A stretch of 64,000 nucleotides of DNA, taken from assembly GCA_031310005.1 (NCBI GenBank), contig CM062383.1, positions 558,001 to 622,000 on the forward strand, given 5' to 3'. The stretch is from Dactylellina haptotyla (Eukaryota > Ascomycota > Orbiliomycetes > Orbiliales > Orbiliaceae). Shown piece by piece: positions 1 through 64,000 of this stretch. Numbering within the stretch: position 1 is the first letter of the stretch; every line of letters starts with the position of its first letter. The position numbers and the translations under genes were made by a program. The notes beneath the pieces are model-generated. The model was not told the origin of the DNA. It did not search any database and saw only the letters and a list, made by a program, of their open reading frames with translations.

Positions 1-3000
1 AAGTGATTTAGGAATTCCTCAAGAAAGTTACCGCTGAACGGGTTTGCCAACTCCATGAAACTGCTGATCTTAGCCATTCGTTATTTCTAGCTCTGTTTTC
101 TCAATTGGATCTATCTAATCCGCTCTTGCCTTTTCAGTACGGCATCTGGCTTGCGAGATAAGTTATATTGGAATCTAAATTTCCAACCTAGGCTGATTGA
201 TCGGATTTTTGGATCCATTTCATCGGGAATACGGGATATTGGTTATCGTTACATACGTATACCGCAATTATCTTATGGGGTCTCTGGAGTCTCTTCTTGT
301 TAAGCTTTTAATAATTTCTTGACAGGCAATTTTGGTTATTCTTGGGTTTCCATGTCTCGTTTTCTGTTGTCTATTACTCTCACTCTGGAGTATCTTGGGA
401 AATCGTGAAATATGTTGCATGAATTCCTTGAAGCTGACGACGACATCACTTCGGTTTATTAGAGAATTCCATAAGTGCCCTGTGTGAAACTTCGATACAA
501 ACACCATGGGGTCTTTGTGTATTCGAGGTTTGTGCCTTTGTCGACGATACACAACGATAGCTACCTGCCGGTCCGGTTGGACGTTCGCATATAGGAAGAA
601 TCTCAAGTAGAGGTGATGTGAAGAGGCATGAGAGGTGGGGGCGAATAGTAATAGAGAGGTTGGTGGTTGAGGTTGCTAAATATCCAATTCTTAAATTGTC
701 AACCGCCAACGGTAACTGGTCAAAATCTTGAGTGCCTGCTCGAGCATGAGAATTCACGGTTGATATTCGCCGGCGACCATGATCCCGGACTTAAGTGACT
801 CTAGTCATTTACGATACGAGCTTCGTGATTATGTATATGTATTCTCGGTCTATTTCCATGAAAGGCATGTCTGCGTAATTTTGAGAATAGTTGTTTGATT
901 ACCGTTTGCAGATTAGAAATTATAGAGTTGATATCATAGGGTACGAATGGTGAGACAGGGCCCATGAGCTAAGTCATCATCTGCTGGTAATAACGAGGCA
1001 TAGCTCTTGTTTTCGCATCGCTTTTGACTGTACCAATGATAATCACGAAGGGCGGCCCAAGACCATTATTTGGATCCTTCCGGTATATGATAGCGACCAT
1101 CCATTCGAATTGTGTGTAAGAAGTCATATATATATTAATATATTTCTACGGCTGGAGGCCATTCCCTGCCATGGGTGATCGATAATAGGGTGAGTTTCTT
1201 CCAGAGCCCTTTCTTTGGCTACTTATAAATATTTTCGAATACATAATTAGCGCACAGAGGCAACATCATTTTTTGCCTCTCCGTCTAATTTAGGAAGTTG
1301 GTTTCGATTTGAAATCCCTATTTGCGATTGTTTTACGGGTGAGTGGTGTACATATTTTTTTGGCTTGTGGGAGAGCCTCAAAGGCATCAGCCTCCATATC
1401 AAGGTATATGTCAATACCTTGCCGACCTTTAAATCGCCAGTTTCTGATGTGTGAGGGAATCCCCTTCCCCACGTATACCACCAGTTCTAATTTCTCTTTC
1501 AGTCGATCAATTAGCCCCTTGCAGCTGTGAACAGCCGCCGGCAAGGAGCTGCCGACTATAATTGCAACGTCGATCCTGTTGCTACCATTGAGACTCTCGA
1601 TGTCAGGTAGTGTTTGACTGCACTTGTGTTGCCAATTGAAATCTCCGAACATTTGAAGGGTTGGTCATCATATAATCGATAATTTCGACCATCGGGGGCA
1701 GTCTTGTACCTTTGCTAGACCAATGCGAAAAGGTGTATATGAACATAGTATAAGTGCAAGTGTATTGCAAATGCATTGAACTTAAGCATACGGATGATTA
1801 TGGTAGAACGCGGTAGGTTTTCCTGGACGCGGCCGTTGGCTGCGACTGGAACCAGCAACAATAGGATCCGCATATTTTCTATCTGTTGTCGTCTGTGTAC
1901 ATGAGCTGGAACTCCTATGGCTGGTCGCGGGACCAGGACGGCGTCAAGTTTGTGAAACAACGAAAAGGGGATAAACTCTATGAATTATTCATAGAGCTTC
2001 TTGGCAGCTTTTGAGATCCGAACATGCTGCTGTTTTCTACGACTGTGGACTTTAACCGAGTTCATTCTCTTCTTTGCCTCAATTTCATACTTTGGGCGAT
2101 TATTCATCGGTAGTTGCTAGTTCCGGAGGCCATAGCGAGAGATTTCTAAGACATGCTCACGGCCGATTCGGAAACCTATTCGGTATATATATGTATAGAT
2201 GATTTATATATCATATGGAGGGCCTTCATTGTCATTGTTTGCGCTGCTTGCCCTCAAATAGCTCAAGTTCCTCTACCGCTTGGAAGAACGGTTCCAAAAG
2301 GTAAGCTCCATAACGCTTCAATTGTTTGCTTGTCATCCCAGTCCGACCAGCGCCGGCTCTTTAGGCAGATTGGGCAGCTTTGGTTTCGTGCAGCCTGTTT
2401 AACAAAGCGTCTCTGCCGGATACCAGATACGGTAGGTCGTCCAGCGAGAAGGTCCCTGCGGGGATCTTGGTGCCGTTCGTGAACGTTAAAACGCTTGCAG
2501 CTTCGGATGACGGGGAGGAGGGCGTTTCGAGAGCTAATTCTAGCGCGTTTTGACTCGCGAGAGGGGGTGATCATAAAGTCACGTTTTTGATTTCTGTTTT
2601 AGGAGGAGCTCATCCCCAGGCCACAGGTTTTAATGGAATACATATCTTGGTTTCGAATGGGCTTTGCTATTCGAATCATGGCCTGTATTTCGTTAGTCTG
2701 GAGCCATTGATGGTTTGGTGGACTATCTATGAACTAAGGGTGCTAATCAGATAGAAAGGTTATATAGTGTCCATAAGCATCTTTCAACGGTAATATCGAG
2801 ATATCTATGTCCTCATATGCGTGGATTCGAGGGTGATGCATGTAACAAAAGATTTTTTAATAACATATATTTGCAGTCAATGAATTTCGAACTCATCAAG
2901 AGAGTATCTTGTTTGTCACATTTAGATGAATATATATTTCGCTAATATGACATCGGAGGTGGCCGATGTTATGATCAGTTTATTTGATTCGATAGGAATA

Positions 3001-3996
3001 AGTTACTTGAGATGGAGGAAAGACAATTCATTTATATTGGGAACCTCATGTCGGGATGATCGAGAGAAATTGCAGAACCCATCATCGAAATAGTGTTGAT
3101 AATCGTTGCGATAGTTTTTAGGATTGATTTTGTGTCTTACCAAGCTTCCGATAAACTCTGCATTGAATCTGTTTTCGACGCCGTTGAGTAGTTCTCTTGC
3201 GATCTTGCTGGAGTCATGATTCTTAAGGCAGTATGCACCGTGTAAATTTAGCTTTGATAGTCTTAGATAAATAATGATTTGTATATATTGCCAAATCTTT
3301 AATGAGTATATAGTATCCAAATCAATGAAGTCGAAGAAGCATTCCAGGAGCCGGCCTGCTATGCCGAAAAGAGACTCAAGAACCAAAGAATGGCAGTAGG
3401 TATATTGTAAAACTTTGTAGATACTTCTTTTAAGTATATATAATATGTCAAAATAAGTGGGAACGATATAGTTTGTGGTACGGAGATGGCCATCGATGGG
3501 AGGAATGGTAGTTTTTTTAGGTACATCGGAATTGTATCGAACGATGTCATTGTATATTTATACCCAGTTATTTGTAGTGAAGGATAAGAGGAAGGAAGGA
3601 AGGAAGAACGGAAAGGAGGAGAGAGAAATGGTTTATATAGTGTCTGGGGTCGGTGTTGGGGGTGTTGCATTTTGCAGGGCGGCTCTGATTGGGCGGGCGC
3701 GAAGCGTTTGGTGGAATGTGGCCAGTTCAAAGCAAAAGAAGCTCAAAGCGACACCGTTTCAACAACCTTCTTCCTCCTTCCAGTCGACATCATTCCCCTC
3801 CGCCATCACAACCTCAAACGACCCTCCGTCTGCCGGACCGTTCTCTCAGCTTCTTGCCTCAGCCTGCAAGTTCGTTTGCCATATCATAGAAACTACGTTT
3901 CACAAGTCCTCCACGGAAACTTCTCAAAGTGCCTCTGAGCACCCATTATCAGTATCTATCTATATCCCACTAGGTGGAAGATAAAGGAAAGAAACA
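1..3996. other. AT-rich gene-poor region
   Basis: No complete gene can be supported here. The stretch is AT-rich, with only short open frames, mostly without an ATG. The minus-strand frame at 1290-1652 resembles the C-terminal part of a sirtuin and is listed separately. Another minus-strand open stretch at 3003-3386 lacks an ATG, matches nothing I recognise and may be chance. The plus-strand sequence at about 3590-3630 is a GGAAG-rich purine tract. The last few hundred bases before 3997 are C/T-rich and probably hold the promoter and leader of the SEC72 gene. Confidence 0.5.
1290..1652 (-). pseudogene. possible sirtuin-like C-terminal fragment
   Basis: This 120-residue frame starts with ATG at 1652. 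About residues 27-37 read IDVAIIVGSSL, close to the sirtuin pattern in which a hydrophobic strand precedes G-T/S-S-L. It is followed by a helix-like stretch, a VVYV strand and a DIYLDMEADAF segment, where sirtuins have a strand, Asn and a DxxxxGDAD-like motif. The frame also begins with FGD, where sirtuins carry FGE. No upstream exon with the GAGIS, TQNID or HG motifs could be assembled on the minus strand up to 2600, and a stop lies just before the ATG. If real, it is a truncated or decayed copy; a chance open frame is a serious alternative. Confidence 0.2.
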
Positions 3997-4623
3997 ATGG
4001 ACTCCTTCACCCTCCTCCCGCTCACCATCGACGAGATCTCCAAATCCCTCACCGCCCTCCCCTCGGCTTCTCCAATTCCAGACCTCGCCTCCAACCTCGC
4101 AGAGCTCAACTCCCTCCACCGCAACCTCCTGCAATTCGACGCCGCAATCCCCCCACCCCCCGGCCTGATAAACCCCAAACGCTCCGCCCAGATCAACAAG
4201 CTCCGAGAATCCGGCAACGCCGCCTTCCGAAAACAAACCTTCGGCGAGGCCAAAAAACTCTACACCCTCGCCCTCGACATGTGCCTCACCCGTCCGCACT
4301 GGGAACAATCGGGCCTCGTCAGAGAAGAAGCGGCAATGATCTACTCGAACCGCGCGCAGGCCAACATCGCTATGAGAAACTGGGCGGAAGGAATGTGCGA
4401 TGCCGAGATGAGCTGTGGCTTGAAGCCGAAGGATAACGTGAAGGCCTGGTACCGCCGGGCATTGTGCCTGAAGGAGATGAACAAGCTGGAGGATGCGAGG
4501 GAGATCTTGGAGATGGGATCCGAATGGGAAGCCGAGAATGCCGGAAAGACCGATGGAGATCTGAGGGCGCTGTTGAGGGATGTGCTCAAGGCGATTGAAG
4601 ATAAGGAGAAGGCTTCTGCGTGA
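3997..4623 (+). CDS. SEC72: Sec72-like TPR subunit of the Sec62/Sec63 translocon
   Basis: This intronless gene encodes 208 residues. Sec72 is a cytosolic subunit of the Sec63 complex, which helps post-translational import into the ER and binds Hsp70 C-termini through its TPR domain. The N-terminal 60 residues are a variable helical region. TPR-type helix pairs run from about residue 68 to 185, including the NKLRESGNAAFRKQTFGEA helix, the YSNRAQANIAMRNWAEGMCDAE pair and AWYRRALCLKEMNKLEDA. Length and TPR order match filamentous fungal Sec72 better than other TPR cochaperones, which carry extra domains. The start is the first ATG of the frame, with an A-rich GAAACA context. The gene converges with RPA49 across 321 bp. 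Another small TPR protein is the main alternative. Confidence 0.8.
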   Translation: MDSFTLLPLTIDEISKSLTALPSASPIPDLASNLAELNSLHRNLLQFDAAIPPPPGLINPKRSAQINKLRESGNAAFRKQTFGEAKKLYTLALDMCLTRPHWEQSGLVREEAAMIYSNRAQANIAMRNWAEGMCDAEMSCGLKPKDNVKAWYRRALCLKEMNKLEDAREILEMGSEWEAENAGKTDGDLRALLRDVLKAIEDKEKASA

Positions 4624-4944
4624 AGCAAGTTCTTTTTATGGTTTATCCCTTTTGAGATATTCTTAACTGTACATACTTTTGAAGTCTCTGCCTTTTTCCT
4701 TTTTGCGTCTTGTGGTTGGATCTTACTTGCATCGAGGCGTTCGCTGGCGTTCGTGTGCGATTTATACAGCCGGACTTTTTCTAATAGAAGCACAATCTAT
4801 ATATTCTTGAACCAAATAACCCCCCAAAATGGCATCCTGATCTCGCATAATCTTACCCTGGTATGCTTAAAAATTAATAGTGATACTGGTGCTAGTAATA
4901 TACAAAGAAATGTTCTCCACAATCCGATATCAACTAGGGGTATT

Positions 4945-6666
4945 CTACCTCCTCTTGACCTGCAGCATCTTATTCTTAGGGAACGATAAGGGCAATCGCA
5001 AGGCCACAATCCTATGATCTCTACCTTCTTCCTTAGTAATCCCCATCATCTTGATGAAACTATCCTTCAACGGTTCAACTCTCGCACCGATCTCCCTCGC
5101 CGCCATCTCCACCTCTTTCCTATCGATCTGCAAATCCTGCACCAAATCCCAAATATCCATCTTCCCGTCCTCCTCGACCTTCAAACACAAAATCAACAGC
5201 CAGCAGTACAACTTTGTCAGCTTCATCTTGGACATCTGGCGGTCATTTTTATTCTGATTCTTCGAATCCGTGAAATTATCAATAAGATGCCCCAGGATCG
5301 CTTTATCATCCGCCGGAATACTATCATAAATCTTCGGCCGGTAAAGGGTATTCGAAAACGCCTGGATAAATGCCCGGTGGAAGTTGATCATGTGCTCGAT
5401 ATACCGTAACACCTTGAGACGATTGCTGACGTTAAATTCGGAGTCGATGACTGCGCGGACACGGCTAGCCACGTAATGCGGCGATATTCTGTAAAATTTG
5501 GTTTTCTCCTATCAGTAAACCCATCCCAACATATGAGATTGTTAGGAAGGCAACATACGTCGAATCAACTTCCCCACCCTCTCGCACAGCCTTCTCCCAT
5601 GCTCGCACACCGGTCAAACAACCATCGAGCACCCGCTTCTCCACCATCTCGTCCAAGCTGTATACGGTATCCACTGTAACTCCCTCCTCGTCCGCGTGCA
5701 CGGGGGGTAGATACTTGCTATTCCCCTGTCCGCTTCTCAAACTCTCACTAGTAGGTAATAGCGCGGTAGCAGAATCCACAGCTGAAGAAATCGCCGAAAC
5801 AACAGATGCGGACGCCGTGGTTCCCAGGGTACTCGTCGTGATGGCGTTGAGCTGTTCGTCGAGGAGGGCCTTTTTGCTTGTACGGTTACCAAAGGCCGCT
5901 GAGAGGGCTTGACGGGAATCCAGAAGCTATTTTTCAAATTGTTTCCATCAGCAACGTATTTCTCTCTCTCGTTGTCCGCAATTGGCGTTGAAAGTTTTCA
6001 AAATGTAAAAGATGAGGGAACATACAGTTCCAGTAGACGCCTTCTCTGGGATCTCCTTCTCCTTCAACCGTCTGACCTGTCTACGAACGTGCACGAGCGG
6101 CGCAGGATAAACGTCTACACTCGCCGTTTCCGGATCGTACACTCCAATGTAATATCTACCCCGAGCACCCTATTAGCCCTCAGAACAGAACTCCTCGCCC
6201 ACTCCACTTCACTACCGTGCTCTCGTAAACAACAGCTCTAGTAGATAAACATTGGGGGGAAACATACGAAAGCCCATCTTCCCCTTCCACCCGTCCATCG
6301 TATTCAATCCTCGCCGTCTGCGCATGCAAATAATACTCCGTCTCCCGTCCGGCAAAGAGCGTGCCCGCGGCCGTGTGTTTCGACACTTTAGTCTTCTTGG
6401 TGTATGCGTCGAATTTGAGGTCGGCAGGGAGCTCGATACCGTGCATTGAAGCTGGTTATGTTCGGTCAGCATCCTTGAAACTGAATTGCGTGTGTGGGTA
6501 GTAGAATGGGTGTGTGTATGTGTGTGCGCGCACCTAGAATCGGCGGGTGGGTTCCCGCTTTGATGGCGTTGAGCTTGATGCTTTGCGATGAGGTGGATGA
6601 GGGTACAGCGCGGGGCTGGCCGTTCACGTCCCTCTTGCGCTTGCGTTCTCGTTCCGGGGAGGCCAT
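4945..6666 (-). CDS. RPA49: RNA polymerase I subunit A49
   Basis: Five exons are read: 6666-6534, 6451-6268, 6155-6026, 5926-5559 and 5488-4945. They give 452 residues, the usual size of A49. With A34.5, A49 forms the TFIIF/TFIIE-like subcomplex of Pol I that supports initiation and elongation of rDNA in the nucleolus. The start is rich in Lys and Arg (MASPERERKRKRD). The N-terminal dimerisation domain follows, ending near the typical YYIGVYDPETA strand. The C-terminal tandem winged-helix part contains ALSAAFGNRTSKKAL, the acidic linker and a long helical tail. All junctions keep phase with GT-AG ends. A 12- or 30-nt extra exon inside the 112-nt second intron (6267-6156) is possible, but the single intron is simpler. 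The gene lies tail-to-tail with SEC72. Confidence 0.9.
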
Positions 6667-7609
6667 GGCTTTTGCGATTGGGGGGTTGGCGAGTTCGAGT
6701 GTGAGGATTGCGGGGGGCGGAATCAAAAGTCGTTCGAGATGATGTTTTCGTTTCAATCTTCAAGTTTGAAGGTTTTTTTTTTTGGTCGCCAAAATTTACA
6801 AGTTGGAATTTTTGCTTGGCGCAGGAACCACATTTTAAGCCGCCGGAGCTGCACCCTTGCAACCACCTCGACCCCGGCATGTATATGCGGACTCAGGTTT
6901 CACGATGGTAATAAATGCAAATACCCAGCGGTAATAATATATATATATATAAAGTACTATTGATAAGGGAGGTCAACTTCCCGATTACCAGTTTACAGTA
7001 GATAATATGTTATATTTACAGTTAGGTCAGAAACAACTAGGATAAAAAAGGATATCAAAACAATTTAAAATAGAAAGAGCCCCGGTGGAGAAAGAAGGAG
7101 GGCACATAATACACCAATGAACTCCAGATGAGCAAGAGGAAGGCACTCATATAGGAAATTAAGAAGCTGTCAAACGAAGAACCCGGGCGAGAAACAGCAA
7201 AGCAAAAGAGGAAGTATACATGATCGTGCTCGGAAGGGCCAAACAGAAAGAACCAAAGACAGAGGATAGATATAGAAGAACAAAAAAAAGTCGTCCGTCA
7301 TCAACAAACTGTGAAGAAAACCTTCCCACCATGAGTCGTAAGAAACCCGAACTTTTTGCGATAAAAGGTAAAAGAAAGGAAACCTGGAAGAGAAGGCAGG
7401 GAAGGAAAAGGCAGGGAGGAAAACAGCTCGATGCAATAGGAATAAACGGAAATTAACAGACGCCGGTGAAGATGCAAAGAGAACACGGTAAGAAGCTAGA
7501 AAAGAAATGGTTTGTCTTGAACGTTCAAACTCCGAGTACCCTCTGCACCCACATCGACAGCAAGATGATTCATCCATAGCATCCGCTGGCTTACACCACC
7601 CGAGGCCTC
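6667..7609. other. intergenic, RPA49 promoter side and POP2 3' side
   Basis: This 943-bp gap lies between the RPA49 start and the POP2 stop, both on the minus strand. It holds a T-rich run at about 6771-6783, an AT repeat near 6938-6950 and an A/G-rich stretch at 7060-7460, likely 3' UTR of POP2. Short open frames here have no supporting features. Confidence 0.6.
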
Positions 7610-9092
7610 TCACATTCCGCCGATCTTTCCAAACTGGAATCCACCGCTACCCATAGGATTGACACCCTGTTGGCTATTCTGCGGTGGTGGCGGCTGAGCG
7701 TACGGGTTCATCTGCTGCTGAGGTGTCATGGGTCCCGGTGTCATGCCCGTGCTGGTAGACATGTTACCAGTTGGAGTTGATGGGACATGTCCGCCATTAG
7801 TCTGATTGCCTTGTCCGTTGGTGTATTGGGTCGCACCGGCGGTGTTCACAGACGGTCCACTCGTGCCAACACCGTTCAATCCCCAAACTTGGCCGCTGTA
7901 ATCCCCCCATCGTCGTTAGTACAGGTCCCCCAAATAAGAGCAAGTTATCAAAAAAACATACCAGTACTTCTCATCATCGATTTTTCCTTCGAAATATCTG
8001 CCCCTCATCGCAAAGAAGATGTGTCCAGTCAATAAACTGTCGCTACCAGCCTGGTGCTGCGGCCCAACCCTCTGAATTCCCATATCATCCGCGATATCCT
8101 GCAACCCACCCTTCAAAGTCTTCACCGTCTTCATCAAATACTTAATATCGTAAAGCGCGGGGAAGAAAGTATGCAAGTATTTACGAAACTCGTTCTCCTC
8201 AGCGGGGAGCGCCTGGCACAGCATAACCTTGACTAGATACCCAAAGTCGTACCCGCTGTGGAAGGAAACCCACTTGACATTCTCGAGCAGCACCAATCCG
8301 GACGAGATCAACAGCTCGCCGAACTGTGAGACATTGATCCCGAACTCCTCGTGGCGCTTGAAGTCGATGCCGGATTTGGTGAGCAGGTCGATGGATTCCT
8401 GCGCGTACATGTCGTCCGCAAGAGAGAATTGGAAGTTGAACTGCCAGGTGGAAACTGGTTCTGGGGTTTTGCCGTTTTCATCGTAGAAGGTGATGCCCAA
8501 TTGGATAATCTTGAGCATGTCCACGTTACAACGAAGCGTCTGATAATGGTAGTCTGCCTTACTACGGAAGCCACCAATCGGACGGGCTACTATTCCAGGG
8601 AACTCGGTGTCCTGTCGGTTCAATTTTCGATTAGCCATGTATCTCCCTTACTAAGATTTCTTTCGAAATACCTACCATGGCGATATACGGGTATTCCTCG
8701 ACCAGGTCTCTCAGAACAGCGATCTCGGCCTCCAGGTTGCCCTTCCAGACTTCTCTGATAGCTGTCGCGGCGGCGGCAGCAGCTTGTTGCTGTAGCGATT
8801 GCTGCTGCTGCGCAGTCGCCTGAGGGTGAACAACGGACTGGTTATGCTGCTGTTGCGCGTGCTGAGCATGGGCGACCTGTTGCTGCAGAGCCTGCTGGTG
8901 CTGGGATTGAGCTTGAGCTTGCGCGTGATGGTGGGACTGGTGTTGAAGATGCTGCTGATGCTGCGGCTGCATCTGATGGTGGTTGAGATGGTGGGAGGCG
9001 TGAGGGTGGCTACTGTGCAGGAGGTGCTGGTTGCCGAAGGGCGAGGGGGTGTGCATCGTGGGGCCGAAGCCCGTGCCTCGTGCTGGAGGCAT
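7610..9092 (-). CDS. POP2: CCR4-NOT deadenylase subunit Pop2/Caf1
   Basis: Three exons (9092-8676, 8611-7962, 7895-7610) give 450 residues. Pop2/Caf1 is the DEDD-family 3'-5' exoribonuclease of the CCR4-NOT complex that shortens poly(A) tails in the cytoplasm. Residues 1-110 are low-complexity, with many Gln and His. The RNase D fold starts at IREVWKGNLEAEI. The first acidic pair, D and E of DTEFPG, sits directly after intron 1. The second Asp is in the GYDFGYL motif and the third in HQAGSDSLLT, so the catalytic set is complete. The third exon adds GQVWGLN and a Gly/Pro/Gln-rich tail. The ATG at 9092 is chosen because upstream sequence in frame does not look coding. It is divergent from the NDUFB3-like gene over 623 bp. 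Confidence 0.95.
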
Positions 9093-9715
9093 CTTGGGGG
9101 GTCGTTGACGTGCTATGGCGGATGGTTGGAAGGGGTAAAAAGGGACGTGCGTTATCTCGACGGCCGAGAGTATCGAACGATGGGATTCAAATCTGCTGGA
9201 TTGAAGGTTCCCAGGGGTTCCATCTGACGATTGCGGGGAAATACGAGGGTGGTTCAGCACAGGAGGGTGGCCATGCTCGAGTGTGTGTGTCTGTGTGTGG
9301 AGTAGGTTCAAATCGCGGCGTCGTGTTTCCCGTACCCGCGTCCTTGGCTATCCAGCTATCGTGTATACGCCTCAAAAGTGTCTTCTCGCGCTGTGGAAGT
9401 CGTCCGTGAAATCGATGGCCTGGTGGTCGTGATGCGGCGGGGGTGGATATCTGGTGATAAGAATGGCGGAGGGAGGATGTTGAGGGCAAGTTGGAAGACT
9501 GTGGTTGATTGTTCGCCTGGCTGACTAAGCCGCCCGCCCGTCCAATCACTTCACCCGAACGACAACCTCACCGCAACAGCCCAATCACCTCGCACCCAAT
9601 TCGACCCTTCGTCATCCTCCCCGACTCCAAACTCGACCTGCACACGCACCGTAAGGCACTCCTGTTCTCGTATATTCCAATTGCTCGCTGCTAACGATAC
9701 GTCAATGGTAGCACC
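9093..9715. promoter_or_regulatory. divergent promoter between POP2 and NDUFB3-like gene
   Basis: This 623-bp spacer separates two divergently transcribed genes and must hold both promoters. A GT-rich microsatellite-like stretch lies near 9281-9300. On the plus strand a leader intron is likely at 9651-9711: GTAAGG donor, a GCTAAC branch site and a TAG acceptor four bases before the ATG at 9716. No recognisable TATA element was chosen. Confidence 0.5.
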
Positions 9716-10052
9716 ATGGTCGACAAATTCAACCCGCAATCCCTCCTCCGCGCCGGACGGAATCTCCAAGACCCATGGGCCAGACGGTATACCATTATCC
9801 CACTATGAGCGATGAGCATTACAAATGCAGGAACACCCGTCGTTCTAACTTGGCATTGACACGATCGATAACAGGGAAACTTGGCGTTACACCGGCCCAT
9901 TCACCCGGATGAACCGCTTCCGAGGTCTCTTCCCGGGTTTCGGTATCGCATCGGTAGCGTTCGCAGGATACTGCGTCGCCGAGTACATGTTCTTCCCACC
10001 GGAGAAGCACGGACACGGACACGATAGCGGACACGGAGAAGATCACCACTGA
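9716..10052 (+). CDS. NADH:ubiquinone oxidoreductase B12-like subunit (NDUFB3 type)
   Basis: Two exons (9716-9786 and 9875-10052) give 82 residues. The joined frame reads DPWARRETWRYTGPFT, then a Phe/Gly-rich transmembrane helix of about 20 residues (residues ~39-58), and ends in a His/Gly/Asp-rich tail. The DPW...WRY...F pattern followed by a single membrane span, and the small size, fit the accessory B12 (NDUFB3) subunit in the membrane arm of mitochondrial complex I. It has no cleavable presequence, as expected for this subunit. The 88-nt intron uses a GTATAC donor and a CAG acceptor and splits an Arg codon. Another small complex I membrane subunit cannot be fully excluded. Confidence 0.75.
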
Positions 10053-11390
10053 TATCTCTTCGTTATCCGGGGAGTTATTTTACTATCTCGTGGACGAGGG
10101 ACGACCGACAATGAGCTGGCTGGGGTATTGGGTGAAAGCGGGGGGAGGGGTTGGAAATTATATAAAATCTTTGGTCCCGCGTCAACTCGGGCTTCCTCGT
10201 GATGGGATTTTAACTCTCCTAGTTTATCGAGTGGAGTTCACGAATAGCTGAGAAAGCGAAATCTGGCCGTACCTGACCCGAATACGGATATCAGATTTCA
10301 ATTATCTCTATCATTTATATCACCTATCAAGCAATAGCGATTTTGCTAACTCCTCGCTTTCATCCTCCGAGATACATATATTTGTACATATGCTAATATA
10401 ATGCCTTGATTGTACATGTAACAGTCCACTTTCTGCAATTTAAAGCGTTCATTTATAAACTCCACAGCATAAAGATGGCCATGGTCGACACGCGTTCCGG
10501 TCTCCCGTAGTAGCTGCGACCATATTATTGTGGCATTTGTGAAATATATACGCATTGCTTCAATTTACGTATTATTCGGAGCACACGTCACAGCACTCCC
10601 CTAGATTTAATATACACCAAACTAGTATTCGAAAAATGATTCTTTCTTTTATTAATTCAGCGCCTTGAGCGCGAGGGTATATGCTTAAAATACTTAAGCA
10701 TATTGGAATTAAAAAACTACAATCGAGTTACAATAAAAAAGCAAAGGTAAAAGAAAGCTGGTAAGAACACTTTTCCTCTGAACGAATAGAAAATATAAGA
10801 AAAAACAAAAATTACAAATTTCTTTTTTTCCTTCTCTCTTTTGTTCTTCTCTTCTGCTATCTAAATTGATAATGATAATGATGTCCAGTTCTAAGTCCGA
10901 ATCGAGAACTGAAAGGCTCGACTCCAAATTCCCACTCATTCGAAATGGTGGGATTTTGTTTGAAAAAGGTGGTAAGGGAATCGAAAAAAAAGGAAAAACG
11001 CCTATTGACATGCGGACTAGCCTTTTGGTAGTAGTTTGACAAAACATTAAGAACTTTGGAAGGATTCTTTTTTCTTCCAGAAAACAAAAAAAACAAGAAA
11101 GATACAACTAGTGGTCTCCTTCATCGCAAAGGGAGAGAGATGTCGGATGGACAGGTTGGGGAGTATGGGAAACACAAAAACGCATAAACTCATAAAAGGA
11201 CACAGACACAGATAATGACTAACGATGAAAATGAAAATAAGAAAAGGAAAGCCAGGGGAATTAAGTAAAAAGAAAAAATACAATCCCATCCAAATTACCA
11301 TAAAAAAAGTTTACCTTCATACCTCTTCAATCTAATATGAAACAAAAACACAGCCTTTCATATCATCGTAACCACTTTTTCTTTTGCTTC
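10053..11390. other. convergent intergenic region
   Basis: This region lies between the NDUFB3-like gene (plus) and the DUF4203 gene (minus), so it should contain both 3' UTRs. The part from about 10700 to 11330 is A-rich on the plus strand (T-rich on the minus), typical of a long fungal 3' UTR for the minus-strand gene. Open frames here are low-complexity and unsupported. Confidence 0.6.
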
Positions 11391-14300
11391 TTAAATTCCT
11401 TTGGCCTTATCTTGCATCTTCTTCATAGCCTCGCGATGGACCTGCAGCATATCCCTCTGCTTGAACCTCTCGTCGACAATGCCGTCCCGCATGCCCCTCT
11501 CCATCTCCTTCTGCTTCTCGTACGCATTCATCAACGCTTGATGCTGGATCATTTCGTTCCGTCGGTCGTGCATGGTATGCTTCGACCGCGCGCTGATGAC
11601 CTGGTCTTGCGCTAGTGATTCCCTCCACTTTCGGAGCATCGACTCGCGACGATCTGCGGGTGCTGGTTGTGGGGGTGCCTGTGGCGCCATTTCCACCGCG
11701 CCCTGGGGCACTGGGATTGCGACTGATGGCAGACTGTGGTTCAGTTGGGACATGTAAGGGCTGTAACCCGCGAGGGCGCCTGGTGGGACTTCCATTGACG
11801 GAATGCGGCTTGAGGTACCGCCGTAGCCACCGAGGCTGCCGGCGTAACTTGTGCCGTTGCTGTTACGATGGGATTGGTAACCGCCACCTGGCAGCGTTGG
11901 AGTCATGGACTGGCGGTAGAGAAGATTTGGCGACGACGCGGAGGCGGCATTGAAGTTTTGGAATGGTTGCGGTTGGGTCATTGCTTGGCCGTAGACCATG
12001 GTATTGTCAGCAACAGTGGGGAAGTTGGGGGTAGCCTTAAGCATACTCTCTCGCTTTCCGAGGAGAGTTTCGGTCACTGGTATCAGTGGTTGCGGTGGTG
12101 GGGATGTAGTTCGTTGTTCGAGATTTATCTCTCCTTCCTCGGTTGGGGACTCAACAAGCGGCTGTGAGAGGATCGGGGAAGATAATGGGAGCATAGATGC
12201 CCTGGATGGTGGGGGTGAGGCGACGACGACGGTAGGGATTTGTGGGGATGTAGGTGCAAGGATGGGCGATACAATTTGTGGGATTTGATATGGTTGGACA
12301 AAACCAGGTGCCTCACGGATTGTAGTGAGAGTATTGCTCCTGCTGACGGTTCCCGCTTGCATCGAGTTGAATGTATCGCTCTTGGTTAATCCGATGATCG
12401 GGGGAGGCACCTTCGCTGAAGAAGCGCCTTCCTGTAGTTCCATGACGTGAACAGGGGCGGCCTTCTCCTGGACGGCATCGGCTTCCTCAAGTTCCATTTC
12501 ATCGTATTGTGGTTCATCAGCAGGGTCAAGATGCTTGGCCCATTCGCTGACCCTGTATGTCTTTACGACTTTGGACGGGGGACGAACGTGCTGAAGGCTT
12601 CCATGGCGCAGTGGAGCTGGTGGACCGACTACAGCAGCCTTGGCCTCCTTCTTGGATTTTGGACGTGGGGATTCCGACTCAGATTTACCAGCTACGGAAC
12701 CAACTTCCTCTGGGCGAATCGAACTAGCCGCGGATGGTCTACGGGATGGGGGGATTGGTAGATCTTCAGGCTTTGTCTTCTCGCCGGCTTCGGAAATCGC
12801 TGCTTCCACTGGAGGTGTCAAAGAGGCACGTCTTGATCCAGCTTTCTCAGATCCTAGAATCGAGGAGGTATCACGAGCTTCAGGTTCCAAACTAGGTCCA
12901 AAAAGCTTCTCATGTAGTGACTCCACAGGTGACTCCAACTTTGGAGAAGCTGGCCCGTTCGACTTGGTAGACCGTTGAGAATTTTTCCTTCCGAGTGAAA
13001 TGACCGATAATCTCTTATTTGAACTCCAAGAACCACGTCTGCTGTTCAGTGACAGAATTGACCGTCGCTTTCCAACGCCTTCACCGACAAGCGGCAATTC
13101 GTCTTCCGATCGTTCCTCTTCTTCGTCATCGAGTACACCACAAACTGAAGAAGCCGCATCATCGTGTGGAATTTCTTGGATATCATCTAGAGGGGCAATG
13201 GAGGCAATGCTGATGGCTTGTGATTTTCTCTTGTCGTCTCGAACGGAATCGGCAAAGGTAGCCAATGAGGAAGCATCGTCGTCGTCCTTGTCATTAGTCG
13301 GATCGATAATAACAGTGTGAACGGCAAGAGGAGCCGCGAGACCGGTGACCGATTTCGTAGTTTCTGGTTCGTCGATGTCGCCTTTTTCGCGAATTACAAC
13401 AGCGGGCGTGAAGAACTGTGGAACTGGTGGGGCAGCAGGGGTAGCTTCGGGAGCGGGACCAGCCCCAGAAGTACTAGCGGGTCTGTTTTCGGTTTTTCCT
13501 GATTCCGAAACTGGGAGTATCTGGAGGCTTTCACCTTCCCGGGCGTGTGGTGGAACAGGGACTTCCTGAGTAGCGGCCACTCCCTCGGCGACCTGTCTCA
13601 ACCCGACCATTTCAATAGAGTCCTCAATTTTCGAGCTGTTGCCATCAGTGGAGTTTTTCGAACTGTTGCCCAATCCAGAATCGTGACTTAGGTGCTTCTT
13701 TTGTTTCAATTCCGCGCTAGCATTCGGACTTTCCTCAACGGAAGCCGTAGTTGTGTTGGCCTTGTCTCCGTATTGTTTCTCCCAGATTTCGCGGTCTCGT
13801 TGGGCAGCTTGCTCGACACGTCGTCCGTTCTCTTCCTCCATGGCTTCAAGGTCCGCCTGGCGCTTTTGGCGAGTTTCTTCGCGTTCCTCTCGCTTGAGTT
13901 TAATAACTTGCCCTGTTATAAAATTAGCCTTATAAAACCAAGAAAAGTATCCGTAAACGCGCGGGGGCGACATACAAAGCTTCATTTGGGATATTATCCC
14001 AAAACAGGTAATGACAATTATAGCTGCGATTTCGACTCTAATTCCTCTAGTCATAGGGAAGGTGGTCGTGTCCAAGGGGAAGATATTATCGTTCAACCCT
14101 ATTAAACGTCAGCATATCGGCACACTTGATCCGTGAAATCTCAACATACCCCAGACGTAGAGCCAAAATTCCTTCAATCCAGCACGCGAGAAGAAGTCGA
14201 TTCCGAGGACGGTAACTGTTGCTCCAGAGAAAGCGATAGAGAAAATCATGCCGTAGGGTCGAGTGTAGTGGTGGAGAGCAAGGCAGAACAAGCCAATGCT

Positions 14301-15194
14301 GAAGCACAAGATGAAAATGATCTTTTGGTATCCACCCTGGACGAGACCGCCGGGCTTCAAGACGAGGACTATCAAAAGTTAGCCACTGAAATATCATTTC
14401 CAGTCGAAAGAGGCACTTACACCATTGTGCGAGACAGAAGCCACCGAGAAGGCAGGCTAGTACTTCAGTGACTTCAGGGAAAATAACCGCCAAACCACCA
14501 AATATTAAACCAGTGATAGCGACGGCAGCTACATATCCTCCTTGCAAGCCATTTGAAACGGGTGGGTTCATCACATAAATGATGAGAACCGAGACACCCA
14601 AACTAGCGAGAAGAGCGGTACTCAAGAAAATGTGAATTCTATTAAACGAAAGAGTCAGTAAACCTGGCACGTATAGTCTCCCAAAAGACATACTTACTGC
14701 TTGTGTCGAACACCGGCGAGGGTATATGGAACTCCAGCAACCAAGAGTAAGAATCCAGCGAATGCAAAGGCGGGTGTCAAGGGCGGCGTATAAGGTAATC
14801 CATTTTTATCGGGAACCTGGCTGGTAGCCGCTGCTGCATCGGCACCAGTGATTGTCGGAGCAGGTTCTGTATGCGTCGGTCCTTCTTTCGACTTTGCAGC
14901 GCTGCTTGACGCGGGAGCTGAAGTCTCACTGAAGATGTCGCTATTCAAATTCGTCTGCGAAGGAGAGGCTTTATTGGACTGAGATTTAGACTGCGGAGGC
15001 TCTGTTGTCCCTTGGTTATTATTATCCTGCCGTTTGCTGAACTTGTGTTTGAAGGCGGCTGGGTCAGCGACGTATGTGACAATAATCCCCCTCTCGACAA
15101 TAACAGCCCGCGAATCTCGAATGGCATAACCAGAGATTGTCGGCAGAAGCGAGCAAACCGCCAGCCCGAAACGGAGCCAGCTGGTCGCCTTCAT
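11391..15194 (-). CDS. DUF4203 (TM7SF3/TMEM198-like) multispanning membrane protein with long cytosolic tail
   Basis: Five exons (15194-14698, 14638-14421, 14368-14150, 14098-13976, 13912-11391) give 1,192 residues. Residues 1-22 form a signal peptide. A Ser/Thr/Pro-rich lumenal stretch of about 120 residues follows. Seven hydrophobic segments, starting with the PAFAFAGFLLLVAGVPYTL helix, contain the Gly-rich LIFGGLAV and LLGGFCLAQW pattern of the DUF4203 family. The remaining ~840 residues are polar: a Lys/Glu/Arg coiled coil (KREEREETRQKRQ), then Ser/Pro-rich disordered sequence, then a charged C-terminal helix ending DKAKGI. The molecular function of fungal members is not known. Intron 4 (63 nt) is a multiple of three without a stop, so its retention would keep the frame. 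Confidence 0.85.
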
Positions 15195-18100
15195 CGTGCG
15201 ATTTACTGAGCTATTGACGATTCAACAGTTGTCTTAGTTCGTGGTAATAGGTGATTGACTATATGTATATATATATATATATAAATATATCTCAGAGCGG
15301 CAAGCTGTTGGAAAGATAGCGGTCGAAACGAAAGACAGGCGGCCGTCAAAGGAGATCGGACAAGGAACGGGAAAGCGGATAGGAACCCTCCAGCGGGCGA
15401 AAAGTGTATATATATCTAGGTACGAATTGTAAGATTATGCTACCAGAGTCCGAAGGAATGTGGCCCAGTGGATTCCGTCAGTGCACTGGTGGTACTGGTG
15501 TACACAAGCAGCATAACCAATCCTACAAACGGGTCCACGGGATTGGCAGATTAAAGGGCGCCAAATCAGACTTACAGGTGCTCGATGAGTCTTCCTCTTT
15601 TCAATGCGTCAAAGGGTGGTAGTATATTATGGCTAGCGGTGTTTGCAGAGCGAATGAATGTTATAACCGTCCGAGAACGTAAGGAACGTTGGGCGAATGT
15701 GTTGCGGAGAGGTCGTTGCGAGGGATCGCGGGCTTCGCTGTTATCAAAAGGAATGACTGAAGTTGGAAACGTTCACGCAAGAACAAGAACAAGAAGCAAG
15801 AAGAAACGAAGGACTGTCAGCATCACCGCGCAGAAGGCCGCACAATTCACTGAACGAGTGAGGAAACGAATGAACGAGTGATAGAAGAAAGGAAAGAACG
15901 AGATATGCTGCTCCGCGGAGAGGAATGCAAGCAAGGGAAAAGAAAGTCGCAGCAGAAGAAAAGAGGGATCGAAAATAGCACCGCCGGCCATGCGTCTGCA
16001 AATGGCAGTACTGAGGACGTCCAATACTTCTGCTCCCTCCTCTCTGCGACGACGAGGCATGCCTTTGCGCTACAGCAAGTAAAATTGCACACCCGCGTCA
16101 TTGGTTCCAAGGAGCGCGCCTCTCAAGACCTCCCACTCGATCCATCGAGTCGAGGCCCCGGAGGCACACCACCCCTCGCCAGTCCTCCGACACCTGAGGA
16201 ACAAGAAACAGGCCGCTGCTGATGCGGAAGAAGCCCATCCATGCCAGAACCTCAACCTGTTGCTGTCTCGCACTCGGCGAGTTTCTGCCTTTTCTTTTTG
16301 CGCTGCTTGAAGCGAGCGTTGTTGCAATATCTGGCGACGATTGGGAAGCCTATCACGGTTAGGCCGGGTCTTCGACGTCAGGTCCGCGCTCGATCATTGG
16401 TCGGGGCCGCGGTTTGGTTCGAGACACCGTGCGGGGGGGCCACGGGATTGGTGGCCCACCCACATCTAGCATCCAGGCTCTTCCCCGACGTGAGTTCACA
16501 CCCAGCGAAACATCTTGGGGAGGGGCCACCTGCGGCACCAGCAGCTGCAGGAACGGCAGCGGAACTACTATTCGAGACTAAGGGAACATCGGCAGACCTG
16601 CCTTTCGCTCCCGCCACTATGGGGTATCTGCTCCAATGTGTCCCCCAGGTCTCCAATTCCACCATGCTTTTGTTAAAGAAAAAATCTTTTTGGACCTGTC
16701 TAGCATTGCGGGCACCCTTCGAATAACTCGGTCCTGAGCAATATGAAAGCGCTATTGTTTCTCGAAAATTTCCGCCTACACCTGGGTGTCGATATCGAGA
16801 TACCAGACCTGTCCTAGCCCCGGCGCAGATCGGGCCTCCAGGCCAGGAGGTTGCCGAACTGATAGGAGCCACCACCAAAATGATGCCATGTTCACACATA
16901 TCATTCGAAATCTCGCTTCCCCCCTCTCTCCGGTTATTATCATCCAAACGATCAAATCACAAGCCGGAGAGTATCAGTAAGATATCATAGGGCAAGCAAG
17001 CAAGCGATGCAATCATCCCCGGGGAGCAAAGAGAAATCTTCATCAAGTCGTACGAAACTCAAACAGATAATATAAAATCTGACCACTTCCCCTCAGCTCC
17101 CGCCCCCAAGCTGTCATCCCGCGCCAGGGCCAATCAGCCCAGCCAAGAATTCTGACAAAAGATTGTTAGATCGGCAACTGCAGCAATCGGTTGGCGATAC
17201 AAAAGGGCAGGGCCAATTCCCTGGCCACTTTTTGTTAAGCGAAATTAGATCAGACTCAATCGAAACGAACCATCCACACGGAAAACGTGGGTTTTTTCTC
17301 CTTCGCCTGAGCTCACTCTCCAAATATATTTCCTGAGACCCCCTGAAGGGGTTTCTATTCATGAAGAAAAGAAGGGAAAAGAAAGTTAATTTCAATAGAG
17401 AAGGCAAAAATATACACCACCGAAACCCTTCTTTTTTAATTTAATTAATTTTTTTCCTATCTCCCCTTCAAGGAATCCTCTTTTCAATACACTGAAGTCT
17501 TCTGACCTTCCGTGAGTGGGGTGACCGAATGGAAGAAGCTGCCCCTCTAGCTCCCATTAGTTCCCACTAGTAGGCCGTTATTCCCCCAAGGCCGGCATGG
17601 CAAAGACCGAGTTTCCATTCCAGCGCCAGGCTTGTTTTTGCTTGACAGACTTTTTTTGATTCCCTTATAAAATTTAAGATTTAAGGCGGATATGTTGACA
17701 CAATTGGAGGGGTCTAAATCAGTGTGATTCGTCCTTGTGGCTTGCATTAGTCCAGCCCGAGAGCAAGTCACTCGGTACCAAAATACATTTTGACATCGAA
17801 AGCTCGCGACTCTTTCCAACAAACTTCAACAGAAATACAGGCTAGAATCAGCCATTTTGATATAAACTTTTGCTGTAGCAAATGTTGGTTGGACGTTCAG
17901 ACCTTCCTCTGTGCATCCAGCCCATCCAACATATAACGTCCTCAACTCTCACAGCACTCGAGAGATGTTGTAAAAAAGTGCGCTCGCTCCAGCTCAACAT
18001 GTCAACAACAGACAGCAGTTGTAATAATAGCTCCCCCGTAATGTCTTGTGTAACGCGCCCGCGATGAGAAAGGAAATGGGAGATCAAACAAACGGCAGTT

Positions 18101-20352
18101 GGTTGGAAAGTGCTCCCAGGCTCCACTCACCATGACCGAAAGACTCCACTCAACCATTTCCCCGTCCAATTGCAAATGATCATTCGAATTTGACAAGACA
18201 AAGACAGAAATTCTTCAAGATCGCAAAAGAATGAAATTCCTAACAAACCGTTCAGACAATCAAAGGTCAATCAAATCAGCCCACCCGCCCCCGGTCACCT
18301 CCACGCATTCCTTTTTAGCACAGGATTGCACTTTTCCTCGCTGTCGCCGCAAGCCATCAGATCTGATCTCGATCGTTTTTTTTTTTTTGACGGCCGCCCG
18401 ATAAAAAAAAAGAGAGCCACTTTAGCACCAATCCGGAAAGAGTGGACAGCGAGCAATCTTAAAACCCTCCCAGACCGTTAATCCCTTGCCCAATTTACTG
18501 CTTTTCGTTGGCGGGGAATGTCCATTTTGAAGCTTATCCCGCCAGCCTTGCGCCTTTTTCTTTCTTGAATTCCATATTTTTTTTATCGATAGAAAATACG
18601 AAACTACCGAGAAAACGCCTCTTTTCTGAAATATCCACAGATGACGTTTCCTCGTACGTGTGCCAATCTTTCTAGCTTTTCTCGTGCAATCCAGATCCAG
18701 TAAATCTCGACCATCACATTTCGAAATTTATCCTTTATTTGAATTTGATGATTTGTTTATTTTCGTGTTGCCCATGGGGTTAGACGTTTCAAAAAGCCCG
18801 ATTAAATCGTGACAATCAAAGCCCGGAGCATTCTTCATGCGTGTTCGCCAATCCTAAAATATTCCATCTACTTGCTATATTCCCTCCGAGTACCCGAGAA
18901 GAAAAATAATTAAAAGTGGTCTGATTTATTTTCTTGTATCATCTTTTCTTCATATAAACCCAGGGTAAACTTCAGCCTCAAAACCGGCGGGTACAACCGG
19001 TGCAAGGAAACAAAACCTTTTCAACGAACGCTCCCGGGGCCAAGCATGCAAGTGCTGACCGAAACCATCCTCGGGTTTCAACAGTTTCATCGTGAACACA
19101 TTATACCATATTAGCAGCTAAGCTAAGAGCTTGCCGACGTCGACCGTACAAAAAAAGACTCCAAGTTGGTGAAAAAGAAAGTTTAATTAAACCCGCGCGC
19201 GGTCTAAATGCGAAATGTCTCGTGTATACACCCCTCTATACTGTAAACTCAACACTCCACGTCTCAGAAGCAAGAAGACAAAAAAAGATGAAATATATAG
19301 AAACATTCCTTTTAGTAGAAAACTCTAGATCTTCGAGCTGCCGTATTCCGTGTAGCTTCATCGTATCCGTAGACATGTTTTTATAAAAACTCTACGGAAT
19401 TAATAAAGGGTTCTACGGCTGTTTCTACTCTTCGATCATACCTACCTAAACGGTTATACATATATGTTGAGTTTTAGATTATATAAAACATGTTATTCTC
19501 AGCCGCCCACGTTCGAGGCTTCATATGCTCCCCGGGGACGGGCACGGTATACCGGTGTCCAAATTAATACCGGTGTATACGAGCATCGAATTACCAAATC
19601 AAGAGTTCGCGGTTCACTTCGCGCCAGCACGCATAAGTGCAGAAAAGTCCAACAAACGTTGTCCCTGGCATTACGAATTTTCCCTACATCGCGTTAGGCA
19701 AATTATGCACTCATCTCTCATGAAATCACAGTTCAGGTATCCTCAAGAATCCAACATGCAACAGATTTAAATAAAAAAAGGGCTGGGGAAACCACACGAG
19801 ATCGATCGATTGCAGCAGGCTTCCAACCTGCAGGCCTGATCATAAACATCAATGACATCACGATATCTTCAGATAGAAATGTATCTCTAGAATAGCGATG
19901 AATTAGAAATTAAGCACTCCAAAAGAGTCCGCTAAATGTAACCCCACTCAAGAAAGTAAAGACATGAAATACCGGAAGATATGACAATGAAAAAGAGAAA
20001 AGGAAAAACTAGACCGATATTGTACTCCTCGAGATATGCGAATTCCCAAACCTAAATGCAAGTGTTCTAACAATCCCATCAAACCAGTAGAAAAAGGGAA
20101 AGGGGAAGCAAGGGGAGTATAGATTACACGTGTCTATAAATCCAACCAACCGATCGCTGAGGTCGCGAGAAGAAGAAAAGAGTGGGTGAGAAGTGCGCAA
20201 AATGAATGCGAGGGGAGAGGAAAGAAGAGAGGTTGGAGGTAGAGTGCATGAAATACCTCCTGCATGCGAACGTTACCGTTACCCGGACGAAATAGTGAAC
20301 AGTTGAATCCACAAATCCGATCAATATGATTTCAAAAAAGAGGGTTGGTTTT
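15195..20352. other. 5.2-kb region without a supportable gene
   Basis: Both strands were read. An AT repeat lies at 15262-15290. The longest ATG frame, on the minus strand at 16378-16947, has no domain-like pattern and strong Ala/Ser bias, so it is rejected as a gene. A T run is at 18376-18389. From about 18.6 to 19.8 kb the sequence is AT-rich. The first few hundred bases form the promoter and leader of the DUF4203 gene and the last ones the 3' UTR of SMP3. No RNA gene, terminal inverted repeat or transposase was recognised. Confidence 0.55.
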
Positions 20353-22261
20353 TCATAGATCCCTCTCTCCTGCTCCCCTTCCTCTCTTATTAGCGGATCC
20401 CTTGCTTCCCTTCCTTTCCTGTCGTTCGCGGTACCCCGCACACCCCGCTTTCTCGACCTCATAAACCGCTATACCCCTCCTCCCTATCACACGGCTTATC
20501 GTCGGCATCAACCCGTCGTCCCCGAAATCCATATCATCAAGGTTTAAATGCTTTCGATAGTTCCAAACCTTCCGTAATACCATCTCCCCATTAGAACTGG
20601 TATTACCCTTCCCAGTATCGTCGATAATCCAGCGGTCTAAAGCGACAGCGCTCATCGGGGCTACCACGAAATCCCGCTTCTCGCAGCCAGCTCGAATCCC
20701 CTTCACAGCATTGACGACTTTGTCCACCTTCCCACCCATCAGATCCACTGTATCCACCTCCCGGCCTTTCACGCCGAGCAGCCAGGTAGGCGGCTTATAT
20801 GTTTTCCACCACACTACCGTGCCCACATGCTCCATCCCGCTAAGGTACAGCTGCGCGGGCACCACCCCGCCCTGATGGTACACTCCCATCAGCGTGCCAA
20901 AGATGATGTTGAATACCGTCCATACAGTCATCCACCGTCTCCGCCACACTCGCTCCTTCGGTAGCGATACGGAGCTTAAGAGTAACGGTACGACGGGGAT
21001 AAGGAAGCGAGCTTCCTGGTGTGGGATGCAGCTTAATACTGCCACGCCAGAGACAGCAGATAGCAGGGGTATGCTCCCTTTTAGTCTTTTGAGATCCACC
21101 GATAGCGGGAGTAGAATTAATGCGGGTCCAAGGAGTTGAGGGAGGTTGACGAGGGCGTGAGTGTAGAACGGGTGGAGGCCATGTTGGGCGAGGTTGTCCT
21201 TGGATGAGTTGTAGAGGATGTTGTTGAGCGGGGTCACGATTATGTCGGTAAGTTTGATAGAGGATAAGGGAAGTTGAGTGTAGATGTGAGTGTCGAGGAG
21301 GATGAAGGAGGCTGTGAGTAGGAGGGCTGGAAGGGTGAAGGATATGAATGATGTTGGGCTGTTGGTTTCAATTGTTAGCTGGTAAAGAGGTAGGTATATC
21401 AGGTGATGCAACATACTATGCGACGAAATGTTGGAGGAGTGATATTCCCGGTATGATCAGAAATGCCGGGAAGGTAATGCGATTGAATGTGCCAAAAACC
21501 ACGAAGAAGGCTAGCATGACGCAGTTTCTGATCGATGGTCCCTATATTCAATCGCCAGTGTTAGCCAATGCCCTCTCTATTAGATGCGGTGATTTGAGGA
21601 TATACAAACACACCTTGGCTGCCACAATCCGCTGGAGGAATACCAGACTCCACAGCAGGATAACGGTCTCGACGCTGTTCGAGAAGGATCTCGTCTGGAT
21701 GCTCCAGGTCACCCACGAGCTCGCAGCGAGCAACAATCCGCCACTGGGGACGGTCGCAGACCCGAGTTCCAATAGCGCCCAGTCCTCATAGACAATCGAG
21801 AAGAAGTAGAAGAGCAAGCGGACGGCGTAGAAGAGCATGGTAGGACTGGGGTCCTTCCCGTTTGCGATCCATTGGAGCAGCGTCATGGGCATGGCGTAGA
21901 CGCCAAGCAGGGGCACATAGCTACGTATCGGGGTGGCGGACGTGAATTCCCATGTTCGGGTGACTTTCCAACCAAAGTGTTCTCCTATTTAATGCGAGCC
22001 GCGACAGAGTCGGATAATTTCAAAACGTGGTTAGCGAGATGTCTTGTCCTGCGCGAAGGGTTTGTGGGGGTTTCTCTTGGAGGCGGAGTGTGGAGGTTGT
22101 GTTCTGTGCTTGTGTTCAAGGGTTATGACGTCTGTGTTTTACTTACCCGCGACAACTTCGGGGCCCTGGAAATGCTCGTCCGGGTGGATGTAGGACGGCG
22201 AGATCGCGAGGTAGAGTCGTATGAGGGCCAGGCAGAGGTATAGCCGTCTTTGCCACGCCAT
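20353..22261 (-). CDS. SMP3: GPI mannosyltransferase IV (Smp3/PIG-Z)
   Basis: Four exons (22261-22147, 21984-21614, 21541-21417, 21358-20353) give 538 residues. Smp3 is the ER-membrane, dolichol-phosphate-mannose-dependent alpha-1,2-mannosyltransferase that adds the fourth mannose to the GPI anchor, a step essential in fungi. The N-terminus carries the family 22 motif HPDEHFQ in the first lumenal loop. Next come [11 protein letters not shown] and [18 protein letters not shown], then HQEARFLIP in a later loop. The end reads [13 protein letters not shown] and [10 protein letters not shown], matching the Smp3 branch rather than Gpi10 or Alg12. Many hydrophobic segments are present. Exon 4 uses the CAG acceptor 57 nt after the donor, preceded by GCTAACA; a nearer AG would create a stop. 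The C-terminal tail is Lys/Arg/Gly-rich. Confidence 0.92.
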
Positions 22262-25169
22262 CGTCCTCTTCTTTCGTCTTTTTAATTAATGTATCGCCGT
22301 CGGCCGCTGGAGGGATGGAAAATACGGGTTCGTTCGGGGTGGTGGTGGTTACCGGGCGAGCTCGCAGCGGACCATCCCCTAAAGTGAGTATATACCCGAG
22401 TCGTGTCCGGTTTTCGAGCTACCCGAGCCGTACCACAGTCGTATTCGCTCGCGAGGCGTGATGATAAGATTGGAAGCGGGAGAGAAAGCGACGGCGGGGT
22501 CTTTTCGAGGAGGAGGAGTGTCAGGAAAGGAGGGATGAGATTGTGGGATGACTATTTTGGATCTGTGCGCGCGCGTGTGGAGGACGAGGACGAGGAATGC
22601 AAATGTCGCCACGAAAGGATATATCAACAGCGCCGGTCGCGGGACGGCGGGCAGAATGGATGATTACTTATTCTGTGTGCTTCTCACTTTTTAAGTAGTC
22701 ATATCGGAGTCCTCTGGAGATACCCCTGATGCGCATTAATAATACGGCGGGAGGTACCGGACGCACGGTGGTGAAGGTCCCAATCTTAATGTCACAGCTA
22801 AGTTGGAAGCTAAGTCATCTGCGCTAAGCCAATAATACACCCGTCTGCTTGTGCCCGCGATGACAATGTCCCCACCAGCCAACCAGCGTCCGCAGCGATG
22901 CCCACGGAATACACTGGCACGGTCCAGTTACGGGGTACGAGGTGTGTAGATAAAGTACGTTTGCACTGTGGGACATGTACGGTGATGTTATCGCATTCCG
23001 AAGTGTGGTCACCCGACATGCTTCCCACATGCTTCGACTTCAACCACCACAGGCCACGTTACGTGCAGATAGATAGATATGATATGGTAGATATCTTTTA
23101 TCGTGCGGGATGTCATAAAATAAAAATAAAGCAAAACAAGCAGGTAGCATGTCCATTCTGCATCCCCTCATTGACCAATATTTCATACTGAATAGAAATA
23201 ACCCTCGAAGAAAGAGGGACACACTTGCTTTCGCACCATACGCATGCCGGAATCAACGAATGCGATCCGAAAACATATCATCAAAAGGAAATACTATGCA
23301 AGAAGAAAAGCAGTCATGTTTTTTGAAGGCAATTTTGTTTTTCATTATGAATACAGAGTATTAAAAAAAACGTCCCAGTGTCATTTCTCTTCCCTTTTTT
23401 GCTTCAATCTTTCATATTTCCCTCTCTTCCCCCGGTCCATCAATTTCGTTATAGTCATCAATAATAATTATAAAGAAAAAGGTTTTTCATAAAAAAAAGA
23501 GGAAAAGCCTCGGGAGCAAATTAAAAAAGTAAAGAGGAAACGCCAGGTTGGTAATCTCTCGTCAACCGATCCGTCCTGCATAATTGTCTTTGATCATCGT
23601 ATCCGTTTTCGTGATAGATATAAGATGGTCGGTTTGGAAACCCTCGTTATAGATGATGTGAAAGAGGTACCAGTCAAGGAACCCTTAGATGGTTTGTTCA
23701 CCCCTCCTGTATCCTGCCATTGTAGACGAGTTGAGTGCGATCTTGTATTCGTTCAATTCGCTGCATCCTGAGGAACCGTGGATTGCATGTCGGTAGTGTT
23801 CGAGAAGGGATATGATCAATCGATATCGAGAATCAAGGCCGAAGCGGTACGAGCGAGAGCGAGACGTTTATTTGCTGATGTACATCATTAGCTTGATATT
23901 CGAGAGATCTAAGCTTGATAGAAGATAGATGAGGTACTTACGAGCGAGCTCTAGTCTTTCTTCTCTTACGCTTTAATCTTCTAACTCTCTTCTTTCTCCA
24001 CTTTGCTCTCATCTTGTCGGTTTCTAAACAGCAGACAGGTTAGTCGATTGATGTTAGACAATTGTCGGAAGATGATGTGAACATACGGTATTGACCTGAT
24101 GAGGATTGATGATGATGGTGTGTGGTTGGAAGAAGGAGAAGAGAGAGGAGAGCAGCAACGGGAGGTGAGGTAATGGAGTGGTAGATGGTCTGCCGACTGG
24201 CTGTGGGGCCAACGCCAAGAAATTGCGGTTTAGCCCTACATCACGTGGCTGTGCGGGGTGCAACAACACATCCCGCAGACCCCGTCCTCCAGGCTAATCT
24301 GGGCGGGTATGCTCTGAGAAGTGCCTGTTATGGTAGCTATAGGTCTATCCTATAATCGGGCCTCTTGCTATTGGGTTAGGGGGGTGGTGCGGTAGCGTGA
24401 GCACACGTGAATGCTATAGAGTATTGTTTCGATCTCAGTGCACTCTCGAGATCTCATAGAGCACCACAGCTGCACAGCTTTATTACATCGATTAGCTATT
24501 AATTTGACTTAGAATAAGGATCCATCTTGCTATTCTATAGTAGTATATATGTGACTTGCGGAATGGTTCTTATTATATTGTCAATGGCGAATCTAGGGGA
24601 ACATATCTCGACATATATATGCATATTCATCCCCATGTCGTACCCCTCAATTGATCAACAAAACGGTTAGTTATATCATTGATTGATCAATGCAGCTTTC
24701 AAGATCATCCGTATAGAAATATATAACCTTACTTTTAATATTTAAATCCACAAAGGCTAGAGGAAATATAATCGATGATAGCCTCTCGTTGAAGACCAGG
24801 GGCTATATACTGTCTGCACGTTAGAATGCAACATTTCCTCATTTATTTGCGTTGACCCCTTCAAATTCAAAACTTCCATACCAACCCTGGAATTCAAATA
24901 GAACGATGGCATTGGTGAAGGTTCATCACGTTCATCACGTTCAATTATATATTCACAATATAAATATAGTATACAATTGGATAACTGGCTTCTATAAAGA
25001 GCAGCGTGAAGTCTATACCCTTACCTTCGCTACAGTTCGAAAGTAAAGATCTTGACCACTCTTCCAAAAACCTACCTGTCTGACTACCCAATATACCATA
25101 CCGTATAGCCTTTCTCAACCTATATATCTCACCTGAGTTTATATATATTACCAAATACAAACCCTCGAA
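22262..25169. other. intergenic region between SMP3 and first secreted peptide
   Basis: No gene is supported. The first few hundred bases are the SMP3 promoter. Purine/pyrimidine-rich tracts occur at 22.4-22.65 kb and 23.3-23.5 kb. From about 24.4 kb on the sequence becomes clearly AT-rich and stays so through the two secreted-peptide genes. The last 100 bases, with several TATATA runs at 25119-25150, are the likely promoter and leader of the gene at 25170. Confidence 0.5.
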
Positions 25170-25385
25170 ATGAATTTCTCCATCTACACCTTCCTCTCCC
25201 TCCTCTCCCTGTCAACTGTCATCGCAATTCCAACCCGTCCACCTGGGAGCCGCCCGTGCAATACCTTTACAAGCCCTAGGGATTGTATATTCACCAAAGG
25301 TTGCACCTACACCGTTGATGGGTGTATCGATCTTCCGACCCCGCAGCCCATCCCATCCGTCTCGCCAACGAGTTCTCAACCGTAA
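25170..25385 (+). CDS. small secreted four-cysteine peptide (copy 1)
   Basis: This single exon encodes 71 residues. Residues 1-19 form a clear signal peptide (M-N-F-S-I start, Leu/Ser-rich core, A-I-P at the cleavage side). The mature part has exactly four Cys, spaced C-x8-C-x5-C-x6-C, then a Pro/Ser/Thr-rich tail of about 17 residues. The gene at 26338 has the same plan (M-K-F-S-I start, A-T-P after the signal, four Cys, G-C-T before the third-fourth Cys interval), so the two look like diverged duplicates. Four Cys suggest two disulfides in an extracellular peptide. No named family is recognised. Both lie in AT-rich DNA. Confidence 0.7.
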   Translation: MNFSIYTFLSLLSLSTVIAIPTRPPGSRPCNTFTSPRDCIFTKGCTYTVDGCIDLPTPQPIPSVSPTSSQP

Positions 25386-26337
25386 TTTATACATATCTCT
25401 GCATTTTCATAATTGCATGTCGGGTTCTTTCATGTATATAGTCTACCCTAATGATTGTTGATCATAAATACCTTGATTTCGGTATTTTCAGAATTAATCC
25501 CGATTCTCACGATGTTATCTGCCTATTTGCACTTCAATTCGTAACAGATGATCCCGTAACCGTGGTAAGCCCAGGAGCGGTACCCATGACGCAAGATTTT
25601 TTGGTCCCAAGTGCATTTATATCAAAAACTTGGACCGCAATATATCTCCAGATTTCCACAGAACTACCGATCCAAGACCACCCGAATCTACCCCTTGTTT
25701 TTTCTCTGTTTTAAATTTCCTTGATTTTTGTCAAAACCGAAATGTTGATGAATTCCATAACGCGGAGAATGGAGGTTTTCTTGGGCAATTTAATAGATCG
25801 AGGCTCGTGTATATCCTAATCCGGAGACTGGAATGCAGAAAAATGCGAACAAGCGACGCGAAACCCGAACGCAGAGGCAGCCATAATCGCACAATCGGAA
25901 TGACGGGGCGAGTCAGGCTGGGAATACGTAACTTCTATCTCATCGGTTATTTGGGTTTGATTGAACCATCGGTCGATGAAGCGGATATGTCAGATCGTTG
26001 AGCTTGCAAGCAGATATCCACCCGCTGTATTTTATGTTGATACGATCGACGATGGAATTCAAGATGATACTCTGGAAGGTATAAAAGGGCGTCTGATGTC
26101 CGGACAATATTCTGATAATATCATCAATCCACTATCACACTTTACAAACAATAAACATACTTTCATCAGATATTCGTTGTCAGAATATACAATTCTCAAT
26201 CCTCTTGAAACCCATCTCAAACCTTCACGGTAAATTTAAAGCTTATAAAGTAATAATTCCACTTTTGGCTATTAAAAATCGCCTATAATGTCTCAGATAA
26301 AGCTGTGCTAACCGAATTTTTGCAGGATCTTATCAAA
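25386..26337. other. spacer between the two secreted-peptide genes
   Basis: This AT-rich 950-bp spacer contains no convincing gene. Open frames at 25451-25714 and 25630-26001 lack recognisable features. A third copy of the secreted peptide was looked for and not found. A TATAAAG-like element lies at 26243-26250, about 90 bases before the ATG of copy 2. Confidence 0.5.
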
Positions 26338-26514
26338 ATGAAGTTCTCCATCCAAACACTCTTCGCCATCCTCGCTGTCTCGCCAGTTCTCGCCACTCCA
26401 ATACCCGAGAACGGAATCGACGTCTGTGTTGGACTCAACGAGTTGCAGTGTATGAAGCCAGGTTGTACCTGGAACGGTGTTATCTGCGTCGGGGTTACCG
26501 TTGGTGGGAATTAG
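26338..26514 (+). CDS. small secreted four-cysteine peptide (copy 2)
   Basis: This single exon encodes 58 residues. The ATG at 26338 is chosen because it starts a strong signal peptide (MKFSIQTLFAILAVSPVLA); an earlier in-frame ATG would add a polar extension before it. The mature peptide of about 38 residues has four Cys spaced C-x7-C-x4-C-x6-C and contains G-C-T-W, comparable to G-C-T-Y in the gene at 25170. It ends in a short Val/Gly tail rather than the Pro-rich tail of copy 1. It may be a secreted effector or antimicrobial-type peptide, but the sequence does not show which. Confidence 0.7.
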   Translation: MKFSIQTLFAILAVSPVLATPIPENGIDVCVGLNELQCMKPGCTWNGVICVGVTVGGN

Positions 26515-27249
26515 AGTCTTATGGGGATATCGCAGTCACCAGTCGACTTTTTTTGAAGATGTCTTGGGAGCTCTTTAGCTTTTTCGGTTATTAGTTTTTG
26601 ATATATTTGGGGGTTGAGACTGAGCTGAGCTCTGTAGAGCAAATGGAGAACCCAGAGCTATGGAGTTGGTGTGTAGGTAGCTGTTGGGTTACAAATCGAT
26701 TAAATCCTGTTACTTATGGTTAAAGAAGTTATAATTGTCACTCAAATTATATCAATCTATTTTCCATATTTCCAAAGTTGTTACCGGTAATAGAGTAGCG
26801 AGGATACCTTAGTTACCATTAAATGCTTAAGTACCGTGTACTGCCAAATAAATTATATCACTAACTGAAATCTATAATATGCAACGATGGTTCTCGGAAA
26901 GATACCAGGAACTAACTAGAAGCGGCCCCACGAAGAGGGGTGTCACATGGCGGGCTAACTATATATGGGGTACCGAAGTCTCTGGTCGCCCGCTTACCAG
27001 TATACTTGTATACTGTATTCACAACCAACTTTGTTGATTTAGCCAACTGGGCGGCGCGGCCCAGCTTACTTGTGTTGATCAATCTCCAACCTCCCTATCG
27101 TCATCGTGAACATTTGAAATATATGGACCCGCAACTACGAAGCTACGAGAATAATCCATCCTCGACTTCTTGATCTTGACGACTGTGTCGGTTACCGGTC
27201 TAGACACCGCCAGAAGTATCAAGATACCAGCCACCGGCTCCGCACCAGA
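26515..27249. other. AT-rich spacer
   Basis: No gene is supported. The frame used by the 27250 gene stays open upstream to about 27117 without an ATG, so an additional 5' exon of that gene could end here. Confidence 0.4.
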
Positions 27250-27954
27250 ATGGACATCAGAACAGCCCGATGGCATCCAAGCAGGCTCAATCACCACTTC
27301 ATAACAAACTACCTGGCCAAAGCGAAGGATAAATACAAATCACCAACGCCTCTGACGATGTGTACCGCTTTCTTCCTCGAGGAGCTCATCAGATCCGAAC
27401 GAACGCTGGAGACAACCATCATGACCAACGATAAGAAATTCGACAGGCATCAGATATTCGTTATGCCATTTAAATCGAATACACTGGAGACCACGAAGAG
27501 CGAGATTTCATACGAAGAAGACGAAGAGGAGGAAGAGGAGGGTAATAAGTGGAGTTTATATCTTGTCGTTCGCGGGGAGACGATGGTATCACGCTTCCCG
27601 CCGGAACAGGGGGATGGTAATCTTGTTATAATATCACTCGGGGAGGGGAATACAGAGTGCGAAAATGCGATAGTGCAGCTGTTGTATCAGACTGCGAAAC
27701 ATCCTTTACCGAAAGACTGTATGGCTTATGCGTTCCGAGTCGAGAATCCGGACGGGATACACGAGAGGCATCTATCGCCAAGTCACACACGGTATCTGGA
27801 TTCGATAGAATCAAAGGAAAAGAAGGCCAGGTGGAGGGAAATATGGAAGACGATAGGGGTAGTGGAGACTTTATTGAATGAACCTGCGAAGACTATCACG
27901 GAAATCTTACGCTCTGACGGGAAGATTGCACGTTTGGAGACGCCGAGGGTGTGA
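27250..27954 (+). CDS. uncharacterised protein, possible degenerate Ulp1/C48-like protease
   Basis: The frame from the ATG at 27250 encodes 234 residues. Order of elements: RLNHHFITNYL (residues 12-22), a segment with CTAFFLEELI, HQIFVMPF (67-74), an acidic run (88-97), NKWSLYLVV (99-107), VIISLG (126-131) and DC at 156-157. This order follows the Ulp1/SENP fold: W/R-L-N-D, F-x-T-x-F, I-x-x-P, H-W-x-L, D-S-L-G, D-C-G. In that alignment the catalytic His is Lys100 and the catalytic Asp is Ile128, so the protein would be inactive even though the Cys remains. The homology is inferred by eye and may be wrong. The frame stays open upstream of the ATG, so a 5' exon may be missing from this model. 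Confidence 0.35.
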   Translation: MDIRTARWHPSRLNHHFITNYLAKAKDKYKSPTPLTMCTAFFLEELIRSERTLETTIMTNDKKFDRHQIFVMPFKSNTLETTKSEISYEEDEEEEEEGNKWSLYLVVRGETMVSRFPPEQGDGNLVIISLGEGNTECENAIVQLLYQTAKHPLPKDCMAYAFRVENPDGIHERHLSPSHTRYLDSIESKEKKARWREIWKTIGVVETLLNEPAKTITEILRSDGKIARLETPRV

Positions 27955-29485
27955 TATGGAGGGGGTTTTGTGTTGCCATGTTGCGTTATCTCGGTTTGGT
28001 AAGCATATGCATCTTCGTTACCGAAAGAATGATGCGATTGGTGCTGACTTTTGGCGGGGATTCTCGAGCGGCGAAGAGGGCGGTGGGGCGTTATTATGTC
28101 TAATACAATTCATTAATCTACATACTGCAATAGCTAATATACATTCATATTTGATATCGACGGGAGCTGCTGGCATGCCGTGTTACCATCTTGAGCCGAA
28201 TGCATGATGACTATAATATAATATGATGCTCGATAAGAGAGAACTGAATGATGCTGCGGTCGAACATGCGTATCCCCGAAGAGATATTCCTCCCCCTCTG
28301 ATTTCATGCAAGAGGCCCCATTACGCGATCGAAACGGTGGGCTCGAAAATAACGGGCAGGTGATAAGCTCGAGCTCGGGTCGACCCCATTATTGTCTATC
28401 GAGGCTGTGCAACGAGCAGCGAAAACCCCGACGTTTGCGAGTCCCCGCGTCAAAAGAGCAATTCCTGCTGCCGCTGCAGGTTGGAGGAGGAGGACCCACC
28501 TTTGCAGGCCCGCAGAGAGCAAGAGGAACCTTAAAAGGCTTGTTCGCAGGGCTCGCAATTGGCTGGACTGGGCCAGTTGGGTCATGATGAACTAGCTGTT
28601 GCGAGGGAGTGTGATAGCTTCCGCCTGATGGCCTGGCTGACCAACCCGGGCGAGAACTCCCTTCTGCTTTATTACATACCTGCTGGGTTGATCCTCCTTC
28701 TCCCTGTTCGCCCGCACCCTTCTTTCTCATACCTGCGACGGGAAACCCGGTGACGATATCCATCTTCCTTTTTTATTTTATTTTATTATCCTTTCGGCGT
28801 CGAACCTTCAGCTCCGCATAGCAAGCAGCAACAACAAACTCCGCATTCGCTATTATCAGCATTTCCGAGCCCTTCAGTCACGATACCAGAAATCAGCTTG
28901 TTTAAGCTGGAATCTACGAAGCTGGCGAACTACTTCGAAATCACGGTGCTCGATGACGGCACACAGGCTCGACTAATAGCAGCGCCGTAGAACTTACTGA
29001 ACCTGAACGACCCCTCTTATCACCTCAACCACCGTTACCGCCGACTGTGACCGCCGAAAGCAGAACGCCGCGCAGCTTGGCGTTTATCAGTTCACCCAGT
29101 AAGCCCTTCACTTAAATAGAGTCGGTTTATTGTGGGGAATTACTATTCTAACGTATATACTTCATTATTTTTGTAGGTGTATGAAGTGTGCATAAGTACA
29201 CTCGATCCTCCGTGATACCAAACTTCGCTTTCAGCGGGACTTTATAACTCTCCCTGCCATTATACGGGCTCACCGGAGATGAAGGGAACCTACGGATCGT
29301 TGGCACCATCCGCGGGACTCTCTCCTTAAGACCAAATCCTGTCGTCTTCGCTCCAACCTTGTTACCCTACAGTACTCCGAGTTCACCGCTGCTAGAAACG
29401 TCAAACAAACAGACGTCGTTACCTCCCAAAAGCGCGAAACTTGACCAAAAAGCCCAGAAAAAAAAAGATAACCATCATCATAATC
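27955..29485. other. intergenic region and leader of the 29486 microprotein
   Basis: No protein gene is supported. Overlapping open frames at 28300-28760 on both strands are Arg/Ser/Pro-rich and read as chance. A plausible spliced leader intron lies at 29099-29176 on the plus strand (GTAAGC donor, T-rich tract, TAG acceptor), suggesting that the transcript of the 29486 gene starts well upstream. Confidence 0.45.
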
Positions 29486-29650
29486 ATGCCGATTGATCAG
29501 ATCCAATTGCTGGTGCAGGCCGGCGCGGGACGTATCGATCATGTTGACAAGGTGATGGAGTTTCTGGTGTCAGAGAAGGGACTGACCCTCGCGATGGTCA
29601 TCGCGATCGTCCTGCTCTGGACGTTTCGAGTGCTTTGGCGGGCCTTTTAA
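29486..29650 (+). CDS. 54-residue single-pass membrane microprotein
   Basis: The ATG at 29486 opens a 54-residue protein. The first 32 residues are amphipathic and polar (MPIDQIQLLVQAGAGRIDHV then EFLVSEKG). They are followed by a hydrophobic helix of about 19 residues (LAMVIAIVLLWTFRVLW) and a short basic end, so it looks tail-anchored. It has no signal peptide. A likely leader intron about 310 bases upstream and a clean ATG context support a real gene. I do not recognise the family. Its size and topology resemble small accessory subunits of ER or mitochondrial membrane complexes, but that is only a resemblance. Confidence 0.5.
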   Translation: MPIDQIQLLVQAGAGRIDHVDKVMEFLVSEKGLTLAMVIAIVLLWTFRVLWRAF

Positions 29651-30447
29651 ACCAGAGAGTTGTAATACGAGTACGTCCGATGGTGGAGCTTTGAGGTATA
29701 TAGCGTTTCTGCTGTTCGTTCAGGTTGAGGTTACTGGCTAACGGTTCGGTCTATAGCTACCGCCGCGGGATTTACATCGATTTCGATGAGACTGGCTGAT
29801 GATCCTTTGACGAATTTCCTTGTTAGTGTGTGTGATTCTTAGTCTTTGTTTTGACGATGTGTGTGATCTATATAGCGCGCCGAATCTCTCCTCTTAGCTA
29901 GCCTTTGCAGCGCATGTGATGTGACGTTGCGAGTGAGCGTTTCTCAATATAGCGGTTTGATTTTTCGATTAAAGCTCTCTCTCTGCTTTGTTTGATATAA
30001 ATTAAAGATCGTTCAATATATCACTTCATACGCACGAAACTTGCACAAAAACGAACTGGACCGGTTTTTCCAATCGGAAAAAATTATTCAATTGACTTTG
30101 GGTATTATCATATCGGAGCTCTTCCGGCTATATAGATCCAAAATTGTATGAGGAAGAAAAAAGAAAAAGTTGAAAGCAGTTTCCAAACTGCGGTATCATT
30201 ATAACGAGTCTAATGAACCCCGGGGGATATGAACAGGATTTGGGGGGTGGATTTTTAATCAGTTTTTGAATGTCGAAAGGAGAAGCGAAAAAAGAGAGGT
30301 CGTGCTCGAAGGTCCGAAATATAACGTTAACGCTGGATTAATAACATTATCTTGCCCTGCCCTGCCGTCTCGTCCGTTTGTATTATAATATCATAATATG
30401 TTTATATTTCGCTAATTCGCCGGATTTCCTTTTTTGGGAGGGTTTGT
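29651..30447. other. convergent intergenic region
   Basis: This region holds the 3' ends of the 29486 microprotein gene and the minus-strand CYSTM gene. It is AT-rich, with CT-rich patches, and has no supported gene. Confidence 0.5.
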
Positions 30448-30975
30448 TTAACAGCAGATGAAGCAGCACTCGACAAGCTCGCAGAGGGCATCGCAGGCGC
30501 AGCAGACGCAGAGACCGGCGCAACTATTCCAAATGATGTCAGCCACTGAGATCTCCGTCGTATTTGTGTTGTGAGATCTTCGAACGCCTCACGCGAGAGA
30601 AGGCGTGTGTATTTGTGGATTGATCGAACTTACAGTCCTGCGAGACAGCCCTTTCCGGCACCACCGCCACCGCTGCCACCGTGGTGGCCTCTGTTGTCGT
30701 CGTATGGCGCCTGGTACGGCTGCTGTTGCTGTTGCTGGTATTGCATACCGCCTTGATCCTGTAGGTGCCCAATGTGATTGTTAGCCTTCATCTCCTCTCT
30801 CTCTCTCTCCCCCCGCTGACTGCCTGCGAGTACAAGGTTCGGATATGCGTACACTAGGATAGTAGCCTTGCTGCGGTTGACCGTAACCTTGCTGGTAGTT
30901 AGGAGGCTGCTGTTGGTAAGATTGCTGGGGGTAGCCCGGCTGCTGCTGCTGCGCGTAGTAGTCTTGGGACGACAT
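30448..30975 (-). CDS. CYSTM-type cysteine-rich C-terminal membrane protein
   Basis: Three exons (30975-30853, 30758-30634, 30523-30448) give 107 residues. The N-terminal half is Gln/Pro/Tyr/Gly-rich with PQQ and YQQ repeats, then a Gly-rich linker. The last 31 residues hold 11 Cys, including the GLCVCCACDAL and CCFICC clusters, the hallmark of the CYSTM module. CYSTM proteins are small membrane-associated proteins linked to stress and metal tolerance; yeast has a few Gln-rich examples at the plasma membrane. The small 76-nt last exon carries most of the Cys-rich module and would be missed by a single-exon prediction. Intron 1 uses GTACGC and has a GGCTAAC branch site. Confidence 0.85.
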
Positions 30976-31789
30976 TTTGGATGTTTTATCGAGGATGAGA
31001 ACGCTCGGATTGAAATCTGAGGTTGTGGTAGTTGGTTGATAGTTCTTATCGACGGGTCGCGAAACTTTGGGGATTTAAAAGGGCTGCAGCGACAACACGC
31101 TTAACGTTAGTTTTTTGATTAAAAGACGAAGGCAGAAGATGCCTGGCGGAAATCGAAGAGCCTAAAAATATATCCCTGGAAACACCTCATATCACGGGAA
31201 CTTACCGGCGAAAGGAAATTATTCGGACAGAGTGGTTTTGGCGGACAGGTGAAGATTTTAAATTTATTCAGCAGTTCGGAAAGTAAGAAACGGGGCAGGT
31301 AAGCCGTTTTATAGATTTCGCTAGCTTCAGAAAAGTTTCGTCGTCTTGGGTGGTGCTGGAATGCATGTAACTAAGTATTCTTACTTCTTTCTTTCCTCAC
31401 CAGGCTAGCCAGGGGGGCGTGGGTCCCAGCATCTTAATTAGTTGCAAAGGGTCCTTCGAAATGCGAGAGACAGATAGCAGCGATACCCACGACGACCCGA
31501 GCCAACGGGCGGCACTTGGTAGCGGTTTTCTCCCTTCTTGCGGTCATGCATATCAGATGATCAAGGCTTCCCAGATACGATTCGAGTTCTGGTCAACTCG
31601 CATCTGCATATCTCGCCCATGCATGAAACTTTCCTTGCATATGGGGAAGAAGTGATTGATTTAGTGTCCCGAAAACTCGCAGGGAAGGGGGGGCTGCGCC
31701 GACTGAGCACTCATCACCGACGCCTTCTGTCTCGACGCAGACTTCACCCGCGGCATATCTTCAACTGTGATGTGTCCCGGCGAATTTTC

Positions 31790-31845
<56 letters not shown>

Positions 31846-33168
31846 TCCCCTTGCGAAAACTAACCATGTTTCAACAGAACCACCTGTGCCTCCCAAGTCC
31901 ACAAATTGGGTACGTAATCCCATCCCGGCTGTGTCAATAATATCTCCCTGCGCGATCCCGGCCGGCCAAGAGCGTGAAACGAGTAAGGTCTGGTCCTGCC
32001 TAAAGCTTGGCCGTGGCTCAACCGCCCATTCACACCGCGATTTTGGGCGGAACCTGTGGCGCGCCGGCAGGCAGGTGCCGAACTAAGTGCACTACCCAAC
32101 AGAGAAAGTGCCCAGATGGCTTGGACGACATGACCTTGGACATATGACTGGGCATTCTCAGCGACTTGGGTCAGAAGATACCCTCGTCCCGGGTCCTCGT
32201 TGCATTTAAATTTTCAAAAAGAGGGTGTATACGAGATCCGGGGTGGTAAATGCTCAAACTATTCGAACGAATCAGTATCCTCTCAAGGCGATCAAATCCG
32301 GGAGGTTCGAAAATCCGCATTTTCCTCATTTCCCCAGCTAATTTGTTGAGTGACTGGGCGGTCCCGTAGCGCGGTGTGGCGGTGACCAGCCTTCTTTTAC
32401 GATCTTCCAGTTCCAGATTCGCTTTGTAGGCGAAGTAAAAATAGCATGGCTGTTCACACTTTAAAGTGCGTACAAGTGGCAAGCTACAAACTCCTACAAT
32501 GAACTAGTCAGTAAGACCATTCAAAGATCAAACAACGTATATGTTATTCTTCCATGTCATTTCGTACGAACCCGTACCGGAATTTGAGTAATCCTACAAC
32601 ATCCGGATTCTCACGCTTCTACGTACAACAGTGTGGCAGAAGTGACACATTTGGAATAAATAAAATAAAATATCTCGCTGCGACCGCTGCCGAAAAAATA
32701 AATAGAATACTCAACACAACTGAAATGGGAATATCCAACATTAATGCCGGTTCATTGACGTCAACAAGATGACTGCATTAAAATACGGCAGTATCTATGT
32801 AAAATTGAGAAAAGGGTCTATTCAAGGTTAAGCTTTCTTCGCCAAGACGTTGTACGTTTAATATTTGTTTTACGATGAATAACGCTTGTTCTTTCAGAAC
32901 AAAAGCGCAGTATCGTGTTTGGTTCGAATCCATAAGGCTGAAACATGCAGTGCCGTGGATACAAAAGAAAAAGTATTCAGAATGGTAAATCCAATGCATA
33001 GCCTTCTTATTTATGAACCGTTCGAAATAATATATACATCCTCGTGAACTTAGAATAAATCTTCCCGTGAGAATGAAACAAAAAGGTATGTGAACTATCC
33101 GTGTATCATAGAAGGTCTGGGTTCGTGGAAAATTAACTTGGTAGCGGCCATATACTTTGCTAAGAAAT
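30976..33168. other. intergenic region with CTTT repeat
   Basis: The promoter of the CYSTM gene occupies the first part. No gene is supported. A long CTTT microsatellite (31790-31847) creates artefactual low-complexity frames on both strands. Confidence 0.5.
31790..31847. repeat. CTTT tetranucleotide microsatellite
   Basis: About 14-15 uninterrupted copies of CTTT on the plus strand, flanked by unique sequence (CGAATTTT before, CCCCTTGCG after). It is a simple sequence repeat likely to vary in copy number between isolates. Confidence 0.95.
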
Positions 33169-33432
33169 CTAGCAGTTGTAGCAGTAGCTGACGCTAGACA
33201 GTTGGAAGAATCATCATCAGACTTCTGGCGTTGGAACAATATTGATTGAGAGGCATACCTTGGTGGGAACGAGTAGTAGGCGATGTGGGCGCTGCAGGTG
33301 CTGCAGTCACGCTTGAGAAACTTGTACTCTTCTGGTTAAGTTTCGTAGAATGGGACTGGGTTTGGAAGGGCAATTGGGGTGGCAGCGACGAGGCCGACAA
33401 TAGTGGCAAGGGCGACGAGGTTAAAACTTCAT
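33169..33432 (-). pseudogene. broken small secreted Cys-rich protein gene
   Basis: The ATG at 33432 is followed after three codons by TAA. Shifting frame by one base after the TTT codon gives a typical signal peptide (N-L-V-A-L-A-T-I-V-G-L-V-A-A-T-P). A second in-frame TAA lies about 32 codons in, where CAA (Gln) would fit. Then come a Kex2-like KR site and a D-C-S-T-C-S segment. A 65-nt GT-AG intron (33258-33194) joins to a short last exon ending Y-C-Y-N-C-stop. Two disabling changes therefore sit in an otherwise coherent secreted CxxC...CxxC protein. The same-strand pectate lyase starts its mature part with KRAGCAQC, which looks loosely similar, so a shared origin of the N-terminal region is possible but unproven. 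A sequencing error could explain one defect but hardly both. Confidence 0.5.
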
Positions 33433-33768
33433 TTTGATAGGTGCCTTTGAAGGCACTGCAGGCTAGAATCTTCGCAGTCTCCGGAGTTTTTGCTGGTGAT
33501 TATATCCTCTTACTTAAAGACAATCTTAAAGTTTAAAGATACTGTTGATTTATCCGAGGAGTCGGCTGAACCAAGACAGTGTGATATAAGGGACGCACTC
33601 CAGTCTAGCTTGACAGGCTTTTCAACCACGATTCCCTGGAATGCATCGTATTCCAATCCCATATTACATATTATTGTCAATTAATATTACAAACAGAGAA
33701 ATATAATCGCTCCGAACACTTTTTCGAAGTCCCTCTTTGGGGTCCTCAACTTGGACACAAAATCCTTT

Positions 33769-34881
33769 CTATATACCAATTTCTGGTCGTGGTCCGACAA
33801 AAGGAGGAATTGTAGTGGGCAGATCGTATGGATCTTTCAGCTCGTAAGAGTAAAACTTAGAAGCCTTGAATACCTTGTGCGAGTCGACATCTAGGTGAAT
33901 ATCTCCAGTGCAGTCTTTGAACTTCAACCAGTTACTCTTGATCGAAGCTTTCGGACCAGCGACAACAGGATCATTAACGCGCTCATAATAGGATGTTTCG
34001 ACGAGGAGCTCAGTCTCTCCGCGGGCGTAGTTGCCATAGGAGGTGACGTTTAGCATGTAGTTGTTGTACATGTGGCAGTATTTTAGGTTATCGGCGGAAG
34101 GACCACGTTGGTTCGTGGAGTTGAAAAAGTTATCATTGATCTGGTTACGTCTATCAGTAAGTTAATTGGTAGTAAAGGTAGAGTGTATTTAACTAACCGT
34201 CATCTTAGAAATGACATTAGGTGTCCAGCCGATACCAAATGCCTTGTTATGCTCCGAGAGAAGACAGCTCGATACCGTGACGTAGTCGGTATCCTTTCGA
34301 AGGTCGATGAGACCATCTCTCATACGTGCGAGCTACGTACCCGTTAGTAAACCCATTCTATGATTGTTAAATTCTTGGTATTCAAGACGTACCTTAACAT
34401 GATCAATCCAGATGTTCGTTCCATTGTCGACTTGAATTCCGTCCCAATCCGCTCCCTTGCCGTTGTAATCCGTCGGGTCATAGGTATCGCTAATCTCCAG
34501 ATTCCGAATGATGATATTCCTCTGACTGTTGATATTGAAGCCACCACCAAGGAGGTGGCCCGTCTGGCCCACTCCAATTATAGTCTTGAAGCTCTTTATC
34601 GGAACCTCGTATCCCTTAGGCTCGGCTACTATTGTCCCCGAAACCCTGATGATATACGGTTCTGTCGCACCAGCATATTTCTTCAGATCGGCATGGGTGG
34701 TAACCGTAACGATTTGACCGCCCTTCCCACCGTAGGTACCACCGTTTAGCGATGCAAAGCCATGCGCGACATCTTCACATTGCGCACACCCAGCTCGCTT
34801 TACGTGTGGACCAGTAGTTGGCACGCCGCGGACTAGCAAAGGGAGGATAGCGAGGAAGGATGCGAGCTTGATGTACATCAT
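33769..34881 (-). CDS. pectate lyase, polysaccharide lyase family 1
   Basis: Three exons (34881-34393, 34332-34198, 34140-33769) give 331 residues. PL1 enzymes cleave polygalacturonate by calcium-dependent beta-elimination outside the cell. Residues 1-20 are a signal peptide, followed by a KR site and CAQC. The parallel beta-helix part shows NGGTYGGKGG, LLGGGFNIN, RNIIIRNLEISD, then DWDGIQVDN and IWIDHVK, the usual vWIDH strand with the calcium-binding Asp residues. LIDLRKDTDYVTVSSC matches the following coil. The catalytic-Arg region reads NQRGPSADN before CHMYNNYM, like the R-x-P...H-x-x-NN pattern of PL1. The size is normal for a secreted fungal PL1. Introns are 60 and 57 nt. Confidence 0.9.
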
Positions 34882-36328
34882 TGTAGTTCAATTGACGGTA
34901 CTGCGGCTTTTTATGAAATTCGACGAGCGATATCGGCCGGTTTGTATCTTCTCGATCTGGTAACGAATATGCTGGCGGCGCAGGTATAGGAGGAGACCGA
35001 TGAGGCAGGACGCTTTCGAAGTGACCTCTTCTCTCCGTCCATAGCGACAGGTTTTATACTCGTTCGTATTCCTCTCAACATCTTCAGTCTTCCTATCGAT
35101 CTATCCTAGAATGGAATACGACATTAGCATGGAGAAGGCCGAATTTCCAGCGTCTGGCCTGCAGCGAGCTTCCAAGACGGAATAACTTACCTCTCTGCCC
35201 ATCTCCCGAGCCAAGATCTTTATATATTTCCAGACGACGACGGTGGCTGTGCTTAGAAAGTACCCCAATGGAGCACTTCATCGTCGTCCCTGATATCCCG
35301 TGGCCTAAATTGACCCTGACCTAGATGACCTCTGCCGCTGACATCACTTAACCTCTCGGAGGCTCCTCGAGTACCAGTTAGCTAACTCGTGTCGAACACC
35401 CAGATCCAAAAAGCCACTTGCACCATCATCTCCAATCGTGCCCCACAATCCGCCATGATTTTTCCGTTCCCCAGACTTCAATAATTTAGCCAAATAATGC
35501 GTACCACGGAATGGCTGTTCGGGCGACCAAGAAGCGAGTTAGGCTAAAACACCGGCTAAAATGGTCCAAAGCGGATCATAGCCCTACAAAGTTCACAAAA
35601 CATCTACAAGAACACACTCCGAGAGCTTGAAATTGAGACAAGCACCGCTGGGTACGAGAGGAAGTTATCTTGGCCTCTCCGCTTTGTCTTCTTGGCTTCT
35701 CCTAGTATCCCTTTTCTTCATCGATCTCCCCCGTTTCTGCCCCGCACTTGGCTCACATGCCTGTGGGATATGGGATATCTTTGGTGGAATAATTGAGGTT
35801 TATTGTTTTGATTTTCCGTACGAACTAGACGCTGAATTCATATTAATACAAGTCGGACCGTTCTGCGCTGCCCGATATCCCGGCATTGTGATAAGGTTGA
35901 GTGATCGATCAATCTCGCACACACGAAATCTGGAAGACGCTTCAGTGTTCTGTGCTGTTTAAAATCTCAAGGTCAAAAGCCATATATTGATACACCATTG
36001 GTGAAATGTATATGTTGAGAGGATAATATTCCAGAATTGACAAAAGAAAGAGAACCGATGTTTCGATTGCGTTCCCACAGTAGAATCAACTGTGTGCAAT
36101 GGCTATGACATATCCGTCATGACCCTATCAGAAGGACTATAACCTTCTATACTATTCTGCAAAACTGCCACCCCCGTATTATAACAAAGGAAAGAAGAAA
36201 GAAAAGAAGAAGAAAAAAACTCCTTAAACCATTTAAAACCAGCATTCGCTAAACCGCAATATAAATCGGCAGTATACAGAAAACACCCTCAAAGATTCCA
36301 ATCTGCAACTCCCCGTCCCGTTCCGATA
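34882..36328. other. intergenic region upstream of pectate lyase
   Basis: This holds the pectate lyase promoter and the 3' UTR of the minus-strand MUG113 gene. The open frame at 35627-35962 has no ATG start and is not accepted. The A-rich stretch around 36180-36230 fits a 3' UTR. Confidence 0.5.
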
Positions 36329-38572
36329 TCACAAAAACCCAAAAGTACCATTCCTATCCGTCCTCTCCATCCGCTTCCGCCTCATCTCCTCTTCTTCATC
36401 AAACTCGTCCTCTTCCTTTGCCTCTTCCACATATCCCTCCCTCCAAACCATCCTCTCCACACCCCTAACACCCCCAGTAACCTTCCTATCATCTTTCCCA
36501 TCCTCACCTTCGCCTAGGAACCCCGTCGCCGCACTTCCTCCACTGTTATCTCTCCTATGCCCCAAACTAGCAGCGATCCCCCACGACTGCCGTTTATTAA
36601 CCGCCCCTTCCACCCCTTCAGCCCACCTGCACCACCGCTTGATCACCTCGTCCACACGCTTAACCCCTTCCCGGTTTCCAGGCACCGCAAACCACTCTTT
36701 ATGCACCCGTTGACAAGTCTCGCACACGTGCGGCTTATTGTAATAGTCATCCCTCAACTCCAGATGGATCAGCCGCTCAACGCGATGAGAGAAGGGTACT
36801 TTCTGCGCGGGCTTGCCGTTTCCCGTGGTGGCAGCGGCATTACCGGAGGGTACGCCGTTGTTTCCGAGCGGGACGTAAGGGTAATAACGCAGTAGTTGGA
36901 GGTTATACCCGCACTGCTGGCTCCACTGATGTAACCTACGCTGAACGTTCTGCGCCCTTCCAATTTTCAGTAGGACTCGCTTTTCACGTCCGGATGCACT
37001 GAGGGATGAGCCACGGCTGCGACGGTTGGCAGTGGGGCTGATCGCTTCGTCGTCGTCAGAGTAGTCGTCGTCCACGGCGCGGAAGAGGGCAGCAGAACCA
37101 GGGTCTTTAATGTAGCTGTACTTTCTATTCTGTTTGATCGCTTGTTGGGCTGGCGTGACGGGTGGGGGCGCTAAGATTGGGATTCCGCGTATTGTCTCAC
37201 CGATTGCTGCGCCAGCTCTGTCTGGTAGCGGAGGGACAGCGCTTTCGTCTTTCAGCCAGAAAATGTAGATGTATCCTGGCATATCCTTCTGAGATATCGG
37301 TTTATTCATTTCCGTGGTGATTAGGGCGCGAGTTTTGGCGGAGAGATGAGATGGGAGGATTGGGTTCAAGGAGTGGATGGTTTCCACGGGAATATCAACA
37401 GTCTGGGTCTCATCATCAGAGTCGTCTTCAGAGTCCGACGAGGATATCAGTTCCGGATCATCCCAGCCATTCGGATGATGAATATTTGGCGGGAATATAG
37501 CGTGTGTAGTTGGGTGAGCTGGCGGAACAATTGCAGGACGTTGAAACTTGATATGGGCTGCTGCCGGTTCTGCTGGTGGAGCGGAATGAGGGTATGGTGC
37601 TATCGGTTTGGAGTGTTGAGGCTGCTGCACCGGCAGCGGCTGGTTGTGGGGCTTGAAGTTAGGATATGGAGCCGCATTCTGCTGTAATGGCGGCTGCTGT
37701 GAAACCGGCCGCGGTCTCGTAGATTGCATCTGAGGCTGTTGGTAATGAATCTGGCTGTGCGGCCTCGCTGGCGGCGTTCTATAGTCATCCTCTGCGATAC
37801 AACAGAATAACTGTGCTAATAACGACGGCCGTCCATTCGGTCTGTGAGTCGTCGGCCGTGGTCTCTGCGATGGCTTGAGTTCGTTATTCGGCGGGTAGGT
37901 ATCCCCAGGTGCTTCCTGTATGCGTCCCATACTCTGCGTGCTCAACCTGTTCGATGTTCGTTTCGGTGGCCCGCCAGACGGCATTTGCGATACCGGTCGT
38001 CCATGGTTCTGTATGCTTGCATGATTGTGTCCGTGTAAAGCATCCCAGACGGCCTTCTTCCCCTCTCCTTTCTTCTTAGCTTCCTTCACGATCCTCGCAT
38101 CCTTCTTCACCACAGTGTTCTTCCTGACAATCATGACCTCGTCATCGCCAATTAATGTCTCCCTCCTCATGATAACCTCTGCTTGCCCCGGCCCAGCACC
38201 TTCTCCAGCATTCTCGCCGGCTTCAACGCCTAGGATAACCTCAACCAAGGTATCAAGACTACTCCTTCCCTCCAGCCGCCTCATCTTCTGACTCTCGCTC
38301 CTATGCAATACGACAGTATCCGCGGCCTGGTCTTTATGTTGCCAGCAGAAGAACTCCTCAGCTGGATTAATCTCCTCAGCTGTCTGTTCTTTATCGCTGT
38401 TACTATTCGACGACTTTTTGTAACCACTCGGCGCCTTGGAGGCGATACTCCGTCGACAGGGTTTCCCTGTACTAATGCTGATACCGCGACAAGTGGTTGC
38501 AGGATTTCGACTATCGCTGCGGCCGATGAGGCGCGCGGCCAGAGCCTCGGGCGTAGATGATATGTACGGCAT
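36329..38572 (-). CDS. MUG113-like T5orf172/DUF1766 (GIY-YIG superfamily) protein
   Basis: This single exon encodes 747 residues. The C-terminal domain, roughly residues 430-650, has GYIYIFWL, then after a disordered insert LLKIGRAQNVQRRLHQW, HRVERLIHLEL and CETCQRVHKEWF. This is the order of the T5orf172 (DUF1766) domain, a GIY-YIG-like nuclease fold named from the meiotically upregulated gene mug113 of fission yeast. The N-terminus has Cys28, Cys39, Cys76 and His79 in a C-x10-C...C-x2-H arrangement that could bind one zinc. The middle is Pro/Gln-rich and acidic (SSDSEDDSDDE). Whether the domain cuts DNA in these proteins is not established. The family call is strong; the cellular role is open. 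Confidence 0.88.
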   Translation of the reverse strand: MPYISSTPEALAARLIGRSDSRNPATTCRGISISTGKPCRRSIASKAPSGYKKSSNSNSDKEQTAEEINPAEEFFCWQHKDQAADTVVLHRSESQKMRRLEGRSSLDTLVEVILGVEAGENAGEGAGPGQAEVIMRRETLIGDDEVMIVRKNTVVKKDARIVKEAKKKGEGKKAVWDALHGHNHASIQNHGRPVSQMPSGGPPKRTSNRLSTQSMGRIQEAPGDTYPPNNELKPSQRPRPTTHRPNGRPSLLAQLFCCIAEDDYRTPPARPHSQIHYQQPQMQSTRPRPVSQQPPLQQNAAPYPNFKPHNQPLPVQQPQHSKPIAPYPHSAPPAEPAAAHIKFQRPAIVPPAHPTTHAIFPPNIHHPNGWDDPELISSSDSEDDSDDETQTVDIPVETIHSLNPILPSHLSAKTRALITTEMNKPISQKDMPGYIYIFWLKDESAVPPLPDRAGAAIGETIRGIPILAPPPVTPAQQAIKQNRKYSYIKDPGSAALFRAVDDDYSDDDEAISPTANRRSRGSSLSASGREKRVLLKIGRAQNVQRRLHQWSQQCGYNLQLLRYYPYVPLGNNGVPSGNAAATTGNGKPAQKVPFSHRVERLIHLELRDDYYNKPHVCETCQRVHKEWFAVPGNREGVKRVDEVIKRWCRWAEGVEGAVNKRQSWGIAASLGHRRDNSGGSAATGFLGEGEDGKDDRKVTGGVRGVERMVWREGYVEEAKEEDEFDEEEEMRRKRMERTDRNGTFGFL

Positions 38573-41500
38573 AGCGATGGATGATTATTGCGTTTTCGTT
38601 TTGACGGGTTGGATATCCGTGCGTAAGTAAATACGACGAGAGAAGGTAGAAGTAAGGGTTCCAAGATATTTGGGTGGTACCGAGGGAGAAAGGGAAGGCG
38701 CCCTGCGCACGCACGCACACACAACCCCCCCTTCAAAGAGCGAAGATGAGGGTTTGGTCCGTACGTCTGTCTGTCTGTCCGTCGGCCGAAAAGTGAAGGA
38801 GACAGTACGAAAGGGTAGGAGATATTGGAGAGAGAGATAGTCCTAAACTGAGCACCTACAGGTGTATTTTCGTTAGTTTCCCGTGGAGCAGAGTGCGAAA
38901 AATCACCGGAATCCGCAACGAACGGATGTATAATATTATTATATACCCGGATGTCATAAAATTAAAGTAATTGAAAGTGAAATATGGCGTAACACTTACC
39001 CAATCAAAAACGCCCAATCTTAATCTCCTCTCTCTCTTTTCTTTGTTTCCTTTTTATTCAAGCCGCAAACGAGAAGTGAGAGTTAAAGAGAGAGGAAAAT
39101 AAATTAACAAGATAAAGTTGCCTGGCCTGGAGGTCGGCACACCCGCTAGCCCCGGTCCAGTTTAACCCTTCCTTCAAGCTTTCCGAGATATCTCGACCCA
39201 AGCTACAACTGCGGTTAGTATCAACAACAACAACCGAGTATATTATTATCGTCTCCGAATAAACCACAACAACTATCGATGGGAAAGCCGGGGTGAAAGT
39301 AAACCGAACAAAAATCTGGGAGAAAGAGGAAAGAATACCGTTTTGAGCGTTTGGAAGTTTAGTATAAGGGAACTATTATATAACCCACCCTTTCCCTTCG
39401 TTCCGCCTTTTGGCCCAATCCAGCGAGGCGCATCACAATGAATCCTGCCTGTCTGTCACAATGCTGTCACGGCCAGCGGATACTCTGTCAGTCGTGGACA
39501 GTGAGTGGCCAACGGTGGATTCCTTTGACGAAACGCACACATGCCATGGGGCCAGCCGCATGGTTACCCCGATCCGCTGCTGCTGTAAACCATCTGCCCT
39601 GCTCGACCTGCAGAAGTGAAGGGTGAGCCGAGTGAGCACAGTTGCCTGGTTCCGCTTGGACAGGGGCAGCGAGGAAAGAAGCGATGGGGGGACACAAGGT
39701 GGGTTTGTTGGAGTGATGTCTCCGCGTTCCACAGGACACAAAACAACAACAAGAGCACAAAGGGCGCATTGCCTCTTTCGACCGGCTGCATAAGCCACTC
39801 TGACAGGGTTCCCACAGCCACAACTCTGACGAGCCCCTCGCCACGGAACGGTGCCCTCAGGACTAACTGCCATCCAATCGATAGGTCAGCAGCAGCCTGT
39901 CGAATTATCTATTTATTTATCTACCTTGCGCTCGTTACAGCGGTCTAAGAACTAGTAGACCGAATAGTGGTAGTAGCAGGAGCAGTAGCAGCAGCCTTAG
40001 TGGCGAAAATAGCAACCCAGCAAAACTGCCTTGATCATATGTCCCACAATTAGACTCGCCGTTTGCCCGGCTTAGCTCCCCCAAATGCCCAAATGCAAGC
40101 TAAAAACTCCTAAACCCAAGGGCTTAAACTAAGTGTTAAAGCGCAAGCAAGGGCCCTCCTAGTAGAGTCGACAGAAAATCAAGGCACTTGTGGTGGTGGT
40201 GGTAGTGCACTATCATGTTTTTCATTCTCACGAATACCAAACTGAAACATACATATCTTTCGATACCCCACGACCCCATCTCGCCTGCATAGAGCTCGCT
40301 CGAAACCCCTCCGAGCAAGCGAGCGAATCTACGGGGTCATGATCACCCCAGCTCCTCCTCCTCCTCCTTTTCTTCGAATCGTACAAATAATATCTCTTTT
40401 AACTAGGAAAGTGAGCGTGAAGGAATGAAGGTAATGAAATGCAATGTCAATGCGAAATAACGCTTAAACCCACAGTCAAACTGCCCATCTAAGACATTTA
40501 TATGCACAAACATATAGTCCCCACCGCTCTCTCCACTCCTCTCCAACCTCGAAGGTGCGAGCGCATTTTTCAGACGCATCCAGGCCGTCAAGGCCATCAT
40601 GACCATAAGCGGCGCCTCATAATAATCACCTTATTCGACATCCTCCCGCTGCCGTCCCTCATCTTCTGAAAAAAGAAAAGAAAGGTAACCGAAAAGTATA
40701 TTATCAAGTGAAGAGGAGAAAAAACTTTAAAACTAAATATTCCCCAATCGATAACCCAGCTGGAAGCCATGCATATGTGCAATGCACATATTTTGTGAAA
40801 AGAAGATAAAAAATGCATGAAATCCACAAAGAGGCCGGGGTGGTCCCACCGTATGCTTATCGTGCCACGGACCCCCTCTTACCCCCTACCCCCTCTCTGG
40901 CGCCTTTTCGTTCATGCAGAAAATGTGGTAATATTAAACAACTATAACATCCCCATCCCAAACTAACTCTCCCCGAAGATCGCGAGCGATGTGAGTGCCT
41001 GGTAATTATAACCGTCAGCCCCGAGTTTAGTTCCCCCTCCTCATCAGTAAGTTTTTTTTTGTTTTAGCGAGGAAACAAATTGGAACCATGGGAGCAAGCG
41101 AGGTCTGAGCTTGATTTGTGATTGATTGATTGATTGATGTATGTAATGTATGTATGTCGGCACTATGCACCGGTATCACACGGGGAGTTAGCTCGGCTTT
41201 CCTCGCTCCACTTCACTCTATGATATCAGCGGCGACAGGTATTATATACCATCTACTTCTGCTATTACATATCTCAAATTTTGTCTTCAAGTGTATAGCC
41301 TAGACTCTTTCTTTCTCTCGCTCGCTCTGGACATCGGGGTACTGCACCCCGACCCCGAGGATTCAAGTATATAGGCGCTAGCGGACAACAGAAAAAAGGG
41401 GCAGAGGGATGTTACGCAGCGTTAAAAGAATACCACCATCCTCATGCCTATTCGAAGTTCAAATCCCTATATGTAATGACAATCACCAGGTTTGTCTATC

Positions 41501-42278
41501 TCGCGGCTGTTGCCGTCCATAAACGTGTCGCGATATGCATCCAATAACGACAATCCCTTTATTCCCATCCTCGGTTATACAACTATTAAATTAGGTCACA
41601 TGCAGTATAAGAATATAACAGAAGCCAACTATAGGGCTACTCTTTTTCTTTTACGTTTCTTTGTCTCTTTTGGTTCTTGTGAAAACTCAATTTTGGATCA
41701 TTTCGATTCCTTTTCTTTTGTTCCTTTCCATCTTCCCTTTCTCTATCCCGTCTCGAAGATGTTACATGACATGACATGAATCCAAGAAAGTACACTGAAT
41801 AGGAGGTATCGGTGAAATTGCCCTCCCCCGGTGTTTTATTTTCCGAGGATTTTTTATCAAACCGAGAAAGGTCCAGGTATAAAATGGGATGATGATGATG
41901 AGGAAGACGGATGCGTGCGAGAGGGTGTATGTAATGGTTGTGGGAAAAGAAGGGATGGGAAAGGGCGATGGACCGTCTAAGTCATAAGAAATAAAAAAAA
42001 CAGCGTAGCAAAAGCCATGATCCTCATGAATTCCCATTCACACGAGCCCCTCCACCAGCCCAAATAAATCTAGTCGAGGCTGCGTGTACGCAAAAAAAAA
42101 AAGTTATGATGACAAACCACGGAGAGGAAAGGAAACACCCTGAACGAGGAAACCCGCGTAATAAACAAGCGAAATACAACAAAAAAGGCCAATGGAATCA
42201 GATTTAACGACTAGATGAGTTATTATGTCAGTCTGGTGTTCTTGCGCGGTTCGGTGGTGTTCCATAAAAAGCAAGAAC
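38573..42278. other. 3.7-kb intergenic region
   Basis: This lies between the MUG113 start and the SKP1 stop, both on the minus strand. The first kilobase should be the MUG113 promoter, with a GTCT repeat near 38765-38781. A GATT/GTAT repeat lies at 41120-41156. Overlapping frames at 39433-39873 on both strands are compositionally odd and unsupported. Nothing else is recognised. Confidence 0.5.
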
Positions 42279-43240
42279 TTACTCCTCGGCCCACTCGTTT
42301 TCACGACGGATCTGGTCTTCCTCCTCTGGTGTGAAGTCGTTCTGAATGTTGAAGGTCTTTCGGATTTCCTCCGGAGACTTGCCCTTGATCATGTTCGCAA
42401 CGGTTTTACATCCGACATCCAAAAGTGGCTTGATATCGAGGTAATTGGCAGCCTGCAGTGTACGTTCACGTGATTAGTTTTTGGGAACGTAACCTATTAG
42501 GAGTAGAAAAGAGTTGGCATACGAGAATTATTTCGAACAGCATCTCCTGGTCGACCTGCATGAACTTCTGGTCCCACTCCTCGATGTCGGTGGACTTCTT
42601 GCGGGAGTCGCTGTCCTCATCGGCTGGCGGGGGTGGATCGCTCTTATGGTGCTCACACCACTCGATAACTTTACGCAGGACAGCTTCGTTGACCTGGACG
42701 CGTTGCAATATACTATATTAGCAAACCTGATCCTTCATAAAAATCGCTTGGACCCATATATATAGATATAATTCCCCAATATATAGTGGGGGAGGCAGAA
42801 ACTGTTGAGACCTAGGCGGGCTCGAGAGAGAGCTTCCCTGGTATTCACGTTCTTTACCCCTCCAAAAGCTAGGTCCGCGAGCTAGCGAAGCGGGGATAGG
42901 ATAGATTTTACTCACGTTGGGAATTGGAATCGCCTGATCGGACATATCACCGCCGACATCCTCAAGCATATTCTTGATCAAGATCGAGCGTTCGGCAACC
43001 TCCTTGTCTACGCGTGGATTCGAAGCGAAGATTAGCACATGTCGTCGATTTTTCTCGTTTCCGAGGCTGCCAAGCGGGTATTGCGGTGGAGGTGGAGGTC
43101 GGAGGTCGCCCGCAGCCTGCTGAAGACACACACCCGCCTCCCACCGGACGACGATGACCCCAGCAGTCGAGAAAGAGCAGCTATTACTTACCAACGGCCA
43201 GCTCGGCATTATCGGAAGACAGTAATTTGATGGTAGACAT
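42279..43240 (-). CDS. SKP1: SCF ubiquitin ligase adaptor Skp1
   Basis: Four exons (43240-43192, 43007-42916, 42693-42523, 42452-42279) give 161 residues. Skp1 links cullin-1 to F-box proteins in SCF E3 ligases and is also a kinetochore component in yeasts. The N-terminal BTB/POZ-like fold starts [15 protein letters not shown], then [15 protein letters not shown] and the IPIPNV hinge. The linker is acidic. The C-terminal Skp1 dimerisation domain has [39 protein letters not shown] and [19 protein letters not shown], ending in the invariant NEWAEE. Introns 1 and 2 (184 and 222 nt) are longer than the norm in this window. In Aspergillus the orthologue is sconC. Confidence 0.97.
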
Positions 43241-45514
43241 CTTGGATTGTTGTGTGGTTGTGTGTGAGGGGATAGGTGGTGTGAGTAAGGGCCCAGGGAA
43301 TAGCTTATCGACAAGGTGTCAAGCTCACGACGGAGAAGCCTTCGAGGATAATTATCTCACGCGGACGTGGTATTGCAACTGAAAGAAGATGGGGAGAAGG
43401 AGGAATCAAGCAGACGGGAGAGCGTATTAAAATGCGGCGGTTCCGGCTGATTTATACGGAGGAGTGATGGTGGAGTAGTTCAAGTGGAGTGGAGTGGTGG
43501 TGATGGAAGAGGAGAAGCTGAGCCAAAAGTGGGATCCTTCCACCTGGTTTTAAAAATAGGCCACACCGCTCACAACACCAACGCCGGCTACATCAAATAA
43601 CTACATGAGACTCTGCCATAAGCACGCGAAGGGTACATCGGACGGAGGAGCGAAGACTCCCATTGACTCGTCGGGGGGTCCAACCTCGTTCCGCTGTGGC
43701 AGAGCTGCTTTGTCCCCGCCGCAGCTTCGCGGGAGAGCACTTACGAGGACTCCGAGTAAGCTATGACTATGGTGCACCCGTCCTTCCACCGGCTTCCACA
43801 AGCTCCTTCGTTCTTGTCGCAGAAACAAACGAACAAAGCGAAAGAAAAATGGGCCATTGGAGATCAGGTCCAATTACGCAGTCATAGCTCGCTCGCCTAG
43901 CTTCTATTTTGCCATTCACCGTGGAAATCCCAAGGATTCGTCTTTTGTCCCCATCCACCCCGGCTCCTCCCGCCAAAGACGCAAGCTTGCAAGACATATC
44001 CGTCTTCCGTGCTGTGCACTTGGCCAATCCCCCAATATGTTTCAACCGAGTGCTTTTCTTTGATAACAAGGCGGCTTCAGGGATTGCTCACGATTCGCAC
44101 ATTCCACACTACTACCACATTCTCCCCGTTGGGTTTGTATTTTTCTTGTTATCCTCCAGTGGGCTCTTGCAGCGGTTGCTCTTCAATATGCCGCTTTAAG
44201 CTTAATCCTCACATATGCGGGTTGGATATGGGGAACGTGGACCCGGACGTCTGGTGGCACCCCGCCGCTACGTTGGAAGAAGGTGACTCAACCCGACGGA
44301 AAAGATCCCAAAAGGGGAGCCAGGCAGGTCAGCCTCTTAAACGCCTTGCCGCTCTAACAAGAAAAGTTGGAAATAATAATGATAAAAACGGATAAATGAA
44401 TAAATAAAAGAGTACAAGCCTGAGGGGAGGCTAGGTATCATAGGTATACATCACCAGGCTGACGCCTGTGACAAAGCGACGTTTGGCTCAGAGTGTGACT
44501 TTCTCTTTCGCTTTGTCCCGGTTGATTTCTGAGGTGCCAACGTGAGTACGCAAACGCTTAGATGTCGCGAATGGCGAGTCCACGCGGAACACCCTTGGGA
44601 CCCCTGCCAAACTTCAGCCAACTACGTGACCGTACACACGGTACATATAATCGAAGGTTACAATACGAGAGTTTTCTTTGAAACGGATTATAATCGTCAC
44701 TGTTTGGAACGAGCCATGTTTTATTTGTTCATTCAGCATATTTTATTAACATACGACAAGAGTGGGACAACATTTCTCCTTTGAAAACACTTTTCGTACC
44801 GCTGCGACAGTAGCATTTCCGATCCCGAAGATCGGCCGACTGTCCCTGTCAAAATCAAAGAAACGGCGAAATTCAAATCGGCAAAAAAAGGAAATTGCAA
44901 ATGCGAGGCAAAGTTAAAAATGGAATAGAAATAAAAAAAGAATTAATAGTATCGTACAAGCGAATGGGAAACCTGTCTTTGAAAAAAAAAAAGTATATCT
45001 GCGGCAAGAATGTCATGATACCGCCCTGTATTAATAAACAAATAAATCATTCGAAAGACAAGCGCGAGGACCGAGGGTCTTAAAAAACTGCCCTCTGACG
45101 TCGCCGGCTCTGTCTCTCATATCAAACTAAAAGTACATCGAATGGGATAAGGGGGGATGGGGGGAAGGGGAAATAGAGAATCTGAAATATGTTTCCCCCC
45201 TTTTAGGGTGACAAGTAAAACCCCTTCTATACGCCTGAGAACGCCATCATAAATGCAAATTCTGTAAAAGGGAAATGTGTGTGTAAACGGAAATATTTTG
45301 AGTCTCGAATCAGTGTATATTTCCTCCATAGGGGTTGGCATCGTAGTTTGATAGGTCCTGCCGTGAAGAAAGAGAGGGGGGGGAGAGAGCATATGTGATT
45401 GTTGCATCGCCGAAAGGTTCGAATATAAAAATGGGGTATAATAAGTATGATTTAATGATGCCGGCTAGTAATCTTAATCATAATAGCTACGATTATTCGC
45501 GTACAATGAACGAT
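43241..45514. other. intergenic region
   Basis: The SKP1 promoter is at the left end and the 3' UTR of the large minus-strand gene at the right. No gene is supported. The frame at 44895-45083 is short and Lys-rich and not accepted. Confidence 0.5.
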
Positions 45515-48385
45515 TTATCGACCTTGCTCCCCTCGAAAGCGAGGATCAGGTTGGATCGGGTTGAAGAAGCCAGGACTCGGGCTTCGCTGGAGAGCTTGGT
45601 ACGCTGCCGGGAAACGGGTCGACGGGACCGGCGACGGGAGTAGTCGGCCGGGACTGGATAGCGCGGAAGGTGGTGGTAGCGAATGGACGCTGGATCCCGC
45701 GCTCAAGAGAGGGGGTGGACTAACGCCTGGCATGAAATGATGGTGAGTCGTCTGTAGCGGAGAGAAAACGGGTCGTTCCGCTCGCTCCATCGAGGGGAAT
45801 CTCCTCGCCGAACTCCAACGACGGGACTCGCCATTGCTGGTAAACCTACTTCGTGATTCTGTTTCCTGATAAAGAGAGGCTGGCTTCAGAACATCCGGCG
45901 GCGGTGCGGGCCCACTAAGCGCAAAGCCGGGTTCAGCCATCTCTTCATAAATCCTCGAGCTCGACCTGCCGTCCGTGCTCCCATCTGCACTAAAGGATGG
46001 GGCTGGCGACGCCGAGGGGAGTGTTATCCTCTCCTTCAGAGAGATGGCCGGAGATGGCTCTTCGATATCATCAGGTAGGGAGGTGGGCATGGAAGTGGGC
46101 GGGGCGGGCTCTTCTTGTACCTTGCGAGGAGGTTCAGACATCTCCTTCAAGCGGTCCTGCTCTGAGGCAATAGAAATAAACATGTCAAAGGCAGCTGCTT
46201 GTTGGTCATCCTTCTCAATGGCTTTGGTTTCCTTCTCGACGAGTTCGATCAATGCGGTAAGGTCGGCGTTCGGCTTGTCGTCTTTCTCTCCCATTTCTTT
46301 CTCAGCTTCTTCTTCCTCTTGAGGTTCATCTTTCCCAACTTCGCGTTTCTCCTCGTCTTCTGCTTCCTCCTCTAGCTCAGCACGTTCTTCGGACACCTGC
46401 TCAGGTTCAACGTCTTCTTGCATCACAGCGTCCTCTACTGTCTCGTTCCCACCATCAACCAAGCGAGACAAGTTATCAACGTCTCTCATTTCGAAATCCA
46501 TCTTGTTGTCGCTCGAGAATCGCATCGGGTTGCTCAATCCATGACCTCGTCCTCCCCAGATTCGTTCTAGTTTCCCATCAATCTCAGCATTCTCATCGAA
46601 CGCAGCCGCAAATATCGCAGCACTGACATCCTCGCCAGACTCCTCGCAACGCTCGACAATCTCGTCAACTTCATCAGGGTGTTCCTCAGAGAATGTCATC
46701 ACAACTTTCGACAAATATGCTTGCTGTTCCGCCAACTTCTCCAACCCGTCCACGATTCCATTCGTATATTGTCGTTGCGAGAGATAAGTATTGCGCTCCA
46801 AATTGTCCGCAGCAAGTTGTTTGTCCAGCTCCAACCTGTAGCCAGCGAAACCGATCAATTTCTGGCGATGTTCATCCGCTACACGTACGCCCTCGTTCCA
46901 GAAGGGAGCCGCAGGTCCGGTCGCTGAAAGGTACTCCTCAGATGTCTGAACCAAGTTGATGGTCTGGTCGAGAAGGCCGACGTTGGCGCGGCGAATATGG
47001 CGGTCCAATTTTCGTTGCTGGCCAACTAATCTCTGGCCACGCTGGGTGCACCAATCGCGAGTCACGCGATGTTCGACGCGGTAGCCCCTTTTAATGCATC
47101 TCTTGATCGGCTTCTTCTTTGTCTGCATATCCTTGTCACGTATATGCTTTGCGAGATTGATGACATCAAGCATATTGAGACCTTGTGGGATGGATGCACG
47201 GAACTTGCTCGCCAGTGAATCTGGTGCTGGAGGTGGAGGAGCAATGTTGTTCAATGTCGATAGTCTAGGTTGGCGAATTTGCAACTGTTGTTGGAGCTGC
47301 TGTTGCTGTTGGAGTTGCTGAAGTTGTAGCTGTTTTCTAATCAGCTCAGCTTTCGGAGGACGCCCTCGTCTCTTCTGTGGTGGTTCTTCAGGTGTTCCAG
47401 GTTCTGTTTTCACAGGTTCTGGTGCTGGTCGTTCTTCGGGTGCACCACCCATTTGTGAAAGCACAATGGGAGCTGGGCTGCTGGGTTTCTCCACTGGCAG
47501 TGGTGTCGAAACAGCAACCGGTGTGGACTGGGATACTGGTTCTGCAGCTGGAAGAGTGGGCTCGACACTACGCTGGGGAGTAGGCGCTTCTTCGTTGTTC
47601 AAGACTTCAGCTGGTTTAGGAACCTTGCGCCTACGCTTCACGGGGCGATCCTCTTCTGGAGTCGCCGCATCGGCAGCGCTGTCTGGATCTTCCACGTAAG
47701 ATACTTGATCCTTTGTCTTTCTCGCTCGCTTCTGGCGAGGAGCCGGGGTTTCTGTCTGCGCACTAGTAGTGGTTGTTTCAACAGCTAAACCAACGGTTGG
47801 AGGTTGTGGAGATGGTCGATATGTGTCATCCACTGCCGCCTGTTTCTGACGCTTTGAGCGAGGAGTAGTCGGCTCGAAGTCTTCCACTGGGCGTTCCACC
47901 ATCTCAGTCGTCGGTGCTTCAGCAAATTGCTTAAGTAACTCGGGATCAATATGAAAAGTTACGATCAAAGATAGTTTTTGCATGACAGAAGCAGGCTTCT
48001 TCGGAACGACGCGAGAAGAGCGCCTAGGTGTCTCTCCTGCCTCCTGATCTGCTGCTGGAAGGGACCCCGAGCCATCCACTGGCGTCTTCGGTTCACTTTC
48101 CGTAGGCGCCGCGGCAGCCGGTGGAACAACGCCACCTTCATTCTCGTCTCTTGCAGAAATTAAATCATCAGAGTTAATCGCGTGGTCTTCAGAGCCACCG
48201 CTACTCCGCTGTTGAGCGCCTCTTCTTCGAGTCACCATTTGGAACGGAACCGTTGGTGCCCGGGCGTTAGTACGCCTGTGCTCCCCAGACGGGTGCCCAT
48301 CTCCCTCGTTTACTCCAGTGGAGTCAAGGTCTGTCTGGATGGGAGCTGGAGCTGGCAAACCCGGATCCTTTTTGGGACGGGCCAT
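45515..48385 (-). CDS. large uncharacterised nuclear-type protein with AT-hook-like motif
   Basis: This single exon encodes 956 residues starting MARPKKDPG. I do not recognise the family. Ordered elements are few: a short hydrophobic segment QKLSLIVTFHIDPELL near residue 135; basic clusters; an AT-hook-like KRRGRPPK near 340; a poly-Gln tract directly after it; a conserved-looking helical core from about 395 to 600 with many charged residues and DWCTQRGQRLVGQQRKLDRH; an acidic Glu-rich coiled-coil stretch (about 645-705); and a Ser/Pro-rich C-terminus. Composition and motifs suggest a chromatin-associated protein. The upstream 2 kb may hold its leader. The whole protein uses one uninterrupted frame, so coding status is secure even though the function is not. 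Confidence 0.85.
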   Translation of the reverse strand: MARPKKDPGLPAPAPIQTDLDSTGVNEGDGHPSGEHRRTNARAPTVPFQMVTRRRGAQQRSSGGSEDHAINSDDLISARDENEGGVVPPAAAAPTESEPKTPVDGSGSLPAADQEAGETPRRSSRVVPKKPASVMQKLSLIVTFHIDPELLKQFAEAPTTEMVERPVEDFEPTTPRSKRQKQAAVDDTYRPSPQPPTVGLAVETTTTSAQTETPAPRQKRARKTKDQVSYVEDPDSAADAATPEEDRPVKRRRKVPKPAEVLNNEEAPTPQRSVEPTLPAAEPVSQSTPVAVSTPLPVEKPSSPAPIVLSQMGGAPEERPAPEPVKTEPGTPEEPPQKRRGRPPKAELIRKQLQLQQLQQQQQLQQQLQIRQPRLSTLNNIAPPPPAPDSLASKFRASIPQGLNMLDVINLAKHIRDKDMQTKKKPIKRCIKRGYRVEHRVTRDWCTQRGQRLVGQQRKLDRHIRRANVGLLDQTINLVQTSEEYLSATGPAAPFWNEGVRVADEHRQKLIGFAGYRLELDKQLAADNLERNTYLSQRQYTNGIVDGLEKLAEQQAYLSKVVMTFSEEHPDEVDEIVERCEESGEDVSAAIFAAAFDENAEIDGKLERIWGGRGHGLSNPMRFSSDNKMDFEMRDVDNLSRLVDGGNETVEDAVMQEDVEPEQVSEERAELEEEAEDEEKREVGKDEPQEEEEAEKEMGEKDDKPNADLTALIELVEKETKAIEKDDQQAAAFDMFISIASEQDRLKEMSEPPRKVQEEPAPPTSMPTSLPDDIEEPSPAISLKERITLPSASPAPSFSADGSTDGRSSSRIYEEMAEPGFALSGPAPPPDVLKPASLYQETESRSRFTSNGESRRWSSARRFPSMERAERPVFSPLQTTHHHFMPGVSPPPLLSAGSSVHSLPPPSALSSPGRLLPSPVPSTRFPAAYQALQRSPSPGFFNPIQPDPRFRGEQGR

Positions 48386-51300
48386 GACCTAGATTTATTA
48401 ATATTGTTAATTATACGATCAAATTTGCGAAGCAAAAGGAGAAGAACCAGCAGCATCGCCAACAATAAAGGAATAAGGGGAAAGAAAGCAGATATTGAAC
48501 GGTAACGGGTAAAAACACGGGATACACGTCGATGGAAAACAAAGGAAAGGATATATTACCGAAGCAGTGCGATTGAAAAGCGCCAGCATCTTTGCATTCC
48601 ATTTGATATGAATCAAAATTTTTGCTTCGCGGGAATAAGTCGGACAACTCACGCCACCGCTGGGCTTTCTCAGAAGGAAGGAAAAATTTTACAACCTTCT
48701 TCCCAAGTTCGATGACCTCAAATGCGCGCCAAATAAAATGGCGTGGCTAAGGAAGAGGGCGTGTAGACACGAGAAAAACTCGTAGATGGGGAGGATATAA
48801 GGGTAAATTGGGGGTAAGAAGATGTGAAATTTGATGCTTCGTTGTTTTGAACCTTGCATGGTTTCCCTGTGGCGCATAAAATGCCAGTTCTTAACGGGAC
48901 GAGCCAGAAAAGGAAGGGCCAGCTGGGCAAATTTGCAGGGGAAGGCGTGAAAACGGAAAGAAGAGACTTTTTGTGCAAACCACGGCTGATCAACGTAACC
49001 GGATGACCGTGCATCCTATTGGCTGGCGGAGCAGACACCGGACAAACGGCCAGCTTGTGGAATGCCGTCAAGAGAAAGAGAGAGAGAGAGAAGACGGAGA
49101 GAACAGGCGCGAGGAACGAATATTCCTGCGTGATCGAAAAGAAGCCACTGGTTCCAAGCGGTAGAGAGAGATACTTACTTGTGAGAGTTATTTTTTTGAG
49201 GAAAAAATAACCAAAAAAATCGAATTTTTAATCTGAAAGGAGTGTGTTGTCAGCATAATGTAATAGCGAAGAGAGTCGGTGAGCACGAGACTGGCAAGAC
49301 AATGGTGATACAAAAGGAAACGCCGTATGGAATATGGCAAACGTTTCACTATGGATTCGGAATAATATTTTGATACATCTCCACAGACTTGATAGGATAA
49401 TGGTGATGGGAATAGAAATGCTGAAGGGACGGAGAGGCAGGGACAGAATATTGCATCAGGGATAGGTAAACCAAGAATATGCATCTTCGGATGTCTTTGA
49501 TTACTCACATGCCGACAGCGTCAGGCGATTGGGAAAATCCGATCAGACAAGCCCGAGAGGATTTTATGATGCCTCAGAAGCGGGTGTATACCCTGTGCCA
49601 ATGAAGATGGAAAAGGGTGTTGATGGAGGTTAAAAGAAAGAAGAATGAGAGTTGGTGAAGGGAGTGGTTGGAGATGGGAAACGTATGACGAAGAGCGAAA
49701 ACGGAAAAGAGATTCAACGGCAACGAAGGCACCATAAATGCACCGGAGCAGAGGGGCGTCTTTCTTTTCACACTCGAGCTTACCAGGTGAGAAGCTCTGG
49801 TTTGAAGAGAATCCAACGATATCTCGTCGTGATGGATCGAGATTATGGAAATATGATAAATAACTGGGAGAAGGCTAATAATCGCCGTGCACAGGCTGAT
49901 ATATAAGGGATTGGATACCAGCGATTCCCCAGGTCTTCTGCATTCGGGCAAAATGCTCCCGACGATCAAAAGCCGCGATAAATGAAGAATATACCCACCT
50001 GAAAGGCAATAAGAAAGGGGAACAGAGAATAGGAAGAGTGGTGGTGATGAGGATGTTTTTTTTTTGATGGAGGATGAAATTTGAGGCGAATATCATGGCA
50101 GGAAACGCAGTGGAAAGGGTTGTAGACAGCGCAACGGAAGCCAGCAATCCCAACCGAACAGTTGGAAGAAACAATCCAGGAGCAATTTTAAAAGGTAAAA
50201 GACTTACTATTCTATCGGACTTTAATTTTTCAAAGCCACTTGAACGGGAGATAACAACGTTGCTGGTGTTGGTGATGTTGCCGTTGCAGGCGTTTTCATG
50301 TGTGGTGATGTTTTTGGGGTGTGAAAGGAAGCGGGAGAAAGAAAGGGAAGAAGAAAAGATGTGTGGTGGAACAATTCCAGGGTCCGCTCTCTCTAGCAGC
50401 GTAGCCAATTTCAACAACAGAACAGGAATTTGAAACGCTTATCTCCCAAAGCACCTGGCGGCAGATGGCTGACAGAGTCGATTCTAAGAAACAAAATTCA
50501 CAAGTCGTCTTCGTGTAAGGCTTCTCTCGGGGACTTTCGACGAGAGGAATAAATCTACGGCGGTGTTGATGCCGTCTCTTCGAACTTCCTAGTTTTGATA
50601 CTACGAGATATCGGAATTTTGGTCCAATAGGTACTATTTTAACCGGTGAGACTAATAGCTCTATATAATCTGAAAGATCTAATTTTATATATCTACAAAG
50701 ATGCATTCGAATGGTTCCGGATCTCTCGAGTGAAACGTTCAATATTCACATCTCTCCTTCAGAGCCGGTGAAAGAAAAGGGTGGAAGCTCAGACCCGGTC
50801 GTGGATTTGTTTCATAAGCGGCGAATATATTTCACAGGATACATCTTTTCGATACCTTCGGCCTCGATAAAGCCCTGGGTATACAAAGAAAGATAAAGAA
50901 TTGGGCATCAAAAGTTGCTGAAAACGCTGGCTGGGGTTTGAGAGATTCCACAGGGCATTTCGGCATTTCCATATACGTTCCTCCCCTAGGATGTCCGTTA
51001 CTTGTCCGATTCAGAGACTGTAGGTTCCAAGGTGGGTATCTTGCCGGATTGCAAGCTGGGTTTCTTTACCGCTGCGAGCGGATTCTCACGTTATCATGGG
51101 AAGTGGCTTCAAATTAGGGTTTGGCCTACAAATACAAGCCGTCACAGCCGCCTACCCAGCAGTTGATAACGGGCTAAAAGAAAACACACGCGTATACGGC
51201 GACAATAGGATTCGGTCTCTTCGAAGATGCTATGATTTGTAAGACGGACGTGATTTGTGAAGCAACATTTGATATTCTCCCCATCTCTCGTAGGAAGAAA

Positions 51301-52780
51301 TGCTTAAAACCTGTACCTTGGTGGACGGGAAGTACTCCTGAGCTGGGCTACGTATGTTGGATACCTCGTGCTTCTGTCCAATGAGAAGGCCGGAGGGTCG
51401 GCCTACAACACACCTGCTGCATCCTGCCAAATTTAAAGAATTTTCATGCAGATGCATGACAGAGCAAACGGCGGAGAAGAGTAAAACTCAGAGCCTTGAG
51501 CGCAGGTGCTCTTTTGCTATTGCTTCCTCGGTGCTCTTTTGCCTTGGAAGACTACACAAAGTTCAAAATGAATAAAATAATAATAATGACAATAATAAAA
51601 TATTTTTCTCAATAAATATGCTGCAATGTAGTCAAACAACACTCTGCGGAATCCTATTCATGTGTCAGTGGTACGTAGTCAGAACTTAGAAGCACTAGAT
51701 CGGTTCAAGTAAAAATTTTAAAAATTAGAATGAGGAAGTTATCGATGAATAACTCGCGATGACTGACGCGTTAGCCAGCTGGTCAGGCCTGAGATACCAA
51801 AGTCGTCCCATCGACTAATTGGCCAATAACGTGGACGTAAAGATTCTTGCGTTTTGTGCCATCCGGCAGCCAAGATCCCTACACGCCGTACAAAACTCGA
51901 CAAGGCTAATAATCACTGATATCAAATTCGGCTCCAGTTTGGGTCCCGCAAGATTAAAACATACACACCAATATTGGCAATATCTTTCAGATTCGATGAG
52001 CTGAAGATGTGCAGTTCAGGTGGACGCTGTTCATGATAGCATCACCGAGCAAATACTCGCCCAGACTCCGGGTTTCATGATATCCGAACAAGCCATGCAA
52101 CATGGAGAAAAAATACAGTATGAACCATACTTATTCATCAACCTCAAGTATTCGGCCCTCGATCATTCCGACGGACCGGGACGGTTGACAAAAGCAGACC
52201 AACGAGGGAACTCCCCAGCCTCCTCCCCAAGCGAGCGTCTATACCCGATCTTTGCCCCTGGCCTTCGAAGCCTTCCCTTCGAGTCATAACTGCACCGCTC
52301 CTCCTCCCTCTGATACTGTGTCATGCACCCCCCATCGTTTGCAGCAGCAGCTGTGCGACAGTCCGGCCGGTCTGATTGAGTCACTGGCAAGGGCCCAAAT
52401 TGCGGTGGGAGCGAGTGTGTGGGTGGAAACGGGTCTAGCGCAGACGGCGGGGAAGAAGAAAAAACGAAAATTGGGGAGCCGGGCTCTGAGAATTCTTTGC
52501 TAAGCAGGCAGGCCAACCTTAATCTGACCGCCCCGAAGAATTCGAATCGCACGGAAAGTCTTATATAAGATATTCTGACCGGCCTCGTCGCTCTCTTCTC
52601 GATCCCCAGTTCTTTTTATTCCTTCTCTCTTATCGTTGTCGATATCTTCCAGTTGGTCGTTCTCTGCGCAGCACCACAAAAAGTACCCGCTTTTAACCAC
52701 ATCTCAACTCTCCGCTACCCCTCCAAACAACCTCACTCGAACCTCATCTCAACCCGTCCAATCAGCCTTCAGCAGTCACA
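48386..52780. other. 4.4-kb intergenic region between divergent genes
   Basis: The AT-hook-like gene (minus) and TIF6 (plus) are divergent across this region. A GA repeat is at 49075-49092. Minus-strand frames at 49574-49969 and 49875-50417 have no domain pattern. The interval 51.3-52.1 kb is AT-rich. The final 250 bases are C/T-rich, typical of a fungal leader before TIF6. Confidence 0.5.
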
Positions 52781-53867
52781 ATGGCCGTCCGCGCGCAAGT
52801 ACGTTCGATCCCCGGTCAATATGCCTTCATTACCATCATTTCATGACGTGCTAACGCTCTCTCACAGTTTGAAAACTCCAACGAGTACGACTCCCACACC
52901 CCGCTTCCACCCCCTCATCTGCCCCTCCATCGAATCACAGCAGGACTGACAGGGCTTCTTATAGGGTCGGCGTCTTCGCCACATTGACCAATTCATATGC
53001 TCTAGTAGCTATCGGTGGTTCCGAGAACTTTTACAGGTACGAGCCAAGGATCGGGCATGGCGGGGTAATGAAGAGAAGGGGCGGTCATCTGTGCCTCCTC
53101 CTCCAGGACTGCCGCACCGCCGCCTCTCTATCACCGCTCCAATCACATGGACTAACACGATCCGGTGCAGTGTCTTCGAAGCTGAACTGGCAGACGTCAT
53201 TCCTGTCGTTCACACCACCATTGCCGGCACAAGAATCATCGGCCGGTTAACAGCAGGGTATGCATCCACCCTACTCTACCTAATCCAACCCGGCCAACAC
53301 TAACCAAAACCGTCATCCAGAAACCGCAAAGGTCTTCTCCTCCCAACCTCCACCACAGACCAGGAGCTCCAGCACCTCCGTAACTCCATCCCGGACAGCG
53401 TCAAAATACAACGTATCGAAGAACGTCTCTCCGCTCTCGGCAACGTCATCTGCTGCAATGACCATGTCGCCCTCGTACACCCAGACATCGAACGCGAAAC
53501 CGAGGAATTGGTCGCCGATGTTCTCGGCGTCGAGGTGTTCAGACAAACAATCGCAGACAACGTGCTGACAGGTAGCTACTGCGCGCTGAGTAACCAAGGT
53601 GGAATCGTCCATCCGCAGACGAGTATACAAGACCAAGACGAATTGAGCAGCTTGTTGCAAGTTCCACTCGTAGCTGGCAGCATAAACCGCGGAAGCGCCG
53701 TCGTCGGTGCCGGTATGGTCGTCAACGACTGGATGGCCGTCACAGGTCTCGACACGACCGCCACAGAATTGTCCGTCGTCGAATCGGTATTCAGACTAGG
53801 CGAGGGCCAGGCACCACAGAACGTTCAGACTACGCTCAAGGACAGTTTGGTCGAGAGTTTCTACTGA
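52781..53867 (+). CDS. TIF6: eukaryotic translation initiation factor 6
   Basis: Five exons (52781-52798, 52868-52884, 52965-53036, 53171-53257, 53321-53867) give 246 residues, the standard eIF6 length. eIF6 is needed for 60S subunit biogenesis and keeps 60S from joining 40S until released by the Sdo1 and Ria1 GTPase pathway. The start MAVRAQFENSNEVGVF and [30 protein letters not shown], the GLLLP segment and VGVF-like repeats form the five-fold pentein array; the end reads [10 protein letters not shown]. Two very short exons (18 and 17 nt) begin the gene, so the start is only found by splicing. All introns are 63-134 nt with GTACG or GTATG donors. Confidence 0.97.
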
Positions 53868-54997
53868 ACAGTCTAACAAAACAAAACAAAAAACCACCCA
53901 CCAAAAAAAATCTATAAACATCAGAGGAGAGGTGGTCTGAAAGACACCAAAGATTTCTTGTCGACACACATAAACACTGGCTGCACGCCTTTTAACCTCG
54001 AATCGGTCATATAGACCGAAAATCTAGAGCTAAATAAACGACTTCTCACTAAATCCTACATTTCATACCACTAGGACACCCCGAGGGATATTGATGATGA
54101 TACGAAGACTATGAGGGGAATTAGAATCTGGTTTCTTCGAAGAAGAACAGAGGAAGATGTATTATAACTTTCTTTCTTTCCTTTTTTGGACACACACTCT
54201 CTCTTTCTATTTTGTTCTCTTTCTTCCACGAATGATTTGATATCTAGATAGACATGAATTCAAGGCCATTTTGGCAACATCTTCCTCATTTGCTTGCCGT
54301 TGAAACGAAGTAATTATTTCCGCAATGACAACCTGATAGCACGTGCATAGAGAACCTATAAAGTTATTTGTAAAACAAATACAGTAAAACAGCCCGGTAA
54401 TATACAAGATAGATTATCTAGCCCTTTGTCACACCATCGCGTAGTCCGGAGTGATTAGCTTCTTAAATTGTTTGTATCTTGACTCTCCAACATACCTATG
54501 TAAAGTTAGCTCAAGGATTTCAGTATGCTATTTTGAGGAGTGTCATATTCGTATATTTACCAATTCGCGAAGATACACCCCATATTCAGACCCGAAATCC
54601 GAGTTTGCAGAAATATAACCCTGCCATGATCAAATATGAACTTGCACTACATTTACCCTCCAATTCACTACCCCACTATCCCATCTGATAGAGAAGAGAG
54701 CATATGCATTGCATACTTGTTCGAATATATTAAATGCATGCATGAAAAATCAATGGCTATCCTCAAAGACAAATTTAGCATACAAAATACTCAACTCGTG
54801 CGGACGTGCTGTAGAGTCCTATAAATTTCTTACCCAATTTAATCCGACCCACCCCTCCATCTCATACTTCCTATCATCCATCCCACGCACAATCACTACA
54901 TCCATCTAAAACCGTAGATCCAGATCCCCACGAAAATAACATCTAAAATATTCACCCTCTATAACACGCAAAGCCACAAATAAATAACCTAGAAACA
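53868..54997. other. AT-rich region before the Cys-rich array
   Basis: TIF6 3' UTR followed by AT-rich DNA. Open frames here (for example 54479-54688) have no recognisable content. The last 40 bases include TATAACAC at 54960-54967, about 30 bases before the first array gene. Confidence 0.5.
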
Positions 54998-55138
54998 ATG
55001 TGCCAGTTAACCGAAGTCTTCTGCGGCGGCTGTCAAGCCAAGTTGATCGATCACCACGAAGAATGCGCTGACCCGGTAAACTGCAAACGCACTGAACGGT
55101 TCGTAGAAATGGTGCCAGGTTGTCAATACTGTTTGTAA
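54998..55138 (+). CDS. MC-type small Cys-rich protein, array copy 1
   Basis: This 46-residue protein is too short for usual ORF cut-offs. Its spacing is M-C-x6-C-x2-C-x10-C-x5-C-x12-C-x2-C-L-stop, identical in every interval to copies 2 and 5. It ends one residue after the last Cys, so it represents the minimal core of the family. Seven Cys, six of them in three pairs (C-x2-C, C-x5-C, C-x2-C), suggest one or two bound zinc ions; it has no signal peptide and is probably intracellular. TATAACAC lies just upstream at 54960. Function unknown. Confidence 0.65.
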   Translation: MCQLTEVFCGGCQAKLIDHHEECADPVNCKRTERFVEMVPGCQYCL

Positions 55139-55584
55139 ACTGTAGAAACGAAAAAATTGACGGGGGTTCGTATCGTAAATTTGTTGCTATTTCGTTTGGA
55201 AGATGGAAGGTAGACGCAATGAAGTGATAGCCCTTTTGAGAGTTAATTAAGTGGGATATCTGTCAGAGAGTAGATAATATCTGCCTTAGACCAGAATAGA
55301 TGTATTGATTTTCAGGAATTCGCTTCAAGTTTGTGTTTCTTCGTAAATTCGTCGGAATATTTGTATTCAAATCCAAAATATATACCGTATCCACAAGTGA
55401 ACACTTTAATCCTTCTATCTTCCAATCCAAAGACATCGATCTAGAAAGTGACCATCCAAACATCCTAGAATACAATCTCTCCAATCTTTCACCCTTGAGC
55501 ACCATCATATCATCAAAGGAATCCTTCTCAGAAAAGAAAACACTAAAGATACCTCCTAGAACTCATTGTAAACATCATCTCACA

Positions 55585-55761
55585 ATGTGCATTCAATACA
55601 TCAACAAGTGTACCTTCTGCGGAGCAAGAAAACTCGGACACTCCGCTCTATGCTTTTCTTATGCAACTTGTACAACTATCACTGAAGGCACGGAATTGGT
55701 TTCCGCCTGTCCATCTTGCCCTCCCTTCCCAGCCGGAAACCATCAGGTCTTTAGATTTTAA
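55585..55761 (+). CDS. MC-type small Cys-rich protein, array copy 2
   Basis: This 58-residue protein starts at the ATG at 55585; the frame is open further upstream but without an ATG in a sensible position, and the MC start matches the other copies. Spacing is M-C-x6-C-x2-C-x10-C-x5-C-x12-C-x2-C, the same as copies 1 and 5, with an added tail PPFPAGNHQVFRF. After the second Cys pair it has C-G-A, as in copy 3. Sequence between the Cys is otherwise very different from its neighbours, so the copies are old or under diversifying change. Likely metal-binding; function unknown. Confidence 0.7.
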   Translation: MCIQYINKCTFCGARKLGHSALCFSYATCTTITEGTELVSACPSCPPFPAGNHQVFRF

Positions 55762-56244
55762 GAGGGAAGCATCAAATTGGAAAGATCAGGGTAATCGTTT
55801 GTGATGGGTTCCGGGGCAATCACGGGGGAATATATTTAAACTAGGGGAATTATTGGTACTATTATCGCTAGTTAGCATATGTTGGTGCGATTCCTTCAGA
55901 TATATCTAGATATGGAATCAAAATATTGTCCTGAACAACCGATATTCATTATTGTAACCCAAGTACTATATTCCTAATGCCCTAGATCTTTAACATTCCT
56001 ATACACCGAACTCAATAGCATTAGCCACACAATATAACCTCTCGAAACAAAAATATAGTACCTCAGTGCGGATGAAACCAATTTCCTGATATTATGATTC
56101 TATCATCATAAGTTACTCGTGAGGATTAACACGAGCCAGACTAATAATATACACCCCGCACCTGCCACCATACCTCCCATCCACTTTATAACACACACTC
56201 CCGCGTAATCAAACCTCCTAAAAACACCCCATCGACAAAGAACC

Positions 56245-56496
56245 ATGTGTTTTCCGTACTCATTCATCTGCCCTCAATGCGGCGCCCACAAGGATCAAAA
56301 CTTCGGGCATTGTCCAAGCTACCCGAACTGCGAGATCATTGCATGCATTGACTGCGGTTATTGTGGAGATGTAAGCCGTAGTTACGAAAGTGGTAACGAA
56401 AGTCTTACCCTCTCGAGATTGAATATCCAGGACGATAAACCAATGGGATCTCAGATATCTAAATCCAAAAGCGGGGTTAAGGGAAGGGTTAAATAG
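56245..56496 (+). CDS. MC-type small Cys-rich protein, array copy 3
   Basis: This 83-residue protein keeps M-C-x6-C-x2-C-x10-C-x5-C, then differs: the next interval reads E-I-I-A-C-I-D-C-G-Y-C, giving C-x7-C-x2-C with one additional Cys inside. The tail of about 37 residues is polar and basic at the end (KSKSGVKGRVK). C-P-Q-C-G and C-P-S-Y-P-N-C look like zinc-ribbon knuckles. TATAACACAC lies at 56187-56196 and resembles the element before copy 1. Function unknown. Confidence 0.7.
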   Translation: MCFPYSFICPQCGAHKDQNFGHCPSYPNCEIIACIDCGYCGDVSRSYESGNESLTLSRLNIQDDKPMGSQISKSKSGVKGRVK

Positions 56497-57006
56497 GGTG
56501 TAGCTATGGTATTCCCTCTGGTATAATATAGGACCCAGGGCTTATGGAATGATGAAAACTTTCCCGAGATAAAGTCGAGAGTTAGCTAGCCATATGTACG
56601 ATGAACATACTTATATTGCACTATAAATGCCGTATATCAGACGCCAGTCCATCGATTCAGAAGTTTTCCTAAAAACAGGTCACCATCGCTTAATATTCAA
56701 AAACGAAGTTGCTTGCTTGAGGAGCAGATACCTATAGTATCACACCTACATGAATTGTTATACATGGCTTGAACCTATGATATCGTATGTATTTATAATT
56801 ACAATCTAACAATTTCAAAACAAAGACTGTATAAAATTCAAGGAGATGAGAAAATGATGACCTTTAGTATATCAGGATCGATATCAAACTAAATCTGAAA
56901 ACATTTACAAGCATCAATCCCCTAGATACCAAGTCCTTAGAATTTCCAATTACCAACCCAATTACCAACCCATACGCAATCCAAATATCCAACAAAACAA
57001 CAAAAG

Positions 57007-57204
57007 ATGTGTAGCAAGATCACCTCTGAGTGCGACAATTGCGGAACTGAGCAAATAGATGTAGATTGCGGTGCTCCAAACTGTCAATTCGACGCCCGCG
57101 TGTACATTGAAAGAGATTCTTGTGGTAAATGCGGGGGCGACGGACTCGAAATTATTATTCGCAAGACAAATGATCCCGATGTAGTTTACGAATTTAACTA
57201 CTAG
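57007..57204 (+). CDS. MC-type small Cys-rich protein, array copy 4
   Basis: This 65-residue protein starts MCSK, as does copy 5. Spacing is M-C-x6-C-x2-C-x8-C-x4-C-x12-C-x2-C, slightly shorter in the middle than copies 1, 2 and 5. The paired C-D-N-C-G and C-G-K-C-G-G-D-G knuckles are typical of zinc ribbons. The tail is acidic and ends E-F-N-Y. Upstream there is a direct repeat of AATTACCAACCC (56946-56969). Function unknown. Confidence 0.7.
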   Translation: MCSKITSECDNCGTEQIDVDCGAPNCQFDARVYIERDSCGKCGGDGLEIIIRKTNDPDVVYEFNY

Positions 57205-57581
57205 AGTTGCGTACAGAACTACTTTATACTCAATCTATGTACCTAAATCCTTCGTTTCTATTTCTAAAGAGAGCTGGCTCCTAGATTCTCATTTCTGGCA
57301 CATCCTTGGGGCATTTCTAATCGCAAGACCTGAATCTGCCACCAAATTCAAATATGAACAGGACTCAGTGACGTTTGAGAACCGCGATATGTTGCTCTCT
57401 AAACGATTATCAAATGCAACGGGGACCTTGATCTAAATTTGTGATTGATGAATACAGCCCTTTGCCATTCAGATATTCTTTATTCCTGTCGTGCTTCATC
57501 AGATCAAAGTTCACAACAAGAGCGTCACTTCTACCAAAGCCTCACGTCCCTAGAAAAGTATTCAAATACCAGGACACCAAT

Positions 57582-57815
57582 ATGTGTTCCAAAACACTCC
57601 TTACCTGTCAAAACTGTAAATACGTAGACACCATCGAACTTATATCCTGTGAAGTATACCCAGGCTGCAGGACCCATTATGAATACAGAAAGGAAGCCAA
57701 AACCTGCCAGTATTGCACTACTCCCGGCTCTAACTCTGGTAAAGACACAATGCCGCTATCGAAGGGTTTCATGGAACTTCAAAAAGCCATTTGGGCACTC
57801 AAAAAGAGTAGTTGA
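57582..57815 (+). CDS. MC-type small Cys-rich protein, array copy 5
   Basis: The ATG at 57582 gives 77 residues; upstream in-frame sequence from 57441 is open but does not look coding and would hide the MC start. Spacing is M-C-x6-C-x2-C-x10-C-x5-C-x12-C-x2-C, the same as copies 1 and 2. The last knuckle C-Q-Y-C is shared with copy 1, and the start MCSK with copy 4. The 31-residue tail includes a helix-like MELQKAIWALKKSS end. Function unknown. Confidence 0.7.
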   Translation: MCSKTLLTCQNCKYVDTIELISCEVYPGCRTHYEYRKEAKTCQYCTTPGSNSGKDTMPLSKGFMELQKAIWALKKSS

Positions 57816-58019
57816 GGTGCACATTTTATGAATAGAAAGACAATGATATACGTGTCCCCGTTGTAATATCACGATATCGTATTTCATCTTTCGGCGTTCC
57901 GTGTAGTCTGGTAGATGGCAATACTAATCGAATTCGGTATACAATATGATATTTAATAAGAAGGAAGCTGTTGAAGAATCCCACTATATAAGCCATGCTT
58001 CTATGAATACGTATCAAGG

Positions 58020-58300
58020 ATGTGTTCAAGTTAAAGTCCAAGGACCGACTTCAACCCTTCATCCTCTGCGAAACCTGTAACGACACCGCCGTATTTCCTT
58101 GCGTCTTCTTCGGAAACCGGTACGTTTCCTTCACGGACCACAATTCGAGCGTACATTCCTGCTGCGGTGGCTGCTTCGACTTCTGTAGTATGCGAAAAAG
58201 AATGTCAGTGTCTTGCTGTGCAAATTTGGGTTCAAGAAAGGGTATTCAAAATGCTCGAGAAAGTTATAAGGAAAGAGAGCAGGTAGAAAATAGACTATGA
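58020..58300 (+). pseudogene. frameshifted sixth member of the MC Cys-rich array
   Basis: The sequence begins ATG TGT TCA AGT TAA: an MC start like copies 4 and 5 but stopped after four codons. The +2 frame from 58022 then stays open to 58300 and contains C-E-T-C, a Cys seven residues later, and C-C-G-G-C, comparable to the first and last knuckles of the intact copies. The Cys expected five residues after the third is Arg. The tail is basic. The simplest reading is a decayed paralogue with a frameshift near codon 4. A start in another upstream exon is possible but not seen. Confidence 0.45.
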
Positions 58301-60166
58301 AGTAGAACGCTGAAGCAGGACGCTGAAGCAGGATAGCAGGTGACAAGAACGTATGCAGCGAAAGATTGCCCGCTGACTTCTTGGAGAAATGAAAAGAAAT
58401 CAAAGACATGAAGTTTTCAAAGCGGACGTCCTCGATTCACGAGGAAACCCCCAACTCCGAAATCATCAAAATCCCACATGCTAAAGGTTCATCATATCGA
58501 GCTGGCTGAAATCCCAAAATCTCACGCCAAACCGTGTGATCAAACTATCACACCGCATGAAAAGAAAAATGCACAGCAAATTCACACAAAATAGTCCACC
58601 TTGTGATCAGAGAAAACCAAGACATCAAAAGAGGAAGATCGCGATGCTTAAACACCGGAGTTGGGAAGACGCCTTCCAACTATCAGCCTGTCTCGTTTGG
58701 ATAAAGCACAGCTAAAGCCCGAGATAGCTTAAATTGTCTCGGAAGTCTGAGCTCTCGAGTTTCAAGGATCACAGAAATTCCAGACCAGAAACAAGCAAAG
58801 CAGGGTTAGGAATGTTGCCGGAATACCCTGTTTCTCCGCTCTTCCCAAGCCAAAAAGTAATATATACCAATTGGATTGAAGCTCTTCGTCAGAAATGAAG
58901 GAATTTTTCCAAACGATCATGTGCCATGACTGCTCTGAGGGCTTTTGCTTTCTCTCCCAGCGTCATGAATCGCTAATCTCCCCGGAATTATTCCAGCCCA
59001 GCCTATAGTCCCTTCCCACGGATTCATCCCTCGCAGCCCTCCAATAGACGCCCAACAAAAAGGCTTCGAAAATTCTCCAGAAATCCCGACAGCCTGGGTA
59101 GGTCTAACCTCGATATGGGAGGATTGAATGAAAAAAAATATGCATCATGTCCACATGAACAGTAAACAGGGCCCTGGTTTGTAGAATGTGGAGATCGCGA
59201 ACAAAGACCACCACCACCAACCACTATCACTCTCCTTTGGGTGTTGCGGACTTTCGCGCCCACCAGCCAGGAAAGGGCATCATACGGAAACCTCCCAAAG
59301 CAAAGGAGGGGTCCGATCACGGCACCCGACCGAAAACCTGCTTCTCTCGCCCACCATCAACAAAGGGCACGGCGCCTAGCAACCAAGTGGAGACCTGGCC
59401 GTCCGAAGTTCTCGAATGAAAGCCCGCAGATTTGAAGAATCAGAGACATACGCAGCAACCCACCGCCGAAAGAAGAGAGCCCTCGCCATGGGGGAACAGT
59501 GTGGATCACGCGAACCACCAAAAAAAGACGCCGGATTTCGAAATGCTGGTGGCACACCCAGAAAAGGAAGACAGACCATCCCTGCAGCTTGCATATTCGC
59601 TAGCTTTGGTGTTTCTCTTTGACTTTTATGAAAAAGCCTGGTGTTGAGATGGCAAAAAAGAAGGCTCGCGAAAGCATTCCAACCTTAGTTGGTACTTAGC
59701 CGAAGGTGGTACTAAAAAAACGACCATGCAACCAACCCACCTGGTTTCGATGGGATGGGGTCCTGGCAACCCCAGATTTCTGCGTGTGGTGAAAGACCTT
59801 TTTTTTGCGACAAATGTAACGTAGATGTCTACCAGAAATATAATAAATCTGATGGCGGCGCAGCTAGCCTCCTTGCAGGGTGGTCATATTTCTAACTCCG
59901 CTGAGCAAATTTCCTTTACCCGCAGGAAGTATTCCTTTCGAGAAATTTCCCAACAAAAAAGGATATCCATAATTGAAGAAAAGTATATTTTTAAGGCTGT
60001 CTCGCGTAGTCGGTGTCCACCGCTCGGAAAACTCCAGAATGGCACTGCGATCCGAAATACGATGATTTCGGTATATCTCTTTTTGCCCCGCCGTCGCCGC
60101 CGCCCGTCGAATATCAAACGGTGATCAAAGGAGAGGGTCCTGAAGAAAGAAAGTAACTGAGCCTAC
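58301..60166. other. region beyond the array; probable place of the UTR4 last exon
   Basis: No complete gene is supported. An ATG at 58919 opens a 29-codon frame starting MCHDC that echoes the array proteins but lacks the remaining Cys pattern. On the minus strand this interval must hold the missing C-terminal exon of UTR4 if that gene is intact. One candidate acceptor at about 59616 leads into a frame with Q-A-A-G-M, reminiscent of the A-x-x-A-G-M helix of E1, but the following residues do not match the family. Fifteen-base-scale A and T runs occur throughout. Confidence 0.35.
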
Positions 60167-63100
60167 CTTTAACATTATCTGTCAAGAAGACCCATTCTTC
60201 AGCGACGTACCCTGTCTCGCGGATTATCACCTTGTAGCTCTCCTCTAAAGTCTTCAGCCCCGCGTTGACGGTATCAAAGTGACCTGAGAGGAACGGGCGC
60301 AAGTTCGGTTGTTCACTGTTATCTGTGTACTCGAAGAACAGCTTCTGCGCGAGCACGCTGCCAGACGAGTAGATGTACACTTTGAACCCTTTTGATGTCC
60401 AGAGCTTCAAAGCGGTGATGACATCCGGGTATATCGGTGCTTGGACGGCGCCTGTGCGATAGGCGGTCAACCAGAGGTATCCTTGATTTTTGCATGTTAG
60501 TGGCGTGTGGACGCACGAAATCAGAAAACAAAGACCTCGCAGCTCGCATGGACCAACTCTAATTTGATTGGTCCTATGAATAGCATTTGAAGGGAAAAAA
60601 GGAAACTGTCTTCAGAAGATAAAGCAGCGGAGGGGCGAAGATAGGGCGAGTGGGTGTGGTAATGTGGAGGGTATACTGTGTTGTGCTATTGGTCGATAAG
60701 GGAGGGGGTCCCGGTTGACGATCTTGATGCGCCTCGCAAATGCAGCGCGCCATGACAACTTTTGCGACAACCAGGAAAGCATGATTACAATAATGTGAGG
60801 TGATGAAGAGGCTGGGATGACCGAATACCGTCTACACCTTCTGCTTGTGCCTTATTCACTCCGGCATCGTAGTCCGTATGGAGGCAGGAGATGGGGCAGG
60901 AGAAACATCTCTAAACTGCGCCGTGCGAGTCCAACGATGCAATATGCAAATGAAACCGCGAAAAAGTTGCGAAAACGCTCGAAAGTAACTTTTAGGTTTC
61001 AAAAACTCGTTAGATAGCTCCATTACTAACCTTGCAAGTTTTTCAAATACGCTATTTTGACATCATTCCTAGTCAGGTCCTCGACATGGCTGAGGAACGC
61101 TTTCGGGTCTTCACGATATTCCGGTGGAAACTCGTTGCGATACGGCGCAAATTCGTCGCTGCTCCACTGGTCCTCCAACACCTGCGGGAGGGCGGAGAGT
61201 GTGTACGGAAACTATGATCATTTAGATAATCCAATACATGGGTTAATTCCAATTCGTTCGAAAACACCATATTCGAGCAGCATAACCCCGGCAGTTGTGG
61301 ATAATAATGCACGAATAATCCAAAAAACAGAAGGCGAAGTACTTTATTGGGTGCTACAACAAGTATCTTGTTGACTATTGCGAGGGTCTCGAACGTGGAA
61401 CTGCAGAAGTGGTGGGCCGGCAAAAGGCTCGGTTCCACACCGTCAGGCATCATGGTTCTTTCGAATTTTCCTTCGCTTTATCCCATGCGAACATGGGAAT
61501 ATAGTATTCTTAGGTATACCTCGCCTATCAGAGACAGAAGCTGCGATCAGCTTCGTCGCATCGGCGAACGGGGGTGGAGCTGCCATGCTGCGAGCTCCAG
61601 AGCACCTCTCAGTGGTTGGCTGGGTGTTTGGCCTATCGCCATGCGACGGAGGAGATATGTCATGGGATCCATATCATGATGCAACCCGTCAAACCATGAA
61701 CGATACGAACGAAAGAAAGAAAGGAAAGAGGCAGATGTAATGCGTTGGGTCCACGTTGCGATAACCATGCCTCCGAGCGAGAAACAGGCAGGAACTCAGT
61801 CCGGCCCGCCGTAAAGCAAGGCGACAAAAGCTGTGGGCTGGATGAATAGGAACGACGGACGACGACGAGCTGCTTCAGCAACAGGAAGCATCCCGGCTTC
61901 AACCTTCCAAACAGGAAATTCGGTCCTTTTCCGGCAAGTCCACGCAATTATTTTGTTGGCCGCATTATCGACCATGACCTGGACGGACCCAGTGCCTTTC
62001 GAGCTTGGTGTCTCCTGCAACGGTAATTGGCCAGGCAGAGCAAGTGGAGCTGGACAAACCGCGCAAACAGAGCAGGCACCACAACCCACCAACGCATCGC
62101 ATTGTTGAGGCCAATATCAAATCGATATCAGAAAGAAACCAAGGCTGACGCCAGCCACATCACCGCTTTTCCTGCCACCCGTTTGCATCTGTGTGCATTG
62201 GTACCTCCCTCCATTTGCGAAAAGATGGGATGAAAAATTTTTCACTTTCGCATTTCGATAAAAGAAAAGTGGGTCCGGCGCAAGGATCCATTGTCACCCT
62301 TCTCGAGATCGCGAGACTCCATCTCAGATAATCCTAAAAAGAAACTGCTAAGCGGTAGGGAAAAGGGTAGGTGTCATGTCGGTCGAGGACGCGGATATCG
62401 GGATATCAACAGGCATTGCAGCTTGCAGCAGCATCAACAATCCGCGATACTGCACAGCTAGCTACCCTGCGCAAGCTCGTGAAAATCCAACAAAAAGCTT
62501 CGAGAGAACCTGGAAGCTACCCCAGCCACCGTTCATGCGATGGGTACATTCCCTTTCCAAGCTCTCCGAGCTGGATGTAATGTTAACATTTAACCCCACG
62601 GCTGAAAAGTGACCGGTCGCGATCGCTGAAGAAAAAGTATGAATGAAGAAAATTTTTTGCGAAAAAAAACAATGAAGCTGTGGAGAAGAATGCAATTGAT
62701 CGCGCTGGCATAATCCGAGCCTCGACTCGAACGTGTCGAAGAGGCAGGTATCCGATCCCGAAATGCAAAGGAAATTGATATGTTCTGTCAAATCTGCAGA
62801 AGATGTGCAAAATGCGAAAGAAAGAAAGAAAAATTCCGCAACGTAACAGGTACGTACCAGCACGTCTCGAACGAATGATATCGAAGATACGGTGCCTTCT
62901 ATTATCGCGAAATTAAGCGGCGCGACGCAACTCGGATGTTAGCAATCATGTCCACAAAAAAATTCCCACAAATTCCATTCATTTCAAATTTTGCAAAAAA
63001 TAAAAATTAAAAAACCTCAATTGAATATGTTATTCCGAATCTCGTAAAGAGATTCATGTAATATCCTCGGATAAATCATCTGCACCCTGTCAGCGCGCGC

Positions 63101-63586
63101 GCACAGTTTCGGTTTCTCGTGCCACGTATGAACGATGATGACACCATGGTTTCCGATGAAGGAAGTTCGAGAAACCCCTCAACAGATTGATCGAATCATT
63201 CAATCAATTGAACCCACTCGCCAATGTGTCGTGTTGCATTTTCTCATCTTCCAGCGCGCGCGCGACATGTGAAATGAACTGAAAACACCCTCGATCCTTC
63301 GGGCGTCCGTCGCTCGACCAGGGGGTGCTGGACAGAGCCGGTCCGATGAGCCGCACAGGTGGCATGTATTCTCGATGACAGTGGCACAAGCAAAATGCGA
63401 ACAGAACAAACTAGAACAAACGCCCAACACCGTTTCGAACAAGCCCGCGAGCTAGGGAATCGGGGTACATGCTAGCTAGCTATCACAGGAAATGAGGGAG
63501 AGAGAGAAGAAAAAAAATCTGCAACTTGCGGAATGGCGATTGGGCGACCTACCGATATCCAATAGTATCGCTTTCACCTGTGACAT
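60167..63586 (-). CDS. UTR4: enolase-phosphatase E1 (methionine salvage), 3' end unresolved
   Basis: Four exons are seen: 63586-63553, 62898-62858, 61211-61031 and 60481-60167 (190 codons). E1 is a HAD-family Mg-dependent enzyme that enolises and dephosphorylates 2,3-diketo-5-methylthiopentyl-1-phosphate in the methionine salvage pathway. Exon 1 gives MSQVKAILLDI, exon 2 EGTVSSISFVRDVL, exon 3 FPYTLSALPQVLEDQW, and exon 4 GYLWLTAYRTGAVQAPIYPD, FKVYIYSSGSVLAQKL, FDTVNAGLK and EEWVFLTDNVK. The nucleophile Asp, the SSGS loop with the following region, and the late TD motif are present. All GT-AG sites keep phase. Introns of 654, 1,646 and 549 nt are far longer than elsewhere here. The final exon (A-G-M...R-P-G-N-x-P) was not found below 60166. 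Confidence 0.85.
61212..62857 (-). other. 1.65-kb intron 2 of UTR4
   Basis: GTACGT donor at 62857 and TAG acceptor at 61212. It contains no open frame that looks coding, no transposase and no obvious terminal repeats. Its base composition resembles intergenic DNA of this window. It may be an enlarged intron or may hold an unrecognised nested transcript. Confidence 0.6.
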
Positions 63587-64000
63587 TCTTAGGTTAGGTC
63601 TTACTATCGCGAAATTTCGATGCGCTGTTCGCTCCGGCTGATTGACGTGTGTAAGGAGGTGAGAGCGGCGGTTTCAGAAGTTCGATACGTGTCTGAAGTT
63701 GATGGATTCGCTGGGTTTGGGGCTGCGATAGTTCGGATTGGAGTGGGACGACAGTGTTGAGGAGCATGAGGTTTTTTCTTTTCTTTTCTTCGCTCGTTTC
63801 GGAAATCATAGGCAAAAGGCACAGTCTATCGATGGTCAATTGGCGACAACACATTTATTATGGAATTTGCAGATTCGACCAGTTCAATTCAAATTTCATA
63901 TGCAGTGGAACACCGTTAGCTGCATTAGCTATCCCAATCGAACAGGAATGTTTACAGGTGGCATAATCTACGAGCTTAGCTAGCTCTCTTACTCACACTC
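63587..64000. other. upstream of UTR4, window edge
   Basis: This should contain the UTR4 promoter. A minus-strand ATG frame at 63594-63854 ends eight bases before the UTR4 ATG and includes a heptad-like LQSELSQPQTQRIHQLQTR stretch. It could be chance, or the end of a gene lying mostly outside the window; the tiny distance to UTR4 makes a separate gene unlikely. Confidence 0.35.

Follow-up and report, generated by a model that had tools for sequence, protein, structure and literature searches.

A tandem array of small genes with a Met-Cys start and seven invariant cysteines in Dactylellina haptotyla: a putative zinc-binding family

We analyzed a 64-kb stretch of Dactylellina haptotyla DNA (C5:558001-622000, the window) and found that its plus strand carries, between positions 54998 and 58300, five intact ORFs that start with Met-Cys and one broken copy, arranged head to tail (Table 1). 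Codon comparison indicates that the five intact ORFs are real protein-coding genes whose cysteines are under selection. We favor, with modest confidence, the interpretation that the array is an old local family of small non-secreted proteins with a putative structural zinc and a likely adaptor or binding role.

The arrangement agrees with the initial annotation of this DNA, as all ORFs lie where it had placed them. The intergenic gaps measure, in array order, 446, 483, 510, 377, and 204 bp, the last one ending at the ATG of the broken copy at 58020. The array is flanked by the genes for eIF6 on the left and acireductone synthase (UTR4) on the right. The latter segment (60114..60611) also matched TIGR01691 with an E value of 1.2e-29 and 103.3 bits, below the cutoff of 128.1, and had no Pfam match at E 0.001. 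Elsewhere in the window, the gene at 36332–38575 on the minus strand is 97% identical over its full length to H072_7895 of D. haptotyla CBS 200.50, and its other matches in the Orbiliaceae are 64% identical and less; by this one gene, the DNA belongs to a nematode-trapping orbiliomycete that is D. haptotyla itself or a very near species.

Table 1. Array genes, copy 1 leader, and neighboring genes in the window
Feature	Position	Strand	Characteristics
Copy 1	54998..55138	+	46 aa, seven Cys; 1 residue beyond last CxxC; leader A+C 0.77
Copy 2	55585..55761	+	58 aa, seven Cys, intervals as in copies 1 and 5; leader A+C 0.68
Copy 3	56245..56496	+	83 aa, seven core Cys plus Cys34; leader A+C 0.77
Copy 4	57007..57204	+	65 aa, seven Cys, no His, pI 4.2; leader A+C 0.83
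Copy 5	57582..57815	+	77 aa, seven Cys, pI 8.7; leader A+C 0.67
Broken copy	58020..58300	+	MC start, early stop; Cys-rich stretch in other frame; leader A+C 0.53
Copy 1 leader	54938..54997	+	A+C-rich, G-poor; 60-nt stretches 5' of copies 2–5 similar in composition
eIF6 (TIF6), 3' part, left neighbor	53304..53867	+	Pfam eIF-6, E 3.2e-57
Acireductone synthase (UTR4), part, right neighbor	60114..60611	-	PDB UTR4, E 3.2e-19

Seven cysteine columns are invariant in all five intact copies, and both CxxC pairs are present in each of them. The cysteines of copies 1, 2, and 5 occupy identical positions (2, 9, 12, 23, 29, 42, and 45). Copy 4 has two shorter intervals (2, 9, 12, 21, 26, 39, and 42), and copy 3 has a shorter last long interval (2, 9, 12, 23, 29, 37, and 40) together with the extra Cys-34. 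The Met-Cys start and the fixed cysteine pattern proposed initially, with every interval identical in copies 1, 2, and 5, thus hold in five of five. The residues between the cysteines had been described as almost unconserved; this is nearly right, although there is a slight excess of identity at the non-Cys core positions (10.9% versus 5.6% in shuffled sequences, matched in none of 2000 shuffles). The total numbers of cysteines in copies 1–5 are 7, 7, 8, 7, and 7, and hence odd in four of the five. No histidine is conserved across the copies, copy 4 having none at all. The pI ranges from 4.2 to 8.7 across the five proteins, and the C-terminal tail from 1 residue to the 43 residues of copy 3.

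When both strands of the window were scanned for ORFs of the form MC-x3-10-CxxC, only the five copies were returned. The full motif did not occur in 60 simulated 64-kb windows (order-3 Markov), and the short start MC-x3-10-CxxC occurred 15 times, i.e. 0.25 per window compared with the 5 observed; as the motif was taken from the copies themselves, this test is post hoc. We also searched 314 kb, consisting of the window and a further 250 kb (200 kb of contig 5 and 50 kb of contig 1) and amounting to 0.8% of the genome, for the pattern from the first to the last CxxC, with or without the MC. The MC-free search still yielded only the five copies, indicating that the MC start is not a mere artifact of selection. 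The DNA of the array matched no other location in the 39.8-Mb, 11-contig genome. In genome searches with the single proteins, copies 1, 2, 4, and 5 matched themselves alone, and copy 3 gave one additional weak match on C1. These searches missed even the sister copies, and diverged members may therefore exist elsewhere. The additional match (C1:2026862, E 0.019) was rejected as a paralogue and taken as chance, since it lacks the MC start and contains an internal stop; the frame beside it presumably encodes a DRG-type GTPase.

Another ORF, L013 (4731-4528; C5:4528-4731), which we take to be an example of the MC-start CGH-type small fungal proteins, resembles the array superficially. It encodes 68 aa, has an identical twin at C2:1427661, and gave no match in the protein database. 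L013 shares the MC start with the array and, with copies 1, 2, 3, and 5, the cysteines at positions 12 and 23, but it carries CGH in place of CxxC, and its later cysteines are at positions 34, 52, and 57. With an hhalign probability of 0.1% and an E value of 0.49, L013 was kept as a look-alike only. It was the single case bearing on the earlier remark that short MC-start cysteine-rich proteins are common in filamentous ascomycetes.

One indication that the ORFs are genes came from their codons. In the ten pairwise comparisons of the five copies, codon positions 1 and 2 of the seven Cys are identical in 70 of 70 cases and position 3 in only 28 of 70, every Cys column mixing TGT and TGC. Since the first two codon positions are fixed and the third is not, silent sites are saturated and the cysteines have been held by selection. 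For the non-Cys core codons, agreement at positions 1, 2, and 3 is 29, 30, and 34%, respectively (338 comparisons). The GC content of the ORFs is 7.4 points above that of the spacers, a difference reached by none of 445 shifts.

The sequences preceding the ORFs point in the same direction. All six MC starts, including that of the broken copy, have an A at −3 (background 0.279), and none is preceded by an in-frame ATG, so that Met-Cys is borne out as the N terminus as far as the ORF structure shows. The pooled A+C content of the 60 nt 5' of the five copies is 0.743 compared with 0.556 under a local null of random places in the same spacers, a value attained in 0 of 5000 draws; pooled G is 0.073 versus 0.154, and a fraction of 0.003 of the draws was as low. 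Among the 2014 ATGs of the window, 2.5% reach an A+C content of 0.67, copy 5 (40/60) falling just under, and 1.9% combine A+C of at least 0.66 with G of at most 0.134, as do all five copies. Six hand-picked gene starts in the window served as controls and showed A+C of 0.48–0.70, with A at −3 in four of six. There are 43 ATGTGY sites in the window, and 3 of the 38 outside the array also have A+C of 0.68–0.70. Because some control starts and other ATGTGY sites match, the A+C-rich leader is suggestive but not exclusive. No shared promoter word emerged: no 7-mer occurs in at least four of the six upstream stretches, two 6-mers occur in five of six compared with 2.8 in random draws, and TATA-like words precede copies 1, 2, and 4 and the broken copy (four of six, raw count) without forming a consistent TATA. 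Together, silent-site saturation with invariant cysteines and the A+C-rich leaders uphold the earlier view of a real local gene family.

The sixth copy looks decayed. From 58020 it reads MCSS and then a stop (three frames read). The cysteine-rich stretch downstream, in another frame, departs from the family spacing and lacks one Cys position (by reading), and it has no second copy elsewhere in the genome.

The local duplications look old, given that no RIP signature and no long shared DNA repeat were detected. The longest direct repeat between 54600 and 58600 is 17 nt, which, together with the lack of a second genomic place for the array DNA, argues against recent duplication. The composite RIP index of the array (−0.33) is only slightly less negative than average (−0.45 for the window; mean of −0.39 for 264 one-kb bins), and RIP was rejected as a visible cause of the divergence; ancient RIP may have acted here. 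Nor is the GC content of the array (0.406) unusual, as 43 of the 264 bins are under 0.42, 4 of these being the array itself and 10 lying in the AT-rich stretch L025. Copies 1–5 are too diverged from each other for dN/dS.

Pfam and NCBIfam gave no model above cutoff for any copy, and the PDB gave weak matches only, none of them a convincing solved relative. Below the curated cutoffs, residues 7–25 of copy 3 matched Zn_ribbon_LapB (PF18073) with 20.2 bits (cutoff 25.7) and copy 2 matched RUBY_RBDX (PF21349) with 14.5 bits (cutoff 26.5); a further sub-cutoff match of the zinc-ribbon/rubredoxin type, to copy 4, was at chance level. Pfam matches were listed at E 10, with filters that drop most matches above about 0.1. 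The PF18073 and PF21349 families have the CxxC knuckle and the small size in common with the array, each match spanning about half of its Cys core. By score, membership in the zinc-ribbon/rubredoxin families was not supported, as even the best match, that of copy 3, missed its cutoff. To our knowledge, seven cysteines with an MC start are not a zinc-ribbon/rubredoxin layout. Zn2Cys6 (Gal4-type) clusters follow the spacing C-x2-C-x6-C-x5-12-C-x2-C-x6-9-C; the spacing of the array differs, and the Pfam matches listed at E 10 contained no such model. Neither a scan of bacterial and archaeal contigs (copy 3) nor one of viral contigs (copy 4) yielded a confirmed relative, which is what one would expect of genes from a fungus. 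Our literature search found no paper on the seven-Cys family of the array, which does not prove its absence from print.

A profile of the five copies was compared with 5.8 billion proteins, in a search that weighs only proteins of similar length sharing short exact words, and gave no match at E ≤ 1. This collection includes D. haptotyla proteins, H072_7895 among them, and public protein sets therefore apparently lack the array genes, at least as individual entries of comparable length. We take Monacrosporium haptotylum to be the older name of D. haptotyla. According to PMC3828140, the M. haptotylum genome was estimated at 40.4 Mb and its gene set was obtained with GeneMark-ES, peptides under 48 aa being removed. 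Copy 1, with 46 aa, falls below this cut and would thus be excluded from the published set (PMC3828140), in keeping with the initial expectation that standard gene calling would miss it. Copies 2–5 are longer than this, so that their absence must have a different cause.

The zinc-fold interpretation of the array is plausible, and we counted the weak zinc-ribbon and rubredoxin-type matches in its favor. The two CxxC knuckles (Cys-9/Cys-12 and Cys-42/Cys-45 in copies 1, 2, and 5) would hold one zinc in a zinc-ribbon-like manner, and Cys-2, Cys-23, and Cys-29 could bind at a second metal site or stabilize the fold. The intervening loops and the C-terminal tails would be free to vary as target-binding surfaces, and gain and loss of copies, of which five are intact and one has decayed, may tune the set. 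The proteins would most likely serve as small adaptors or binding proteins within the cell, rather than as enzymes or secreted toxins. AlphaFold models of copies 3 and 1, computed with the five sequences as input, reached pLDDT values of 41 and 52, respectively, both poor. The copy 1 model has weak strands at residues 2–10, 14–17, and 30–38, a three-strand pattern that, at such a pLDDT, is a hint only; the copy 3 model has no strand of 3 or more residues. We counted against the zinc reading that seven ligands cannot fill two four-ligand sites and that there is no conserved His. Given the odd number of cysteine ligands, the N-terminal amine of Cys-2, freed by removal of Met, might join the seven cysteines to give eight ligands for two zinc ions; we regard this variant as quite unlikely.

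Several other explanations were weighed. Metallothionein-like stores or sensors of zinc or copper, whose buffering capacity is tuned by copy number, would suit the density of cysteines (seven in the 46 residues of copy 1), the lack of a conserved His, and the tandem amplification. We consider this unlikely, as the constant spacing despite saturated divergence suggests a fold; moreover, reading of the five sequences revealed no CxC pairs, and the Pfam matches listed at E 10 included no metallothionein model, on which grounds metallothionein membership was rejected. It is comparably improbable that the genes encode unconventionally secreted or spliced cysteine-rich, effector-like proteins directed against nematode prey and comparable to the small orphan proteins that this species secretes. 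Such proteins are small and, as reported for the species along with tandem duplications, keep their cysteines as the rest varies, as in the array, but the secreted M. haptotylum cluster combines a signal peptide with 12 Cys, compared with 7 Cys and no signal visible by eye here (PMC3828140). For these orphans, tandem duplication followed by RIP has been proposed (PMC3828140); the array fits the duplication half, and the RIP half has left no visible trace. The array proteins are fungal cysteine-rich mini-proteins that are unusual for an invariant MC start without a visible signal peptide. The conserved MC lies at the very start and is the first in-frame ATG in six of six, which counts against both an effector and a small secreted protein of nematode-trapping fungi, although a spliced exon may lie farther upstream. 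A disulfide-sealed secreted protein is further disfavored by the odd cysteine number in four of five copies and by the absence of an N-terminal hydrophobic stretch (by eye).

The MC start, present in five of five copies even in the MC-free search, invites a different explanation. Met is cleaved before Cys, and the bared Cys-2 could be oxidized or read by an N-degron, making the proteins redox or oxygen sensors; this would leave the six other fixed cysteines unexplained, and we hold it to be very unlikely. We attach equally little probability to the view that the ORFs are no longer genes but relics of an older family, with cysteines kept by chance or for want of time to lose them. One of six copies is indeed broken, and no homologue was found in the 5.8-billion-protein database, but the Cys positions are intact though silent sites are saturated, and the A+C-rich leaders stand before the intact copies and not before the broken one.

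Our data describe a constrained gene family apparently missing from a collection of 5.8 billion proteins that includes those of the nearest species, perhaps partly due to the 48-aa cut in the published annotation (PMC3828140). If the eight-ligand variant were true, it would explain why the MC start is invariant and the number of cysteines odd, represent a new mini-fold with its own N terminus as a metal ligand, and suggest that Orbiliomycetes contain a class of intracellular gene families missing from annotations. If the array proteins are expressed and bind metal, they would provide a simple case of a fold fixed by seven residues with all else turning over, and would suggest that orphan counts, which in PMC3828140 center on secreted proteins, miss an intracellular set in nematode-trapping fungi.

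A look-alike reading frame, MC-CGH, encodes 68 residues with a Met-Cys start and CGH in place of CxxC, and is carried on sequence shared at 100% identity between contigs 5 and 2 (positions 3028-6231 of L013, G000:C5:1-10000, and L026, G000:C2 around 1427661). The identity extends over at least 3.2 kb in opposite orientations, with one partner in the opening 10 kb of contig 5, the other in the interior of contig 2. Either the stretch was duplicated very recently or the identity is an effect of the assembly.

Residues 20-52 of copy 3, the 83-residue array member, weakly matched (E 0.019) contig 1 at G000:C1:2026862-2026957, minus strand (L003). This match, which lacks the MC start and contains an internal stop, is probably due to chance.

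In L025 (G000:C5:3730001-3740000), close to where contig 5 ends on the right, GC content was only 7-16% in all ten one-kb bins. Three of these, and no others among the 264 one-kb bins scored, were positive under strict RIP criteria.

Two further genes of the window are listed below. The partial pectate lyase of this nematode-trapping fungus has, by eye, a signal-like start. The deadenylase appears, from direct reading of the frame at 8631-9347, to carry a His/Gln-rich N-terminal extension.

Coordinates of the two genes in the window
Feature	Position	Strand	Pfam
Pectate lyase, part	34333-34887	minus	PF00544
CAF1/POP2-type deadenylase	8631-9347, adjoining frame 7919-8647	minus	CAF1 match on 7919-8647
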